From Chitiniphilus shinanonensis DSM 23277 (lineage in GTDB: Bacteria; Pseudomonadota; Gammaproteobacteria; Burkholderiales; Chitinibacteraceae): a DNA stretch of 64,000 nt. Under the pieces are notes generated by a model, which was not told the DNA's origin, did not search any database, and was given only the letters and a program-made list of their open reading frames with translations. Position numbers and translations under genes: made by a program. Location of the stretch: NCBI RefSeq assembly GCF_000374805.1, contig NZ_KB895335.1, positions 62,001 to 126,000 of the forward strand. Direction: 5' to 3'. Shown one piece after another: positions 1 through 64,000 of this stretch (position 1 is the stretch's first letter; every line of letters starts with the position of its first letter).

Positions 1-824
1 AACTGGCGCAGGCCGAGCAGGGTGATGGCATGGCGCACGCTGGAGATGCGCACCGGCAGGCCGCAGGCCACCGAGTTCACCAGCTTGAGCAGGCCCAGCG
101 CCAGATTGGGCGCGCGCTTGAACGCCAGTTCCAGCTCCTCGATATCGGCGTCATCCTGCAACAGCCCCAGCAGCGACAGCAACTGCGTCTGCGCCGGGTT
201 GAGGCGCCGCCCCGACAGGATGGTCGGCCGCGCGAAGTAGTAGCCCTGGAACAGGTCGAAGCCCAGATCGCTGCAATGCCGCTGCATCTCCGGGCTGGCC
301 ACCTTTTCCGCCAGCAGCTGGATCGGCCGCTGGCGCATCTGCTCGGCCACATGGCGCAACTTGGCCACCAGCGGCGCCAGCTCGTCGAACGGCACCAGCA
401 TCACATCCACCTTGATCACATCGATCAGCGACAGCAGCGGCAGGTGGCCGGGCTCCAGCGCGACCAGATCGTCGAGCGCCAGGCGATAACCCAAAGCATG
501 CAGTTCGGCGCAACGGTGATAAAGCTCGTCGTTCAGCGCGATGGTTTCCAGCAGTTCCAGCACCACGCGGTCGGCGGGCAGCAGCTCGATCAGGTCGGAG
601 AACAGCAGTTCGTCGTTGACGTTGATGAAGGCGGAACGTCCCTCCAGCGCGCCGGCGAGGCCGAGGTCGGTGAAGGTGTGGTTGATGACCGCCGCGCTGG
701 CCGCCAGGTCGTCGGTGACCTGCGCATGATCGAGGCCACCGTCGCGGAACAGCAGTTCGTAGGCCACCAGTTGGCGCTGCCGGTTGATGATGGGCTGCCG
801 CCCCAGGAAGAACAGTTCTTCCAT
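1..824 (-). CDS. EAL-HDOD signalling protein (YuxH-like), C-terminus beyond window
   Basis: The leftward frame opens with ATG at 824 and runs off the left edge, so only about 274 residues are visible. Residues 1-200 resemble an EAL c-di-GMP phosphodiesterase domain: FLGRQPI near the start, FINVND near residue 65, LALDDLV near 115 and KVDVML near 135. From about residue 210 an HDOD-type helical domain begins (LLKLVNSV, then SSVRHAITLLG). The signature glutamate region reads YELLFR instead of EAL, as in the YuxH-like EAL-HDOD family, where many members are thought to bind or relay rather than hydrolyse c-di-GMP. No strong ribosome binding site is seen. The fold assignment is firm; catalytic activity is doubtful. 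Confidence 0.85.
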   Translation of the reverse strand, partial: MEELFFLGRQPIINRQRQLVAYELLFRDGGLDHAQVTDDLAASAAVINHTFTDLGLAGALEGRSAFINVNDELLFSDLIELLPADRVVLELLETIALNDELYHRCAELHALGYRLALDDLVALEPGHLPLLSLIDVIKVDVMLVPFDELAPLVAKLRHVAEQMRQRPIQLLAEKVASPEMQRHCSDLGFDLFQGYYFARPTILSGRRLNPAQTQLLSLLGLLQDDADIEELELAFKRAPNLALGLLKLVNSVACGLPVRISSVRHAITLLGLRQ

Positions 825-1090
825 ATCTGATGCCCCGCTCGGAGAGTGTGCTGAGAGCCTGTTCAAAATCTTTTCACGGCAGCGCCGGGATCGATTCACC
901 GTAGAGCGTGTTCGCCCGTCCGGTGCCACAGATGTATGCATTCGCAGGCCGGATGGAGAAAACACAGCTTCCCGGACCGGCAGGCCCGCCCGGCGCCGCC
1001 GCTGGCGTCCTGAAAACTGTCAGTTTCCACTCCTTGGTGCCAGACAAGCCCGCGCACCCGGCAACGGCCCGCCAAGGGGATGGGACTCGC

Positions 1091-1387
1091 TCAGCCGAGA
1101 TCGCAGTGCGGGCAGCGGTAATAGCGGACGTAGCAGTTGGTCGGGCAGAACTCGGTGGCGCCGCCGCAGCGGGCACAACGGCCGTCGTGGCTGCGCAACG
1201 CGCGGCGCCAGACATGCAGCCCCAGCCCGAACCGCCAGCCACCGGCGATGAGCGCCACCACGCCCAGCGCCGCCGCCACATCGGCGACCGCGCCATGCAG
1301 CGACACCGCAACCCCGGCCGCCACGCCGCCGACCAGCCAGGCCGCGGCACCTTCGCTGAAACGATGGAGCACCTGCTGCCTGGACAC
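1091..1387 (-). CDS. small membrane protein with C-terminal zinc ribbon
   Basis: This 98-residue gene starts with GTG at 1387, chosen because GAGGTGG lies 5-6 bases upstream and overlaps the stop of the LysR gene. The protein has a basic N-terminus, two hydrophobic segments (about residues 15-35 and 38-58) and a cysteine-rich tail. The tail carries CARC, then two more cysteines, then CPHC, which fits a zinc-ribbon fold. It sits 8 bases after the LysR stop and is probably co-transcribed with it. I do not recognise a named family; a membrane-anchored metal or redox sensor would be a guess. The gene is supported by its binding site, cysteine pattern and reading-frame continuity. Confidence 0.6.
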   Translation of the reverse strand: MSRQQVLHRFSEGAAAWLVGGVAAGVAVSLHGAVADVAAALGVVALIAGGWRFGLGLHVWRRALRSHDGRCARCGGATEFCPTNCYVRYYRCPHCDLG

Positions 1388-1395
1388 ACGCCACC

Positions 1396-2451
1396 TCAGC
1401 GATAGACGGGATAGAAACTGGTCAGGCGCGGATAGCAGCGCGGCTCCTCCTGCGGGCGGGCGTACTTTTCCACCGGCAGCGGGCGCATCTGCGGCAGCGA
1501 TTGCAGCCGCGACAGGTCGTCCACCGCCCAGGCGTCGCGGCGCGCCTCGAACTCGGCCTTCAGACCATCGCACAGCGCGTTGCGCAGCCAGATGTGCGCC
1601 GGGTCGTGATGGCGCCGGGCATGCCAGTACAGCGACAGCGTGACCTGCGGCAGATCGAACGGCAGCGGCACCACCTTCAGGCCACGCCGGCCGGCGGCGC
1701 GCAGGACCAATTCGGGCGCGGTGAGCAGCAGGTCGCTCTCGCTCACCAGGTCGAACGCCGCCGCGTATTGCGACAGTTGCAGCTTCACCCGACGCTCGCG
1801 CCCCAGCGTCGCCAGTCGGTTGTCGACCATCTGGCCCAGTTCCTGGCCCAGGCGCAGTTGCAGCTGCGACGTCGCGCAATACGCATCCAGCGACAACTCG
1901 CCGTCACGCAGTGCGGGGTGGTTGGCGCGCAGCGCGCACATCACCCGGTCGCGGCATACCACGCGCTGGTAGACATCGGCCGGAGCGTCGAACGCCAGCC
2001 CCAGCGCCAGGTCGGGGCCGTCGTCCGACATGGCTTCCAGGATGTGCGCCTCCCACGGCACGATCTCCAGCTCGAACTGGGGCGCCTCGTACAGCAGCGT
2101 GCCCAGCACCGCGGGCAGCAGGGCGTGCTCGGCGCTGCCGGAACAGGCGATGCGGTAACGCGCGCGCGCGGTGGCCGGGCAGAAATCCTCGGGCACCACC
2201 AGTTGGTCGATCTGCCGCAGGATGGTGGTCAGCGGCTCGCGCAGCGCCTCGGCCCGCGGCGTCGGCGCCAGCTTGTTGGCCGCGCGCACGAACAGCGGGT
2301 CGTCGAAGGCTTCGCGCAGCCGGCCCAGTGAACGGCTCATCGCCGACTGGGTCACCCCCAGTGTCTCGGCGGCGCGGGTCACGCTGCCATGGGTGAGCAG
2401 CGCGTGCAGGCTCAACAGCAGGTTGAGATCCAATTGGTGCGTGACGAGCAT
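1396..2451 (-). CDS. LysR-family transcriptional regulator
   Basis: Protein of 351 residues with an N-terminal winged helix-turn-helix (about residues 9-67; TRAAETLGVTQSAMSRSL is the typical LysR recognition helix region) and a C-terminal periplasmic-binding-like effector domain of about 200 residues. I start it at the ATG at 2451 (MLVTHQLDLNLLL) rather than the upstream ATG at 2490, because the extra 13 residues (GKGEGRPEGRK) come from purine-rich DNA and lie outside the family fold. It ends with an unusual tail of about 45 residues past the normal effector domain. Its target is unknown; the nearest rightward genes are the sugar ABC importer 635 bases away. Confidence 0.9.
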   Translation of the reverse strand: MLVTHQLDLNLLLSLHALLTHGSVTRAAETLGVTQSAMSRSLGRLREAFDDPLFVRAANKLAPTPRAEALREPLTTILRQIDQLVVPEDFCPATARARYRIACSGSAEHALLPAVLGTLLYEAPQFELEIVPWEAHILEAMSDDGPDLALGLAFDAPADVYQRVVCRDRVMCALRANHPALRDGELSLDAYCATSQLQLRLGQELGQMVDNRLATLGRERRVKLQLSQYAAAFDLVSESDLLLTAPELVLRAAGRRGLKVVPLPFDLPQVTLSLYWHARRHHDPAHIWLRNALCDGLKAEFEARRDAWAVDDLSRLQSLPQMRPLPVEKYARPQEEPRCYPRLTSFYPVYR

Positions 2452-3086
2452 CTTTCTTCCCTCCGGTCTGCCTTCCCCCTTCCCCGACACGGAGCGCTGG
2501 CGGGGCGGATACGCGGCTATCTTTGTAGTCGTGCTTTTTTCAATACATTAAACGCTTTATGACAACCAGGCATAGGAGCGCGTCATGCATGCCATGCATG
2601 ATCGCCATGTGCGCGACGCGCCATGCCGCACCGATGCTGGATCGACCGCTCCGCACGCTGGCATGCCCCGCGATAAAAAAGCAATTTGAGTCAAAAGAGC
2701 GCCCGCTAAACAAGCCGCCGCCGGCCCGACGTGCCCGGCCGGTCGTCCCCATCTCACGCGTAGCGCACGTCGCCGCACTACACCCGCACCGCCCATGCCT
2801 GCTGCGCATCCCCGCCATGCGCCGCCAAGGCTGTGGCCCGACCCGTCGACGCGTTTAAATGGCTCTGCCCGCCAACGGGCACATCCATCTTCTTGGTTGC
2901 CCCGCCCCGCGCGGGGCTTTTTTTTTGCGCCGCGTCATGCGGGACGCGCATGCCGGACATGCGCCACCGACGGTTCCGCCGCGCCGGGAGCCGCCCGTAG
3001 ATTGAAAAACAGGCCGCACCGTACCGGGCAACGCGGCCACCACGCCGGCCGCGCCGCGACCGGACACTCAACAGGAGAGAGGAACG
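2452..3086. other. 635-bp intergenic region between LysR gene and ABC importer
   Basis: No convincing gene is seen. From about 2452 to 2485 the plus strand is pyrimidine-rich and resembles a worn half of the polypurine/polypyrimidine repeat found elsewhere in the window. Between 2520 and 2700 there are AT-rich patches that could hold promoters for LysR (leftward) and for a rightward transcript. A rightward terminator lies at 2899-2926. The importer operon then begins with a good ribosome binding site, AGGAGAGAGG, ending about 5 bases before the ATG at 3087. Confidence 0.6.
2899..2926 (+). terminator. Rho-independent terminator without an assigned gene
   Basis: GCCCCGC and GCGGGGC form a 7-bp GC stem with a 5-base loop, followed directly by nine T residues. 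No rightward gene ends nearby, so it either ends a small RNA or attenuates a long leader of the importer operon starting at 3087. A second short hairpin (GCCCG, loop, CGGGC near 2867-2880) lies just upstream. Confidence 0.75.
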
Positions 3087-4346
3087 ATGAAGCACACCCT
3101 GATCGCCACCCTGGTCGGCGCCCTGCTGGTCAGCGGCGGCGCCCACGCCGAGAAGGTCAAGATCGAGTTCTGGACCATGAGCATGAAGCCGCGCTTCGAG
3201 AACTACTTCCAGGATCTGGTGAAGCGCTACGAAGCGCAGAACCCGGACGTGGACGTGGTCTGGACCGACCTGCCCTGGGACGTGATCCGCTCCAAGTTCA
3301 CCGCCGCGGTGGCCGCGGGCCAGCCGCCGGCGCTGGCCAACATGAACGTGCAATGGGCCTACGACTACGCGCAGACCGGCGCCATCCAGCCGATCGACGC
3401 GCTGCTGGGCAAGGACCGCGCGGTGTACATGCCGGGAGCGCTGGCCGACGTGACCTGGAAGGGCAAGACCTACGCCTTCCCCTGGTACAACTCGGCCGAC
3501 GTGATGGCGGTGAACGCCAACATCTTCAAGAAGGCCGGGCTCGACCCCAACAAGCCCATCGCCAACCTGTCCGAGCAGTTGAAGGTGGCGGCACAGATCC
3601 GGCAGAAGGCCGGCGTCGCCGGGCTGGCGCCGCGCCTGGGCCGGGTGGAGAGCGTGTTCCTCGGCGAGGGGCTGCCGGTGCTGGAGAACGGCAAGGCGGT
3701 GTTCAACTCGCCCAAGCACGTGGCGCTGTTGCGCGAATTCGCCGTCGCCTACAAGGCCGGCGCGCTGCTGAAGGACAACCTGTTCGCCGAGGACAACTTC
3801 CAGGTGTCGATCGCGGCCTACAACGGCGGCCGCCTGGGCATCCTGGAAACCACGCCGCCGGCGCTGACCCGCGTGCGCGACGACGCCAAGGACATCTACG
3901 CCGCCACCATCGCGCATCCGGTGCCGCCGGGCGCCACCGGCGTGGTCAAGGGCGGCTGGCTGATGGATTTCGTGGTGCCCAAGGGCGTCGATCCGAAGCT
4001 GCTGCCGCAGGTGGGCAAGTTCGCCAAGTTCCTGACCAACGACGCCAACCAGCTGGCGTTCTCCAAGGACACCGGCGGCACCTATCCGTCGGTGAAGCAG
4101 GCCGCGCTCGATCCGTTCTTCCAGGACGTACCGGCCGATGCCGGCGCGGTGGAGAACGCCCGCGCCATCGGCGCGCGCAACCTGGCCAACGTGCGCACGC
4201 TGGCGATCCTGGGCATCGACGATCCGGCACCGCTGCTGCGCCGCCTGCGCGAAGAGACCGAGGCCGCCGTCACCGGCCGCAAGGATCCGAAGGCTGCGCT
4301 CGACGCCGCCGTGGCCTTCTGGAACGCGCAACTGAAGAAGAAGTGA
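3087..4346 (+). CDS. ABC sugar importer, solute-binding protein 1
   Basis: Protein of 419 residues of the family-1 extracellular solute-binding group (MalE/UgpB-like). A signal peptide covers residues 1-21 (MKHTL, hydrophobic stretch, cleavage after AHA). The mature start EKVKIEFWTMS is typical of carbohydrate-binding proteins of this family. It is followed by two permeases, an ATPase and a close paralogue at 7732, so it delivers a substrate, probably an oligosaccharide or glycerol-phosphate-like compound, to this importer. The start is fixed by the AGGAGAGAGG site. The exact substrate cannot be read from the sequence. Confidence 0.93.
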   Translation: MKHTLIATLVGALLVSGGAHAEKVKIEFWTMSMKPRFENYFQDLVKRYEAQNPDVDVVWTDLPWDVIRSKFTAAVAAGQPPALANMNVQWAYDYAQTGAIQPIDALLGKDRAVYMPGALADVTWKGKTYAFPWYNSADVMAVNANIFKKAGLDPNKPIANLSEQLKVAAQIRQKAGVAGLAPRLGRVESVFLGEGLPVLENGKAVFNSPKHVALLREFAVAYKAGALLKDNLFAEDNFQVSIAAYNGGRLGILETTPPALTRVRDDAKDIYAATIAHPVPPGATGVVKGGWLMDFVVPKGVDPKLLPQVGKFAKFLTNDANQLAFSKDTGGTYPSVKQAALDPFFQDVPADAGAVENARAIGARNLANVRTLAILGIDDPAPLLRRLREETEAAVTGRKDPKAALDAAVAFWNAQLKKK

Positions 4347-4353
4347 CACCCGG

Positions 4354-4431
4354 CGATGGTCTGCCGGACCGGCGATCGGTCCGGGGCGGCGCCGGCCCGG
4401 CAAGGCCGGTTGCCGCCGCGCCAGACCATCG
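4354..4431 (+). promoter_or_regulatory. predicted intercistronic three-way-junction RNA structure
   Basis: A perfect 10-bp outer stem pairs 4354-4363 (CGATGGTCTG) with 4422-4431 (CAGACCATCG). Inside it are two hairpins: CCGGACC/GGTCCGG (4364-4370 with 4378-4384), and GGCGGC plus CCGGCC pairing with GGCCGG plus GCCGCC (4385-4417). It begins 8 bases after the binding-protein stop and ends about 86 bases before the permease start. Structures here in sugar ABC operons often protect the binding-protein mRNA and lower expression of the permeases; that role is inferred. Confidence 0.6.
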
Positions 4432-4517
4432 ACCGGCGCCCTGCCCACGGGTCGTCCCGGCGCATCGCACCGGGCGGCCCCGCCGGGGCCCCAGGCCCCA
4501 GCCATAGCGAGATTCCC

Positions 4518-5396
4518 ATGGATAAAAACGCCCTGCTGCGCGATGCCCGCGCCTATCTGTTCCTGGCACCGGCGCTGATCGTGCTGTTCCTGTTTTCCTT
4601 CTGGCCGGTGGGGCTGGGCGCGCTGCTCGCCTTCACCAAGGTGGACATCTTCAACCTGACCGCGTCGCAGTGGGTGGGATTGGAGAACTTCCGCAACCTG
4701 TTCGACGACCCGGTGTTCATCGGCAGTATCCGCAACACCCTGCTCTACCTGCTGGTGGTGCCGCTGATCCAGGTGGCGGCGCTGGCGCTGGCGGTGCTGG
4801 TCAACAGCCAGTTGCCGGCGATCCGGCTGTTCCGTACCGCGTTCTTCGTGCCGGTGGTCACCTCGGTGTCGGTGGTCGGGATCATGTGGGGCTGGATGTA
4901 CAACGAGGACGGCATGCTCAACCAGGCGCTGGCCTGGCTGCGGCTGATCGACGCCCCGGTGGGCTGGCTGTCGGACGAGCGCTTCGCACTGTTCTCGGTC
5001 ATGTTCGTCACCTTCTGGCGCGGCCTGGGCTACTACATGGTGCTGTACCTGGCGGGGCTTCAGGCGATGCCGCAGGAGGTCGAGGAGGCCGCGCTGCTCG
5101 ACGGCGCCAACCGCTGGCAGCGCTTCTGGCGCATCACCGTGCCGATGCTGCGCCCCACCATCCTGCTGTGCACGCTGCTCTCCACCCTGGCCGCGATGAA
5201 GGCGTTCGAGGAAGTGGTGGTGATGACTGGCGGCGGCCCCATCGGCAGCACCTACACCCTGGCGTTCTACGCCTACGACATGGGTTTCCGCGCCTTCGAC
5301 TTCAGCCGCGCGCTGGCCGCCAGCCTGGTGGTGTCGCTGATCGGCTTCGTGCTGGCCTGGTTCAACTTCCGCTTCTTCCGCCCCGATGCGCGCTGA
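4518..5396 (+). CDS. ABC sugar importer, permease 1 (MalF/UgpA-like)
   Basis: Protein of 292 residues with six predicted membrane helices, beginning at about residue 12 (FLAPALIVLFLFSFWPVG). The cytoplasmic EAA loop that contacts the ATPase is at about residues 188-207 (EEAALLDGANRWQRFWRI). I start at the ATG at 4518 because it gives the usual short N-terminus; upstream in-frame codons lie inside the predicted RNA structure. The ribosome binding site is weak, consistent with lower translation than the binding protein. It pairs with the next permease to form the membrane channel. Confidence 0.92.
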   Translation: MDKNALLRDARAYLFLAPALIVLFLFSFWPVGLGALLAFTKVDIFNLTASQWVGLENFRNLFDDPVFIGSIRNTLLYLLVVPLIQVAALALAVLVNSQLPAIRLFRTAFFVPVVTSVSVVGIMWGWMYNEDGMLNQALAWLRLIDAPVGWLSDERFALFSVMFVTFWRGLGYYMVLYLAGLQAMPQEVEEAALLDGANRWQRFWRITVPMLRPTILLCTLLSTLAAMKAFEEVVVMTGGGPIGSTYTLAFYAYDMGFRAFDFSRALAASLVVSLIGFVLAWFNFRFFRPDAR

Positions 5397-5429
5397 CCCC
5401 GCCGCCCTAACCGCCCCTGGAGGCAAGCC

Positions 5430-6251
5430 ATGTTCAAACGCATCCTGCTGAGCTGGACGCCGCGCTACACCCTGCTGGCGCTGGTCGGCCTGTTCACCAC
5501 CTTTCCGTTCCTGTGGACACTCTCCACCGCGCTGGGCGACAGCGGCAACATCTACGCCTTCCCGCCGCAGCTGCTGCCGTCCGATCCCACGCTGGCGCAC
5601 CTGGACGAGGCGCGCCGCGCCATCCCGCTCGACCGCTTCTTCTGGAACTCGGTGTGGATCGCCGGCTGGACGGTGATCGGCACGCTGCTGATCTCCAGCC
5701 TGGCCGGCTACGCGCTGGCGGTGATGAAGTTCCGCGGCAGCAAGTGGGTGTTCCTGGCGGTGCTGACCACGCTGATCCTGCCGTCCGAACTCAACTTCAT
5801 CGTCAACTTCATCACCGTCACCCAGATGAAGCTGACCAACACCCACGCCGGCGTGGTGCTGCCGCTGCTGGCCAACGCCTTCGGCATCTTCCTGCTCAAG
5901 CAGGCGTTCGAGGAGATCCCGGCGGAGATCCTGGACGCGGCGCGCATCGACGGCGCCAGCGAGTGGCAGTTGTTCCTGCGCGTGGCGCTGCCGCTGGCGA
6001 CGCCATCGCTGGCCGCGCTGGGCATCTTCACCCTGGTCGCCACCTGGAACGCCTACATCTGGCCGGCGGTGGTGTTGCAGAGCCCGGACGAATTCCCGTT
6101 GGCGGTCGGCGTGCTCTACCTGTCGGGCACCTTCGCCGCCAAGACCCGCGTCGTCGCCGCCGGCACGGTGCTGACCATCCTGCCGGTGCTGCTGCTGTTC
6201 CTGCTGGCACAGCGCTATTTCATGCGCGGCCTGGACGGCGCGGTGAAGTAA
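5430..6251 (+). CDS. ABC sugar importer, permease 2 (MalG/UgpE-like)
   Basis: Protein of 273 residues with six predicted membrane helices; the EAA loop reads EILDAARIDGASEWQLF near residues 165-185. A good GGAGG site precedes the ATG by 7 bases. It lies 33 bases after permease 1 and should form the heterodimeric channel with it. A repeat element of 113 bp follows before the ATPase gene, the one place where this operon is visibly interrupted. Confidence 0.92.
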   Translation: MFKRILLSWTPRYTLLALVGLFTTFPFLWTLSTALGDSGNIYAFPPQLLPSDPTLAHLDEARRAIPLDRFFWNSVWIAGWTVIGTLLISSLAGYALAVMKFRGSKWVFLAVLTTLILPSELNFIVNFITVTQMKLTNTHAGVVLPLLANAFGIFLLKQAFEEIPAEILDAARIDGASEWQLFLRVALPLATPSLAALGIFTLVATWNAYIWPAVVLQSPDEFPLAVGVLYLSGTFAAKTRVVAAGTVLTILPVLLLFLLAQRYFMRGLDGAVK

Positions 6252-6263
6252 TCCCGCAAACAG

Positions 6264-6376
6264 GAGCGGCTGACAAAGCCCAGCGCAGCGGTCCTGGCAA
6301 GAAGCGCGAAACGCAGACAGTACGTGTAGTACGGCAAGTAAGCGCGACGCCGCCAGGAGGGTTTCGTCGGCCGCTC
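6264..6376 (+). repeat. TIR-bounded repeat element, copy 1
   Basis: This 113-bp segment starts GAGCGGCTGACAAAGCC and ends in the approximate reverse complement (GGTTTCGTCGGCCGCTC). Its interior shares CCCAGCGCAGCGGTCCTGGC, AAGAAGCGCG and GTACGGCAAGT with the copy at 13278-13405. It has no coding capacity and looks like a short non-autonomous mobile or hairpin element between permease 2 and the ATPase gene. Confidence 0.8.
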
Positions 6377-6396
6377 ATAAACCCAAGGAGCCGAAC

Positions 6397-7491
<1,095 letters not shown>

Positions 7492-7731
7492 AACATGAGC
7501 CGGACGGCCCTCCGCTGGAATGGCGCAATGCAGCGATGGCGGCAACCTGGGATAAATCCTATTTCCATAAAATCTTACGAATCATCAAGTTAGCCGCTCA
7601 AAGCGCTGGCCGGAAGGCCGGTTGCATGGCACAATCCACGCCGCTTTTCGCCAGGCCGCCCCCACGAAGCGGCCAGCGACCGGGGCCTCGCCATGCCCCG
7701 CCCAGCCCTGCACCCCTATAAGGAGTTGTCC

Positions 7732-9000
7732 ATGAAACCGGCCCTCGCGGCGTTGCTCACCGGCGCCCTGCTCGCCAGCGCCACCGCCCACGCAGAAAAA
7801 ATCCGCATCGAATTCTGGACAATGAGCCTCAAGCCCAAGTTCGACGACTATTTCCAGAAGCTGGAAAAGGATTACGAGCGCGCCAACCCCAACGTGGACA
7901 TCGTCTGGGTGGACCATCCCTGGGACAAGATCCTGCCGCGGCTGCACGGCGCCATCGCCGCCGCGCAACCGCCCGCACTCGCCAACCTGAACGTGGAATG
8001 GGCCTACGATCTGGCGCAGCGGCGCTCCATCATCCCGGTGGACAAGCTGATGGGCGCCGACCGCTCCGTCTACATGCCCGGCGCGCTGGCCGACGTCACC
8101 TGGGACGGCCGGACCTGGGCCTACCCCTGGTACAACGGCGTGAGCGTGCTGGCCGTCAACGCCGACCTGTTCCGCCGCGCCGGGCTGGATCCGGCTAAGC
8201 CGATCCGCACCCTGGACGAACAACTGGCCGCCGCCAAGCAGATCGCCGAGCGCACCGGCGTGGCCGGCCTCGCACCCGAGCTGGGCCTGCCGATGCGCAT
8301 CTTCATGGCCGAGGGCCTGCCGCTGGTGCAGAACAACCGCGCCGTGTTCAATTCGCCGGCCCACGTCGCGCTGCTGGAAAAATACGTGCTGGCATACAAG
8401 AGCAAGGCACTGATCCAGGACCGCGCCGCGCTGTTCGGCGAGGACAACTTCCAGACCGCCATCGCCGCCTACAACGCCGGCAAGCTGGCCATGCTGGAAA
8501 CCGCGCCCACCGGCCTGACCCGCGTGCGCGACGACGCCAAGGCGATCTACGCCAAGACCCGCGTGCTGCCGGCGCCGCAAGGCCCCACCGGCGTGGTCAA
8601 GGGCGGCTGGCTGTTCGACTTCGTGGTGCCCAAGGGCGTGGACCCGAAAATCCTGCCGGAGGTGGGCAAGTTCGCCAAATACCTGACCAACGATGCCAAC
8701 CAGCTGGCGTTCTCCAAGGCCACTGGCGGCACCTATCCGTCGGTGACCAAGGCCGCGTTCGACCCCTACTTCCAGCAGTTGCCGGCCAACGCCGGCGCGG
8801 TGGAGCAGGCCCGCGCCATCGGCGCGCGCAACCTGGCCAACGTGCGCACGCTGACGCTGCTGGGCGTGGACGACACCGAACCTCTGAACCGCAAGCTGCG
8901 CGAAGAAGTGGAATCGGCGGTCACCGGCCGCAAGAGCGCCAAGGCCGCGCTGGATGCCGCGGCGGCGTTCTGGAACGACAAGCTGAGCAACCGCCGCTGA
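7732..9000 (+). CDS. ABC sugar importer, solute-binding protein 2 (paralogue)
   Basis: Protein of 422 residues, clearly a duplicate of the protein at 3087: the mature start EKIRIEFWTMS, the block SVYMPGALADVTW, the block VVKGGW and the C-terminal block ARAIGARNLANVRTL all match. The signal peptide ends after AHA near residue 22. The start is set by AAGGAG 7 bases before the ATG. A 240-bp spacer separates it from the ATPase gene, so it may have its own promoter. No separate permeases follow, so it probably feeds the same channel with a different substrate or affinity. Confidence 0.92.
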   Translation: MKPALAALLTGALLASATAHAEKIRIEFWTMSLKPKFDDYFQKLEKDYERANPNVDIVWVDHPWDKILPRLHGAIAAAQPPALANLNVEWAYDLAQRRSIIPVDKLMGADRSVYMPGALADVTWDGRTWAYPWYNGVSVLAVNADLFRRAGLDPAKPIRTLDEQLAAAKQIAERTGVAGLAPELGLPMRIFMAEGLPLVQNNRAVFNSPAHVALLEKYVLAYKSKALIQDRAALFGEDNFQTAIAAYNAGKLAMLETAPTGLTRVRDDAKAIYAKTRVLPAPQGPTGVVKGGWLFDFVVPKGVDPKILPEVGKFAKYLTNDANQLAFSKATGGTYPSVTKAAFDPYFQQLPANAGAVEQARAIGARNLANVRTLTLLGVDDTEPLNRKLREEVESAVTGRKSAKAALDAAAAFWNDKLSNRR

Positions 9001-9133
9001 AGCGGCGTCGCCGGGGCCCGCAGCGCACCTCCGTTCGTGCGATTGGCCGGCCCCCGGCGACGGCAAACAGGTACAATCCAGGCAACGGCCGCAGTTCAAC
9101 GCGGCCTTTTCTATTCCGTGAGAAGGAGCTGGC

Positions 9134-9862
9134 ATGGCCATCACCGTCAACGGCGTCGCAATCAACGAAGCCGAGATCAACGAAGCAGTCGAACAAGCCA
9201 ACGACGCGCCCGGCGCGCGTGACGCGATCACCCAGGAACTGATCCTGCGCGAAGTGCTGACCCAGCAGGCGCGCAAGGAAGGCATCACCAACCCGGACGC
9301 CGATGCCGCCATCGGCGAACTGCTGGACAGCCATATCAAGGTCGAGGCCCCCAGCGAGGAAGAGTGCCGCCGCTTCTACGACGAGAACCCGCAGAGCTTC
9401 ATGCGTGGTGAGCAGGTCGAGGCCGCCCACATCCTGTTCGCGGTGGAAGACGCCACCTCCGCCGGCCTGGTGCGCGCCCGCGCCGAAGGCGTGCTGGCGG
9501 AGGTGAAGGCCGAGCCGTACAAGTTCGCCGCCGTGGCGCGCGAACAATCCGCCTGCCCGTCGGGCAAGCAGGGCGGCGAGCTGGGCCGCTTCGGCCGCGG
9601 CCAGATGGTGCCGGAATTCGAAGCCGCCGCCTTCTCGCTGAAGGAAGGCGAAATCAGCCCGGAGCTGGTGGAAACCCAGTTCGGCTTCCACATCATCAAG
9701 GCCGGCGCCAAGCACGGCGGCGAGAAGGTCAGCTTCGACGAAGCCCGCGAGCGCCTGACCGGCTTCCTGGCCGAGATGGCCAACCGCCGCGCGCTGAGCG
9801 GCTACCTCAACCAGCTGGTGAGCGAAGCCAAGGTGGAAGGCTACACGCTGCCGACCGCCTGA
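9134..9862 (+). CDS. parvulin-type peptidyl-prolyl isomerase
   Basis: Protein of 242 residues with an N-terminal helical chaperone-like part (residues 1-95) and a parvulin domain at about 96-200 ([10 protein letters not shown], then [23 protein letters not shown] and FGFHIIKAG). It has no signal peptide and begins [10 protein letters not shown], so it is predicted cytosolic, as in NifM-like and short PpiC-like proteins, rather than periplasmic SurA. AGAAGGAG precedes the start. It is monocistronic: a TACAAT-like box lies at 9071-9076 and a strong terminator follows. Clients are unknown. Confidence 0.9.
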
Positions 9863-9923
9863 GGCCCCATGGGGTGGGGCGGCGCACCGGCCAAGTCCGG
9901 CCGCCGCCGCCCGCGCCACCGGG

Positions 9924-9958
9924 AATCCCGCCGCAGCGATGCGGCGGGATTTTTCTTT
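9924..9958 (+). terminator. Rho-independent terminator after the parvulin gene
   Basis: AATCCCGCCGC pairs perfectly with GCGGCGGGATT across a 6-base loop and is followed by TTTTCTTT. It ends the parvulin transcript 62 bases after its stop. Confidence 0.9.
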
Positions 9959-10049
9959 GTGGCACGGGCAGCCCAATCGCTCCGGCCATTGAAAATCGCG
10001 CTATCGCCCACATTTGTTATTCCTGAAATTCACATCTCCGGGATACCCG

Positions 10050-10733
10050 ATGCCCTCTTCGCCCGCCGATCCCCTGCCCGCGCCCGCTGCCCGCGATGCC
10101 CTGTCCGCGCTGACCGACCCCATCCTGGCCGACCGGGTCGCCAGCGCGCGCCTGCCGACCAAACACGGCGAATTCGTCTCGCACGTCTATCGCTCGCGAC
10201 TGGACGGCGTGGAACACGTGGCGCTGACGCTGGGCGAACTGGACAGCCAGGACGGCGTATTGGTGCGGCTGCATTCGGAATGTCTGACCGGCGACATCTT
10301 CGGCTCGCTGCGCTGCGACTGCGGCGAGCAACTGGAGCTGGCGTTGCAGCGCATCCAGCGCGAGGGGCGCGGCGTGCTGCTCTACCTGCGCGGCCAGGAA
10401 GGGCGCGGCATCGGCATCACCCACAAGATCCGCGCCTACGCCTTGCAGGACGAGGGCCTGGACACGGTGCAGGCCAACGAAGCGCTGGGCCTGCCGGTGG
10501 ACGCGCGCAGCTACGAGGCCGCCGCCTTCATCCTGCGCGATCTCGGGCTGCGCTCGGTACGGCTGATGAGCAACAACCCGCGCAAGCTCGCCGCGCTGGA
10601 AGCCGCCGGCCTGCCGGTGCTGCGTCGCGAAGCGCACGAGATCGCCGCCAACGCCGAGAACAGCCGCTACCTCGCCACCAAGCGGCAGAAGCTGGGCCAC
10701 CTGCTGGAACTGCGGCGCCGCGGCGGCGACTGA
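10050..10733 (+). CDS. ribA: GTP cyclohydrolase II
   Basis: Protein of 227 residues converting GTP to the first pyrimidine intermediate of riboflavin synthesis. The zinc-binding segment is [15 protein letters not shown] (three cysteines) near residues 75-90, followed by [17 protein letters not shown] and the C-terminal MSNNPRKL typical of RibA. The ATG at 10050 is preferred over an in-frame TTG at 10014, because 30 residues already precede the conserved [12 protein letters not shown]; the binding site is weak either way. It stands alone, not fused to the RibB domain. No FMN-riboswitch fold was recognised upstream. Confidence 0.93.
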
Positions 10734-10751
10734 GCACACCCCGCCGCCGGC

Positions 10752-10777
10752 GGATCGCCGGATCGCCGGATCGCCGG
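10752..10777 (+). repeat. 8-bp tandem repeat, three units
   Basis: GGATCGCC occurs three times head to tail and is followed by a partial unit, in the ribA-moaA spacer. It is short and likely to vary in copy number; no function is implied. Confidence 0.8.
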
Positions 10778-10943
10778 TTCCCGCGTCCCGGCCCGGGCAG
10801 AAACCGCCGCACAGGCCGCGAACCGCCGCCCGACCCGTCGTGGCAGTTATAGTAAGGGGGTTCGACGCGCTGCATCCGGCCCCGCCGTCCAGCGCGATGC
10901 CGTATCGGTCGCCCGCTTCGCGGGCCGCCGCGGAGCCTTATCC

Positions 10944-11945
10944 ATGCCCGACACCGCCGCCCCCGCTTCCGCCTTGATCGACCGCTTCGGCCGCCGCGTC
11001 AGCTACCTGCGCGTGTCGGTCACCGACCGCTGCGACCTGCGCTGCGCCTACTGCCTGCCCAAGGATTTCCACGATTACCGCGAGCCGGCCGACTGGCTCG
11101 ACTTCGACGAACTGACGCGCCTGATCGGCGCTTTCGCGCAGCTGGGCGTCGGCAGGGTGCGGCTCACCGGCGGCGAGCCGCTGCTGCGGCGCGACCTGCC
11201 CATGCTGGCACGTCGCCTCAAGGCGCTGCCCGGCCTGCACGACCTGTCGCTGTCCACCAATGGCACCCAGCTCGAACGCCACGCCGAGGCGCTCGCCCGC
11301 GCCGGCATCGACCGCGTCAACATCAGCCTCGATTCGCTGGATCGCGCCTGTATCGCCGAACTGACCGGTCGCGACACGCTGGGCGCGGTGATGGCCGGCC
11401 TGCGCGCCGCCCGTGCCGCGGGGCTGGCGCCGATCAAGCTCAACATGGTGGCATTGCGCGGGGTGAACGATCACGAGATCGAGCCGATGGCCGAGTTCTG
11501 TTTCGAGCACGGCTTCATCCTGCGCCTGATCGAAACCATGCCGATGGGCCGCACCGGACGCGATGCCCGCCACCTCGACCTGGGCCCCGTGCGCGAACGA
11601 CTGGTGACACGCTTCGGCCTCGTGCCCGAGGCGCAGGAGCTGGGCGGCGGCCCGGCGCGCTACTGGCGCAGCGCCGACGGTCGCGCCCGCATCGGCTTCA
11701 TCACGCCGATCTCGCAGCACTTCTGCGCCAGTTGCAACCGGGTACGGCTGGCGGTGGACGGCACGCTCTACCCCTGCCTGGGCGAGGAGGAACGCTTCGA
11801 GTTCCGCCCCCTGCTGCGCGGCGGCGCCAGCGACGCCGAGCTGGCCGACGCCATCCGCCTGGCCATCGAACGCAAGCCCGAACGCCATCATTTCCGCGAA
11901 GCGCCGGAGCGCATCGTGCGCTTCATGTCGCAGACCGGGGGCTGA
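10944..11945 (+). CDS. moaA: GTP 3',8-cyclase, molybdenum cofactor step 1
   Basis: Protein of 333 residues, a radical-SAM enzyme that rearranges GTP in the first step of molybdopterin synthesis with MoaC. The N-terminal cluster motif is CDLRCAYC (CxxxCxxC, residues 28-35). The C-terminal second cluster is CASCNRVRL followed by a further cysteine in YPCLGEE, and the protein ends in GG, all hallmarks of MoaA. It starts a rightward molybdenum-cofactor group with moeA 55 bases downstream and the MobA-MoaC fusion beyond. Confidence 0.97.
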   Translation: MPDTAAPASALIDRFGRRVSYLRVSVTDRCDLRCAYCLPKDFHDYREPADWLDFDELTRLIGAFAQLGVGRVRLTGGEPLLRRDLPMLARRLKALPGLHDLSLSTNGTQLERHAEALARAGIDRVNISLDSLDRACIAELTGRDTLGAVMAGLRAARAAGLAPIKLNMVALRGVNDHEIEPMAEFCFEHGFILRLIETMPMGRTGRDARHLDLGPVRERLVTRFGLVPEAQELGGGPARYWRSADGRARIGFITPISQHFCASCNRVRLAVDGTLYPCLGEEERFEFRPLLRGGASDAELADAIRLAIERKPERHHFREAPERIVRFMSQTGG

Positions 11946-11999
11946 ACCCGTGTCCGACAGCGCTCGCCACCCTTTTTCGAAACCCGCCCTGGATCGCCC

Positions 12000-13190
12000 A
12001 TGTTGACCGTAGACCTGGCCCTGGAACAACTGCTGGCCGCGGCGCGCCCGCTGACCGACAGCCTGACCGTGCCGCTGACCGCCGCGCGCGGTCAGGTGCT
12101 GGCCCACGCGGTGACCTCGTCCATCGACGTGCCCGCCTTCGACAACAGCGCCATGGACGGCTACGCGCTGCACGTGACCGACTTCGCCGCCGCGCCGCTG
12201 GCCGAGTTCGCGCTGACCCAGCGCATCGCCGCCGGCGACGTCGGCGCGCCGCTGGCCCCCGGCGAGGCCGCGCGCATCTTCACCGGCGCACCGCTACCCC
12301 CTGGCGCCAACGCCATCGCCATGCAGGAGGACTGCACGGTCGAGGCCGGCGCGGTGCGCGTCAGCGGGCCGTTGCGCGAAGGCCAGCACATCCGCCGCAG
12401 CGGCGAGGACGTGGCGCAAGGCACGGTGGTGCTGCCGGCCGGCACCCGCCTGCGCGCCACCGAACTGGGCCTTGCCGCCGCCATCGGCGTGGCCGAGCTG
12501 GCGGTGCTGCGCCCGTTGCGCGTGGCCCTGCTCAGCACCGGCAACGAACTGGTCGAACCGGGCGACGCACTGACGCCCGGCAAGATCTACAACAGCAACC
12601 GCTACATGCTGCGCGCGCTGCTGGAGGACCTGGGCTGCGTCGTCACCGACTACGGCATCGTCGCCGACGAGCTGGAACTGACCACCCGCCTGCTGGGCGA
12701 GGCCGCCGCCGGCAACGACGTGGTCATCTCCACCGGCGGCGTGTCGGTGGGCGAGGAGGACCACGTGCGCGCGGCCTTGCAGACCCACGAGTGGCTGGCG
12801 CTGTGGAAGATCGCCATGAAGCCCGGCAAGCCGTTCGCCTTCGGCCGCATCGGCGACGCCGACTTCATCGGCCTGCCCGGCAATCCGGTCTCCAGCTTCG
12901 CCACCTTCACCCTGCTGGTGCGGCCCTTCCTGCTGGCGCGGCTGGGCGTGAGCGAATCGCTGCCGCACCTGTGGCTGCCGGCCGGCTTCTCGCGCCCCAA
13001 GCCGATCCCGCGCCGCGAGTTCCTGCGCGTGCGCATCGAGCACGGCCACGCCGTGCCCTATGCCAACCAGAGTTCCGGCGTGCTCACCTCGGTGGTCTGG
13101 GCCGACGCCTTCGCCGTGGTGCCCGAACACAGCACGCTGGAGGAAGGCGACCCGGTGCGCATCATTCAGCTGGCGTTGCTCGAACGCTGA
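12000..13190 (+). CDS. moeA: molybdopterin molybdenumtransferase
   Basis: Protein of 396 residues that inserts molybdate into adenylated molybdopterin. Family motifs are clear: FDNSAMDGYAL near residue 52, GNELVEPG near 181, STGGVSVGEEDH near 244, MKPGKPFAFG near 275 and GLPGNPVSSF near 292. The translation start has only a weak binding site. It follows moaA closely and precedes a TIR-bounded repeat and the MobA-MoaC fusion, so the three genes form one cofactor group, possibly in two transcripts. Confidence 0.97.
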   Translation: MLTVDLALEQLLAAARPLTDSLTVPLTAARGQVLAHAVTSSIDVPAFDNSAMDGYALHVTDFAAAPLAEFALTQRIAAGDVGAPLAPGEAARIFTGAPLPPGANAIAMQEDCTVEAGAVRVSGPLREGQHIRRSGEDVAQGTVVLPAGTRLRATELGLAAAIGVAELAVLRPLRVALLSTGNELVEPGDALTPGKIYNSNRYMLRALLEDLGCVVTDYGIVADELELTTRLLGEAAAGNDVVISTGGVSVGEEDHVRAALQTHEWLALWKIAMKPGKPFAFGRIGDADFIGLPGNPVSSFATFTLLVRPFLLARLGVSESLPHLWLPAGFSRPKPIPRREFLRVRIEHGHAVPYANQSSGVLTSVVWADAFAVVPEHSTLEEGDPVRIIQLALLER

Positions 13191-13277
13191 GCGTCGCTGG
13201 CGCGCCACGCACCTCGGTGCAGGCGCCCAGCACCGACTTTGCGACAGCGCCCGCGCCAGTCGCGCACGATGTATTTG

Positions 13278-13405
13278 GAGCGGCTAACAAAACCCAGCGC
13301 AGCGGTCCTGGCAAGAAGCGCGCAACGCAGACAGGACAAGGCGTACGGCAAGTGAGGCTCGGCGCCCCCCGCGCGATGCAGCCAGGAAGGTTTTGTTAGC
13401 CGCAT
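13278..13405 (+). repeat. TIR-bounded repeat element, copy 2
   Basis: This 128-bp element has perfect 15-bp terminal inverted repeats: GCGGCTAACAAAACC at 13280-13294 and its reverse complement at 13389-13403. The interior matches the copy at 6264-6376 over CCCAGCGCAGCGGTCCTGGC and flanking blocks. It lies between moeA and the MobA-MoaC gene and, if transcribed, could fold into one long hairpin. Confidence 0.85.
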
Positions 13406-13472
13406 TTAATGCATTTATCATGGCGCCCGCGACAAGGCGGGCATCACGCCGCCAACCGATATGGGGGTGCAG

Positions 13473-14549
13473 ATGAAGATCGATGCGGTCATCCTGGCAG
13501 GCGGAAAAGGTCTGCGTATGGGCGGCGAGGACAAGGGCATGCTGCGGCTGGCCGAGCGCCCGCTGGTGCTGTGGGCCATCGACGCGTTGCAGCGGCAGAC
13601 ATTGCCGCTCGATCACATCCTGCTCTCGGCCAACCGCAATCTCGCCGAATACGCCCGCTTCGGCCAGCCGGTGCTGCACGACATCTACGAAAACTATCCC
13701 GGCCCGCTCGCCGGCATCCATACCGCGCTGCTGGCCTCGCCGGCCGAATACCTGCTGGTGGTGCCGTGCGACGTGCCCTTCCTGCCGCCCGACTTCGCCG
13801 AGCGCCTGTACCGCGGCCTGACCGAGGCCAACGCCGCGGCGGCGGTGGCGCAGAGCGAGAACGGCCGGGTGCATCCCACGCTGTGCCTGCTGCGGCGCGG
13901 CGTGCTGCTGTCGCTGATCGAGCGCATGGGCGGCTGCAACGATCACCAGCGCGGCCTGGGCGACTGGCTGTCGGCGCTGTCGCCCGCCTATGTCGAGTTC
14001 CCCGACACCGCCTTCGCCAACCTCAACACTCCCGAGGACCTCGACCAGGCCGAACGGGCCCTGGGCGACCGCGAACCACGCCTCACCCATTTCGACAGCG
14101 CCGGGCAGGCGCACATGGTCGATGTCGGCGGCAAGGACGAGACGCAACGCCTGGCCCGCGCCGAGGGCTGGCTGAGCGCCGCGCCGCAGACGCTGGCGCT
14201 GATCCGCGCCGGCGGCCACAAGAAGGGCGACGTGCTGGGCGTGGCGCGGGTGGCGGCGATCATGGGGGCGAAGAAGACCGCCGAACTGATCCCGCTGTGC
14301 CACCCGCTGCCGCTGACGCGGCTGGAAGTGGCCTTCGACGTGACCGACGACGGGGTGCGCTGCGAAGTCACGGCCGAGACGCGCGGCCGCACCGGCGTCG
14401 AGATGGAGGCACTGACCGCGGTCGGCGTGGCGCTGCTCACCGTCTACGACATGTGCAAGGCGGTGGATCGCGACATGACGCTGCACGGCGTGCGCCTGCT
14501 GGAAAAACAGGGCGGCCGCTCCGGCCACTGGCAGGCGCGGCAGCGCTGA
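13473..14549 (+). CDS. MobA-MoaC fusion: Mo-cofactor guanylyltransferase + cPMP synthase
   Basis: One uninterrupted frame of 358 residues joins two cofactor enzymes. Residues 1-190 are Mob[16 protein letters not shown] (nucleotide binding), [16 protein letters not shown] and LNTPEDL. Residues about 204-358 are a full Moa[47 protein letters not shown] and [10 protein letters not shown] followed by [11 protein letters not shown], with the catalytic lysines and aspartate in place. The linker is only about 15 residues. MoaC acts with MoaA early and MobA acts last, so the fusion joins the two ends of the pathway. Start at 13473 (GGGGG site just upstream); 13461 is an alternative. Confidence 0.95.
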
Positions 14550-14643
14550 CCGACGGGGTCGCGGCCCGCTTTCCGGCCGCCGGGTTTGGTCGGGCCGGCG
14601 TTCGCCGGTAGACTTCCACGCCTGAACAATCCCTATCCCGCTC

Positions 14644-15375
14644 ATGGAACCCGTCCGACTCTCCAAACGCATGGCCGAACTGGGCCTGTGCTCGCGCCGC
14701 GAAGCCGATGAATACATTGCTAAGGGCTGGGTGCGCGTCGACGGCGTGGTGGTGGACGTGCTCGGCAGCAAGGTGCTGCCCACCCAGCGCATCGAACTGC
14801 AACGCCAGGCCCAGGCCGCCCAGGCGCAGCGCGTCACCATCCTGATCAACAAGCCGGTCGGCTTCGTCTCCGGCCAGGCCGAAAAGGGCTACCAGCCCGC
14901 CGTGGCGCTGATCAAGCCGGACAACCACTGGACCGGCGACAAGAGCGGCACCCGCTTCTCGCGCGATCACCTGCAAGGGCTGGCGCCCGCCGGGCGGCTG
15001 GACATCGATTCGGTGGGCCTGCTGGTGCTGACCCAGGACGGCCGCGTCGCCAAGGCGCTGATCGGCGAGGATTCCGAGATCGAGAAGGAATACCTGGTGC
15101 GGGTCGCCGGCCGCCTCACCCCCGAGGGGCTGGCGCTGCTGAACCACGGCCTGTCGCTGGACGGCGAGCCGCTCAAGCCGGCCAAGGTGGGCTGGCAGAA
15201 CGAGGACCAGCTGCGCTTCGTGCTCCAGGAAGGCAAGAAGCGCCAGATCCGCCGCATGTGCGAGCTGGTGGGCCTGCGCGTGGTCGGCCTCAAGCGCATC
15301 CGCATCGGTCGCATCACCCTGGGCGATCTGCCGCAGGGCAAATGGCGCTACTTGCGGTCGGACGAAAGATTCTAG
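14644..15375 (+). CDS. RsuA/RluF-type rRNA pseudouridine synthase
   Basis: Protein of 243 residues with an N-terminal S4 RNA-binding domain (residues 5-50, [20 protein letters not shown]) and an RsuA-family catalytic domain with the nucleophile aspartate in [14 protein letters not shown] near residue 121. [10 protein letters not shown] and the C-terminal [16 protein letters not shown] are also diagnostic. The large insert [13 protein letters not shown] resembles RluF (23S U2604) more than RsuA. No separate regulation is visible. Confidence 0.9.
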
Positions 15376-15420
15376 GGCGCCCGGCATGACCACGGCCATG
15401 CTGCACCGATGACGAACAAA

Positions 15421-15449
15421 CCCTTCCCCCTTCTCCCTTCCCTCTTCCC
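15421..15449 (+). repeat. polypyrimidine arm, half copy of the polypurine hairpin family
   Basis: The 29-base stretch of C and T (CCCTTCCCCC, TTCTCCCTTCCC, TCTTCCC) matches the right arm of the full copies at 24704, 40353, 56374 and 58411, but no matching purine arm is seen within 100 bases upstream. It sits just before the TlyA-type gene. Confidence 0.7.
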
Positions 15450-15473
15450 GCCCCCAAGCGGGGGCCGACGCTG

Positions 15474-16214
15474 ATGCGTGCCGACGTCCTGCTGGTCGAA
15501 CTGGGCCTGGCCGCCTCGCGCACGGCGGCGCAGGCGATGATCGCCGCGGGGCGCGTCAGCGCCGAAGGCCGCCCGGTGGGCAAGCCCAGCCAGCAGCTCG
15601 ACGCGGGCATGCGCATCGAGGTGGCGCCGGACGAGGCCGACCGCTTCGTCTCGCGCGGCGGCCTGAAGCTGGCCGGCGCGCTGGCGCATTGCGGGCTGGA
15701 TGCGAGCGGCTGGCTGACGCTGGACATCGGTCAATCCACTGGCGGCTTCACCGATTGCCTGCTGCAAGCCGGCGCGCGACGCGTGCTGGGGCTGGAAGTG
15801 GGTCATGGTCAGCTGCACCCGCGGCTGGCGGACGACGCCCGGGTGGCGACGCTCGAAGGCGTAAACGTGCGCCACGTGCAGCCGCAGGACCTGGCGCCGC
15901 ACCTGGACGGCCCGGTCGATGCCATCGTCGGCGACGTGTCGTTCATCTCGCTGACCCTGGTGCTGCCGGCGTTGGCCGCGCTGCTGCCGGCCGGCGGCAC
16001 GCTGCTGTTCCTGGTCAAGCCGCAGTTCGAAGTCGGCCCGCACGCCCTGGGCAAGGGCGGCATCGTGCGCGACGCCGCGCTGTATCCCCAGGTGGAAACC
16101 CGCATCCGCGCCGCCGCCGAAGCGGCGGGCTTCGCCGTGCTGGACTACTTCGACAGCCCGATCGCCGGCGGCGACGGCAACCGCGAGTTCTTCATCCATG
16201 GGCGGCGTGGGTAG
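15474..16214 (+). CDS. TlyA-family rRNA 2'-O-methyltransferase
   Basis: Protein of 246 residues with an N-terminal S4 domain (residues 1-60, ADVLLVELGLAASRTAAQAMI) and an FtsJ-type methyltransferase domain. The SAM motif is LDIGQSTGGFTDCLL (usually LDVGASTGGFTD) near residue 82, then DVSFISLTLVLPAL near 157 and FLVKPQFE near 180. TlyA proteins methylate rRNA cytidines and were first called haemolysins. No ribosome binding site is clear in the pyrimidine-rich leader. The gene converges on the ligase gene across a large inverted repeat. Confidence 0.92.
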   Translation: MRADVLLVELGLAASRTAAQAMIAAGRVSAEGRPVGKPSQQLDAGMRIEVAPDEADRFVSRGGLKLAGALAHCGLDASGWLTLDIGQSTGGFTDCLLQAGARRVLGLEVGHGQLHPRLADDARVATLEGVNVRHVQPQDLAPHLDGPVDAIVGDVSFISLTLVLPALAALLPAGGTLLFLVKPQFEVGPHALGKGGIVRDAALYPQVETRIRAAAEAAGFAVLDYFDSPIAGGDGNREFFIHGRRG

Positions 16215-16227
16215 ATTGCCGAACCCC

Positions 16228-16426
16228 AAATCTTGAAACACAGAGGACACAGAGAACACGGAGTTCCACGGAGAAAAGCAAAAGAGCGAAGAGAGAGTGC
16301 CCGTTGAATGCACGCATCCATCCAGATGCCCGCCACCGCGAATACGCCGGTTTTGCTGCTCTCTTTTTGCCTCTGGTTTTCTCTGTGAAGCTCTGTGTTC
16401 TCCGTGTCCTCTGTGTTTCAAGATTT
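16228..16426 (+). repeat. 199-bp inverted repeat of ACACAGAG-type units
   Basis: The left arm, starting AAATCTTGAAACACAGAGGA, matches the reverse complement of the right arm ending in TGTGTTTCAAGATTT over nearly 50 bases with a few mismatches; pairing continues in patches to about 65 bases. The arms hold several versions of an ACACAGAG/CACGGAG unit. It fills the space between two convergent genes and could act as a terminator for both. Similar GTGTCCTCTGTG-type intergenic repeats occur in other Proteobacteria. Confidence 0.85.
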
Positions 16427-16437
16427 AGGGTCTAAAC

Positions 16438-18177
16438 TCAACGCGGCTTGGTCTTCAGCCCCGCGAAGAACGCCCTCGCCTGCGCCACTTCGTCCAGCAT
16501 GCCGGGCACCGCCGGGTACTGGAAATACGGCAGCGGCATCTGGGCGAACCAGTCCAGGTTGGCCGGATAGGCATACACCGCCTCGCGCATCAGGCGGCGC
16601 GCTTCGGCCTCTTCGCCGCGCAGGGCGTGCAGCAGCGCCGCCTTGCCCAGTTGCGCGGGATACGGGCGCACGCGGTTCAGCGGGTCGAGCACCGACAGCT
16701 TCCAGTCGATCTCCGCTTCGTTGGCGACCACGTAGTTCGACAACGCGAAGTCGGCGTAGAAATCCACCAGTGGGTGCCGCCGCAGGCCCTCCAGCTGCAC
16801 GATCTGCTGCACGCTCTCGGTCGGGCTCTTGGACGGCGTCATCAGCGGCCAGATCAGCATGTAGGTCTGCATCCCGACCACGGTCAGCGCCACGCCCAGC
16901 GCGCCGACCAGTATCGCCAGCGCGCGCGCGGCGAGGTCGGGCAGGCGCCACGCCGGCGCCGTGTCGTGGAACACCAGGCAGAACAGCAGGAACGGGCCCA
17001 GGAAGTGGAAGTACCACAGCGGGTATTCCACCAGACTGTGCAGCAGCGAGACCGACAGCAGCGCCGCGCCCAGCCAGGCCACCGGCGAGTCGGGACGACG
17101 CCACAGGCCGACCACGCCCGCCACCAGCCCGGCCAGCACGCAGGCGGTGCCGACGATGCCGGTCTCGGCCAGCAGGTTGAGCAGCGAATTGTGGCTATGG
17201 GTGAACAGTTTGCTTTCCATCGCCCGCGCCAGCTCCGGCGCGCTGTGCAGCGACACGCTGTACGCCGGATAGCCTGACCAGCCCACGCCCAGCAGCGGAT
17301 GCATCAGGAAGGTCATCCACGCCTTGCGCCATTCCACCAGTCGTCGCGCGCCGTTGGCGCTGATGCGCTCCAGCGCGGTCGGCACGTCGTGCCCCTTGCC
17401 GAGCACCAGCGCGACCAGCTCGTTGAGGAACGGGGTCAGCAGTTGCGCGGCCACCATCGCCAGCGCCGCGCCGAGCAGGAAGCGCCCGAGGCGGCGAGTG
17501 TCCTCGTCGCGCACCCGCCATCCGGCCAGGCCGCCCAGCACCAGCCACGCGGCGGCGTAGAGCAGCACCGAGCGCGAGCCGCACCAGGCCAGCGACACGG
17601 TCAGCCACGCGGCCGCCGCCCAGAACAGCCAGCGCGGCACCTCGCGCCGTGCCGCCAGCCAGGCCACGCCGGCCAGGCCCCACGCCAGGTAGTGGCCATA
17701 CATGTTGGCCTGGCCGATGTTGCCGTACACCCGGCCGCTGCCGTACAGCAGCTTGTCCGCCACCTGCGGCAACGCGAAGCCGGAGTTGGCCAGCGCGCCC
17801 ATCACCAGGCCCCAGGCCAGCGCGCTCAGCAGCGGCGCCCAGCCGTAGGCGTCGCGGGCGCGCGCCAGCGCCAGGATCGACAGCGCGCCGACCACCAGAT
17901 AGGCGATGGGGATCAGCCGCAGCGACCAGTACGGCGTATCGAGCACCAGGCACTGCACACCGATCACCGCCGCCAGCCCCAGCCACGGCCAGATCATCCA
18001 CGGCAGCGGCGCGCGGCGTCCGCGCGGCAGCGCCAGCGCGGCCAGCACCAGCAGCGCGCTGAGGCCGAAGGCGGCGGCCTCGGAACGGAACACCGCGTTG
18101 GGGGAGTACAGGACAGGGATCGCGAAAGGCACCGAGACCAGCAGGAACAGCAGGGCCTGGAAGAGACGCAGCGGCAT
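16438..18177 (-). CDS. PglL-type O-oligosaccharyltransferase (Wzy_C family)
   Basis: Protein of 579 residues with about 12 membrane helices over residues 1-445 and a soluble C-terminal region. The large periplasmic loop contains NANMYGHYLAWG-like sequence (GNIGQANMYGHYLAWG) and THSHNSLLNLLAETG, the conserved histidine-rich site of O-antigen ligase/PglL proteins, followed by HSLVEYPLWYFHFLGPF, typical of pilin-glycosylating PglL/TfpO. It transfers lipid-linked glycans to pilins or other periplasmic proteins. It is transcribed alone. The pseudopilin operon at 47-56 kb could supply substrates, but nothing links them directly. Confidence 0.88.
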   Translation of the reverse strand: MPLRLFQALLFLLVSVPFAIPVLYSPNAVFRSEAAAFGLSALLVLAALALPRGRRAPLPWMIWPWLGLAAVIGVQCLVLDTPYWSLRLIPIAYLVVGALSILALARARDAYGWAPLLSALAWGLVMGALANSGFALPQVADKLLYGSGRVYGNIGQANMYGHYLAWGLAGVAWLAARREVPRWLFWAAAAWLTVSLAWCGSRSVLLYAAAWLVLGGLAGWRVRDEDTRRLGRFLLGAALAMVAAQLLTPFLNELVALVLGKGHDVPTALERISANGARRLVEWRKAWMTFLMHPLLGVGWSGYPAYSVSLHSAPELARAMESKLFTHSHNSLLNLLAETGIVGTACVLAGLVAGVVGLWRRPDSPVAWLGAALLSVSLLHSLVEYPLWYFHFLGPFLLFCLVFHDTAPAWRLPDLAARALAILVGALGVALTVVGMQTYMLIWPLMTPSKSPTESVQQIVQLEGLRRHPLVDFYADFALSNYVVANEAEIDWKLSVLDPLNRVRPYPAQLGKAALLHALRGEEAEARRLMREAVYAYPANLDWFAQMPLPYFQYPAVPGMLDEVAQARAFFAGLKTKPR

Positions 18178-18289
18178 GGGCGGATCGCCGTGGAGGGAAA
18201 GCGGGCAGTGTAGCGGCGCGCGTCCGGCTTGCCTGTAACCGCTTGCAGTGCGGCGGGGCGGCCCGGTCGGACGGTCGGGTCAGGCCGCG

Positions 18290-19024
18290 TCAGGCCGGGT
18301 TGTCCAGCGGCTGGCGCCGTCCCACCCACTTGGCGACGAAGCAGCCCACCTCGAACAGCAGGCACAGCGGGATCGCCAGCATGCACTGCGACAGCACGTC
18401 GGGCGGGGTGACCACGGCGGCGACCACGAAGGCGCCGACGATCACGTAGGGGCGCCATTCGCGCAGCTTTTCCACCGTGACCACGCCCAGGTGCACCAGC
18501 ACCACCACCGCCACCGGCACCTCGAAGGTGAAGCCGAAGGCGACGAACATGCCGAGCACGAAATCCAGGTATTCGCCCGAATCGGGCAGCCATTGCATCG
18601 ACGCCGGCACCACGCCGGCGATGAAGTGGAACACCGTGCCGAACACGAAGAAGTAGGCGAACGCCATGCCGAGCAGGAACAGCAGCGTGCTCGATACCAC
18701 CAGCGGCAGCACCAGCCGCTTCTCGTGCGCATACAGGCCGGGCGCGACGAAGGCCCAGATCTGGTACAGCGTGTGCGGCAGCGTCAGCACGAAGGCGGCC
18801 ATCGCCGCGATCTTCACCTGGAGCAGGAACGGCGAGGCGATGCCGATCGACACCAGCTTCTGGTTGGGCAGCACGCTCGCCAGCGGCGACACCAGCAGGT
18901 CGTAGAGCTGGCCGGAAAAATAGAAGCAGACGAAGAAGGCGGCCAGGAACGCCAGCGCGGTGCGCACCAGCCGGGTGCGCAGCTCCAGCAGGTGCACCAG
19001 CAGCGGTTGCAGGTCGGCGCTCAT
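18290..19024 (-). CDS. tatC: Sec-independent protein translocase TatC
   Basis: Protein of 244 residues with six membrane helices; PLLVHLLELRTRLVR at the N-terminus and the P-F-L-L block after SIGIASPFL are typical. TatC recognises twin-arginine signal peptides, for example those of molybdenum enzymes, which fits the cofactor genes in this window. Its ATG overlaps the tatB stop by 4 bases, showing translational coupling in a leftward tatABC unit. Confidence 0.97.
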   Translation of the reverse strand: MSADLQPLLVHLLELRTRLVRTALAFLAAFFVCFYFSGQLYDLLVSPLASVLPNQKLVSIGIASPFLLQVKIAAMAAFVLTLPHTLYQIWAFVAPGLYAHEKRLVLPLVVSSTLLFLLGMAFAYFFVFGTVFHFIAGVVPASMQWLPDSGEYLDFVLGMFVAFGFTFEVPVAVVVLVHLGVVTVEKLREWRPYVIVGAFVVAAVVTPPDVLSQCMLAIPLCLLFEVGCFVAKWVGRRQPLDNPA

Positions 19025-19518
19025 CGGCGATCCCTTTCCGGCCCGCGCGGCGGGGCCGGGTCGGCGAACAGGTCGAGCTGGCGCTCGTCGCGCTCGGGCG
19101 GCAGGACCGGGTCGGCGGCAGGCTGCGCGACAGCGGGCAGGGCGGTCGGCGCGGGCGGCGATACCTCGCCTATCCCGGTCGACGGCACGGCCACAGCGGG
19201 CGCCGGGGATGGCGGTGCCTGCTCCAGCGCGGCCAGCTCGCGGTTCAGGCCGGTCACCTCGTCGCGGGCATCGGCCAGCGGCTGGTGGATGGTCTGGCGC
19301 AGCGCATCGCCTTCCTCGCGCAGTTCGGCCTCGATGCGCGCCAGCTCGGTCTGGCCGAGCTCGCGGTCCAGGTCGGCCTTGACGCTGGCGGCAAAGCGCT
19401 GGGCGCGCCCCAGCAGCGCGCCGAGAGTGCGCGCCACCTTGGGCAGCCGTTCGGGCCCCAGTACCACCAGGCCCACGGCGCCGATCACGATCAGTTCGCC
19501 GAAACCGACGTCGAACAC
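19021..19518 (-). CDS. tatB: Sec-independent translocase subunit TatB
   Basis: Protein of 165 residues starting MFDVGFGELIVIGAVGLVVLGPERLP, the classic TatB membrane helix followed by an amphipathic helix (ARTLGALLGRAQRFAASVKAD) and a long charged, proline-rich tail. It bridges TatC and TatA. The gene lies 90 bases after tatA and overlaps tatC. Confidence 0.96.
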   Translation of the reverse strand: MFDVGFGELIVIGAVGLVVLGPERLPKVARTLGALLGRAQRFAASVKADLDRELGQTELARIEAELREEGDALRQTIHQPLADARDEVTGLNRELAALEQAPPSPAPAVAVPSTGIGEVSPPAPTALPAVAQPAADPVLPPERDERQLDLFADPAPPRGPERDRR

Positions 19519-19608
19519 GAAATCAATCCTGCAAAAGAAATGGAAAGCCCGCGGCAGGCATGGCTGCGGCGGGCGGAACGGGGCCGATGCGGCCGGCCCG
19601 GGCGGCGA

Positions 19609-19815
19609 TCAGCGCTTGTCGCGCTCCACCGCGTCGATCACGCGGCCCTTGTCGTCGACCTCTTTGGGCTGCTCCTCGTCGCCACGCACGCCTTCCTTGA
19701 AGCCGCGCACGGCCGAGCCGAGGTCCTTGCCGATGTTGCCGAGCTTCTTGGTGCCGAACACCAGCACGATGATGAGCAGGACGATCAGCCAATGCCAGAT
19801 GCTGAGGGAACCCAT
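19609..19815 (-). CDS. tatA: Sec-independent translocase subunit TatA
   Basis: Protein of 68 residues: one short membrane helix ([16 protein letters not shown]), the hinge [12 protein letters not shown] and a charged tail. It forms the pore-like oligomer of the Tat system. It lies 21 bases after hinT and begins the tat genes at the end of the his cluster, the usual betaproteobacterial arrangement. Confidence 0.96.
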
Positions 19816-19836
19816 GAAAACGTACTCCGCGAAGAA

Positions 19837-20193
19837 TCAGTGAGTGGAAAGTTCGACGATGTTGGGCGACAGCGGCGCGCCGCCGATCACGTGCAGATGC
19901 AGGTGGAAGAAGGTCTGCCCGCCGCCGTGCCCGGTGTTGATGATGGTGCGGAAGCCTTGTTCCAGGCCCAGTTGCGCCGCCAGCCGGGGCGCCAGCAGCA
20001 GCATGCGGCCCAGCAGCGCCTGATGGCTGTCGTCGGTATGCGCCAGCGAATCGACGTGCCGCTTGGGGATGATCAGGAAGTGCACCGGGGCCACCGGGTG
20101 GATGTCGTGGAAGGCGAACACTTCGTCGTCCTCGTACACCTTGTTGGTCGGCAGTTCGCCGGCCGCCAGCTTGCAGAAGATGCAGTCGGTCAT
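19837..20193 (-). CDS. hinT: HIT-family nucleotide hydrolase
   Basis: Protein of 118 residues with CIFCKLAAGE at the start and the histidine triad HLHLHVIGG near residue 100 (the nucleotide-binding H-x-H-x-H). HinT-type enzymes hydrolyse adenosine phosphoramidates. It begins 3 bases after the hisE stop, so it is translated with the histidine genes, as in many betaproteobacteria. Confidence 0.94.
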   Translation of the reverse strand: MTDCIFCKLAAGELPTNKVYEDDEVFAFHDIHPVAPVHFLIIPKRHVDSLAHTDDSHQALLGRMLLLAPRLAAQLGLEQGFRTIINTGHGGGQTFFHLHLHVIGGAPLSPNIVELSTH

Positions 20194-20196
20194 GCC

Positions 20197-20523
20197 TTAT
20201 CGCTCCTTGCGCGATGCTTTTTCGTCGATGCCGGAGATCCCTTCGCGGCGCGCCAGCTCGGCCAGCACGTCCTCGTGGCTGAGGCCCTCGTGCGCCAGCA
20301 GCACCAGGGTGTGGAACCACAGGTCCGCCACTTCGCGCACGATGTGCAGCTTGTCGCCGTCCTTGGCGGCCATCACCACTTCCAGCGATTCTTCGCCCAC
20401 CTTCTTCAGGATGGCTTCCTGGCCCTTGTGGAACAGTTTGGCAACGTAGGAAACGCTGGGATCGGCGTCGCGCCGGCTGGCCAGCGTGGCGGAAAGACGT
20501 TCGAGAATGTCGGCGGAAACCAT
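20197..20523 (-). CDS. hisE: phosphoribosyl-ATP pyrophosphatase
   Basis: Protein of 108 residues, second step of histidine synthesis. The MazG-like helical core shows [14 protein letters not shown] and [17 protein letters not shown] start at the ATG at 20523 because GGAGG lies 8 bases upstream; an earlier in-frame ATG at 20550 lacks support. It is separate from hisI, as usual in Betaproteobacteria. Confidence 0.95.
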
Positions 20524-20637
20524 GGGAAGTGCCTCCAGGCGCGCAATCAAAACGCGATTATATTGCCGTTTCGTTGCAAGTACGTGGCAAAGGCCGCGAT
20601 CGCGGCTTCGCCTTGGAGCGGGCCGGCGCGGCCGGGT

Positions 20638-21024
20638 TCAATGCTTGTAGATGTCGTGCGGATCCTTGAGCACCGGGTCCACGGTGACCCAGCCATCCGC
20701 CTGCAACACGCGGAAGAAGCAGCTCTGGCGGCCGGTGTGGCAGGCGATGCCGCCCTGCTGGTCGATCAGGTAGATCAGCACGTCGCCGTCGCAGTCGAGC
20801 CGGATCTCGTGCACGTCCTGGAAATGGCCGCTTTCCTCGCCCTTGTGCCACAGGCGGCCACGGCTGCGGGTGTAGTAGTGGGCGGTGCGCTTTTCTGCGG
20901 TGAGCGCCACCGCTTCGCGGTTGGCGTAGGCGAACATCAGGACCCGGCCGGTGGCGCGATCCTGCGCGATCACCGGCACCAGGCCCTTGTCGTCCCATTT
21001 GATTTCGTCGAGCCAGGCGCTCAT
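20638..21024 (-). CDS. hisI: phosphoribosyl-AMP cyclohydrolase
   Basis: Protein of 128 residues catalysing step 3 of histidine synthesis. The metal-binding residues lie in RLDCDGDVL and [10 protein letters not shown], with [13 protein letters not shown] before them. The ATG at 21024 has GTGGAG 7 bases upstream, which decides the start. About 114 bases separate it from hisE, containing an AT-rich patch (AATCAAAACGCGATTATATT) that might hold a second promoter. Confidence 0.96.
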
Positions 21025-21134
21025 CGGTACTCCACTGGGTTCGGCTGCATGGGCGCGCACCGCCCGGCGGACGGCGCGCTGGAAACCGTGGATTTTACCC
21101 GCAGCCGCCGCGGATTCCGAGCCTGGGCGACGCG

Positions 21135-21476
21135 TTACTTCAGGTCGAGCAGCGTGGCGGTGTAGTCGGGGCTGGGCAGGTAGTAGCTGACCACCTGCAC
21201 GCTGGCGCCCGGCGCCAGCTCGGCGACCGCGCCTTCCACCTTGGCGGGCGCCACGCGCCGGCCCTGCTCGTCGAGCACGTCGAAGCCCTGCGCCAGCTTG
21301 ACCGGCTGCTTGCCTTCGTTCTTCAGGGTGAGGAACAGGGTGAGTTCGTTCTTGATGCCGTGGCGCATGTTGTCCACGGAAACACTCAGGTCCTTGGCGG
21401 GCTTGCTCACTTCCAGTTCGCAGGCCAGGGCCTGGGCGGCGAACAGCACCGCGACGAGGGCGAGGATGGGGCGCAT
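21135..21476 (-). CDS. small secreted protein of unknown function in the his cluster
   Basis: Protein of 113 residues with a clear signal peptide ([18 protein letters not shown], cleaved before C/E near residue 19). The mature part is predicted to be a beta-rich domain: [20 protein letters not shown] and a C-terminal [17 protein letters not shown], similar in style to small immunoglobulin-like or copper-chaperone-like periplasmic folds, though without a His/Met metal motif. It lies between hisF and hisI on the same strand with about 110-170 bases on each side. No family is recognised with confidence. Confidence 0.8.
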
Positions 21477-21645
21477 GGTTGTCTGACTCGTTGATCGGCG
21501 AGGGAAGGCACCACGATAACGCGAACGCATCACATTGCCGTGCGGCGCGGACGATCGTCGGCCCGGGGCGATGCGGACCGGCCCTCGGCCACGGCAGCGA
21601 AGCACGCAGGCCGGAGCACGCGTCGGCGTGCCGAGCGCGGCGGTG

Positions 21646-22413
21646 TTACAGCCGGACTTCGATCCCGGCGTCGCGCATGGCTTCCTTGGCCTGGCGCACC
21701 GTGTATTCGCCGAAGTGGAAGATCGACGCGGCCAGCACCGCGTCGGCGTGGCCTTGCAGCACGCCGTCCACCAGGTGGCTGAGGTTGCCGACGCCACCGG
21801 AGGCGATCACCGGGATATCCACCGCGTCGCTCACCGCGCGGGTCAGCGGCAGGTTGAAGCCGATCCTGGTGCCGTCGCGGTCCATGCTGGTCAGCAGGAT
21901 CTCGCCGGCGCCGTATTCCTGCATCTTGCGCGCCCACTCCACCGCGTCCAGCCCGGTGGGCTTGCGCCCGCCGTGGGTGAAGACCTCCCAGCGGGTGTTG
22001 TCGGCGTCGACCGCCTTGGCGTCGATGGCGACCACGATGGCCTGGCTGCCGAAGCGGTCGGCCGCGCCCTGCACCACCTCGGGGTTGGTCACCGCCGTGG
22101 TGTTGATGCTGACCTTGTCGGCCCCGGCATTGAGCAGCCGCCGCACGTCGGCCACCTGGCGCACGCCGCCGCCGACGGTCAGCGGGATGAACACCTGGCT
22201 CGCCACCGCGTCGATCACGTGCAGGATGATGTCGCGCGCATCGGAGCTGGCGGTGATGTCGAGGAAGGTGATCTCGTCCGCGCCCTGCGCGTCGTACTTG
22301 CGGGCGATCTCCACCGGGTCGCCGGCGTCGCGCAAGCCGACGAAGTTGACCCCCTTCACCACGCGACCGGCGGTGACGTCGAGGCAGGGAATGATGCGTT
22401 TGGCGAGCGGCAT
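21646..22413 (-). CDS. hisF: imidazole glycerol phosphate synthase, cyclase subunit
   Basis: Protein of 255 residues, a TIM barrel that works with HisH. The catalytic aspartates are in IIPCLDV (D11) and VAIDAKAV (near 130). The phosphate-binding loops GGVRQ and ASGGVGN are present. The start at 22413 ([13 protein letters not shown]) matches the family exactly; the same frame stays open far upstream only because of GC bias. Confidence 0.97.
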
Positions 22414-22505
22414 GGCGGGAAACCGGGTGGAGTTCAAAATCAGCGGGCATGGCCGGCGGCCATGCCCTGGTCGGATACGGGCGCGGCCGGCGGGCCGCGC
22501 GCGGG

Positions 22506-23249
22506 TCAGGCGGCGATCAGCTCGTCGGCCAGCGCCTGGGCGGCCTTGAAGTCGATGGTGCCTTCGTAGATGGCGCGGCCGGTGATGACGCCTTCGATGC
22601 CCTCGGCGGCCACTTCCACCAGCTTGCGCACGTCGTTCAGGTCGGTCAGGCCGCCGGAGGCGATCACCGGGATGGTCAGCGCCTGCGCCAGCCGCACCGT
22701 GGCCTCGATGTTCACGCCGGACAACATGCCGTCGCGGCCGATGTCGGTGTAGATCACGCTTTCCACGCCGTAGCCCTGGAAGCGTTGCGCCAGGTCGATC
22801 ACGTCGTGGTCGGTGATCTTGCTCCAGCCGTCGGTGGCGACCTTGCCGTCCTTGGCGTCCAGCCCGACGATGATGTGGCCGGGGAAGGCATCGCACGCTT
22901 CGTGCAGGAAGCCGGGCTGCTTGACCGCGGCGGTGCCGATGATGACGTAGTCGATGCCGGCGTCGAGGTACATCTCGATGGTGTCCAGGCTGCGGATGCC
23001 GCCGCCCAGCTGCACCGGCACCTCGCCGCCGATGGCGGCGATGATGCGTTTCACCGCATCCAGGTTGCGCGGCTTGCCGGCGAAGGCGCCGTTCAGGTCG
23101 ACCAGGTGCATGCGGCGCGCGCCCTGGCCCAGCCAATGGCCGACGAAGCTGGCCGGGTCGTCGGAGAACACCGTGGCGTCGTCCATTTCGCCCTGGCGCA
23201 GGCGCACGCACTGGCCGTCCTTGAGGTCGATAGCGGGAATGATCAGCAT
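22506..23249 (-). CDS. hisA: ProFAR isomerase
   Basis: Protein of 247 residues, the TIM-barrel isomerase of step 4 of histidine synthesis. [14 protein letters not shown] (catalytic D8) and [15 protein letters not shown] (second aspartate near 129) are present. It lies between hisH and hisF in the usual order; 142 bases without a visible gene separate it from hisH. Confidence 0.97.
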
Positions 23250-23391
23250 GATTGAGACGTTTGCTTGGAAGTTGAACGGGATGAACCGGAACGCGGCGCG
23301 CCGCCCGATGTCCGCCAGCCACGGGCGGGCGATCGGAGGCAGAGGGCGGCAGGCGACAACGGTTGAACGGACATGGCTCGATGGGACGCGT

Positions 23392-24036
23392 TCAGGCGCG
23401 ACCGTCCCAGTCTACGAAATTTTTCAATAACTTGAGACCCGCCTGCGCACTCTTTTCCGGGTGGCACTGGATGGCGAAGATGTTGTCGCGCGCCACCGCC
23501 GCCGCGAAGCGGTACGGGTAGGCCGATTCGATCACCGCGATATCCTCGTCCGGGGCGAAGTGGTAGCTGTGCACGAAGTAGAAGCGCTCGCCGTCGGCGA
23601 TGCCGGACCACAGCGGGTGGTCGTGGACGATGAACATCTCGTTCCAGCCCATGTGCGGCACCTTGAGCTTCTGGCCGTGGCCATCGACCATCAGCTGCGG
23701 CGGAAAGCGCCGCACCTGGCCCTTGAACACGCCCAGGCTGTCGGTCGGGCCTTCCTCGCTGCGCTCGAACAGCAACTGCGCGCCGACGCAGATGCCGAAG
23801 AACGGGCGATCCTGCGCGGCCTGGAGCACGGCGGCCTTGAGGCCGGATTCGTCCAGGTGGCGCATGCAGTCGGGCATGGCGCCCTGGCCGGGGAACACCA
23901 CCTTGTCGGCGGCGGCGACCACGGCCGGATCCTGGGTGAGGTCGATCCGGGCCCGGCCGTCGGCGACCAGCTCGAAAGCCTTGGTCACCGAGTGCAGGTT
24001 GCCCATTCCGTAATCGACGATGGCGATCTTCTGCAT
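23392..24036 (-). CDS. hisH: imidazole glycerol phosphate synthase, glutaminase subunit
   Basis: Protein of 214 residues, the class-I amidotransferase partner of HisF. The nucleophile is Cys83 in [12 protein letters not shown], and the C-terminal histidine and glutamate of the triad are in [12 protein letters not shown]. It starts 1 base after hisB ends, so the two are coupled. Confidence 0.97.
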
Positions 24037-24037
24037 G

Positions 24038-24631
24038 TCAGCCTACCAGCGTGCCCTTGGTGGACGGCGTGATGCCGGCCATCCGTTCATCGAACTCGCA
24101 GGCCATGCGCAGCGCGCGGCCCAGCGCCTTGAAGATGGTCTCGGCCTGGTGGTGGGCGTTCTTGCCGCGCAGGTTGTCGATATGCAGGGTGACGGCGGCG
24201 TGATTGACGAAGCCGCGGAAGAATTCGCCGAACAGGTCCACGTCGAACTGGCCGATCACCGCGCGGGTGTAGTCGCAGTGGTATTCCAGGCCCGGGCGGC
24301 CGGAAAGGTCGATCACCACGCGCGACAGCGCTTCGTCCAGCGGCACGTAGCTGTGGCCGTAGCGGCGGATGCCCTTCTTGTCGCCGATCGCCTTGGCGAA
24401 CGCCTGGCCCAGCGCGATGCCGACGTCCTCGACCGTGTGGTGGGCATCGATATGCAGGTCGCCCTTGGCGACGATGTCCAGATCGAACAGGCCGTGGCGC
24501 GCCACCTGGTCCAGCATGTGCTCGAAGAACGGCACGCCGGTATCGAAACGGGATTGCCCGCTGCCATCCAGATTGAGCGTGACGGTGATCTGGGTTTCGA
24601 GCGTGTTGCGGGTGACGGTGACTTGACGCAT
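24038..24631 (-). CDS. hisB: imidazoleglycerol-phosphate dehydratase
   Basis: Protein of 197 residues, the monofunctional HisB without the N-terminal phosphatase domain found in enterics. Manganese-binding histidine motifs are [11 protein letters not shown] and the CDYTRAVIG[15 protein letters not shown] region. It is the first his gene of this block, and no clear binding site precedes it. Upstream lies a polypurine repeat, then the DUF58/MoxR cluster; hisC and hisD, which usually precede hisB, are not next to it. Confidence 0.96.
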
Positions 24632-24703
24632 GGGGTTTGTGCAGAGGCGGGAACAGGGAGCAATTGTCGCCCAGAACCCGCTTGGCGGAAAGCGGGCCGC
24701 GCT

Positions 24704-24811
24704 GGGAAGGGAGAAGGGGGAAGGGGGAAGGGTGAAAAGCCAATCCGAAGCGCCGGCCGGAGCGGCTTTTGACTTGCCGTTACCCTTCCCTCTTCCCCCT
24801 TCCCTCTTCCC
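24704..24811 (+). repeat. polypurine/polypyrimidine hairpin repeat, copy A
   Basis: A 29-base purine arm (24704-24732: GGGAAGGGAGAAGGGG continuing in G and A) faces a 30-base pyrimidine arm (24782-24811: ACCCTTCCCTCTTCCCCCTT continuing). The arms are nearly perfect reverse complements. The 49-base loop carries AAAAGCC near one end and GGCTTTTGAC near the other. It fills the hisB to DUF58 spacer. Confidence 0.9.
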
Positions 24812-24823
24812 ACCCCAAAAACC

Positions 24824-26131
24824 CTACAACGCCCCGCTCTCCTTCAGATCCAGGTAGCGGTTGACCAGCGCCACCGGCAGTTGCTGCGGGGTCACGTCCA
24901 TCAGTTCGCGGGCGTGGCCGTGCAGGCGCTGCATCGCAAGGCGGCGCGCCTCCAGGTAATCCAGGGTGCCGCAATGCAGCAGGGCGCTGTCCAGGTCGGC
25001 CACCGGGCGGGTCAGTACCTGGTCGAGCGCCACTTCGCGCAGGCTGACGCACATCACCCGGTGGTGGCGGGTCAGCAGCCGCAATGCGTCGGGCAGGGTG
25101 TCGCCGTCCTCGTCGCGGATATTGGTCAGCAGCACCACCAGACTGCGCTTGTGCACATGCTCGCCCAGCGCCTGCGCCGCCTGTACGTAGTCGGGATGGA
25201 TCTCGCCCGGCTCCAGGTCGTAGAGGCCCGCCAGCAGGCGGTCGAACGCGGCGCGGCCCTTGGTCGGCGCCAGCCAGCGTTGCGGCCCGGCGAAGGTGAA
25301 CAGGCCGACGGCGTCGCCCTGCTTCTGCGCCAGCCACGCCAGCACCAGCATGGCGTTCAGCGCGTGGTCGAAGTGCGAGGTCTCGCCGTCCAGCGCGTGC
25401 ATGCGCCGGCCGCAGTCGAGCATGAACACGATCTGCTGGTCGCGCTCTTCCTGGTATTCGCGGCTGATCGGGCGCTGGTGGCGGGCGGTGGCTTTCCAGT
25501 CGATGGCGCGCAGGCTGTCGCCGCGCCGGTATTCGCGCAACTGGTGGAAGTCGGTGCCTTCGCCGCGACGACGGCGGCGCAGCACCCCGGCCTGCGGCAC
25601 GTGCCGGTCGGCGGCGGCCAGCGAACGCTTGAGCACGGTGGTGAAGTCGGGGAACACCCGCACCGCCTCGCCCTCCCCCAGCCAGACGCGGCGGGTCCAC
25701 AGCCGCAGCGGCGATTCCACCCGCAGCTCCAGCCGGCCGAAGCGGTGGTCGCCACGCAGCGGCGGGCACAGCCGGTAGGTCAGTTGCACGAACTGCCCGG
25801 CGGTCAGGCGGCTGGCATGCGGCAGGCCGCTCATCTCCCAGCCCTGCGGATAGTGGTCGAACAGCGCCAGTCGCAGCGGGCGCCCACCGGTGTGGTGCAC
25901 GGTGAGCGCGACCTCGCCCCAGCGTCCGCGCGCCCACACCTTGGCGACGCGGCGTTCCATCGCCAGCGCCGGCAGGCGCCAGCCGAGGAGCGCATCGCCC
26001 AGCGCCAGCAGGACCAGCGCCAGCGGCACCAGCCACCACGGCCCCGGCGGCAGCCAGGGCTGGACGCAGGCGGCGAGCGCCAGCGCCAGCAGCAACAGGG
26101 GCAGGCGGCGCCCCGGTACGTAGCCGAGCAT
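24824..26131 (-). CDS. DUF58 domain protein
   Basis: Protein of 435 residues with two N-terminal membrane helices (residues about 8-45) and the DUF58 signature [16 protein letters not shown] then AIDWKATAR near residue 215. The C-terminal part is von Willebrand A-like ([13 protein letters not shown], with [14 protein letters not shown]). DUF58 proteins nearly always accompany MoxR ATPases, as here, where the MoxR gene ends 2 bases upstream. The pair is thought to form a metal-dependent chaperone system for unknown clients. Confidence 0.9.
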
Positions 26132-26133
26132 GG

Positions 26134-27098
<965 letters not shown>

Positions 27099-27102
<4 letters not shown>

Positions 27103-28283
27103 AGCATCTTCCTCAAGGTTTGCAGGGTCGCCACGCAGGCATTGAAGGCGTGGGGCTGCCGGGGCGCTGCGCGCTCCAGCGCCTGTTCGATGTCCTGAAG
27201 CGGCAGGCCGCTCAACGCGGCCAGCCGGGTGGAGAGTTCGGCGACGGGCAGCTTGGCCCATTCGGGATGGCGCGCCGCCACCCGTTGCAGCGTTTCGCGC
27301 CGGGCCGCGTGCAGCAGGCGGGCCTGGCCGGCCTGCTTCCAGGTCCAGAACGCGGTGGCGCGGATGTGTTCGAGCAGCGCGCGACGGCCGCCGGGCGCGT
27401 CGGCCAGGCGCGGGCCGAAGCGTGCGCCTTCGCGCCACAGCCACAGCAGCAGCGCGCCGGCGAGCAGCCCCAGCGTCAGCGGCCAGCGTTCGGCCAGTTG
27501 TTCGTACCACGGTTGCGGGGCGCCGGCGCGCACCAGCCATACCTGCCCCGGGTTGAGCCGCGCCAGCCGCCACAGCAGTTCGGCATGGTCGAGCCGGCCC
27601 AGGTTGTTGTTGTGGAACAGGACCTCGCTGCCGCCGACCACGATCCAGCCCTGGCCGACGCGATAGGCCAGCAGTCGCCGATGCTGGTTGTCCTGCCACG
27701 CGGGCGGCACCGTCGGCGATGCCTGCAACGCGGTGTAGCCGGCGGAAATCTGCAAGTCGTAGGGCGAGCCCGGCGGGCGCACGCTCAACGGCGGCGGTGT
27801 GGACACCCCCGGCGTGGCCGCTTCGGTGCTGACGCCCTCCTCTTCCTCGTCGTCGCAGCCGCAATCCTCTTCGTTCACGGTGATGCCGAGCGGGCCGAGC
27901 AGGATGCCTTCGCGTACCCCTGCGGTTTCCTCGTTGTCCCAGCCGGCGACGGCGGTCACCAGCACGCCGCCGCGTCGCACCCAGTCGCGCAGCGCGCGCT
28001 GTTCGGCCGGCGCCAGGTTTTCGTCCAGGCTGGGCGCGATCAGCACGTCGCGCGCGCCCAGTTCGCCGGCCACGCCGTGCAGCGCCGGGCGCGCCACCAC
28101 CCGGTGGCCGCGCAGCGCCAGGAAGCGCTCCGCCGCCAGCAAGGGGTTGTGCAGCGCCTCGGCGCCCGGCGGCGATTCCTGGGCGAACACGCGTTTCTTG
28201 AAGTGCGTATAGCCGTACCACGCGGCGTAGCCCACGCCCCACAGCAGCACCAGGGTGATGATCCAGCGCGCGGCCTTGCTCAT
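27099..28283 (-). CDS. DUF4350 membrane protein
   Basis: Protein of 394 residues. A membrane helix at residues 6-22 is followed by a domain of the DUF4350/GATase-like type ([15 protein letters not shown], then [14 protein letters not shown]), a second helix near residue 265 ([15 protein letters not shown]) and a helical C-terminus. An acidic, cysteine-containing loop [14 protein letters not shown] near residue 140 is unusual. It overlaps both neighbours by 4 bases. Such proteins recur in MoxR-DUF58 clusters; their role is not known. Confidence 0.85.
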
Positions 28284-29845
28284 GCGCGGGCTCCGTCGAA
28301 GGCGACGCGCCATTGCGCCAGCAGCGGCGCCAGTTGCGCCTCGGCCGGCCAGCGTTGCGCATAGGCGGCGTTGCGCCAGACTTCGGTCACGCCGGTGCAG
28401 CCGCGTTCGGCGGCCTCGGGCAGGCTGCCGGCCAGACGGCTGCGGCGGCAGGCGGCAAGCACGTCGCCCTCGGTGGCGCCGGCCACCAGCTCGATGCCGT
28501 GGTCGTGCGCCAGCCGCGACACGGTGGCACGGTAAAGCAGGGCCAGCGCTTCGCGTTGCCGCCCCTCGCGCCAGGTACGCATCACGGTGTCCGGCACATC
28601 CTCGGGCAGGGTTTCCGGGCGGATGTCCAGGCCGCAGACCTCGGTGGGCGGTGCGGCGGTGCGGCGGGTCTGCAACTGGAGCGCGCTGACCAGCGGGCCG
28701 CGATAGCGCCACAGCAGCCACGCCAGGATCACCACCAGCAGCACGATCAGGGCGATCTTCAGCACATTGGCGCTGATGCCGTCGCCACGGCCGCCCTTCA
28801 GGTGCTTGCGCAGCCAGTCGGCCAGCCAGTTGTTGTCGTCGTTCTTCCTGGCTTCGGGCACCCAGGTTTCGATGCAGGTCCAGTTGCGCAGCGGCTCGCG
28901 CGCCAGCACGTCGTCCAGTTGCCGACGCAGTTCGGCCTGCCGGGCGTCGATGGCCGGACCGCGCCCCTGGCGCATGGCAACCACCTCGTCGGGCGGCGGG
29001 CACTCCAGCGCGTAGGCCGGCGCCGGCGCGCCCCACCACAGCGCCACGCCGAGCAGCAGTGCCGCCAGCATGCCGGCACCGCGCGGCGCCACGCCGTTGC
29101 GCCGCGCCGCCAGTCGCCGCAGCGACAGTTCGATATCCCATCCTTCCAGTTCGGCGCGGCGGCACAGGTACAGGCCGAAGCAGCCGGCGGTATACACCGG
29201 CCCGATCACGCCTGCGGTGAGCACGTAGCAAAGGAAGCCGGCCGATTCGAGCAACGCCGAATCCTGGTAATGCCCGGCGAGGAAGGCGAAGGGGTTGGCC
29301 GATTCCGGCTGGGCCAGCACCAGCCCCAGCGCGCCGTAGACGGCGAACTGCAATGCCATTTCGAAGTGGGCGCAGGCAACGCCGAACCACGCGGCGACGC
29401 CGTAGGCGCCGCGCGCGCCCAACACCTTGCGCCGTTGCGCGGCGAAAGTGCCGCGGGCGTTCTCCAGTTGCCAGATCGGCGCGTACAGGCCGCGGCCCAC
29501 CATCACCGGACGCCACCAGGTGAGCGAGCGGAACCAGCCGCCCAGCTGACGCGGCCAGGCGCGCCAAGCCTGCCGCACCGTGACGCGCTCGCCGAACACC
29601 GCGCGCGACAGGATGAACAACGGCAGCCGCTCGAAGATCGGCCGCAGCCACCACAGCACCAGCGACGCGACCCACATCCAGCCCTGCGGCATACATAGCC
29701 ACAGCAGGATCGAGGCCAGCAGCCACGGTCCCCACCATGCCAGGTAGGTGGTGCGCCAGTGACGGCGCAGCAAGGCGTGGCCGAGATCGACCGCCATCCA
29801 GTGCGGACGCGGGCGGGCGTCGATTTCCAGGTGTTCAAGCCGCAC
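28280..29845 (-). CDS. DUF4129 multi-pass membrane protein
   Basis: Protein of 521 residues. The N-terminal 250 residues contain several hydrophobic helices, a further membrane segment (AGMLAALLLGVALWWG) follows, then a periplasmic stretch ending in WTCIETWVPEARKNDDNNW. After a last helix (VLKIALIVLLVVILAWLLW, near residue 365) comes the cytoplasmic DUF4129 domain, with REALALLYRATVSRL near residue 425. It overlaps the SpoIIM-like gene by 11 bases and the DUF4350 gene by 4. In related clusters DUF4129 is the C-terminal part of transglutaminase-like proteins; here no transglutaminase domain is seen. Confidence 0.85.
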   Translation of the reverse strand: MRLEHLEIDARPRPHWMAVDLGHALLRRHWRTTYLAWWGPWLLASILLWLCMPQGWMWVASLVLWWLRPIFERLPLFILSRAVFGERVTVRQAWRAWPRQLGGWFRSLTWWRPVMVGRGLYAPIWQLENARGTFAAQRRKVLGARGAYGVAAWFGVACAHFEMALQFAVYGALGLVLAQPESANPFAFLAGHYQDSALLESAGFLCYVLTAGVIGPVYTAGCFGLYLCRRAELEGWDIELSLRRLAARRNGVAPRGAGMLAALLLGVALWWGAPAPAYALECPPPDEVVAMRQGRGPAIDARQAELRRQLDDVLAREPLRNWTCIETWVPEARKNDDNNWLADWLRKHLKGGRGDGISANVLKIALIVLLVVILAWLLWRYRGPLVSALQLQTRRTAAPPTEVCGLDIRPETLPEDVPDTVMRTWREGRQREALALLYRATVSRLAHDHGIELVAGATEGDVLAACRRSRLAGSLPEAAERGCTGVTEVWRNAAYAQRWPAEAQLAPLLAQWRVAFDGARA

Positions 29846-30782
29846 GGCGCCGCCCCATCAGGCAGAAATACGCGATCAGCGCCAGCCAGGTCAGGCCGCC
29901 GACGATGTACTTCACCAGCGCCGGCACGTCGGTGCGCGCCGACCAGAAGGCTTCGACGAAGGCGGCCAGCAAGGTCAGCAGCACCGCGCCGCCCAGCATC
30001 GGCAGGATGCGCTGCCCGGCCTGCCGCAGCGCGGCCATCCGCGTCAGCCGGCCGGGCAACAGCAGCGCGCCGCCCAGCTTGAGGCCGGCGGCGCAGGCCA
30101 GCAGCAGGCCGACGACCTCGAACGAGCTATGGGTGACCACGAAGGAAAGAAACGCCTCGCGCGTGGCCGGCTCGCGGGTGAGCCAGGTGCCGATCACGCC
30201 CATGTGCATGCCGTTGTAGGCGGTGGACACCAGCGCGCCCAGTCCGGCGACCAGACCACCGGCGAAGGTGCGCAGGTCGATGGAGATGTTGTTCCACACG
30301 TACACGCCGAACATCAGCACGTCGTCCTCGGGGCCCTTGCGCCCCAGGCGCTGCGCGGCCATGCGGTACATCGATTCGTATTCGGCGAGCTGGCCCGGAT
30401 CGATCACGGTGTAGGCCAGCTCGGGCCGCCAGTTGATCAGGCCGACGCACAGCAGCAGCGGCAGCAGGAAGGCGAGCAGCGCCAGCAACACCACTCGCCA
30501 TTCGGCGCGGACCAGCAGGGGGAAATCCAGGCGCAGCCAGCGCACGAACACCATTTCCTGGTTGGCGCTACTGCGGTAGAGGCGGCGGTGCGCCGCGATG
30601 GCCAGACTGTCCAGCCGCGCCACCAGCGACGGCGAATAGCCGCGCTGGCGCGCCACCGCCAGGGTGTGGCACAGCGCGCGGTAGCGCGCCGGCAGGTCGA
30701 GCGAAGGCAGTTTGCTTTTCAGATCCTGCGCGATGTCGTCCCACAGTGCGGCGTGGCGCGCTTCGAATTGGCGTTGTTTCAC
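29835..30782 (-). CDS. SpoIIM-like (stage II sporulation M / DUF95) membrane protein
   Basis: Protein of 315 residues beginning with GTG at 30782; the GTGA overlap with the RDD stop fixes the start. An N-terminal helical cytoplasmic part (KQRQFEARHAALWDDI, resembling a coiled coil) is followed by about five helices, including NNISIDLRTFAGGLVAGLG, NGMHMGVIG and THSSFEVVGLLLACAAGL, all typical of the SpoIIM family. It is not a sign of sporulation: the family is widespread in Gram-negatives next to RDD and MoxR genes. Confidence 0.9.
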   Translation of the reverse strand: MKQRQFEARHAALWDDIAQDLKSKLPSLDLPARYRALCHTLAVARQRGYSPSLVARLDSLAIAAHRRLYRSSANQEMVFVRWLRLDFPLLVRAEWRVVLLALLAFLLPLLLCVGLINWRPELAYTVIDPGQLAEYESMYRMAAQRLGRKGPEDDVLMFGVYVWNNISIDLRTFAGGLVAGLGALVSTAYNGMHMGVIGTWLTREPATREAFLSFVVTHSSFEVVGLLLACAAGLKLGGALLLPGRLTRMAALRQAGQRILPMLGGAVLLTLLAAFVEAFWSARTDVPALVKYIVGGLTWLALIAYFCLMGRRRAA

Positions 30783-31468
30783 GCGGCATCCTTGCCGGTC
30801 AGGCCGGCGACGTAGCCGTACAGCCGGTCCAGCGATGCCTGGCCGCGCAGGCCGGTGAGCGGCTGCGCCAGGTCGCCCAATTCCAGCTGGCGCTGCGGCG
30901 GCACGGCGTGCACCCGTTCCACCAGATCGACCAGCGTGCGCTGTTCGTCCGGCGTCAGCGGGAACGGCAGGGCCACCGGGGCGACGTCGAGCGCCTTGGG
31001 CAACGGCGTCGGCTGCTCGCGGTAGACCACGATGGTGCCGGCCACCAGATCGCCGATGCGGCGAAAGCGCGCGTCGAGCAGCATCGCACCCAGGCCGATG
31101 CCGTAGCACAACGGCATGAAGTCGATGGCGCGCAGCACGTTACGCAGCACCGATTCGCGCCAGCCCACCGGCAGGCCGTCCTCGCGCAGCACCTGCAACC
31201 CGAGCATGCGCTTGCCCGGGGTGCGGCCGTCGCCCAGCACCTCGAACAGCACGCCGTAGGCCCATTGCAGCAGGAAGAACGCCACCAGCCCCAGACCCAT
31301 GCCGGCGCGACCCAGCGTCACCAAGAGGGGGATATACAGCACCAGCCCGATCAGCGCGCGCAGCAGCCAGTCGATCAGCCAGGCATAGCCGCGACGGGCC
31401 GGGCCGGCCGGCGTGAACACCAGCGAGACGCCTTCGGGAGTGGAAAGGTGCAGCTTGCCGTCGAGCAT
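30779..31468 (-). CDS. RDD-family membrane protein 1
   Basis: Protein of 229 residues. The RDD domain covers about residues 20-145 with the signature arginine region ARRGYAWLIDWLLRALIG, the later TPGKRMLGLQVL block and ARFRRIGDLVAGTIVVY. Three to four membrane helices are predicted. It is the first gene of the coupled RDD-SpoIIM-DUF4129-DUF4350-MoxR-DUF58 unit, preceded by 149 bases with a hairpin. Its role in the cluster is not known. Confidence 0.9.
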   Translation of the reverse strand: MLDGKLHLSTPEGVSLVFTPAGPARRGYAWLIDWLLRALIGLVLYIPLLVTLGRAGMGLGLVAFFLLQWAYGVLFEVLGDGRTPGKRMLGLQVLREDGLPVGWRESVLRNVLRAIDFMPLCYGIGLGAMLLDARFRRIGDLVAGTIVVYREQPTPLPKALDVAPVALPFPLTPDEQRTLVDLVERVHAVPPQRQLELGDLAQPLTGLRGQASLDRLYGYVAGLTGKDAA

Positions 31469-31581
31469 GGAAGGGAATCGGGACCCGGCCTCGTTCTGCG
31501 CGAGGAGCAGGCGGTTGGAAAAAAAACGCAGTTTACAGGCGGCGCCTTATCGCTGCATGACGGGATGCTGGGCAAAGCATG

Positions 31582-31610
31582 AATCGCCCCGGCAGCGGAC
31601 CGGGGCGATT
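31582..31610 (-). terminator. strong hairpin after RDD gene 2, no U-tract
   Basis: AATCGCCCCGG pairs perfectly with CCGGGGCGATT (11 bp, 7-base loop), only 7 bases after the stop of the leftward RDD gene 2. There is no run of T beyond it, so it may work as a weak terminator or as an mRNA end stabiliser. Confidence 0.55.
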
Positions 31611-31617
31611 GCCGGCG

Positions 31618-32133
31618 TCAGGCTTTGACGACCCTGGTACCGGCCCAGTCGTCGTGCAGGCAGCGGCGACTTTCGCGGAAGATCATCGAGGCATCGAGCA
31701 GACTGCCCAACGGTACGAAGGACAGCAGGATCGCCGGGAAGAAGCGAGCCACGACGTAATGCCATGCGCCGCAATACGTACCGTCCCGCCGCACCACCCT
31801 GATGCCGAGCAGCCTCTTCGCCACGGTCTGACCGCTTTGCTCCAGCAACAGGCAGTTGTAGTAGACGAAGCCGAGCGGCACGCCGAACGCGACCAGCAGA
31901 TACAGCGCATTGGCCAACGCGCCGTCGCCCACCAATTGCGACCCCAGCAACCAGGGCATGGCACTCAGCAGTACCAGCACCCCATTGACGACCACGGCCG
32001 CCAGCCGGGACCAGCGGCTGGCCAGCTCCAGCTGTTGCGGCGCGGTTTCCTGCGCCAGCTCGACCGTGGTCGCCGCATAGGGATTGGCCTCGAACGGCGT
32101 GACCCCCGCTTCCTCGGACCGTGCTCCGCTCAT
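31618..32133 (-). CDS. RDD-family membrane protein 2
   Basis: Protein of 171 residues with an unusual N-terminal segment ANPYAATTVELAQE, then an RDD domain: ASRWSRLAAVVVNGVL, QSGQTVAKRLLGIRVV and the ending FRESRRCLHDDWAGTRVVKA. It is a tandem paralogue of the next gene, which shares NPYAATTV and the SRRCLHDD ending. Its ATG overlaps the stop of RDD gene 3 by 4 bases. Function unknown; the family is proposed to include ion or metabolite transporters. Confidence 0.88.
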   Translation of the reverse strand: MSGARSEEAGVTPFEANPYAATTVELAQETAPQQLELASRWSRLAAVVVNGVLVLLSAMPWLLGSQLVGDGALANALYLLVAFGVPLGFVYYNCLLLEQSGQTVAKRLLGIRVVRRDGTYCGAWHYVVARFFPAILLSFVPLGSLLDASMIFRESRRCLHDDWAGTRVVKA

Positions 32134-32660
32134 ACCCGGATCACGATGGTGCCGGCGATGTCGTCATGCAGGCAGCGGCGCGACTGGCGGAAGATCAGCA
32201 GTGGATCGAGCAGGCTGACGATGACGCCCACGAACGGGATCATGGACAGCAGCGCAACCGGCAGGTAGCGGATGAAGACATAGCGACGCAGGCCGCAACG
32301 GCTGCCGTCCTGGCGGATGATCTTGATGCCCAGCACCTTCTTGCCGAGGGTCTGGCCATTGCGATGGACCAGCACGAAGTTGTAGATGACGAACGCCAGC
32401 AGCAGCAGGCCACCGATCACGATGCCCGCCAGCAAGCCCGCCCCCGGTGAAATGCCCCCCTGGAGCAAGGCGGGCGCGGCGATCGCGACGGCGATCATCG
32501 GAATACCCGCGATCAGGCCGAACACCCCGTCCAGCAGCACCGCGCCGAGGCGGGTGCCGCGCTCGGCCAGTACGAACTGGTCGTCGGCGCTCTGTTGCAG
32601 ATCGACGGTGGTGGCGGCATACGGATTCGTTTCGACGGCAACGACAGTTTCTGCGTTCAT
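32130..32660 (-). CDS. RDD-family membrane protein 3
   Basis: Protein of 176 residues, paralogue of RDD protein 2: it shares NPYAATTVDL near residue 12, the helix AERGTRLGAVLLDGVFGL, NGQTLGKKVLGIKII and the end FRQSRRCLHDDIAGTIVI. Upstream (32661-32800) is one of the most AT-rich stretches in the window and probably holds the promoter for this pair. Confidence 0.88.
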   Translation of the reverse strand: MNAETVVAVETNPYAATTVDLQQSADDQFVLAERGTRLGAVLLDGVFGLIAGIPMIAVAIAAPALLQGGISPGAGLLAGIVIGGLLLLAFVIYNFVLVHRNGQTLGKKVLGIKIIRQDGSRCGLRRYVFIRYLPVALLSMIPFVGVIVSLLDPLLIFRQSRRCLHDDIAGTIVIRV

Positions 32661-32800
32661 GTGGAAATCCCCTGTTTTTGGAAGCTCATCTCGACCATCT
32701 TTTTTACTGCCTTAGAAAGACAGCGTTAACGATTCTAACGCCAAGCAATACAAATTGGTTATTTGTGAATTCTTTTTGGCTTTTCAGCAACGGCGGCACA

Positions 32801-33733
32801 TCAGGACTGCCCGCGGAAGGTCCGGCGGTAGGCCGATGGCGAAACGCCCAGGGTGGCGGCGAAATGCTGCCGTAGCGAAATCGCACTGCCGAATCCCGCC
32901 GCCTCGGCCACCTGCTCGATCGGGGCGTCGCTCTGCTCCAGCAGGCGCTGCGCCTGACCCAGCCGCTGGTGCAGCAGCCACGCGCCGACGGTGGAGCCGG
33001 TCAACGCGCGAAACCGCCGGGTGAAGGTGCGGCGGCTCATCGCGGCGTGGGCCGCCAGGTCGTCGAGCCTGAGCGGCTGATCCAGCCGGGCCAGTGCCCA
33101 TTGCAGCGTCTCGCCCAGGCGATCGCCCGCGCGCGACGCCGGCAGCGGCCACTCGATGTATTGCGCCTGCCCGCCCTGGCGGTACGGCGGCACCACCAGG
33201 AAGCGCGCCACCTGGTTGGTCCTTTCGGCGCCGACCAGGCCGCGCAGCAGATGCAGGCAGCAATCGATGCCGGCGGCGGTGCCCGCCGAGGTGACGACGG
33301 AGCCATCGTCCACATACAGCACCGCCGGCTGCATGCGCACCTGCGGAAAGGCGGCGGCGAATTCGTTCGAGCATCCCCAATGGGTGGTCGCCGGGCGGCC
33401 GTCCAGCAATCCGGCGTGGGCCAGCACGAATGCACCCAGGCACAGCCCGACCAGCCTGGCGCCACGCGCGTGGGCGCGTCGCAAGGCGTCGAGCAGCACC
33501 GGCGACGGCACTTCGTCGACACCGCGCCAGCTGGGCACCACGATCAGGTCGGCCTCGTCCAGCGCGGCCAGGCCGTCGTCGACGGCGATGCCAAAACCCG
33601 CGCTGGCGGCAAGCACGCCCGGCTGCTCGGCACAGACGCGCACGCTGCATCCTGCCGCTTGGAACACAATGCAGGGCACCGACAAATGGAACGGGCTGAC
33701 GTGGTCGAACGCGACGACGGCGATGCGGATCAT
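32801..33733 (-). CDS. GlxA-family transcriptional regulator (DJ-1/PfpI + AraC HTH)
   Basis: Protein of 310 residues. The N-terminal 170 residues form a DJ-1/PfpI-like domain with the nucleophile-elbow region VGLCLGAFVLAHAGLLDGR near residue 98 and ATTHWGC. The C-terminal 100 residues hold two AraC-type helix-turn-helix motifs (MSRRTFTRRFRALTG and IEQVAEAAGFGSAISLRQHF). It is divergent from an isochorismatase-type gene 141 bases away, which it probably controls. Confidence 0.93.
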   Translation of the reverse strand: MIRIAVVAFDHVSPFHLSVPCIVFQAAGCSVRVCAEQPGVLAASAGFGIAVDDGLAALDEADLIVVPSWRGVDEVPSPVLLDALRRAHARGARLVGLCLGAFVLAHAGLLDGRPATTHWGCSNEFAAAFPQVRMQPAVLYVDDGSVVTSAGTAAGIDCCLHLLRGLVGAERTNQVARFLVVPPYRQGGQAQYIEWPLPASRAGDRLGETLQWALARLDQPLRLDDLAAHAAMSRRTFTRRFRALTGSTVGAWLLHQRLGQAQRLLEQSDAPIEQVAEAAGFGSAISLRQHFAATLGVSPSAYRRTFRGQS

Positions 33734-33762
33734 GGCGGCCTCCGGCTGGTTGGCACGATGCA

Positions 33763-33790
33763 GAATGGCCCGATTCCATCGATGAATGGC
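33763..33790. promoter_or_regulatory. candidate AraC-type operator: two GAATGGC half-sites 21 bp apart
   Basis: GAATGGC occurs at 33763-33769 and again at 33784-33790, in direct orientation two helical turns apart, in the spacer between the GlxA-type regulator and the isochorismatase gene. Direct half-sites about 21 bp apart are what AraC-family proteins typically bind. Binding is inferred. Confidence 0.45.
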
Positions 33791-33874
33791 ATTCGGGTCA
33801 ATCGTCGGCGGACGATCGGCCGCGCATCATGACCTCACCCCGCGACTTTCGCGGCCCACTTACCGGAGAACGTC

Positions 33875-34489
33875 ATGCAACGCGCGCTGATCGTCATCGA
33901 TGTGCAGAACGAATACGAAACGGGCGGCCTGAAGATCGAGTACCCGCCTTTCGCCCAGACCCTGGCCCGTGTCGGCGAAGCGATGGACGCCGCGCACGCG
34001 GCCGGCATCCCGGTGGTGGTGATCCAGCACTCGGAGCCGGCGGATGCGCCGGTGTTCGCCGTGGGCAGCCATGGCTGGCAGTTGCATGAAGCCGTGGCCC
34101 GGCGGCCACGCGACCACCACGTAGAGAAGCACCAGGCCAGCGTGCTCGCCGGCACCGGCCTGGCCGACTGGCTACGCCAGCATGGCATCGACACGCTGAC
34201 CATCGTCGGCTACATGACGCAGAACTGCGACGATTCGACGGTGAAGCAGGCGGCGCACGAAGGCTTCGCGGTGGAGTTCCTGTCGGACGCCAGCGGCGCG
34301 CTGGCCCTGGCCAACCGCGCCGGCCATGCCAGCGCCGAGGAAGTCCATCGGGTGACCATGGTGGTGATGCAGTCAAACTTCGCCGCGGTGCTGACCACCG
34401 GGGAATGGATCGCCGCGGTGAACAGCGGCGTGGCGCCGGAGCGCGACAACATCCTGGTTTCGTACCGTCGCGCGCACGGACTCGCCTGA
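33875..34489 (+). CDS. isochorismatase-family cysteine hydrolase
   Basis: Protein of 204 residues with the family core: catalytic aspartate in LIVIDVQNEY near residue 8, lysine near 85 (VEKHQASVLAGT) and cysteine near 118 (VGYMTQNCDDSTVKQA). Such enzymes hydrolyse amides or isochorismate-like substrates. CCGGAGAA precedes the ATG. It is monocistronic, divergent from its likely regulator, and ends at a shared terminator. The substrate is unknown. Confidence 0.93.
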   Translation: MQRALIVIDVQNEYETGGLKIEYPPFAQTLARVGEAMDAAHAAGIPVVVIQHSEPADAPVFAVGSHGWQLHEAVARRPRDHHVEKHQASVLAGTGLADWLRQHGIDTLTIVGYMTQNCDDSTVKQAAHEGFAVEFLSDASGALALANRAGHASAEEVHRVTMVVMQSNFAAVLTTGEWIAAVNSGVAPERDNILVSYRRAHGLA

Positions 34490-34492
34490 ACG

Positions 34493-34520
34493 AAAAAGAC
34501 CGGCCAAGGCCGGTCTTTTT
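34493..34520. terminator. bidirectional terminator between isochorismatase gene and hisD
   Basis: AAAAAGACCGGCC pairs with GGCCGGTCTTTTT across a 2-base loop. The A and T runs on both sides make it work for the rightward gene (stop 34489) and the leftward hisD (stop 34542). Confidence 0.92.
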
Positions 34521-34541
34521 GTTTTGGCAAGGGCGAAGCCC

Positions 34542-35834
34542 TTACTTCAAGCGCAACTCCGCCGCGCGCGCATGCGCGGTCAGGCCCTCGCCGTGCGCCA
34601 GTTCGCTGGCGATGCGGCCCAGCTTCTGCGCGCCGTCCTCCGATACGTTGATCAGGCTGGTGCGCTTCTGGAAGTCGTAGACGCCGAGCGGGCTGGCGAA
34701 GCGCGCGGTGCGCGCGGTGGGCAGCACGTGGTTGGGGCCGGCGCAATAGTCGCCTAGCGATTCGCTGGTGAAGCGGCCCATGAAGATGGCGCCGGCGTGG
34801 CGCAGGCTGGGTAGCCAAGCGTCCGGGTCGGCCACCGACAGCTCCAGGTGCTCCGGCGCGATGTAGTTGGCGATCTCGCAGGCTTCGGCCAGGTCGGCCA
34901 CCTTGATCAGCGCGCCGCGGTTGCCCAGCGACGCTTCGATGATCTCGCGGCGCGGCATGGTCGGCAGCAGCCTGGCGATGCTGGCCTCGACGCGCTCGAT
35001 GAAGGCGGCGTCCGGACACAGCAGGATGGCCTGGGCGATCTCGTCGTGCTCGGCCTGGCTGAACAGGTCCATCGCCACCCAATCCGGGTCGGTGCCGCCG
35101 TCGCAGATCACCAGGATCTCCGACGGGCCGGCCACCATGTCGATGCCGACCACGCCGAATACCGCGCGTTTGGCGGCGGCGACATAAGCGTTGCCGGGGC
35201 CGGTGATCTTGTCCACCTGCGGGATGGTGGCGGTGCCGTAGGCCAGTGCGCCCACGGCCTGCGCGCCACCGATGGTGAAGGCACGGCTGACGCCGGCCAC
35301 GTAGGCGGCGGCCAGCACCAGATCGTTGCGCTCGCCGCGCGGGGTGGGCACCACCATGATGATCTCGGGCACGCCGGCCACGTGCGCCGGCAGCGCGTTC
35401 ATCAGCACCGACGACGGATACGCGGCCTTGCCGCCCGGCACGTAGATGCCGACGCGATCGAGCGCGGTGACCTGCTGGCCCAGCAGGGTGCCGTCTTCGT
35501 CGCGGTAGCTCCACGAGGTCATTTTCTGGCGTTCGTGGTAGCTGCGCACGCGGGCGGCGGCGGCGGTGAGCGCATCGCGACGCGCGGCGGGCAGGCGCTC
35601 GAAGGCGGCCTTCAGTTCGTCCTGGGTCAGTTCCAGGTCGGCCATGCCGGCGGCGCTGGTACCGTCGAAGCGGTTGGTGTATTCGACCACCGCCGCGTCG
35701 CCTTCGGTCTTCACCCGATGCAGGATATCGGCCACGCGCGCGTCGACCTGCGGGTCTTGCGAGGTTTCGAAAGCGAGCAGGGCCTTGAGCTGGTCCTGGA
35801 ACTGGGGCGAGGCGGAATCGAAGCGGCGGATCAT
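34542..35834 (-). CDS. hisD: histidinol dehydrogenase
   Basis: Protein of 430 residues, the last two oxidations of histidine synthesis. [18 protein letters not shown] near residue 130, [16 protein letters not shown] near 240 and [17 protein letters not shown] near 335 hold the zinc and catalytic residues. It ends at the bidirectional terminator, so it is not co-transcribed with hisB 10 kb downstream. A LysE-type gene lies 118 bases upstream instead of hisG. Confidence 0.97.
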
Positions 35835-35952
35835 GAGGCGAACCGGGGTGACGAAGCAGGACCGTCGATTATACCCAAGCGTGCAGCGGCTGACCCCGCC
35901 GGCTTGGCAACGATGCGTATTGGATCAAATCCCGCCGGGCCGTCGATTCGCC

Positions 35953-36564
35953 CTAGGACAACGCGACCTTCACCCCCAGCGCCACCAGCACGCCGCCGAG
36001 CACCTTGTCGATCAGGCGCTGCGCCCGCGCCAGCGTGACCCGCACCGCGCGGCTCTGCACGATGAACACCAGCAGCGGCCACCAGATCACGCCCAGGATC
36101 CAGATGATGAAGGCGTACCAGACCTTGGCCACCAGCGAGGTATCGACGCTGAGAATCTGGGTGAACACCGACAGGAAGAACAGCGTGGCCTTGGGGTTGA
36201 GCAGGTTGCACAGCAGCCCCTGTATAAAGGCCGCGCGCAGGCTGATGCGCTCGTGGCCGGCGTCCGGGTCCATCGCGGCCCCGCCCCGGGCGCGCAGCGC
36301 CTGGATGCCGATCCACACCAGATAGGCCGCGCCGGCGTACTTCAACACGTTGAACAGCCAGGGCGTGGTGGCGATGATGACCGCCAGCCCGGCCACGCAA
36401 TAGCTCATGTGGACGGCGATGCCCAGGTTGATCCCGGCGGCAGTGGCCAGCGCGGCGCCGCGCGAATAGCGTGCCGCGTTCTTCATCATCAGGAAGAAAT
36501 CCGGCCCCGGCGACAGCATGGCCAGCAGGGCGATGGTGGTGACGAGCAAGGTGGTGTCGAACAT
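35953..36564 (-). CDS. LysE/RhtB-family amino-acid exporter
   Basis: Protein of 203 residues with six membrane helices. The family signature LLAMLSPGPDFFLMMKNAARYSRG near residues 13-36 contains the conserved SPGPD. These proteins export homoserine, threonine, lysine or related amino acids. It lies inside the histidine gene set (between hisG and hisD), so it could relate to amino-acid overflow, but the order may be accidental. Confidence 0.92.
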   Translation of the reverse strand: MFDTTLLVTTIALLAMLSPGPDFFLMMKNAARYSRGAALATAAGINLGIAVHMSYCVAGLAVIIATTPWLFNVLKYAGAAYLVWIGIQALRARGGAAMDPDAGHERISLRAAFIQGLLCNLLNPKATLFFLSVFTQILSVDTSLVAKVWYAFIIWILGVIWWPLLVFIVQSRAVRVTLARAQRLIDKVLGGVLVALGVKVALS

Positions 36565-36585
36565 GGGCAGCTCCGCAGCAAGACT

Positions 36586-37719
36586 TCAGACAGATTCTTC
36601 GGTCTCTTCCAGCACAAAATAGCCTTCCGGGTTCACCCAGGTGTCCCACGGCAGCAAGCGAGGCAATCCGAGCAGGACCATCGCCAGGCAAACGGCGGCG
36701 GCGACGTTGATCGGCGTGGTGGACGGCTCGGCCGGTGGCCCGAATTCGTTGTCGTTCTCGGGGCCGGGCACCGCCGCCAACCCCAGCAGTGTCAGCGCAA
36801 GCAGCATGATGGCGAAGGTGCCGACGCGAACATCGATCAGCAGCAGTGCCGCCGGACCGACGGCAGCCCAGGCCATCCACCAGGAGGACATGCCCAGATC
36901 GTGCAGGCGGAACACGGTCAGCCGACCGTACAACGCAGCCCAGGCTACCAGGAACGGCACGCCGACACTTTGTACCAGCATCAGCGAGTGCGAAGCGAGC
37001 ATGACCCCTGGTAGCAGCGCCACCAGCATGGCGAGCGCATACGCGAGATAGCGCATCCGTCCCAGCCGGCCATCCAGACGCAGGCCGACCGCCTGCGGCG
37101 TTTCGTAATAATCCGCCGACAGCACCCCTTCGACGACGGGCCGGGGCGTGTCATGCCGAGAGGCTAGCGCTTCGGCCCGTGCCTCGCGCTCGGCCTGTGC
37201 CTTGGCGGCGGCCAGACGCGGCATGTCCACGCCGCAAGCGACGCACAAGGTGCGTCGGGGCTGGCCATGGCCACACGCCGGGCAATTCATGGTTTCCACC
37301 GCAGGTGCGGGGCGGGCTTCGGGCTGGGCGGCTGGTTCGTCTGATCGAGCCGGAACGGCAAGTGATTCGGCCGGACGTGGCGCTGCCTGGACCTGGGTCG
37401 CGGGCATGGCCGATTCGGGCGCATCGTCCAGCAGCAATGTCGGAAACGCATCCGGCGCCGCCACGCGGCGCGGCTGGTAGGGCCGGCCGTCCAGGTGCTC
37501 CACCCGCACCACCGCGCCGGTGCGCGCCAGCAACGGCAGGTAGGCGTCGAGATGCTCGACCGGCAGTTGCTGCTTGATGATGGTCGGCGCGTTGTCGATC
37601 AGTTCGGCGACGCGCTCGCGCTCCAGCTTGAGCAGGCCGCCAAGCTGATGCAGCAGGGATTCTCGGGTATGGCCCGGCAGGATGGCGCCGGTCAGCAGCA
37701 GGCGGACGGTATTGCTCAT
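36586..37719 (-). CDS. DUF805-type membrane protein with N-terminal domain and zinc finger
   Basis: Protein of 377 residues. Residues 1-80 form a helical/basic domain (RLLLTGAILPGHTRESLLHQLG), then a proline/alanine-rich linker, a CPACGHGQPRRTLCVACG zinc-ribbon near residue 145, and a C-terminal DUF805-like membrane domain (GRLGRMRYLAYALAML, then FRLHDLGMSSWW, a known DUF805 pattern). I start at MSNTVRLLL (37719); an upstream ATG at 37779 is possible, and neither has a strong binding site. The combination suggests a membrane sensor; the function is unknown. Confidence 0.8.
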   Translation of the reverse strand: MSNTVRLLLTGAILPGHTRESLLHQLGGLLKLERERVAELIDNAPTIIKQQLPVEHLDAYLPLLARTGAVVRVEHLDGRPYQPRRVAAPDAFPTLLLDDAPESAMPATQVQAAPRPAESLAVPARSDEPAAQPEARPAPAVETMNCPACGHGQPRRTLCVACGVDMPRLAAAKAQAEREARAEALASRHDTPRPVVEGVLSADYYETPQAVGLRLDGRLGRMRYLAYALAMLVALLPGVMLASHSLMLVQSVGVPFLVAWAALYGRLTVFRLHDLGMSSWWMAWAAVGPAALLLIDVRVGTFAIMLLALTLLGLAAVPGPENDNEFGPPAEPSTTPINVAAAVCLAMVLLGLPRLLPWDTWVNPEGYFVLEETEESV

Positions 37720-37858
37720 TCTTGTGTCATGGACGAGGGATGCCTGCCGAAAACTAGTGCAAGCCATTCCATCCGGCAAGCCGGGAAAGGGGCTCGAAAG
37801 CGCTTCCAGACGCCATCAAATTCGCCCGTCTTGCCCTGTATCAGACCGCGACGGCGGA

Positions 37859-37882
37859 TCGCCCCGCAAAACACCGGGGCGA
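37859..37882 (-). terminator. hairpin after hisG, no U-tract
   Basis: TCGCCCCG pairs with CGGGGCGA across an 8-base loop about 36 bases after the leftward hisG stop. It lacks a T run, so termination is uncertain. Confidence 0.4.
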
Positions 37883-37918
37883 AGGGCGGATATGCCCCGC
37901 CCGCCCCAGCGTCGACGA

Positions 37919-38557
37919 TCAGTGGCCGATGGCGCCGGCGAAGGCGTCGATCATCGGCTGGATCTGCTCTTCCTTGAGCTTGAGCGCGGCCTGGTTGACG
38001 ATCAGCCGGCTGGAGATGTCGCGGATGTGCTCGACCGCAACCAGATCGTTGGCCTTGAGCGTGCCGCCGGTGGACACCAGGTCGACGATGGCGTCGGCGA
38101 GACCGACCAGCGGCGCCAGTTCCATCGAGCCGTAGAGCTTGATCAGGTCGACGTGCACGCCCTTGGCGGCGAAGTGCTCGCGCGCCTGATCGGTGTACTT
38201 GGTGGCCACGCGCAGCCGCGCGCCCTGCTGCACCGCGCCTTGGTAATCGAAGCCGTTCTGCACCGCCACCATCAGCCGGCACTTGGCGATCTCCAGGTCC
38301 AGCGGCTGGTAGAGGCCGGCGCCGCCGTGCTCGATCAATACGTCGCGCCCCGCCACGCCCAGGTCGGCGGCGCCGTACTGCACGTAGGTGGGCACGTCCG
38401 AGGCGCGCACGATGATCAGGCGCACGTCGTCGCGGTTGGTGCCGATGATGAGCTTGCGGGAGGATTCCGGCGCCTCGGCCGGCACCACGCCGGCGGCGGC
38501 CAGCAGCGGCAGGGTTTCCTCGAAGATGCGTCCCTTGGACAGCGCGATCGTGATCAT
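37919..38557 (-). CDS. hisG: ATP phosphoribosyltransferase, short form
   Basis: Protein of 212 residues, first step of histidine synthesis. [18 protein letters not shown] at the N-terminus and [15 protein letters not shown] near residue 157 bind substrate. At this length it lacks the regulatory C-terminal domain, so by family rules it needs the HisZ partner, which is not in this window. It is 5 bases after the DUF4870-like gene and follows murA, the usual betaproteobacterial order. Confidence 0.97.
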
Positions 38558-38561
38558 GGCG

Positions 38562-38966
38562 TTACTTGAATAGTTTCAGGGACACGGGGTACTTCGACGG
38601 CCAGCCGTTGATGGCCTTGGCGCCTTCCCACAGGCCGAACATGGTCGAACCCAGCACCACCCACCAGATCGGGAAGGCCGAGTGCATCACGCCGGCCAGG
38701 ACCAGCGCCGCCACGTAGAAGCAGCCCATCAGCAACTGGAAGTTGCACGCCTGGACGGCGTGCTGCTCGACGAACTCCGACTGCACCCGCGCGAATTGCA
38801 GCACCAGGAACGGCACCACCAGCGCCATGCCGGGGATCGGCACGTAAGGAATCCACAGGATGCCGGCCAGGTGCGCCAGCGCGGCGAAGCCCTTCTCCAG
38901 TTGGGTGGGCGGGCGTGGCTTGCCGTCGTTGTCTTCGCCGGCGGGCTTGGGGTTGAACGTCAGCAC
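38562..38966 (-). CDS. DUF4870-like (Tic20-type) small membrane protein
   Basis: Protein of 134 residues starting with GTG at 38966, chosen for TGAGGAAG about 7 bases upstream. Three to four hydrophobic segments: [45 protein letters not shown] and [27 protein letters not shown] is the DUF4870 hallmark (EH.kealNfql). The function is not known. It sits between murA and hisG and is probably in the same transcript. Confidence 0.82.
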
Positions 38967-38976
38967 GGCGGCTTCC

Positions 38977-40296
<1,320 letters not shown>

Positions 40297-40352
40297 TTAT
40301 GGCGCTTGTTGGGTGTTTCGTGTTGCGGGATGTCACGGCGCTTGAAACCAGT

Positions 40353-40473
40353 GAAGGGGGAAGAGGGAAGGGCGAAGGGTGCGGCACGCATTGCGCGCCT
40401 CAAGTCAAAAACCTGGCACCACGCCGCAGTTGCCTTTGACGTTACCCTTCCCTCTTCCCCCTTCTCCCTTCCC
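40353..40473 (+). repeat. polypurine/polypyrimidine hairpin repeat, copy B
   Basis: The purine arm at 40353-40380 (GAAGGGGGAAGAGGGAAGGG continuing) faces the pyrimidine arm at 40444-40473 (ACCCTTCCCTCTTCCCCCTT continuing). The 63-base loop contains GTCAAAAACC near one end and CCTTTGACGTT near the other, again a local inverted pair. It lies between the small membrane gene and murA. Confidence 0.9.
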
Positions 40474-40479
40474 TGCATT

Positions 40480-40659
40480 TCACAAGTACTTGGCAACCAG
40501 CCAGATCACCAGCGCGATCACCCACGGCAGGTTGGCGAGCGCAGTCAGGCGCGCGACGCTGCGGCGGTTCTCGGGGCTGCGCGCGGCGGCCTTGGCCGCT
40601 TCGATCCGGGCGCGCTCGCCGGTGACGCCGTCCAGGCCGAAGCGCGACGGCTCGCTCAT
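40480..40659 (-). CDS. small single-helix membrane protein (59 aa)
   Basis: It begins with ATG at 40659, overlapping the ibaG stop in an ATGA junction, and ends exactly where the polypyrimidine arm begins. An N-terminal charged part (GERARIEAAKAAARSPENRR) is followed by one membrane helix (ANLPWVIALVIWLVAKYL). The tight overlap with ibaG supports it being real; no family is recognised. Confidence 0.7.
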   Translation of the reverse strand: MSEPSRFGLDGVTGERARIEAAKAAARSPENRRSVARLTALANLPWVIALVIWLVAKYL

Positions 40660-40892
40660 GGCGCGGCTTCCGCCGGGGTGCGGGTGGCGCGCAGCGACAG
40701 CGCGTGCAATTCGCCCGAATCGAGCTTGGCCTTGAGCCGATCCTTCACCAGCCGGTGACGGTCGAGCAACTTGAGGCCCTCGAACGCGGGGGAGACGATG
40801 GTGGCGTAGAAGTGGTGGCCGTCGCCCTCCACCTCGACCGCGGTACAGGGCAGCGCTGCTTCGATCAGCGCCTTGACTTCGTTGGGATGCAT
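40656..40892 (-). CDS. ibaG: BolA/IbaG-family protein
   Basis: Protein of 78 residues: MHPNEVKALIEAALPCTAVEV, then GDGHHFYATIVSPAFEG and DRHRLVKDRL, a typical IbaG/BolA fold that binds iron-sulphur clusters with monothiol glutaredoxins. The mla-ibaG-murA order matches that of many Gram-negatives, although an ABC pair and an acetyltransferase gene lie between here. Confidence 0.93.
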   Translation of the reverse strand: MHPNEVKALIEAALPCTAVEVEGDGHHFYATIVSPAFEGLKLLDRHRLVKDRLKAKLDSGELHALSLRATRTPAEAAP

Positions 40893-40898
40893 GAAAAA

Positions 40899-41654
40899 TC
40901 AGTGCCTTATCTTGAAGCCGGATCTTATCAGCCAGTAGGCCCAGCCGGCGAGTAACAGAAAGAATCCCGACACCACCGCCAGCGAGAACCACGGCGACAC
41001 GTCGGCCATGCCGAAGAAGCCGTAGCGGAAACCGTCGATCATGTAGAACACCGGGTTCCAGTGCGAGACCGATTGCCAGAACGGCGGCAGGCTGTGGATG
41101 GAATAGAACACGCCGGACAAAAAGGTCAGCGGCATGATCAGGAAGTTCTGGAACGCCGCCAGCTGGTCGAACTTCTCGGCCCAGATGCCGGCCACCAGCC
41201 CCAGCACCGCCATCACGCCGCAGCCCAGCAACGCGAACGCCAGGATCCACAACGGGTGGGTGATCGCCGGCATGGCGAACCACACGGTGACCGCCAGCAC
41301 GCCCGCGCCGACCACCAGCCCGCGCACCACCGCGGCCAGCACGTAGGCGGCGAAGAATTCGAAGTGCGACAGCGGCGGCAGCAGGATGAACACCAGGTTG
41401 CCGGTGATCTTGGACTGGATCAGGCTGGAGCTGGTGTTGGAGAACGCGTTCTGCAACATGCTCATCATCGCCAGCCCCGGAATCAGGAACGCGGTGTAGC
41501 GCACGCCCGGATACGGCTGCACGTGCGCGTCGAGCACATGGGCGAAGATCAGCAGGTAGAGCAGCCCGGTAAGCACCGGCGCGGCGACGGTCTGGAACGC
41601 CACTTTCCAGAAGCGCAGCAGTTCCTTGTAGAAGAGCGTGTAGAAGCCGGTCAT
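40899..41654 (-). CDS. ABC-2 type exporter permease (YadH-like)
   Basis: Protein of 251 residues with six membrane helices; it starts MTGFYTLFYKELLRFWKVAFQT and contains PLTFLSGVFYSIHSLPPFWQ and HWNPVFYMIDGFRYGFFG, typical of ABC-2 permeases such as YadH. With the ATPase gene at 42156 it forms an exporter of unknown substrate that is common next to mla genes in Betaproteobacteria. An acetyltransferase gene has come to lie between the two subunits. Confidence 0.93.
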   Translation of the reverse strand: MTGFYTLFYKELLRFWKVAFQTVAAPVLTGLLYLLIFAHVLDAHVQPYPGVRYTAFLIPGLAMMSMLQNAFSNTSSSLIQSKITGNLVFILLPPLSHFEFFAAYVLAAVVRGLVVGAGVLAVTVWFAMPAITHPLWILAFALLGCGVMAVLGLVAGIWAEKFDQLAAFQNFLIMPLTFLSGVFYSIHSLPPFWQSVSHWNPVFYMIDGFRYGFFGMADVSPWFSLAVVSGFFLLLAGWAYWLIRSGFKIRH

Positions 41655-41695
41655 GGGATGCCTGTGAGGGTCGTTGCGGCGCGCGGGGGCGTCGC

Positions 41696-42154
41696 CTAGG
41701 AATGACTTGCCGGGGTATCGGTGGCCGGGTCGAGCGGCTTGACGAAACGCAGCCCGGTGCTGCGATAGCCGTGATGGCGGTAGAACGCGTGCGCCTCGCC
41801 GCGATGGTCGCCGCTGTTGAGCAGTACCGAGCCGGCGTCGTTGTCGCGCGCCCAGCACTCGGCCTGGGCCAGCAATGCCCGCCCCAATCCCTGCCCCCGT
41901 GCGGCTTCGTCCACCACCAGCGCGACGATGCGCACGTAGGCGCCGTCCTTCTCGATATACCAATCGCGCGCCAGGGCGATCAGGCCGGCGACGCGCCCCT
42001 GCCAGTCGGCGACGAAACAGGCGTAGCCGCCGGCGCGCTCCAGGTTGGCCAGCCGCACCTGCACCGCTTCCGGCGTGCTCGGGTAGCCCAGCTGCACCAG
42101 CAGCTCGGCGATCTGCGCGGCGTCGGCGACGACGGCGGGGCGGATGGCCGGCAT
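41696..42154 (-). CDS. GNAT-family N-acetyltransferase
   Basis: Protein of 152 residues with the acetyl-CoA-binding motif VVDEAARGQGLGRALLAQAE near residue 78 and the family end HAFYRHHGYRSTGLRF. Its ATG lies right at the end of the upstream ABC ATPase gene (1-base gap), so it is coupled to it. The substrate is unknown. Confidence 0.92.
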   Translation of the reverse strand: MPAIRPAVVADAAQIAELLVQLGYPSTPEAVQVRLANLERAGGYACFVADWQGRVAGLIALARDWYIEKDGAYVRIVALVVDEAARGQGLGRALLAQAECWARDNDAGSVLLNSGDHRGEAHAFYRHHGYRSTGLRFVKPLDPATDTPASHS

Positions 42155-42155
42155 G

Positions 42156-43064
42156 TCAGCCTTCCCGGGCGGGGTCGCGCATCATGCCGACGAAGATGTC
42201 TTCCAGGTCGGGCTTGTCCACTTCGATGTCGCGCACGCTGATCTGCTCGGCCTGCAACGCGGCGAGCACGCCGGCCAGTGCCGAGGCGTCGGGCAGCTTG
42301 AGCGCGAAGCCGTCGTCGCGCTCGGCGGTCAGCAGCGGCCGCAGCGCATCGGGCAGGCGCGAGGGCGTCAGCCGCAGGAACAGGCTGCGCGCCTTGTCGC
42401 GCTTCATCAGCGTGTGCTTGTCCTCCAGCGCGATCAGCCGCCCCTGCTTGAGCATGGCGATGCGGTTGCACAGCTCCTCGGCTTCTTCGAGGTAGTGCGT
42501 GGTCAGCACGATGGTGTGGCCGTCGGCGTTGAGGCGGCGGATGAACGACCACAGCGTCTGCCGCAGCTCGACATCGACCCCGGCGGTGGGTTCGTCCAGC
42601 ACGATCACCTGCGGCCGGTGCACCAGCGCCTGCGCCACCATCACCCGGCGCTTCATGCCGCCGGACAGCGCGCGCATGTTGCTGTGCGCCTTGTTGGTCA
42701 GGCCCAGGCTGGCGAGGATTTCGTCGATCCAGTCGTCGTTGCGCTTCAGGCCGAAATAGCCGGACTGGAAAGCAAGGGTCTCGCGCACGGTGAAGAACGG
42801 GTCGAACACCAGTTCCTGCGGCACGATGCCGACGGCGCGGCGCGCGGCGCGATAGTCGCGCTCGACGTCGTGCCCCATCACGGCGACCCGGCCGGCGGTG
42901 GCACGGGCCAGCCCGCCCAGGATCGAGATCAGCGTGGTCTTGCCTGCGCCGTTGGGGCCGAGCAGCGCGAAGAAATCGCCCTGCTCCACCGTGAAGCTCA
43001 CCCCGTCCAGCGCGGCGAAGTCGCCGTAGCGCTTGACGACGCCGTCGAAGGCGATGGCGCTCAC
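42156..43064 (-). CDS. ABC exporter ATPase (YadG-like)
   Basis: Protein of 302 residues. Walker A GPNGAGKTTLIS near residue 35, signature LSGGMKRRVMVAQAL near 137, Walker B QVIVLDEPTAGVD near 157 and LTTHYLEEAEELC. The 90-residue C-terminus is typical of drug/lipid exporter ATPases. It overlaps mlaA by 4 bases and works with the YadH-like permease downstream. Confidence 0.93.
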   Translation of the reverse strand: MSAIAFDGVVKRYGDFAALDGVSFTVEQGDFFALLGPNGAGKTTLISILGGLARATAGRVAVMGHDVERDYRAARRAVGIVPQELVFDPFFTVRETLAFQSGYFGLKRNDDWIDEILASLGLTNKAHSNMRALSGGMKRRVMVAQALVHRPQVIVLDEPTAGVDVELRQTLWSFIRRLNADGHTIVLTTHYLEEAEELCNRIAMLKQGRLIALEDKHTLMKRDKARSLFLRLTPSRLPDALRPLLTAERDDGFALKLPDASALAGVLAALQAEQISVRDIEVDKPDLEDIFVGMMRDPAREG

Positions 43065-43909
43065 GGTGCGCTGCCGCTGGCCGCCTCGGCGGCCGGTTCG
43101 CTGGCGGAGCCCGTATCCGGGACGGCGGTGTCCGCCGGCTCGACCGCGGAGGCGTCGTGCGCGATGGGCCCGTCGGTGGGGCCGGGATCGAAATCGTCCA
43201 GCTGGTCGTCGTCGTCGAGTTCGCCCAGCGGCAGCGGGTGCGGCGGATGCCCGTCGTGCACCGCCGCCCAGCGGCGTTGCAGATAGGCGTCGCGGATATA
43301 CGCGTACTCGTCGGGCTGGCTTTCCAGCAGCGTGTCGAGCGGCAACAACCTGACGCGGCTATCGACCAGATACATCGCGTAGTAGCCGACGCTCCAGGCA
43401 TCGCTTTCGATGAAATCGAGCGGCCCTGCGAAGTAGCGACCGATCGGCTCGACCGAATCGCGCAGGGTCAGCGGGCCGTATAGCGGCAGCATCAGGTAGG
43501 GGCCGGTCGGCACGCCGTAGAAGCCCAGCACCTGGCCGAAATCCTCTTCGCCCTTGCGCATGCCCAGGCCAGTGCCCCAGTCGATCAGGCCGCCGATGCC
43601 GACGGTGGTGTTGACCAGCACCCGGCTGCCGCTGTGCGCCGCGGCGGTGCCCTTGAACTGCAACAGCGCGGCCAGCGTGGAGAAGAGATCGTCGATGTTG
43701 CCGAAGAAATTACTCACGCCCTTCTGCACCGGCTGCGGCACGTGCTTGGCATAGGCGGTCGCCGTCGGCTTGAGCACGGCGCGATCGAGCGCGCGGTTGA
43801 GCGCGTAGGTCTCGCGGTTGATGGGTTCGAGCGGGTCGTAGTTGTTTCGCGGCGTGGCACAGCCGGTCAGCAACGCGCCGGCCAGCAGCGCAGGCAACAG
43901 ACGCTTCAT
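43061..43909 (-). CDS. mlaA: outer-membrane phospholipid lipoprotein MlaA (VacJ)
   Basis: Protein of 282 residues. Lipoprotein signal with lipobox LLTGC (Cys near residue 17), then the MlaA core: DPLEPINRETYALNRALDRA, RVLVNTTVGIGGLIDWGTGLG and GPYLMLPLYGPLTLRDSV. It removes misplaced phospholipids from the outer membrane and hands them to MlaC. The last 60 residues are very acidic (DDDDQLDDFDPGP) and proline/alanine-rich, longer than usual. It is part of the mla operon here rather than separate as in E. coli. Confidence 0.95.
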   Translation of the reverse strand: MKRLLPALLAGALLTGCATPRNNYDPLEPINRETYALNRALDRAVLKPTATAYAKHVPQPVQKGVSNFFGNIDDLFSTLAALLQFKGTAAAHSGSRVLVNTTVGIGGLIDWGTGLGMRKGEEDFGQVLGFYGVPTGPYLMLPLYGPLTLRDSVEPIGRYFAGPLDFIESDAWSVGYYAMYLVDSRVRLLPLDTLLESQPDEYAYIRDAYLQRRWAAVHDGHPPHPLPLGELDDDDQLDDFDPGPTDGPIAHDASAVEPADTAVPDTGSASEPAAEAASGSAP

Positions 43910-44178
43910 GCCGCCGCTCCGGCAAACGGCAGCAGTTGGTCCACGCCGTAGACCCGCGCCAGTTGCAGCAAGCCTTCGGGCGCGCCGACGATGCTCAGCC
44001 GGGTGCCCGCGGCCTGGGCGCGGCGCTGCCAGGCCAGCAGCAGGCCGAGCGCCGCCGAGTCGGCGCGACCGACGCCGGACAGATCCAGCGTCACCGCCTC
44101 GCCGGCGATGGCGGGCTCGTCGAGCCGGCGGGCGGCTGTTTCCAGCGTCAGCTCGCCGCTGAGCGCACACACGGTCAC
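43906..44178 (-). CDS. mlaB: STAS-domain protein MlaB
   Basis: Protein of 90 residues with the STAS pattern: VCALSGELTLETAARRL, VTLDLSGVGRADSAALGLLLAW. MlaB binds MlaF and controls the transporter's ATPase. It overlaps both mlaC and mlaA by 4 bases. Confidence 0.92.
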   Translation of the reverse strand: MTVCALSGELTLETAARRLDEPAIAGEAVTLDLSGVGRADSAALGLLLAWQRRAQAAGTRLSIVGAPEGLLQLARVYGVDQLLPFAGAAA

Positions 44179-44795
44179 TTGGCGGACGCTCCGTTGGCCT
44201 GCACGCCGTTCCGCAGGGCATTGTTGCGGTCGGACAGTTGCTTGATCAGGCCATCCAGGCCGTCCTTGCGGATCACCGCGGCGAACTGGTTGCGGTTGTT
44301 GACGATGAAGCTGATGCCGTCGACCGAGATGTCGAACACCTTCCAGCCCTGGCGCGCGCGCTCGAAGCTGAAATCGACCGGGATCGGCTTCTGGCCGGGC
44401 AGCGACACCTCGGTACGCACGGTCTGTTCGTCGTCCCCGGCGCCGGGGCGGGCGCCCTTCACCTCGACCTCGGCATTCTTGTAGACGGTCAGCGCCGACA
44501 GGTAGGTGCGGACCAGCATGGTGCGGAACTCGCGGGTCAGCGCCTGCTGCTGCTCGGGCGTGGCGGTGCGCCAGTAGCGGCCCACGGCGAGCGCGGTCAT
44601 GCGGGTGTAGTCGGCCAGCGGCGCCACGCGGGCGTCCACCAGATCACGGACCTTGATCGGGTCCTTCTCGTTGGACTTGATGATGGCGAGCACGTCGTCG
44701 CTCACCTTGCGGGTGAGCTGCTCGGGGGTTTCGTTCGCGGCCAGCGCGAACAACGGCATCAGTCCGATCACCAGACCGGCAATCCATCGCTTCAT
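44175..44795 (-). CDS. mlaC: periplasmic phospholipid-binding protein MlaC
   Basis: Protein of 206 residues with a signal peptide (MKRWIAGLVIGLMPLFALA) and the MlaC/Ttg2 domain: RDLVDARVAPLADYTRMTALAVG, then QQQALTREFRTMLVRTYLSAL and VFDISVDGISFIVNNRNQF. It shuttles lipids between MlaA and MlaFEDB. It overlaps mlaD and mlaB. Confidence 0.95.
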   Translation of the reverse strand: MKRWIAGLVIGLMPLFALAANETPEQLTRKVSDDVLAIIKSNEKDPIKVRDLVDARVAPLADYTRMTALAVGRYWRTATPEQQQALTREFRTMLVRTYLSALTVYKNAEVEVKGARPGAGDDEQTVRTEVSLPGQKPIPVDFSFERARQGWKVFDISVDGISFIVNNRNQFAAVIRKDGLDGLIKQLSDRNNALRNGVQANGASAK

Positions 44796-45280
44796 TGAGC
44801 ATGCTCCGTAGGTGTTTGTTCTCCAGCCGTCTCTGCCTTGGAAAACAGGAAGCGGCTGATCAGTTGTTCGAGTACGACCGCCGACGAGGTGATGGCGATC
44901 CGCCCGCCCGGCTCCAGGTTCTTGTCGTCGGCGCCCGGCTCCAGGCCGATGTACTGCTCGCCCAGCAGGCCGGAAGTCAGGATCTGCGCGCTGCTGTCGC
45001 GGCTGAAGTGATAGCGCGAATCCAGCGCCAGGGTGACCTTGGCCACGTACAGGTTCGGGTCCAGCTCGATGCCGGTCACGCGGCCGACCACCACGCCGGC
45101 GCTCTTCACCGGCGCGCGCACCTTCAGGCCGCCGATATTCTCGAAGTTGGCGCTGACGCTGTAGGTGCTAGCCGCCGGCAGCGTGCTCTGGCTGCTCACC
45201 TTGATCGCCAGGAACAGCAGCGCGACGGCCCCGGCCACCGCAAACAGGCCGACCCAGAAGTCGATCATTCCACGTTTCAT
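44792..45280 (-). CDS. mlaD: MCE-domain protein MlaD
   Basis: Protein of 162 residues: one N-terminal membrane helix (WVGLFAVAGAVALLFLAIKV), the MCE domain (VSANFENIGGLKVRAPVKSAGVVVG) and a short C-terminal helix, which in this family forms the hexamer tunnel. MKRGMIDFW at 45280 is the likely start; an ATG two codons upstream (45286) is also usable, both behind TAGGAT. Confidence 0.93.
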   Translation of the reverse strand: MKRGMIDFWVGLFAVAGAVALLFLAIKVSSQSTLPAASTYSVSANFENIGGLKVRAPVKSAGVVVGRVTGIELDPNLYVAKVTLALDSRYHFSRDSSAQILTSGLLGEQYIGLEPGADDKNLEPGGRIAITSSAVVLEQLISRFLFSKAETAGEQTPTEHAQ

Positions 45281-45371
45281 TCTCATTATCCTAAGTAAGC
45301 GCCGATCCCGACAGCCCCACGGTGCCGCGTTGCCTTCGCCGCGAACCGCGCAGGCCCGCAACGTGGCCCGC

Positions 45372-46169
45372 TCACATTCCCGTGAACATGAAGGCGGTCA
45401 GGACAAAATCCAATGCCAGTACGACCAGCGCGCTGGTCACCACGGTACGGGTGGTGGCACGCGACACACCTTCCGCCGTCGGTGGCGCGTCGTAACCCTC
45501 GAACACCGCGATCAGGCTGATCGCCACGCCGAAGAACACGCTCTTGATCACACCGTTGAGCACGTCGCCGCGAAAATCCACCGACGACTGCATCTGCGAC
45601 CAGAAGCTGCCGGGGTCCAGCCCCAGCAACTGCACGCCGATCAGGTAGCCGCCGAAGATGCCCATCGCGCTGAACATCGCCGCCAGCAGCGGCATCGACA
45701 GCACGCCGCCCCAGAACTTGGGCGCGACCACCCGCGCAATCGGGTTGACCGCCATCATCTCCATCGCCGCCAGCTGCTCGGTGGCCTTCATCAACCCGAT
45801 CTCGGCGGTGATGGCACTGCCGGCGCGACTGGCGAACAGCAACGCGCCGACCACCGGCCCCAGCTCGCGCACCAGCGACAGCGACACCAGGATGCCCAGC
45901 GCGCTGGACGAACCGAAACGCACCAGCGTTTCGTAGCCCTGCAACGCCAGCACCATGCCGACGAACAAGCCGGATACGGCAATGATCAGCACCGACAGCA
46001 CGCCGGCGAACCAGATCTCGCGCATCGTCAGCTGAAAGCGCAGCAGCGAGGTGGGCGAATGCCGCAGGATGGAGACGAAAAAGCGGCAGGCGAACCCGAG
46101 CTTGATCAGGCGATCGGTCAGCGGCGCGCCGAGGCGGGCAAAGAGCTTGACCAGTCCGTTGTTATTCAC
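45372..46169 (-). CDS. mlaE: lipid-transport permease MlaE
   Basis: Protein of 265 residues of the MlaE/Ttg2B permease family: MREIWFAGVLSVLIIAVSGLFVGM, LGPVVGALLFASRAGSAITAEIG and MAVNPIARVVAPKFWGGVLSMPLL. It starts with GTG at 46169, overlapping the mlaF stop by 8 bases, because GGAGG stands 6 bases upstream. It forms the membrane part of the MlaFEDB complex. Confidence 0.95.
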   Translation of the reverse strand: MNNNGLVKLFARLGAPLTDRLIKLGFACRFFVSILRHSPTSLLRFQLTMREIWFAGVLSVLIIAVSGLFVGMVLALQGYETLVRFGSSSALGILVSLSLVRELGPVVGALLFASRAGSAITAEIGLMKATEQLAAMEMMAVNPIARVVAPKFWGGVLSMPLLAAMFSAMGIFGGYLIGVQLLGLDPGSFWSQMQSSVDFRGDVLNGVIKSVFFGVAISLIAVFEGYDAPPTAEGVSRATTRTVVTSALVVLALDFVLTAFMFTGM

Positions 46170-46971
46170 GCCCCACCTCCAGGCCCAGGTCGGCGGCGTA
46201 GGCGCCGGCCGGCTTGTGGAACGGCAACGGGCCATCCTTCTGCCCGGCGATGAACTGGCGCACGAACGGGTGCGACGATTCGCGCACCGCCTCGGGTGTT
46301 CCCTCTGCGATCACCCCGCCTTCGGCCACGAAGTAGACGTAATCGACGATGGCCAGCGATTCGGCCACATCGTGGGTCACCACGATGGACGCAGCGCCCA
46401 GTGCGTCGTTCAACTCGCGGATCAGCGAACCGATGGTGGTCAGCGAGATCGGGTCCAGCCCGGTGAACGGCTCGTCGTACAACATCACCCGCGGGTCGAG
46501 GGCGATGGCCCGCGCCAGAGCCACCCGCCGCGCCATGCCGCCCGACAGCTCGGCCGGCATCAGTTGCGCCGCGCCGCGCAGGCCCACCGCCTGGAGCTTC
46601 ATCAGCACCAGGTCGCGGATCATCGATTCGGGAAGTTGAGTGCGCTCGCGCAGCGGAAAGGCCACGTTGTCGAACACCGACAGATCGGTGAACAGCGCGC
46701 CGAACTGGAACAGCATGCCCAGCTTCTTGCGCCGCTCGTACAAGGCCGATTCGGACAGCGCGCCGATGTCCTCGCCATCGACCTCCACCCGTCCGGCGTT
46801 GGCCTTGAGCTGACCGCCTATCAGGCGCAGCAGCGTGGTCTTGCCGGAGCCGGAGCCCCCCATGATGGCGACCACCTGCCCCGCCGCCACACTGAGCGTC
46901 ACGTCGCGCAGGATGTCGTTTTCGCCGTAGGCGAAGCGGACTCCTTCAAAGCGGACCAAGGGGATAGCCAT
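46162..46971 (-). CDS. mlaF: lipid-transport ATPase MlaF
   Basis: Protein of 269 residues. Walker A GGSGSGKTTLLR near residue 38, signature ELSGGMARRVALARAI, Walker B VMLYDEPFTGLDPIS and a typical MlaF GMLFQFGALFTDLSVFDNV. The start at 46971 (MAIPLVRFEGV) gives the family length. It is the first gene of the leftward mlaFEDCBA operon and divergent from the pilus-like operon; 46972-47192 must hold both promoters. Confidence 0.96.
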   Translation of the reverse strand: MAIPLVRFEGVRFAYGENDILRDVTLSVAAGQVVAIMGGSGSGKTTLLRLIGGQLKANAGRVEVDGEDIGALSESALYERRKKLGMLFQFGALFTDLSVFDNVAFPLRERTQLPESMIRDLVLMKLQAVGLRGAAQLMPAELSGGMARRVALARAIALDPRVMLYDEPFTGLDPISLTTIGSLIRELNDALGAASIVVTHDVAESLAIVDYVYFVAEGGVIAEGTPEAVRESSHPFVRQFIAGQKDGPLPFHKPAGAYAADLGLEVGRE

Positions 46972-47192
46972 GTTTAGACTGGTCAGTACAAACCGGCATT
47001 TTAGAGTCTTGGCGACCTCGCGGCTAGTGCGGCGCAGCACGCCGTGCACTCGCGACAACACCTGCCAGCCCCGACCGTTCGTCGCCTCGCCGTTCCTTTG
47101 CCGCCAAGTTCCGACCTATACCCAAGCCACCCTAAAACTTACCAACCAAAAAATTTTATCCTTATATGTGCGCAAGAACGCACTCATTGAAA

Positions 47193-48872
47193 ATGACCCT
47201 ACCCACTCATAAAGCCCCTGGGCAGATCGCAGCGCGGCTGATCCTGACCCTGGCTCTCGGCTTGTCCGGCTGCGCTGCCGACCCGGTGGCGTCGCCGCTG
47301 GCGGATCGCCATATCACCCGCGACGCGCTGCCGGCCGAGCCGCCCCAGGCCATGACCAGACCTGCCGCAAAGCCAGCACCGACAAGCCCTCGACCCCCAT
47401 TGCCACGCTACAGCCTGGTGGCGGAGCGCCAGCCGGTGGCCACGCTGCTGTTCGCCCTGGCGCACGATGCGGGGGTGCAGCTCGACCTGCATCCCGGTGT
47501 GGAAGGCGAGGTCACGCTCAACGCCATCGACCAGACGCTGGTGCAATTGCTTGAAAGGATTTCCGCCCAGACACCGTTGCGCTGGGCATTTCGCCACGGC
47601 GTGTTGCGCATCCAACCTGACACGCCGTTCGTCCACAGCTATCAGCTCGACTACCCCAATCTCAGCCGCGATCTCAAGGCCAACGTCATGCTCGCCAACT
47701 CGGTATCGAGCACCGGCAGCGGCCAGACGCCCACAAAGGGCAACAGCGGCAATAGTTCGGCCACGCGTATCGACAGCGTGTCGGAGAACCGCTTCTGGCA
47801 ACGCATCCAGAGCAACCTGGAACGGCTGCTGGACGCTCCGGCAAGCGGCGGCTCGCCGGGCGGTAATCTGGTACTGATCCAGCCCGAGTCGGGCACGGTC
47901 AGCGTACGCGCCCCGCAACGCCTGCAACGCAACGTCGCCGGCTACCTGGCACAGGTGCAGGCCGGAGCGCGCCGCCAGGTGATGATCGAGGCCACCATCG
48001 TCGAAGTGGCGCTGTCCGACCGCTACCAGGGCGGCGTGGACTGGAGCCGGCTGGCCGCCGGCGTCGATGGTCTGAGCCTGGGCAGCGTCGTGCTGCCCGC
48101 CACCTTGGCGCAACCGCCGTACAGCGTGCTCAGCTACCACGACGAGGGCGGCCTGCTCGGCGGCACCTTCGACCTGACGCTGCGCCTGCTGGAACAGTTC
48201 GGCCGCACCCGGGTGCTGTCCAGCCCGCGCATCGTCGCGCTCAACAACCAGGCGGCGCTGATGAAGGTGGTGGAGGAGCAGGTCTACTTCACCCTGGACA
48301 TCGACGAGGACAAGAACACCGACGGCGAGATCGTCGGCCGCTCCTACGCCAGCACCCTGCATACCGTGCCGGTGGGACTGGTGCTCCAGGTGATCCCCCA
48401 GATCTCCGCCCCCGGCGAGATCCTGCTCAACATCCGTCCCACGGTCACCCGCATCAGCGGCTATGTCGAAGACCCTGCCGTCGGCCTGATCGCCGCCACC
48501 GAGAAGCTGCCGGTGAAAAGCCTGGTGCCGGTGCTCCAGGTGCGCGAATTCGATTCCACCCTGCGCAGTGGCGACGGCCAGGTCACCGTGCTGGGAGGCC
48601 TGATCCAGGACACCCAGGACACCCGCCGCGACGGCCTGCCCGGCACGCGTTCGCTGGGCTGGCTGGGCGAGCTGTTCGGCTACCGCGACAACCGCGTCGG
48701 CAAGAACGAGCTGGTGGTGTTCCTGCGCCCGCGGGTACTCGGCACCGGCGACGTCGCCGCCGATCTGGCGGCATCCCGCCCGTTGTTGCCGGACGAGGAT
48801 TTCTTCCGGCACGCCGACGACGACACGCTGTCGGCCTGGCAGGCCGGCCGGACCGCGCGGGTGGCGCCATGA
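47193..48872 (+). CDS. MSHA/type II-like secretin lipoprotein (MshL-like)
   Basis: Protein of 559 residues. It has a lipoprotein signal (ALGLSGC, Cys near residue 27), a proline-rich stretch, a secretin N-domain (VATLLFALAHDAGVQLDLHPG), then a long secretin core with RVLSSPRIVALNNQAALMKV, VTVLGGLIQDTQD near residue 463 and NELVVFLRPRVL. It forms the outer-membrane gate for a pilus or pseudopilus. Domain order and length resemble MshL more than PilQ or GspD. Start chosen at 47193; ATG 47166 is possible. Neither has a clear binding site. Confidence 0.88.
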   Translation: MTLPTHKAPGQIAARLILTLALGLSGCAADPVASPLADRHITRDALPAEPPQAMTRPAAKPAPTSPRPPLPRYSLVAERQPVATLLFALAHDAGVQLDLHPGVEGEVTLNAIDQTLVQLLERISAQTPLRWAFRHGVLRIQPDTPFVHSYQLDYPNLSRDLKANVMLANSVSSTGSGQTPTKGNSGNSSATRIDSVSENRFWQRIQSNLERLLDAPASGGSPGGNLVLIQPESGTVSVRAPQRLQRNVAGYLAQVQAGARRQVMIEATIVEVALSDRYQGGVDWSRLAAGVDGLSLGSVVLPATLAQPPYSVLSYHDEGGLLGGTFDLTLRLLEQFGRTRVLSSPRIVALNNQAALMKVVEEQVYFTLDIDEDKNTDGEIVGRSYASTLHTVPVGLVLQVIPQISAPGEILLNIRPTVTRISGYVEDPAVGLIAATEKLPVKSLVPVLQVREFDSTLRSGDGQVTVLGGLIQDTQDTRRDGLPGTRSLGWLGELFGYRDNRVGKNELVVFLRPRVLGTGDVAADLAASRPLLPDEDFFRHADDDTLSAWQAGRTARVAP

Positions 48873-49300
48873 AGTGGCACTGGCCTTGGCTGCGGCATGC
48901 CGCAACCGGCCCCCACCCCACTGCCACACCATCGTGGCCCATAGCGCGGCGCTGGCCGGCGGCGCTGGGTGGCTGTGGCATCGGACTCGTCATCGGGCTG
49001 GCCAGCGCGCCCTGGCTGGCGCCCGAACCCCATGCCGTGGCCGCCACCGCGCCGTTACCGACCTGGCCGGCTCCGGCCTGCCCCACCCTCGCCAGCGCCC
49101 CCGCGAGCCGCGCCGTTGCGGCACCGACTGCCTGCCCGCCGCAACGCGACGACACCGCCGTGTTCGCCGTCATGCCCGGCCGGCCCCCCGACCCGGCCTA
49201 CCTCGGCTTCGAGGCGGCCGACGACGCCGACTTCCCGCTTTCCCCGGCGCCGTTCGCGGCCTCGGCCCATCCCGCTCTGGAACAAGGATCTCGACCATGA
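48869..49300 (+). CDS. small bitopic inner-membrane protein of the pilus-like operon
   Basis: Protein of 143 residues that overlaps the secretin stop in ATGA and the ATPase start by 4 bases. N-terminal 30 residues are cytoplasmic and basic, one membrane helix follows (AALGGCGIGLVIGLASAPWL), then a proline/alanine-rich periplasmic tail with several cysteines (CPTLASAP, ACPPQRDD). Place and topology fit a GspC/PilP-like link between secretin and inner membrane, but there is no sequence match I can name. Confidence 0.7.
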   Translation: MKWHWPWLRHAATGPHPTATPSWPIARRWPAALGGCGIGLVIGLASAPWLAPEPHAVAATAPLPTWPAPACPTLASAPASRAVAAPTACPPQRDDTAVFAVMPGRPPDPAYLGFEAADDADFPLSPAPFAASAHPALEQGSRP

Positions 49301-50979
49301 ACGGCCTTTCCCCATTACCGCTGGGCGAAGCGTTGATCGCGCGCGGCTGCCTGAGCGACGACCAATTGCACATCGCCCTGCGCGAGCAGCGCCGCAACGG
49401 CGGCCGCCTGGAGCAGCACCTGCTGGGCCTGGGCTTCGTGAGCGACGCGGTGCTGCGCGAAGCCATGGCCGAGCGCCTGGGCATCCAGGCCGTCGCACTG
49501 CCCGAGCTGATCGCCGACGCCACCGCCCTGGCACGGGTGCCGCGCTGGCTGGCGCAACGCCACACCCTGTTGCCACTGGCCTGGGACGCCGAACGCCAGA
49601 CGCTGACGGTGGCGATGGCCAACCCCGCCGACCTGGTCGCATTGGACGCGCTACGCCAGCAAGTGCCGGGCGGCGAACTGGCGACGCGGCTGGCGTCCGC
49701 CGCCGACATCCTCGACGCCATCGAACGCTGCTACGGCTTCGCACTGGCCATCGACGACATCCTGGACGAGATCGAGACCGGCGCCGCGCCCGAAGGCCAG
49801 GGCGACCATGCGCAGCCGGTGGTCCGGCTGGTCGACGCCGTGCTGGCCGATGCCGTGGCGCACCGTGCATCCGACATCCATTTCGAGCCCGAGGCCGGCT
49901 TCGTGCGCATCCGCTACCGCGTCGACGGCGTGCTGCGGCAGATCCGCGCGCTGCACCACAGCTACTGGCCGGCGATGACGGTGCGGCTGAAGCTGATGGC
50001 CGGGATGAACATCGCCGAAAACCGCGCGCCGCAGGACGGCCGCCTGAGCCGGCACGTGGCCGGCCGCCGCATCGACTTCCGCGCCGCCACCCATCCCACC
50101 ACCTGGGGCGAAAACCTGGTGCTGCGCATCCTCGACCGGCGCAGCGGCCTGGTGCCGCTGCCGCGCCTGGGCTACTCGGCCGACAACCTGGCACGGCTGG
50201 GGCAACTCGCGGCACGGCCGGAGGGGCTGATCCTGGTGGTCGGCCCCACCGGCTCGGGCAAGACCACCACGCTGTACGCGCTGCTGGACGGGCTCAACAG
50301 CGAGCAGGTCAACCTGATGACGCTGGAAGACCCGGTGGAATACGCCATGCCGCTGATGCGCCAGACCTCGCTCAACGAGGCGGCGAAACTGGATTTCGCC
50401 GGCGGCGTGCGTTCGCTGCTGCGCCAGGACCCGGACATCCTGCTGGTCGGCGAAATCCGCGACGCCGACACCGCCGCCATGGCGCTGCGCGCCGCGATGA
50501 CCGGACACCGGGTCTACGCCACCCTGCATGCCAACTCGGCACTGGCCGCGCTGCCCCGGCTGCGCGAGCTCGGCGCGCCGCCCGCCCTGCTGGCCGACTG
50601 CCTGAGCGGCATCGTCGCCCAGCGCCTGCTGCGCACGCTATGCCCGCACTGCGCCGAACCGTATCCGGCGGATCGGCCCGAACGCGCGCTGCTCGGCCTG
50701 CCCGACGACGCGCCCGCCCCGGTGCTGCATCGCGCGGTCGGCTGCCCGGCGTGCCACCACCAGGGCTATCGTGGGCGGACCTGCGTCGCCGAAGTATTGC
50801 GCTGCGACACCGCACTGGCCGACCTGATCGCCGAGGGCGCCGGCCGCGAGGCGCTGGCCACCGCGGCTCGCGCGCAAGGCTTCGTACCGCTGCTCGACGA
50901 CGCCTGCCGCCTGGTGCTCGACGGCAAGACCACGCTGGCGGAAGCGCTGCGCGTGGTCGATTTCGGTGAGCGGCGGTGA
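49297..50979 (+). CDS. type II/IV secretion ATPase (GspE/PilB/MshE-like)
   Basis: Protein of 560 residues. Residues 1-150 form an MshEN-type N-domain (LPLGEALIARGCLSDDQLHIAL; such domains can bind c-di-GMP). The ATPase core has GPTGSGKTTTLYALLDG near residue 316, the Asp box LEDPVEYAM, Walker B-like ILLVGEIRDADTA near 381 and His box TGHRVYATLHANSA. A zinc-type CPHC and CPAC pair follows near 449 and 485. It powers pilus or pseudopilus assembly. Confidence 0.95.
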   Translation: MNGLSPLPLGEALIARGCLSDDQLHIALREQRRNGGRLEQHLLGLGFVSDAVLREAMAERLGIQAVALPELIADATALARVPRWLAQRHTLLPLAWDAERQTLTVAMANPADLVALDALRQQVPGGELATRLASAADILDAIERCYGFALAIDDILDEIETGAAPEGQGDHAQPVVRLVDAVLADAVAHRASDIHFEPEAGFVRIRYRVDGVLRQIRALHHSYWPAMTVRLKLMAGMNIAENRAPQDGRLSRHVAGRRIDFRAATHPTTWGENLVLRILDRRSGLVPLPRLGYSADNLARLGQLAARPEGLILVVGPTGSGKTTTLYALLDGLNSEQVNLMTLEDPVEYAMPLMRQTSLNEAAKLDFAGGVRSLLRQDPDILLVGEIRDADTAAMALRAAMTGHRVYATLHANSALAALPRLRELGAPPALLADCLSGIVAQRLLRTLCPHCAEPYPADRPERALLGLPDDAPAPVLHRAVGCPACHHQGYRGRTCVAEVLRCDTALADLIAEGAGREALATAARAQGFVPLLDDACRLVLDGKTTLAEALRVVDFGERR

Positions 50980-52166
50980 TGCCCGGCTATCGTTACCGCG
51001 CCCTCGAACGCGACGGCACGCTGCGGCTGGGCCGGCTGCCCGCGACCGATCTCGCCGACCTGGAGCGGCAATTGGCGCGGCGCGCGTTGACGCTGTTGCG
51101 CGCCCGACGCGATCTGCTGCCTGCCGCCCGGGTCGGCAACCGCCGCGAGCGCCTGGCCTTCACCTTCCACCTGGAACAGATGCTGGCGGCCGGACTGCCG
51201 CTGCTCGAAGCCCTGGCCGACCTGCGCGAGCAGGCCGAGTCCCCGCACCTGGCCGCGCTGGCCGGCCAGTTGCACGACCGCATCGAGGGCGGCAGCACGC
51301 TATCCGCCGCGCTGGCGGAACAGGGATCGTCCTTCGACGCGACCTACGTGGCGCTGATCCGCGCCGGCGAACACAGCGGCAATCTGCCCGAGATGCTGGC
51401 GCGACTGGGCGCCATGTTGCGCTGGCAGGACGAAGTCGCCGCGCATACCCGCACCCTGCTGCTCTACCCCGCCATCGTCGCCGTGGCCGTCGGCGGCGCC
51501 AGCGCGTTCCTGGTCGGCTACCTGGTGCCGCAGATGGCGGATTTCCTGCGCGACCTGGGCGGACGCCTGCCCTGGTCCACCCGCGCGCTGATCGCGCTAT
51601 CGGACTGGCTGGGCGCGCACGGCCTCGCCCTGCTCGGCGCGCTGGCGGCCGCCGTGCTGTCGCTGCCGCTGGCGAGCCGCCACGCCGGCCTGCGGCAAAT
51701 CTGGGAGGCGCTGCGGCTGCGCCTGCCCTGGTACGGCCCGCTGCTGCACGGGCTGGCCATGGCGCGCTTCGCCCAGTGTCTCGCCACGCTGTACCGGGCC
51801 GGCGTGCCCATCCTGTCCGCGCTCGACCTGGCCGGCGCCGCCGCCGGCAACCCGACCCTGGGCGCGGCATTGCAGCGCGGTGGCGAACGGCTGGCCGCCG
51901 GGCAGGGTCTGGCCGACAGTCTCGGCGGCGAGCGTCTGTTCCCGCCGTGGGTGGTGCGCCTGCTGCGCCTCGGCGAACAGACCGGGCAACTCGATCAGGC
52001 GCTGTCGCACGTCGCCGAGTGGTATCGCCGCCGCGTCGGCGCCACCATCGAGCGCGCCCAGGCGCTGATCGCCCCGGCGCTGACCGTCCTGCTCGGCGGG
52101 CTGCTGTGCTGGGTGATGCTGGCGGTACTGGGGCCGATCTTCGACGCGGTGGGGTCCATGCGATGA
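50979..52166 (+). CDS. type II secretion F-type inner-membrane platform protein (MshG-like)
   Basis: Protein of 395 residues starting at ATG 50979 within a TGATG overlap. Two T2SSF domains: FTFHLEQMLAAGLPLLEALADL near residue 60, and ARFAQCLATLYRAGVPILSALDLA near 263, each followed by hydrophobic helices; LFPPWVVRLLRLGEQTGQLDQAL is also typical. It contacts the ATPase and the pilins. GTG at 50976 is an alternative start. Confidence 0.94.
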   Translation: MPGYRYRALERDGTLRLGRLPATDLADLERQLARRALTLLRARRDLLPAARVGNRRERLAFTFHLEQMLAAGLPLLEALADLREQAESPHLAALAGQLHDRIEGGSTLSAALAEQGSSFDATYVALIRAGEHSGNLPEMLARLGAMLRWQDEVAAHTRTLLLYPAIVAVAVGGASAFLVGYLVPQMADFLRDLGGRLPWSTRALIALSDWLGAHGLALLGALAAAVLSLPLASRHAGLRQIWEALRLRLPWYGPLLHGLAMARFAQCLATLYRAGVPILSALDLAGAAAGNPTLGAALQRGGERLAAGQGLADSLGGERLFPPWVVRLLRLGEQTGQLDQALSHVAEWYRRRVGATIERAQALIAPALTVLLGGLLCWVMLAVLGPIFDAVGSMR

Positions 52167-53485
52167 CGCGAACCCTCACCCTGCTGCTGAGCGACGGCGG
52201 CCTGGCCCATGTCGATCAGCCGTGGCGTCGCATCGATCCGGCCGACCCGCACGCGCTGGCGCAGTTCGCCCGCGTCACGGCGCGCGCCGGACTACCGCTG
52301 CGCCTGCTGATCGACGTCCGCGACGAAACCCTGATCGCCGAGCCCTTGCCCCGCCTGGGCCGGCGCGACCGGCAGGCGCTGCTGCAACGCCGGCTGGCGC
52401 AGCACGACCCGGCCGCCGCGCATCGCCACGCCGGCCTGTTCCAGGGCGCGGCGCTCTACAGCGCCCTGCCCGCCACGACACCGCTCGACGCCGTACTCGA
52501 TGCGCTGGCAGACGCCGGGGCGGTGATGCTCGGCGCCTGGTCCCTGCCCCGGCTCGCGCTGTCGCTGGCCGACGTGAGCGATGCCCATCGCCTGCTGCTG
52601 TGGCCCGGCCCGGACGGCGCACTGCGTCAGGCGCTGTTCGTCGCCGGTCAATTGCAGTTGTGCCGGCTGGATGACTCGCACCCGTCAAGCCCCGCGGCCG
52701 AGCGACTGGCCGATGCCATCGCACACCAGGCGCAACTGGCGCTGCGTCATCTGGCGGGACACGGCCACCGCGCGGACAGCCTGGCCGTGCAGATCCTGGC
52801 GCCGCACGGGTCGGCCTCACGGATCGCCGACGACGTGCGCGCACGCGCCATCGATGAACTGTGCATCACCGCGCTGCCGCTGCCGGCGGGCCATACGCTG
52901 GCCAGCTACTGGGCGCGCCGGCTCGAAGCCGATGCGCCGCCCCATCACTACGGCACGCGCCGCCAGCTGAAGCGCGGTTGCTGGCTGCGTCGCCTGCACC
53001 TCGCCAGACGACTGGGTCTCGGGCTGCTGCTCGGCGCCACGGTCTACGCCAGCCACGCGCTGGCCACGGCGCAATCGCTGGACTCGGACACCGCGCTGCA
53101 CCGGGCCCGAGGCGTTGCCGTCGAACAATGGCTGGCCGCGCAGCAACCGTCCGCCGAAGTCCGCGCCGCGCTGGCGGAACCGCAACTGGCCCGTCTCCGC
53201 CAACTCGATCGGGCCCATCTCGCCGACCGGCCCGACCCGCTGGAACTGACCCAACGCCTCAGCCTGGCGTGGCCGCTGGCGGCGTCGGCAATCCTGTCTC
53301 GCCACGCCTGGCAGATCACGGCCGACGGCCGCAGCGTGGCGCTGGAACTGGCCGGCACGGCGGTCGCGGCGCCAACGCCGGCCGACGTGGCGAGCCTGAC
53401 CCGGGCGCTCGATGCCAGCGCGACCGTCTCCGGCGATGATCGGTCGTTCCAGCTGCGCCTGACCATCCCGAGGCCCCGGCCATGA
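52163..53485 (+). CDS. pilus assembly protein, GspL/PilM-N or MshI-like
   Basis: Protein of 440 residues with an unusual architecture: a cytoplasmic part of about 280 residues with alternating strands and helices (LLLSDGGLAHVDQPW, DALADAGAVMLGAWSLPRLAL) resembling an actin-like PilM/GspL domain, a single membrane helix near residue 290 (LGLGLLLGATVYASHALATA), and a periplasmic part ending in a ferredoxin-like domain (VALELAGTAVAAPTPADVASL). It is coupled to its neighbours by ATGA overlaps. Similarity is structural in pattern, not strong in sequence. Confidence 0.7.
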   Translation: MTRTLTLLLSDGGLAHVDQPWRRIDPADPHALAQFARVTARAGLPLRLLIDVRDETLIAEPLPRLGRRDRQALLQRRLAQHDPAAAHRHAGLFQGAALYSALPATTPLDAVLDALADAGAVMLGAWSLPRLALSLADVSDAHRLLLWPGPDGALRQALFVAGQLQLCRLDDSHPSSPAAERLADAIAHQAQLALRHLAGHGHRADSLAVQILAPHGSASRIADDVRARAIDELCITALPLPAGHTLASYWARRLEADAPPHHYGTRRQLKRGCWLRRLHLARRLGLGLLLGATVYASHALATAQSLDSDTALHRARGVAVEQWLAAQQPSAEVRAALAEPQLARLRQLDRAHLADRPDPLELTQRLSLAWPLAASAILSRHAWQITADGRSVALELAGTAVAAPTPADVASLTRALDASATVSGDDRSFQLRLTIPRPRP

Positions 53486-54012
53486 TGCCCGCGCCGTTGC
53501 GACGACAGCTCGTCCAGGCGCTGGGGTGGTGGCTCGCCGCGCTGGGGCTGGCCTGGTCCGCCCACACCGCCCTCGCCACCGCCCGGCACGCGCATGAACT
53601 GGCCGAGCAGGACAGTCTGCGACTGCGAAAGCAGGCCGAACGCCTGGCCGAGGCCACGCATTACGCGCCGCGCCTGGCAACGCTGCGCGCCGCCGGCCTG
53701 CTGACAACGGCCGACGCCCCGGGCCTGGCCGTGGCGCTGAGCCGGCTGGCCGAAGCCATACCCGAAGCCGGCCTGCGCTACCGCGTCGAGCCCGCCGGGC
53801 CCGTGGCCGGTTTCGACGGACTGGCGCAGGCGCTGCCGGTCGACATCGAATTCAGCGCGCGCCACGAGCCCGCCTTGGCGGCGATGCTGCACGCCATCGA
53901 GCAACTGCCGGGTCGCCCCACCGCGCAGCACTGCGAAGTGACGCGCGCCAGCGTCGGCCTGCTGGCGCGCTGCCGTCTGGTGCGCCTTGGCCTGACGGAG
54001 CAAACGCCATGA
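53482..54012 (+). CDS. pilus assembly protein, PilO/GspM or MshJ-like
   Basis: Protein of 176 residues: a cytoplasmic tip, one membrane helix (residues about 12-33, GWWLAALGLAWSAHTALA), a coiled-coil (HELAEQDSLRLRKQAERLAE) and a small periplasmic ferredoxin-like domain (PVDIEFSARHEPALAAMLHAI). This topology fits PilO/GspM/MshJ proteins. It overlaps both neighbours by 4 bases. Confidence 0.72.
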   Translation: MMPAPLRRQLVQALGWWLAALGLAWSAHTALATARHAHELAEQDSLRLRKQAERLAEATHYAPRLATLRAAGLLTTADAPGLAVALSRLAEAIPEAGLRYRVEPAGPVAGFDGLAQALPVDIEFSARHEPALAAMLHAIEQLPGRPTAQHCEVTRASVGLLARCRLVRLGLTEQTP

Positions 54013-54239
54013 AACGCGCACCCTGGTTGTGGCTGCTGCTGTTGCCCAGCCCGCTGCCGGCGCAGGACGACTGGGGCACGCTGTTCACCACCCCGGCGGA
54101 ACGCACGCGCCTCGACGCGCAACGTTCCGACCCCATGCCGACGCTACGGATCCGCGCCGTACTCTGGCGCGATGGGCCGCGCACGGTGTGGCGGGAAGAA
54201 CACCCCGTCACGCCGGCCCCGCCAGCGGTGCCGCAATGA
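54009..54239 (+). CDS. small periplasmic pilus-cluster protein, MshK-like
   Basis: Protein of 76 residues with a signal peptide (MKRAPWLWLLLLPSPLPAQ) and a short mature part containing DDWGTLFTTPAERTRLDAQR, a motif that recurs in small proteins of MSHA-like and type IV pilus accessory operons. It ends PAPPAVPQ. ATGA overlaps on both sides support it. Confidence 0.68.
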   Translation: MKRAPWLWLLLLPSPLPAQDDWGTLFTTPAERTRLDAQRSDPMPTLRIRAVLWRDGPRTVWREEHPVTPAPPAVPQ

Positions 54240-54958
54240 GCCGGCTGCGCGGCGCGGCCTTGCTGCTATTGCTGATGGCCCTGCTGCTGGCAACGACCAC
54301 GCTGTGGTTGCATGGCCCGTTGCGCAGCCATGCGGCACAGCGGGCCATCGAACACGACAGCGCCGTGCTGGCGCAGGCCAAGTCCGCACTGCTGGCCTGG
54401 GCCGCACTGCATTGCGCGGCGATCGACGATGCGGCCGAAGCGGCGCGCGTGCGCAGTGGCGAACTGCCGGTACCGGATCGTCACGGGCCGGGGCATCCGG
54501 GTTTCGGGGTGCAGGACGCCAACGGCGCGTCGCTGGGGCGGCTGCCGTGGCGCACCCTCGGCCTGCCGCCGCTCCGCGACGCCAGCGGCGAACCGCTGTG
54601 GTACGCGGTGGCGGATCGGTATCGCGACAACGGCACCGGCTCGCTGGCGGAGCCCTGTACCGACGGCCTCGTGGTCAGCCCCGCGCCGCCGGTTGCCGGC
54701 GATTGCGTGATCGCCGTGGTGCTGGCGCCCGGCGCGCCGCGGCCGGGACAGCAACGCGACGAAGCCGCCGACGCGAGTGCCTATCTGGAAAGCGCCGTGG
54801 TCGACGGACGACGCTTCGACAACGCCGCGCGCCAGGGGCCGTTCCTCGCCGGGCCGTGGCCTGCCGGTGACGCCATCCAGGTCAACGACCGGCTGGTCGC
54901 ACTCAGCTGGCGCGAACTGGCGCAATCCGGACTGGCCCAGCCATGCAGCGCGCCCTGA
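54236..54958 (+). CDS. minor pseudopilin-like protein (PilX/GspK-like N-terminus)
   Basis: Protein of 240 residues with the N-terminal RGAALLLLLMALLLATTTLWL, a prepilin-like helix without the glutamate at position 5, as in GspK and PilX proteins. The rest is a globular domain with NGASLGRLPWRTLGLPPLRDASG, which also appears (LPWATLGLPADDAWG) in the next pseudopilin. So these two are probably divergent paralogues of one fold. Confidence 0.75.
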   Translation: MSRLRGAALLLLLMALLLATTTLWLHGPLRSHAAQRAIEHDSAVLAQAKSALLAWAALHCAAIDDAAEAARVRSGELPVPDRHGPGHPGFGVQDANGASLGRLPWRTLGLPPLRDASGEPLWYAVADRYRDNGTGSLAEPCTDGLVVSPAPPVAGDCVIAVVLAPGAPRPGQQRDEAADASAYLESAVVDGRRFDNAARQGPFLAGPWPAGDAIQVNDRLVALSWRELAQSGLAQPCSAP

Positions 54959-55671
54959 TGCGGCAACGCGGCTTCTCCCTGCTGGAACTGGCCGTCGCGC
55001 TGGTGGTGATGGGGCTGCTGCTGGGCAGCGCGCTGACACCGCTTCAGGCACAGTGGCGCGCCCGCCAATGGCGCGAGACCGACGCGCTGCTGGCCACGGC
55101 GCGTGCCGCCCTGCTGGGCCACGCGCTCCAGCACGGTCGCCTGCCGTGTCCGGCACGCCTCGACGCGACCGGCGCCGCGGCCGGGATCGAGGCCCGCATC
55201 GGTGGCGCCTGCCAGCGCGACGACGGCGCGCTGCCGTGGGCCACGCTGGGCCTGCCAGCCGACGACGCCTGGGGCCGCGTGCTGCGCTACGCGGTCAGTC
55301 CCGGCTTCGCCGACGACGATCCGGCCACGCCTCGCGCCATCGCCGGCTGCGTCGCACCGCCGGCCAGCGGCAACGCCAGCTTCAACTGGTGCGCCCGTGG
55401 CGCGCTGGAGATCGACGACGCGGCCGACGGCACGCCGCTGGCGCGCCACGTGGTGGCGGTGGTGCTGTCGCATGGCCTGAACGGCGCCGGCGGCCACGAC
55501 CGGCACGGTCGCCCGGGCGTGCCGGCCCAGGGCGCGGAAGCCGCCAACACCGATGGTGACCAGCGCTTCGTCGCCGGCCGGGCGCTCGGCGATGGCTTCG
55601 ACGACCAGTTGGTCTGGCTGTCGCCCTTTCCATTGCACGAAGCGCTGCTGCGCGCACGGCGCCTGCCGTGA
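54958..55671 (+). CDS. pseudopilin with type IV prepilin leader 1
   Basis: Protein of 237 residues that starts at ATG 54958 (TGATG overlap), giving a short leader MRQRG before FSLLELAVALVVMGLLLGSAL, a textbook prepilin cleavage site with Glu5. An ATG at 54943 is less likely. The globular part contains LPWATLGLPADDAWGRVLRYAVS and SFNWCARGALEI, resembling unusual long pseudopilins. Confidence 0.88.
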   Translation: MRQRGFSLLELAVALVVMGLLLGSALTPLQAQWRARQWRETDALLATARAALLGHALQHGRLPCPARLDATGAAAGIEARIGGACQRDDGALPWATLGLPADDAWGRVLRYAVSPGFADDDPATPRAIAGCVAPPASGNASFNWCARGALEIDDAADGTPLARHVVAVVLSHGLNGAGGHDRHGRPGVPAQGAEAANTDGDQRFVAGRALGDGFDDQLVWLSPFPLHEALLRARRLP

Positions 55672-55698
55672 CCCCATTCCCTTCCCGACGGAGCAATC

Positions 55699-56325
55699 AT
55701 GAGACAAACCGTTTCGCAACGCGGCTTCACCCTGGTCGAGCTGGCCACGGTGATGGTCATCGTCGGCCTGATCCTGGGCCTGGCGTTCAAGGGGCGCGAC
55801 CTGATCGATGGCGCGCGGGTCAAGAGCGCCCAGGCCAGCGCCAGCAAGGTGCTGGCGGCGATGCATATCTATTTCGAACGCTACGGCCGCTATCCCGGCG
55901 ACGGCTGCAGCGGCAACGTGCCGCCGGAGCAGGTGACGCCCGCCGATTGCGGCGGCATCGCCGACAACCGCTACACCCCGGCCGAAGCCGCGGCCTTCGT
56001 GCCATTGCTGATCCGCACCGGCATGCTGTCCGCCGCCGACGCGCGCACGCCGTTCGGTGGCGACTGGAGCGCCGCGCCCGGCAGCGGCGCCGACAACACC
56101 GAGGCCCACGCGCTGTACCTGACGGTGGGCGGGGTGGACAGCCACAGTGTGGACCTGCGCTATATCTGCGCGCTGGATGCGCAGTACGACGACGGCGACC
56201 CCGCCGGCGGCCAGTTGCGTAGCAACGTATCGCCCGGCGGCGATGCCGGACGTTACCAGCGCGGCGACGATTGCTGGAGCGCCAAGCAGGGGATGCAGGC
56301 GCTGAATGTGAGGTTGCTGCCGTGA
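55699..56325 (+). CDS. pseudopilin with type IV prepilin leader 2
   Basis: Protein of 208 residues: leader MRQTVSQRG, then FTLVELATVMVIVGLILGLAF with Glu5, an amphipathic helix (ASASKVLAAMHIYFERYGRYPGD) and a globular domain with several cysteines. Last gene of the operon. The YFERYGRYPGD region is common in major pseudopilins. ACGGAG precedes the start. Confidence 0.9.
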   Translation: MRQTVSQRGFTLVELATVMVIVGLILGLAFKGRDLIDGARVKSAQASASKVLAAMHIYFERYGRYPGDGCSGNVPPEQVTPADCGGIADNRYTPAEAAAFVPLLIRTGMLSAADARTPFGGDWSAAPGSGADNTEAHALYLTVGGVDSHSVDLRYICALDAQYDDGDPAGGQLRSNVSPGGDAGRYQRGDDCWSAKQGMQALNVRLLP

Positions 56326-56373
56326 GGGATGGGGCGCATGGCGCCCCAGGGAAGGGTGACGAGGCTACGGCTC

Positions 56374-56514
56374 GGGGGAAGGGGGAAGGGGGAAGGGGGA
56401 AGGGCAAAAGCTAAAACCACCAAGCCGTTGTAGTTGCAGTTGCCGTTGCAGTTACCCTTCCCTCTTCCCCCTTCCCTCTTCCCGACCAGCCTTTCCCTCT
56501 TCCCGCCCCACCCC
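56374..56514 (+). repeat. polypurine/polypyrimidine hairpin repeat, copy C (overlaps hda)
   Basis: The purine arm (56374-56404, GGGGGAAGGGGGAAGGGGGA continuing) faces a pyrimidine arm at 56454-56483 with a second pyrimidine block to 56514. The loop has CAAAAGCTAAAACC near one end. The pyrimidine arm is coding on the minus strand and supplies the C-terminal 20 residues and stop of Hda. Confidence 0.9.
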
Positions 56515-57156
56515 AAGCACCTCCCGCAGCAACGGCACCGTCACCGGGCGGCGCAGCGACAAAGCGTGCACGTTGGCGCGTTCCAGGACGGCGTTGAGCG
56601 CGGGCAGGTCGCGGGTGGCGTGGCGCAGCAGGTATTCCGCCGCGTCGTCGGACAAATCGAAGCCCAAAGCCACGGCACGCTGTTTCAGCGCGGCCACCTT
56701 GTCGGCGTCGGACAGCGCCTTCAGCTGGTAGACCAGGCCCCAGCCCAGGCGGGTGGTCAGGTCGTCGCGCAGCGGCAGCAGCATCGGCGGCAGGCGGCCG
56801 CTCGCCAGCAGGCGACCGCGGCCTTCGCGCAGGGTGTTGTAGTGGTCGAACAGGCGGATCTGCTGCTCGGCGCCGAGGGTATCGACGCCATCGACGATCA
56901 GCGCCTCGTCGCCCGAGAGCGTGTCCGGCAACGCGGCGGGCGGCTGGATCACCGTGCCGCCGCAACGCGCCGCCGCCGCGGCCAGCAGGTACGACTTGCC
57001 GACGCCGGCCTCGCCCCACAGGTAGAGGAAGCGCACGTCCTCGGCGCCAGCCAGCCACTCGCCCAGCATGAACAGCGGCTCGGCGTTGTCGCCGCGCACG
57101 AAGCCCTCGAAGCTGGGCGGCGCGGGCAGTTGCAGGTCGAGGACCAGTTGCTGCAT
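56452..57156 (-). CDS. hda: Hda/DnaA-homologue replication regulator with repeat-derived tail
   Basis: Protein of 234 residues. MQQLVLDLQLPAPPSFEGFVRG start, P-loop LWGEAGVGKSYLLAAAA near residue 51, SGRLPPMLLPLRDDLTTRLGWG and a C-terminal helical lid. Hda promotes hydrolysis of DnaA-bound ATP. After the normal end near VPLLREVL the frame continues into the polypyrimidine repeat and adds about 20 residues reading [20 protein letters not shown]. Start at 57156 by family likeness; ATG 57168 is possible. Neither has a strong site. Confidence 0.92.
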   Translation of the reverse strand: MQQLVLDLQLPAPPSFEGFVRGDNAEPLFMLGEWLAGAEDVRFLYLWGEAGVGKSYLLAAAAARCGGTVIQPPAALPDTLSGDEALIVDGVDTLGAEQQIRLFDHYNTLREGRGRLLASGRLPPMLLPLRDDLTTRLGWGLVYQLKALSDADKVAALKQRAVALGFDLSDDAAEYLLRHATRDLPALNAVLERANVHALSLRRPVTVPLLREVLGVGREEGKAGREEGRGKREG

Positions 57157-57365
57157 CAGCGGGGGCATCGGTGCGGCGCCGGGGTGCTGGCCGCTCGGGC
57201 AGGACGGCGCACGCGCGCGCGACGGGCGATCAGGCGTTTCATGGAGGGATCGGGTAAACTACTGCGCTTTCAGTGAATTCCGGCCGGCCATTCTAGCGGC
57301 AAAGCAGTTGCCCACGCCACGCAGCGGCGGCCACGCCGGGCCACGCATCACTCCACGAGGCCTTC

Positions 57366-58403
<1,038 letters not shown>

Positions 58404-58410
58404 AGCTCCT

Positions 58411-58515
58411 GGGGAAGGGAGAAGGGAGAAGAGGGAAGAGTGTAAAGCATCGCTCCCGACACAACGACCGGCGCTTCGGTCGTCACTCTTCCCCCTTCCC
58501 TCTTCTCCCTTCCCG
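58411..58515 (+). repeat. polypurine/polypyrimidine hairpin repeat, copy D
   Basis: The purine arm at 58411-58441 (GGGGAAGGGAGAAGGGAGAA continuing) is the near-perfect complement of the pyrimidine arm at 58485-58515. The loop has its own hairpin (ACGACCG and CGGTCGT around GCGCTT). It fills the purM-purN spacer and ends 8 bases before the purN ATG. Confidence 0.92.
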
Positions 58516-58523
58516 GTTTTCCC

Positions 58524-59123
58524 ATGAAAAATATCGTCATCCTGATCTCCGGCCGCGGCAGCAACATGCAGGCCATCGTCGAAGCGGCGATTCCCGAGGC
58601 GCGCATCGCGGCGGTGATCGCCAATCGCGCCGACGCCGGCGGGCTCGCCTGGGCGGCGGAGCGCGGCATCGCCACCGCCGTGCTCGACCACAAGGCATTC
58701 GACGGCCGCGAGGCGTTCGACGCCGCGCTGGCGCAGCTGATCGACGGTTACGCACCCGATCTGGTGGTGCTGGCCGGCTTCATGCGCATCCTCACCCCCG
58801 GCTTCGTCAACCACTACGCCGGGCGGCTGGTGAACATCCATCCGTCGCTGCTGCCGGCCTTCACCGGCCTGCACACCCACGAGCGCGCACTGGCCGAAGG
58901 CGTGAAGTTCGCCGGCTGCACCGTGCATTTCGTCACCGCCGAGCTGGACCACGGTCCGATCATCGCCCAGGCGGTGGTGCCGGTGCTGGAGGACGACAGC
59001 GCCGACACGCTGGCGGCACGGGTGCTCAAGGAAGAACACCGGCTGTACCCTGAAGCGGTGCGGCTGTTCGCGCAGGGCCGCCTCAGCATCGACCAGGGCC
59101 GCGTCCGCGTGGCGCAGGGCTGA
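58524..59123 (+). CDS. purN: phosphoribosylglycinamide formyltransferase
   Basis: Protein of 199 residues, third step of purine synthesis. It shows MKNIVILISGRGSNMQAI, FMRILTPGFVNHYAGRLVNIHPSLLPAF (catalytic Asn and His) and GPIIAQAVVPV. The leader before the ATG is almost all pyrimidine from repeat copy D, so no Shine-Dalgarno site is visible; translation may be weak or use the repeat's structure. Confidence 0.97.
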   Translation: MKNIVILISGRGSNMQAIVEAAIPEARIAAVIANRADAGGLAWAAERGIATAVLDHKAFDGREAFDAALAQLIDGYAPDLVVLAGFMRILTPGFVNHYAGRLVNIHPSLLPAFTGLHTHERALAEGVKFAGCTVHFVTAELDHGPIIAQAVVPVLEDDSADTLAARVLKEEHRLYPEAVRLFAQGRLSIDQGRVRVAQG

Positions 59124-59131
59124 CCCGCCCG

Positions 59132-60331
59132 ATGACCGACTGGCGTGCTCGCCTCGCGGTTCGCCGTTGGCTCTGGGTGGCGCTGCTGCTGTCGGTGCTG
59201 GTGCATCTGTTCGGCATCCTCGGCGACACCCTCTACCTGCTGGCCAGCAATAGCACCACGCGCGGCGAAAGCACGCCGCTGCGCAAGGCGACGCAGCACC
59301 TGGCCGAAACCTCGTTCGACGATCTGTTGCTGCCGCCCGAGCTGGAAGGCGTGAAGCCCGCCGAGCAGCTGGTGGTATCGCTGGGCCTGCCGCCGCCGCC
59401 CAAGCGTAACGTCGCGCAGGCGCCCACGCCGACTGCGCAGCCGACACCGGCGCCAACACCCATGACCACGCCGGCACCGAGCGCCACGCCACGGCCTACG
59501 CCGATCCCGACGCCAATGCCGACTCCTGCGACCCCGGCCGCCTCCGCACCGGCGACGCAGCTGGCGTCGGCACCGGCCGCGCTGGCCGCATCGCAGGCCA
59601 TCGCGCAAGCAACCGCCCCGTCGCCCACACCGACCGCACGCCCCGCGTCCGCCCCGCAGGACGGCGCCAAGCTGGCCAAGGGCTTCCCGCGCAACGCGGA
59701 AATCGTCTACATGTACGGCCCGGTGCCGGCCACGCTGACCTGGCACGTGGAGCATGGCCGCTACGAGGTCAGCCTGAAGGGCTCGCTGCTGGGCCGCACC
59801 CGCGAGCTGCGCAGCGTCGGCCATGTCACCCGCGACGGACTGCGCCCGGATCGCTATACCGAATTGCGCGACGGCAAGATGCGCAGCGAGGCCACCTTCG
59901 ATTGGGATAAGCCGGTCGCCACGCTCAACGACAAGGGCGAGCAGAAGGAAGTGCCGCTCCGGCCGGGCGACCAGGATTTGTTCTCCGCCGCGTTCCAGTT
60001 GGCGATGCAGGGTTCGCGGTTGCAGAATCCGACCTTCACCCTGTTCAGCGGCCGCAAGTCCTACCCGGACGTGCAGTTCTCGATCCGCGGCGAGAGCACG
60101 CTGCGGGTGGGCGACCAGCAGGTGGACGTGCTGCTGCTGCGCGGCACCTTCCAGGATCGGGAGTTCGACTTCTGGCTGGCGCCCAAGTGGCACAACATGC
60201 CGGTGCGGATGCAGGCCCGCCTGGGCAACGACGGCACCAGCTACGATATCTGGGCCAGCAGCATGCGGCTGGAGGACACGGTCGTGCTGCGGCCGGCGTT
60301 GTCCGGCCAGCAGGACCGCGGGCCCCATTGA
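59132..60331 (+). CDS. DUF3108 protein with TonB-like N-terminus and proline-rich linker
   Basis: Protein of 399 residues. A single N-terminal membrane helix (WLWVALLLSVLVHLFGILG) contains S21-x-x-x-H25, the SxxxH pattern of TonB. Residues about 90-185 are a Pro/Thr/Ala linker full of PTP units. Residues 190-395 match DUF3108 (YMYGPVPATLTWHVEHGRYEVSLKG, WLAPKWHNMPVRMQ). It lies 8 bases after purN, in the usual betaproteobacterial order. DUF3108 has no known role; a periplasmic or envelope function is inferred. Confidence 0.85.
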   Translation: MTDWRARLAVRRWLWVALLLSVLVHLFGILGDTLYLLASNSTTRGESTPLRKATQHLAETSFDDLLLPPELEGVKPAEQLVVSLGLPPPPKRNVAQAPTPTAQPTPAPTPMTTPAPSATPRPTPIPTPMPTPATPAASAPATQLASAPAALAASQAIAQATAPSPTPTARPASAPQDGAKLAKGFPRNAEIVYMYGPVPATLTWHVEHGRYEVSLKGSLLGRTRELRSVGHVTRDGLRPDRYTELRDGKMRSEATFDWDKPVATLNDKGEQKEVPLRPGDQDLFSAAFQLAMQGSRLQNPTFTLFSGRKSYPDVQFSIRGESTLRVGDQQVDVLLLRGTFQDREFDFWLAPKWHNMPVRMQARLGNDGTSYDIWASSMRLEDTVVLRPALSGQQDRGPH

Positions 60332-60376
60332 GTTCCCCGCCGGGCGCCGCCCGGCACAGTCATTGAACGGTTAATC

Positions 60377-61639
60377 ATGATCACACCCACCCAGTACCAC
60401 GGCATCCTCGATGCGCTCGAACAGATCCTTCCCTTCACCGCGCCGGCCGACGTCTGCCTGTCGCGGCTGTTCCGCGAGGAACGCAAGCTGGGCGCGCGCG
60501 ACCGCGCGGTGATCGCCGAGACGGTGTTCGGCCTGCTGCGCCACCTGCCGCGCCTGGAATGGGTCGCCGGCCCCTACGCCGGCGCACGGCTGTGGCTGAT
60601 CTGCTACCTGGCCGCGATCGAGAAGCGCAACCTGAAGGAACTGGCCAGCCTGTTCAACGAGGAACAGCTGGAACTGGCACGCAAGTGGAAGGCCACCGAC
60701 TGGTCGGAAGCGCCGCTGCACGTGCGCGCCGGCCTGCCGGAATGGGTGGCGACCGCGCTGACGGCCGAAGGCCGCAGCGACGACGAGATCCTGGCGCTGG
60801 GCACGGCCATGCTGCAGGCGGCGCCGCTCGACCTGCGCGCCAACACCCTCAAGACCCGCCGCGACGCGCTGCTGGAAGCACTGAGCGGCGGCGAGTTCGC
60901 GGTGACGCCGACGCCGTACTCGCCGTGGGGCGTGCGCGTGGCCGGCAAGCCGGCGCTCAATCGTCATCCGCTGTTCCTGTCCGGCGGTTTCGAGGTGCAG
61001 GACGAGGGCAGCCAGTTGCTGGCGCTGCTGACCGGGGCGCGCCGCGGCCAGATGATCGCGGACTTCTGCGCCGGCGCGGGCGGCAAGACGCTGGCGCTGG
61101 GCGCGATGATGAATTCCACCGGGCGCCTGTACGCCTTCGACATCTCGGAAAAGCGCCTGGCCAACCTCAAGCCGCGCCTGGCGCGCTCGGGGCTGTCCAA
61201 CGTGCAGCCGCAGCTGATCGCCAGCGAGCACGACCAGAAGATCAAGCGCCTGGCGGGCAAGATGGATGCGGTGCTGGTCGATGCGCCGTGTTCCGGCCTG
61301 GGCACGCTGCGGCGCAATCCGGATCTTAAATACCGCCAGAGCGCCGCCAGCGTGGCCGAGTTGAACGCCAAGCAGGCCAGCATCCTGGCGTCGGCGGCAC
61401 GGCTGACCAAGGCGAACGGCCGGCTGGTCTACGCCACGTGCAGCGTGCTGGCGAGCGAGAACCAGCAGATCGTCGAGGCGTTCCTCGCCGCGCATCCCGA
61501 CTTCGAACTGCTCGACGCGCGCGAGGTGCTGGCGGCGGAAAAGATCGAACTGCCGCTCGACGGCCCCTATCTGCAGCTGGACCCGGCGCGCCACAACACC
61601 GACGGGTTCTTCGCGGCGGTGATGAAGCGCCGCGCCTGA
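60377..61639 (+). CDS. RsmB/NOP2-family rRNA cytosine-5 methyltransferase
   Basis: Protein of 420 residues. The SAM motif is DFCAGAGGKTLALGAM near residue 232, the two catalytic cysteines are in DAPCSGLGTLRRNPDLKYR near 298 and YATCSVLASENQQI near 354, and the N-terminal helical RNA-binding region fits RsmB (16S C967). It ends at a bidirectional terminator shared with sspB. Confidence 0.93.
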   Translation: MITPTQYHGILDALEQILPFTAPADVCLSRLFREERKLGARDRAVIAETVFGLLRHLPRLEWVAGPYAGARLWLICYLAAIEKRNLKELASLFNEEQLELARKWKATDWSEAPLHVRAGLPEWVATALTAEGRSDDEILALGTAMLQAAPLDLRANTLKTRRDALLEALSGGEFAVTPTPYSPWGVRVAGKPALNRHPLFLSGGFEVQDEGSQLLALLTGARRGQMIADFCAGAGGKTLALGAMMNSTGRLYAFDISEKRLANLKPRLARSGLSNVQPQLIASEHDQKIKRLAGKMDAVLVDAPCSGLGTLRRNPDLKYRQSAASVAELNAKQASILASAARLTKANGRLVYATCSVLASENQQIVEAFLAAHPDFELLDAREVLAAEKIELPLDGPYLQLDPARHNTDGFFAAVMKRRA

Positions 61640-61656
61640 TCCCGGCCAGCGACAAC

Positions 61657-61686
61657 AAAAAACCCGCGACCTGTCGCGGGTTTTTT
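61657..61686. terminator. bidirectional terminator, rRNA methyltransferase gene / sspB
   Basis: AAAAAACCCGCGAC pairs with GTCGCGGGTTTTTT over 14 bp across a 2-base loop, 17 bases from both stop codons. It ends the rightward and leftward transcripts. Confidence 0.93.
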
Positions 61687-61702
61687 GTCGGGGCCGCGCG
61701 GG

Positions 61703-62143
61703 CTACTTCACCACGCGCAGTTGCGGTCGCCCGCTGGGACGCGGCGGCTCGTCGTCCGGCCCCTTGTCGGAGGCCGCGGCGCTGGGTTCGTCCGCCGCCA
61801 CCGGCGCGTTGTCCACCAGCTCGTCGGGCACGCCTTCGTATTCGAAGCCCATGCCCTCGCCGTTCTCGCGGGAGAAGATCGACACCACCGCGCCGACGGG
61901 GATGGCGATCTCGCGCGACACGCCGTTGAAGCGCGCCGAGAAGGTGATGTAGTCGTTGCCCAGTGTCAGGCTGCGGGTGGCGTTGTAGCTGATGTTGAGA
62001 ACGATCTCGCCGTTCTTCACGTATTCCATCGGCACTTGCATCTTGCCGCGCACGGCCACCACCAGATAAGGCGTGAAGCCGTGATCGGAGCACCACTCGT
62101 GGATGGCCCGGATCAGATAAGGCTTGGTCGAGACGGACTGCAT
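61703..62143 (-). CDS. sspB: ClpXP adaptor SspB
   Basis: Protein of 146 residues: SVSTKPYLIRAIHEWCSDHGFTPYLVV, then VLNISYNATRSLTLGNDYITFSARF, typical of SspB, which brings ssrA-tagged proteins to ClpXP. The last residues GRPQLRVVK form the ClpX-binding tail. A GGAGG site precedes the ATG. The sspA-sspB pair is usual; here 184 structured bases separate them. Confidence 0.96.
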   Translation of the reverse strand: MQSVSTKPYLIRAIHEWCSDHGFTPYLVVAVRGKMQVPMEYVKNGEIVLNISYNATRSLTLGNDYITFSARFNGVSREIAIPVGAVVSIFSRENGEGMGFEYEGVPDELVDNAPVAADEPSAAASDKGPDDEPPRPSGRPQLRVVK

Positions 62144-62220
62144 GGGTTTCCTCCGAGAAGACTGAGGAAAGAAACGGGCGGCGCCGGGCGCGCCCGCGAT
62201 CTTTCCGGCCGCAGGAAGTC

Positions 62221-62325
62221 GCCGGCAAGACCCAGTGAAGCACGCCGGCCACGCCCGCGAAACGCGGACGGCGCGTTCGGCCCGGCAAATGGGCCGGACG
62301 CGGGCCGGATGGGTCTTGCCGCGGC
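62221..62325 (-). promoter_or_regulatory. long-range inverted repeat in the sspA-sspB spacer
   Basis: CGGCAAGACCCA near 62223-62234 is matched by its reverse complement TGGGTCTTGCCG at 62310-62321, with a nested TTCGGCCC-type hairpin between (62276-62298). It could attenuate or stabilise sspB mRNA; no T run follows. Confidence 0.5.
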
Positions 62326-62327
62326 GC

Positions 62328-62933
62328 TTACTTGCGCATGGCCTTTTCGTTCGGGGTCAGCGAATCGATGAAGGCCTGGCGGCTGAACAGGCGCTCGCCG
62401 TACTTCATCACCGGCGCCAGCGCCTTGGTCACTTCGATGCCGTAGTGGTCGAAGCGCCACAGCAACGGGGCGATGGCGACGTCCAGCATCGAGAACTCCT
62501 CGCCCAGCATGTACTTCTGCTTGGCGAACAGCGGGGCGAGCTGGGTCAGGTTGTCGCGGATGGTGGTGCGCGCGGCTTCCAGCGCCTTCTTGTTGGCGCT
62601 GCTGTCCTCCAGCGTGCGCATGTGCACGAACAGCTCGCGCTCGAAGTTGAACAGCATCAGGCGCGCGCGGGCCCGCATCACCGGGTCGGCCGGCATCAGT
62701 TGCGGGTGCGGGAAGCGCTCGTCGATGTACTCGTTGATGATGTTCGACTCGTACAGTTGCAGATCGCGCTCCACCAGTACCGGCACTTCGTTGTACGGGT
62801 TCATCACCGCCAGGTCTTCGGGCTTGCTGTGCACGTCGACATCGATGATCTCGAAATCCATGCCCTTTTCGAACAGTACGATGCGGCAGCGATGGCTGAA
62901 CGGGCAGGAAGTGCCGGAATACAGTTTCATCAT
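62328..62933 (-). CDS. sspA: stringent starvation protein A
   Basis: Protein of 201 residues with a thioredoxin-like/GST fold: MMKLYSGTSCPFSHRCRIVL at the start, the VLVERDLQLYESNIINEYIDE region and a helical C-terminal domain. SspA binds RNA polymerase in stress. It lies between petC and sspB, as in many Beta- and Gammaproteobacteria. Confidence 0.95.
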   Translation of the reverse strand: MMKLYSGTSCPFSHRCRIVLFEKGMDFEIIDVDVHSKPEDLAVMNPYNEVPVLVERDLQLYESNIINEYIDERFPHPQLMPADPVMRARARLMLFNFERELFVHMRTLEDSSANKKALEAARTTIRDNLTQLAPLFAKQKYMLGEEFSMLDVAIAPLLWRFDHYGIEVTKALAPVMKYGERLFSRQAFIDSLTPNEKAMRK

Positions 62934-63064
62934 GGGTGACGGTCTCCGTTGTCAAACTCGGGAATTGCGATGGCCGCGATTCTACCAGCCGCGGGGTGCC
63001 TCAGGCCAGAAAAAGCACCACAAGTCAATGATTTTAAAAAGAAAAACAACCATCAAGCCGACAA

Positions 63065-63094
63065 GCAAAAAGGGCGCTGTCGCGCCCTTTTTGC
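63065..63094 (-). terminator. terminator after petC
   Basis: GCAAAAAGGGCGC and GCGCCCTTTTTGC form a perfect stem with a 4-base loop, 16 bases after the leftward petC stop; runs of A and T flank both sides. Confidence 0.92.
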
Positions 63095-63109
63095 CTTGCC
63101 CTCGCGTGC

Positions 63110-63892
63110 TCAGTGCACGTCGCGCCAGTATTCCTTCTTCAGGAAGTAGCTGATCGGCACCAGGATGAACAGCAGGAACAACAGCACGGCGTAGCCGATC
63201 TGTTCGCGCTTCACCTTGGCCGGTTCGCCCATGTAGACCAGGTAGTTGACCAGCTCGGCGACGCGGGTGTTGTACTCGGTCTGGTCGAAACCGCCATCGT
63301 CGGCGACGCGGGTCAGCAGGCCGGGCTTTTCCAGCTTGAGCGACGTCAGATGCTGCTCTTCCTTGCCAGTCTCGTGGTTCTTCACCGTCTCGTAGACCGG
63401 CACCTGCTGGCCTTGCAGCTCCCACAGCACGTGCGGCATGCCCACCTTGTCGAACACCAGGTTGTTCCAGCCGGTGGGGCGGGAATCATCGCGGTAGAAG
63501 GTGCGCAGGTAGGTGTAGAGCCAGTCCGCGCCACGGGCGCGGGCGATCACCGACAGGTCGGGCGGCGTGGCGCCGAACCAGGCCTTGCCGTCGGCGGCGG
63601 CCATCGACACGCGCATGGGCTCGCCGATCTTGTCGGCGGCGAACATCAGGTTGGCCTTGATCTGCGCTTCGCTCAGGCCCAGGTCCTGCAGGCGGTTGTA
63701 GCGCATCGACAGCGCACCGTGACAGGACAGGCAGTAGTTGGCGAAGGTCTGGGCGCCGCGTTGCAGCGACACCGGGTCGCGCAGCAGGTTGGGTGCGCGG
63801 TCCAGGTGCACGCCGCCTTCGGAGGCCAGGGCTGCCAGCGGTGCGAGGGCGAGCGAGGCGGCCGCCAGCCATTTCTTGATATTGGATTTCAT
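63110..63892 (-). CDS. petC: cytochrome c1 of the bc1 complex
   Basis: Protein of 260 residues. Signal peptide (residues 1-23), haem motif CLSCH (Cys54, Cys57, His58), the GMPHVLWELQGQQVP segment, axial-ligand region KANLMFAADKIGEPMRVSM and a C-terminal membrane anchor (IGYAVLLFLLFILVPISYFL). It passes electrons from the Rieske protein to cytochrome c. AGGGAATGG lies before the ATG, and the upstream gene ends 11 bases earlier. Confidence 0.97.
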   Translation of the reverse strand: MKSNIKKWLAAASLALAPLAALASEGGVHLDRAPNLLRDPVSLQRGAQTFANYCLSCHGALSMRYNRLQDLGLSEAQIKANLMFAADKIGEPMRVSMAAADGKAWFGATPPDLSVIARARGADWLYTYLRTFYRDDSRPTGWNNLVFDKVGMPHVLWELQGQQVPVYETVKNHETGKEEQHLTSLKLEKPGLLTRVADDGGFDQTEYNTRVAELVNYLVYMGEPAKVKREQIGYAVLLFLLFILVPISYFLKKEYWRDVH

Positions 63893-63903
63893 GCCATTCC
63901 CTC

Positions 63904-64000
63904 TCAGATCACCCAGGCGAACACGGCGGACAACACCAGCGTCAGCGCGAACAGGGCGAGGAAGCGCATCTGGCGCCCCAGCGTGGAATCGGTCACGCGC
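63904..64000 (-). CDS. C-terminal end of the gene upstream of petC (probably petB)
   Basis: Only 31 residues are visible: a basic tip with RQMRF and a hydrophobic helix (FLALFALTLVLSAVFAWV) before the stop. The place directly before petC suggests cytochrome b (petB). This terminal helix is not a motif I can tie to cytochrome b, so a separate small membrane gene remains possible. Confidence 0.5.
   Translation of the reverse strand, partial: RVTDSTLGRQMRFLALFALTLVLSAVFAWVI

Follow-up and report, generated by a model that had tools for sequence, protein, structure and literature searches.

The locus described here raises the question of why a single protein should contain the enzymes that act near the beginning and at the very end of molybdenum cofactor (Moco) biosynthesis. 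MoaC makes cyclic pyranopterin monophosphate (cPMP) early in this pathway, MoaD/MoaE, MogA and MoeA act next, and MobA adds GMP last; because MoaC and MobA do not stand at consecutive steps, they share no intermediate that could be channelled directly from one to the other. The window analysed, a stretch of 64,000 nucleotides from the genome of Chitiniphilus shinanonensis DSM 23277, harbours a mobA~moaC fusion gene (Table 1), for which an earlier note had suggested a role as a channelling scaffold. The explanation that we favour, and to which we assign a probability of roughly 0.8, is that the halves act as independent, tethered enzymes, that the fusion arose by a change of frame within an operon and was inherited with equal dosage rather than channelling as its consequence, and that the MoaC half became relaxed after the arrival of a second set of cofactor genes.

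The fused gene, its protein and its neighbours

Table 1. Position of the fusion gene, its parts and the flanking genes in the window
Feature	Coordinates	Strand	Basis
ribA, GTP cyclohydrolase II, upstream	10014..10733	+	TIGR00505, 240.5 bits, cut-off 205.85
moaA, GTP 3′,8-cyclase, upstream	10944..11945	+	TIGR02666, 370.5 bits, cut-off 284.05
moeA, molybdopterin molybdotransferase, upstream	12000..13190	+	best match NF007960 (MoeA), 385 bits, below cut-off 440
moeA-mobA gap	13191..13472	.	moaD-moaE absent; present here in many relatives
mobA~moaC fusion gene	13473..14549	+	single open frame, 358 aa
MobA half, putative guanylyltransferase	13479..14048	+	residues 3-192; TIGR02665, 1e5k alignment, five checked sites present
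Linker	14049..14078	+	residues 193-202; gap between domain matches; weak prediction around 200-204
MoaC half, putative cPMP synthase	14079..14534	+	residues 203-354; TIGR00581, 1ekr alignment, seven checked sites present
Pseudouridine synthase (RluF-like), downstream	14644..15375	+	TIGR00093, 126.8 bits, cut-off 109.3
tlyA-family methyltransferase, downstream	15474..16214	+	TIGR00478, 187.2 bits, cut-off 185.8

The claim that a complete MobA and a complete MoaC are encoded in one frame is borne out, as both halves of the 358-residue product pass their curated cut-offs: the MobA half scores 164.6 bits against a cut-off of 151.85 for TIGR02665 (residues 3-190 in the profile search) and the MoaC half 198.1 bits against 141.5 for TIGR00581 (residues 204-350). 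The Pfam matches are PF12804 and PF01967, and the top matches among solved structures include, for MoaC, 4pyd and 1ekr and, for MobA, 1e5k; the structures used as references we take to be those of the E. coli proteins. Alignment in E. coli numbering established that the MoaC half retains the equivalents of K51, H77, E112, M113, E114, D128 and K131 (seven of seven), presumably all active-site residues, and the MobA half those of L12, R19, K25, D71 and D101 (five of five), which we take to belong to the nucleotide and metal site. The catalytic MoaC residues and both MobA motifs to which the earlier note had pointed are present, and moaA and moeA do adjoin the fusion, both lying upstream and both with profile matches; the linker, put by the note at about 15 residues, is nearer 10 (residues 193-202). 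From these alignments and profile matches we infer that the gene specifies a bifunctional protein consisting of two ordinary enzymes. The MoaC half of the window is probably still active, because, of the 66 columns conserved across the 16 rows of the outgroup, it departs at just 2, which is no more than the 2 to 5 departures seen in fusions from genomes without a second moaC.

The start at 13473 matches those of relatives, which were themselves chosen near it, and an alternative ATG at 13461 would add four residues. As regards a free MoaC made from an internal start, no ATG, GTG or TTG, the three codons checked, occurs in frame between residues 152 and 215, so that there is no evident internal start for a whole MoaC and this possibility was rejected.

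A monomer model of the protein comprises two well-predicted domains, with 232 of the 358 residues at a pLDDT of at least 90, joined by a segment with block means of 52 and 62 over residues 201-220 and a pLDDT below 50 at residues 200-204. This is in keeping with a linker that serves as a flexible tether between independently folded halves. The same monomer model (pTM 0.57) predicts no fixed contact between MobA and MoaC, and contacts within an oligomer could still exist, the known structures of MoaC being hexameric. Each half would fold by itself and act as an ordinary enzyme held by a flexible tether, the MoaC half making cPMP early and the MobA half adding GMP at the end of the pathway.

With regard to the flanking genes, the window moeA passes the cut-offs of both TIGR00177 and PF00994, and an RluF-like pseudouridine synthase gene is also found 3′ of the fusion, or of moaC, in many relatives. 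A search of the 64 kb of the window with the MoaE and the moaD-like protein of a second locus (see below) found neither moaD nor moaE, the sole match being one of 17 residues to moaD at 63521-63571 (E 0.33). By comparison, 30 of the 37 genomes in which the fusion was found have moaE 98-194 bases 5′ of it, measured from match end to match end; the seven without an upstream moaE are C. shinanonensis itself (G000), G001, G002, G003 (where the contig ends), G006, G007 and G036, and in G002 moaA and moeA are gone from the fusion locus too. The moeA-mobA gap of the window also contains a MITE-like repeat at 13278-13405 with inverted ends (GAGCGGCTAACAAAACCC-type), the 15-base arm of which has 99 matches in the genome at no more than one mismatch, whereas the arm reversed as a control has 0. 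A comparison of 19 copies showed them to be 107-125 bases long including the arms and to have differing flanks, and the repeat folds into a long hairpin (z -2.04). The repeat was considered and rejected as the cause of the moaD-moaE loss: the sister locus L004 possesses neither the 15-base arm, searched with one variable base allowed and no mismatch, nor moaD-moaE, and the loss therefore does not need the repeat.

Distribution and origin of the fusion

MobA and MoaC are encoded in one uninterrupted frame in 37 of the 43 genomes of the family, which we take to be the Chitinibacteraceae because the fusion proteins of G003 and G015 are identical to those of its named members Chitinolyticbacter albus and Chitinibacter sp. 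GC72. Among the six non-fused genomes, mobA and moaC overlap in tandem in G018 and G026 and lie apart in G016 and G024, G010 gave no match, and G027, with 6% contamination, gave fragments only. The possibility that an assembly or sequencing frameshift has joined two genes, on which the earlier note would have abandoned the fusion, could draw on the observation that mobA and moaC of some unfused relatives overlap in different frames; it is, however, ruled out by the occurrence of the same uninterrupted frame across 37 of 43 genomes, and its probability is negligible.

Outside the family the fusion was found in few genomes. A sample of the order (399 genomes, query P0001, E 1e-66) returned 16 genomes, of which 12 belong to the family and carry the fusion, G095 has a tandem pair with stops between the genes and three have MoaC alone. 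In a sample of the class (369 genomes, E 1e-62) 230 genomes passed and only G000 spans both halves among the matches listed, while in a sample of the phylum (398 genomes, E 1e-84) G000 is the sole one of four passing genomes to do so; weaker fusions could fall below the thresholds of all three samples. A scan of named genomes found MobA in the open frame of MoaC in five of the best 80 loci, to be read as examples and not as frequencies. These five loci (L033, L034, L035, L037 and L042) belong to Chitinolyticbacter albus, Chitinibacter sp. GC72, two Pseudomonas and a MAG, the fusion protein of the MAG and that of G031 differing at 11 of 375 residues; a further locus among the 80, L036, is a mobA-moaC tandem with a stop between the genes. 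The search for other proteins with MobA followed by MoaC, and the trees, which the earlier note had recommended, thereby located the arrangement family-wide and in two Pseudomonas. Taken together, the samples indicate that the fusion is usual in Chitinibacteraceae and seems rare elsewhere.

Several relatives retain what may be the precursor arrangement. A 4-base overlap between the stop of mobA and the start of moaC is seen in G018, in G026 and in the second copy of G002, and one of 13 bases in the second mobA-moaC copies of G000 and G001, moaC being in another frame in each instance; in G048 and G095, both outside the family, mobA lies directly 5′ of moaC. Because unfused relatives carry such overlapping tandems, a small frame change in an overlapping mobA-moaC pair is the likely origin of the fusion. 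The ancestral operon would have been moaA-moeA-moaD-moaE-mobA-moaC, with a few bases shared by mobA and moaC, and a slight change of frame in this pair would have joined mobA to moaC in the past of the family, whereafter the fusion would have been kept by inheritance, ensuring equal dosage and not channelling. In genus g8, which comprises two overlapping tandems and one fusion, the pattern fits either fusion or fission, and a MoaC tree of 57 rows, built without the extra G011 and G020 fusions, unites the MoaC of the split genomes with that of the fused G009 (support 100/97).

The MobA tree (49 rows; this tree, the MoaC tree and the rate tests described below are without the six fused genomes G788-G793) placed the intact fusions of G011 and G020 apart from the other fusions and beside those of Pseudomonas, and outgroup rows fall among the fused rows. 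A single clade of the other fused rows and the g8 rows (33 in all) is not present in the best tree and is not rejected (p-AU 0.261), and neither is such a clade with the intact fusions of G011 and G020 added to it (p-AU 0.125). Their separate placement hints at either a second origin or a replaced MobA half. When compared with each other, these two intact fusions (L031 and L120) are 93% identical in their MoaC halves and 61% identical in their MobA halves, which suggests a replaced MobA half.

In G016 and G024 the DNA flanking the MobA half of the G007 fusion is conserved on either side, and the half itself is missing. Here moaC stands alone (L129:4737-5201 and L130:4697-5158), followed by RluF and TlyA, and another mobA is found elsewhere, adjoining moaA and moaE; G007 retains both the fusion and a separate mobA beside moaA/moaE. 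These two genomes thus appear to represent the loss of a redundant MobA half, a direction suggested by comparison of the loci.

The second cofactor set and the fate of the fused MoaC half

The earlier note had asked whether the genome possesses separate mobA and moaC copies, and such copies do exist on contig 24 of C. shinanonensis, which counts against the scaffold that the note proposed. This second stretch also carries moaA, moeA and mobB, together with matches to the gamma, delta and beta subunits of nitrate reductase, and NarG is probably represented by a molybdopterin oxidoreductase whose 1283-residue open frame lies past the gamma subunit, at a distance of approximately 4 kb. A moaD-like gene at this locus, without an NCBIfam match at E 1e-20, was named from its position, its likeness to the gene of relatives and the Gly-Gly end expected of a MoaD. 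At both loci moeA scores under the MoeA equivalog cut-off and over that of TIGR00177. As the window is devoid of moaD-moaE and the sole moaE found in the genome is at the second locus, the window locus is an incomplete pathway set that needs the second locus for MoaE at the least. The second locus further encodes, between the nitrate reductase gamma gene and moaA, a protein with a CBM5/12 chitin-binding module (L113:16088-16939). In the genus of C. shinanonensis the second set sits in a nitrate-reductase island that was apparently acquired, moaD-moaE are missing at the window locus and constraint on the fused MoaC appears to have weakened, while MobA stayed conserved.

A second moaC is present in G000, G001, G002, G003 and G013, and in G011 and G020, which have extra fusions. 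On one fixed topology, the MoaC/MobA branch-length ratio was 2.69 in the clades with a second moaC (7 rows) as compared to 0.65 elsewhere (24 rows), giving a ratio of ratios of 4.03 (interval 3.00-6.71, 60 column bootstraps) in tests which left out the intact fusions of G011 and G020 and in which the shift rests on three clades; for genus g2 alone the value of 1.44 (interval 0.97-2.80) is not clear. In agreement with this, dN(MoaC)/dN(MobA) was 2.17, 2.24 and 3.12 in g1, 1.90 in g2 and 2.13 for the extra copies of g10, these being the five within-genus pairs with a second moaC, as compared to a median of 0.59 (range 0.10-1.43) for 251 non-independent pairs without one. The latter were drawn from 23 fusions of genera 3, 4, 5, 7, 8, 9 and 11, with G007 left out and 2 of 253 pairs dropped for a MobA dN of 0.02 or less. 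The rise is uneven: ratios are raised on the branch common to G000 and G001 (3.15), in G001 (5.98) and in G002 (5.39), the terminal branch of the window protein stands at 0.95, and no rise was observed at the G013 tip (0.72) or on the stems of g2 (1.03), g1 (0.27) and g1 plus g2 (0.08). By these sequence comparisons, the fused MoaC half of genomes with a second moaC therefore tends to evolve, relative to MobA, at about four times the pace seen elsewhere. Within each of two g2 genomes, the fused MoaC half and the standalone moaC share 95.0 and 94.2% DNA identity (L005/L116 and L007/L135), as compared to approximately 84% between the two genomes, a pattern of gene conversion or late copying.

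In certain genomes the MoaC half has decayed. The fused MoaC of the congener G002 carries K51R and E112A, and in the extra fusions of G011 and G020 the equivalents of K51, H77, D128 and K131 are gone, the MoaC rows of these fusions being partial in the residue check and complete in a separate alignment. Such halves should not be annotated as working cPMP synthases. The extra fusions (L117:9927-10955 and L118:9504-10532) precede RluF and TlyA, as in the window, and the intact fusion of the same genomes sits elsewhere, adjoining moeA and moaA.

These decayed copies bear on the possibility that the fusion is turning into a MobA whose MoaC tail is non-catalytic and retained for oligomerisation or stability. 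The tail of the extra G011 and G020 fusions remains an open frame despite the loss of catalytic residues, with change highest at third positions (0.48 as compared to 0.22 at second positions; dN 0.291, dS 0.99), and is predicted to retain the MoaC-like order of strands and helices over residues 213-329 (block pLDDT 82-97); a structural role is possible given this codon-position bias and predicted fold. However, 26 of the 28 alignment rows behind the model came from other fusions, which biases it toward the MoaC fold, the weak constraint may be a remnant of older selection, and the MoaC residues of the window protein are intact. We consider this explanation improbable. It is likewise doubtful, on the same sequences, that after gain of a second moaC the fused MoaC repeatedly turns into a dead but folded tail which MobA still needs, perhaps as a MoaC-type oligomer.

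The same genomes weigh on the scaffold, according to which the fusion would gather early and late enzymes, raise their local concentration and channel intermediates. Its long conservation within one family and its operon neighbours, moaA and moeA, joined by moaE in 30 of 37 genomes, are what such a scaffold would lead one to expect. Against it, the halves have no common intermediate in the pathway as generally understood, the window locus is without moaD-moaE, several genomes that carry a duplicate show decay or absence of the redundant half, two g8 members have separate overlapping genes, and the monomer model is without confident domain packing. On these grounds we regard the channelling scaffold of the earlier note as very unlikely. 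The decay of MoaC, and the absence of MobA, in genomes with a duplicate instead make the fusion look like a frozen accident of neighbouring genes. A presumed equal dosage combined with chance retention needs the fewest assumptions, albeit that the persistence of the fusion in most of the family is compatible with a selected benefit as well. As single-copy, duplicated, decayed and absent states occur within one family, the series allows the purpose of a gene fusion to be tested in nature and separates a need for both activities from a need for the fusion, and it cautions that pathway channelling cannot be read from a fusion alone.

Relation to known fusions

Among Moco pathway fusions, MOCS1 (MoaA-MoaC), gephyrin/Cnx1 (MogA-MoeA) and MoaX (MoaD-MoaE) are generally known to join neighbouring steps or subunits, unlike the window fusion. 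The statement of the earlier note that known fusions mostly join neighbouring steps overlooks the NCBIfam models for MoaC/MoaB, MoaC/MOSC and MoaC/MobA proteins. NF002947 (PRK03604, MoaC/MoaB) and NF011069 (PRK14499, MoaC/MOSC) combine MoaC with another Moco protein, as in the window, but with a different partner domain, and the window protein scores 197.1 and 175.2, below their cut-offs of 285 and 457. Both partners, MoaB and MOSC, are non-adjacent or accessory in the pathway. NF011070 (PRK14500), a putative bifunctional MoaC/MobA, unites the same two enzymes as the window fusion in the reverse order, MoaC occupying model positions 7-160 and MobA 170-350. Membership of the window protein in NF011070 was rejected owing to a score of 148.2 bits, as compared to a cut-off of 606, and the opposite domain order. 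In Archaea, MoaC-MoaE and MoaC-MoaB fusions have been reported and frameshifts in conserved gene blocks suggested (PMC11237513); like the window fusion these join MoaC to downstream pathway enzymes, and no MobA partner is named in the accessible part of that report. The available portion of a description of a Corynebacterium operon gives mobA and moaC as separate genes. A description of a MobA-MoaC fusion was not found in the literature searched, which included accessible parts of PMC2700814, PMC11237513 and PMC6147048 and lay mostly outside subscription journals. Since NCBIfam has one in the opposite order, the MoaC/MobA fusion as such is known, and what is new is the MobA-first order and its family-wide occurrence.

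The closest parallels are the fusions of Pseudomonas sp. A-1 and P. sagittaria (L037 and L042), which, like the window protein, have the order MobA-MoaC in one frame, pass both cut-offs and are 45 and 44% identical to it. Both lie outside the main fused group in the two trees, their MoaC beside second-copy MoaC rows and their MobA beside the MobA halves of the intact G011 and G020 fusions.
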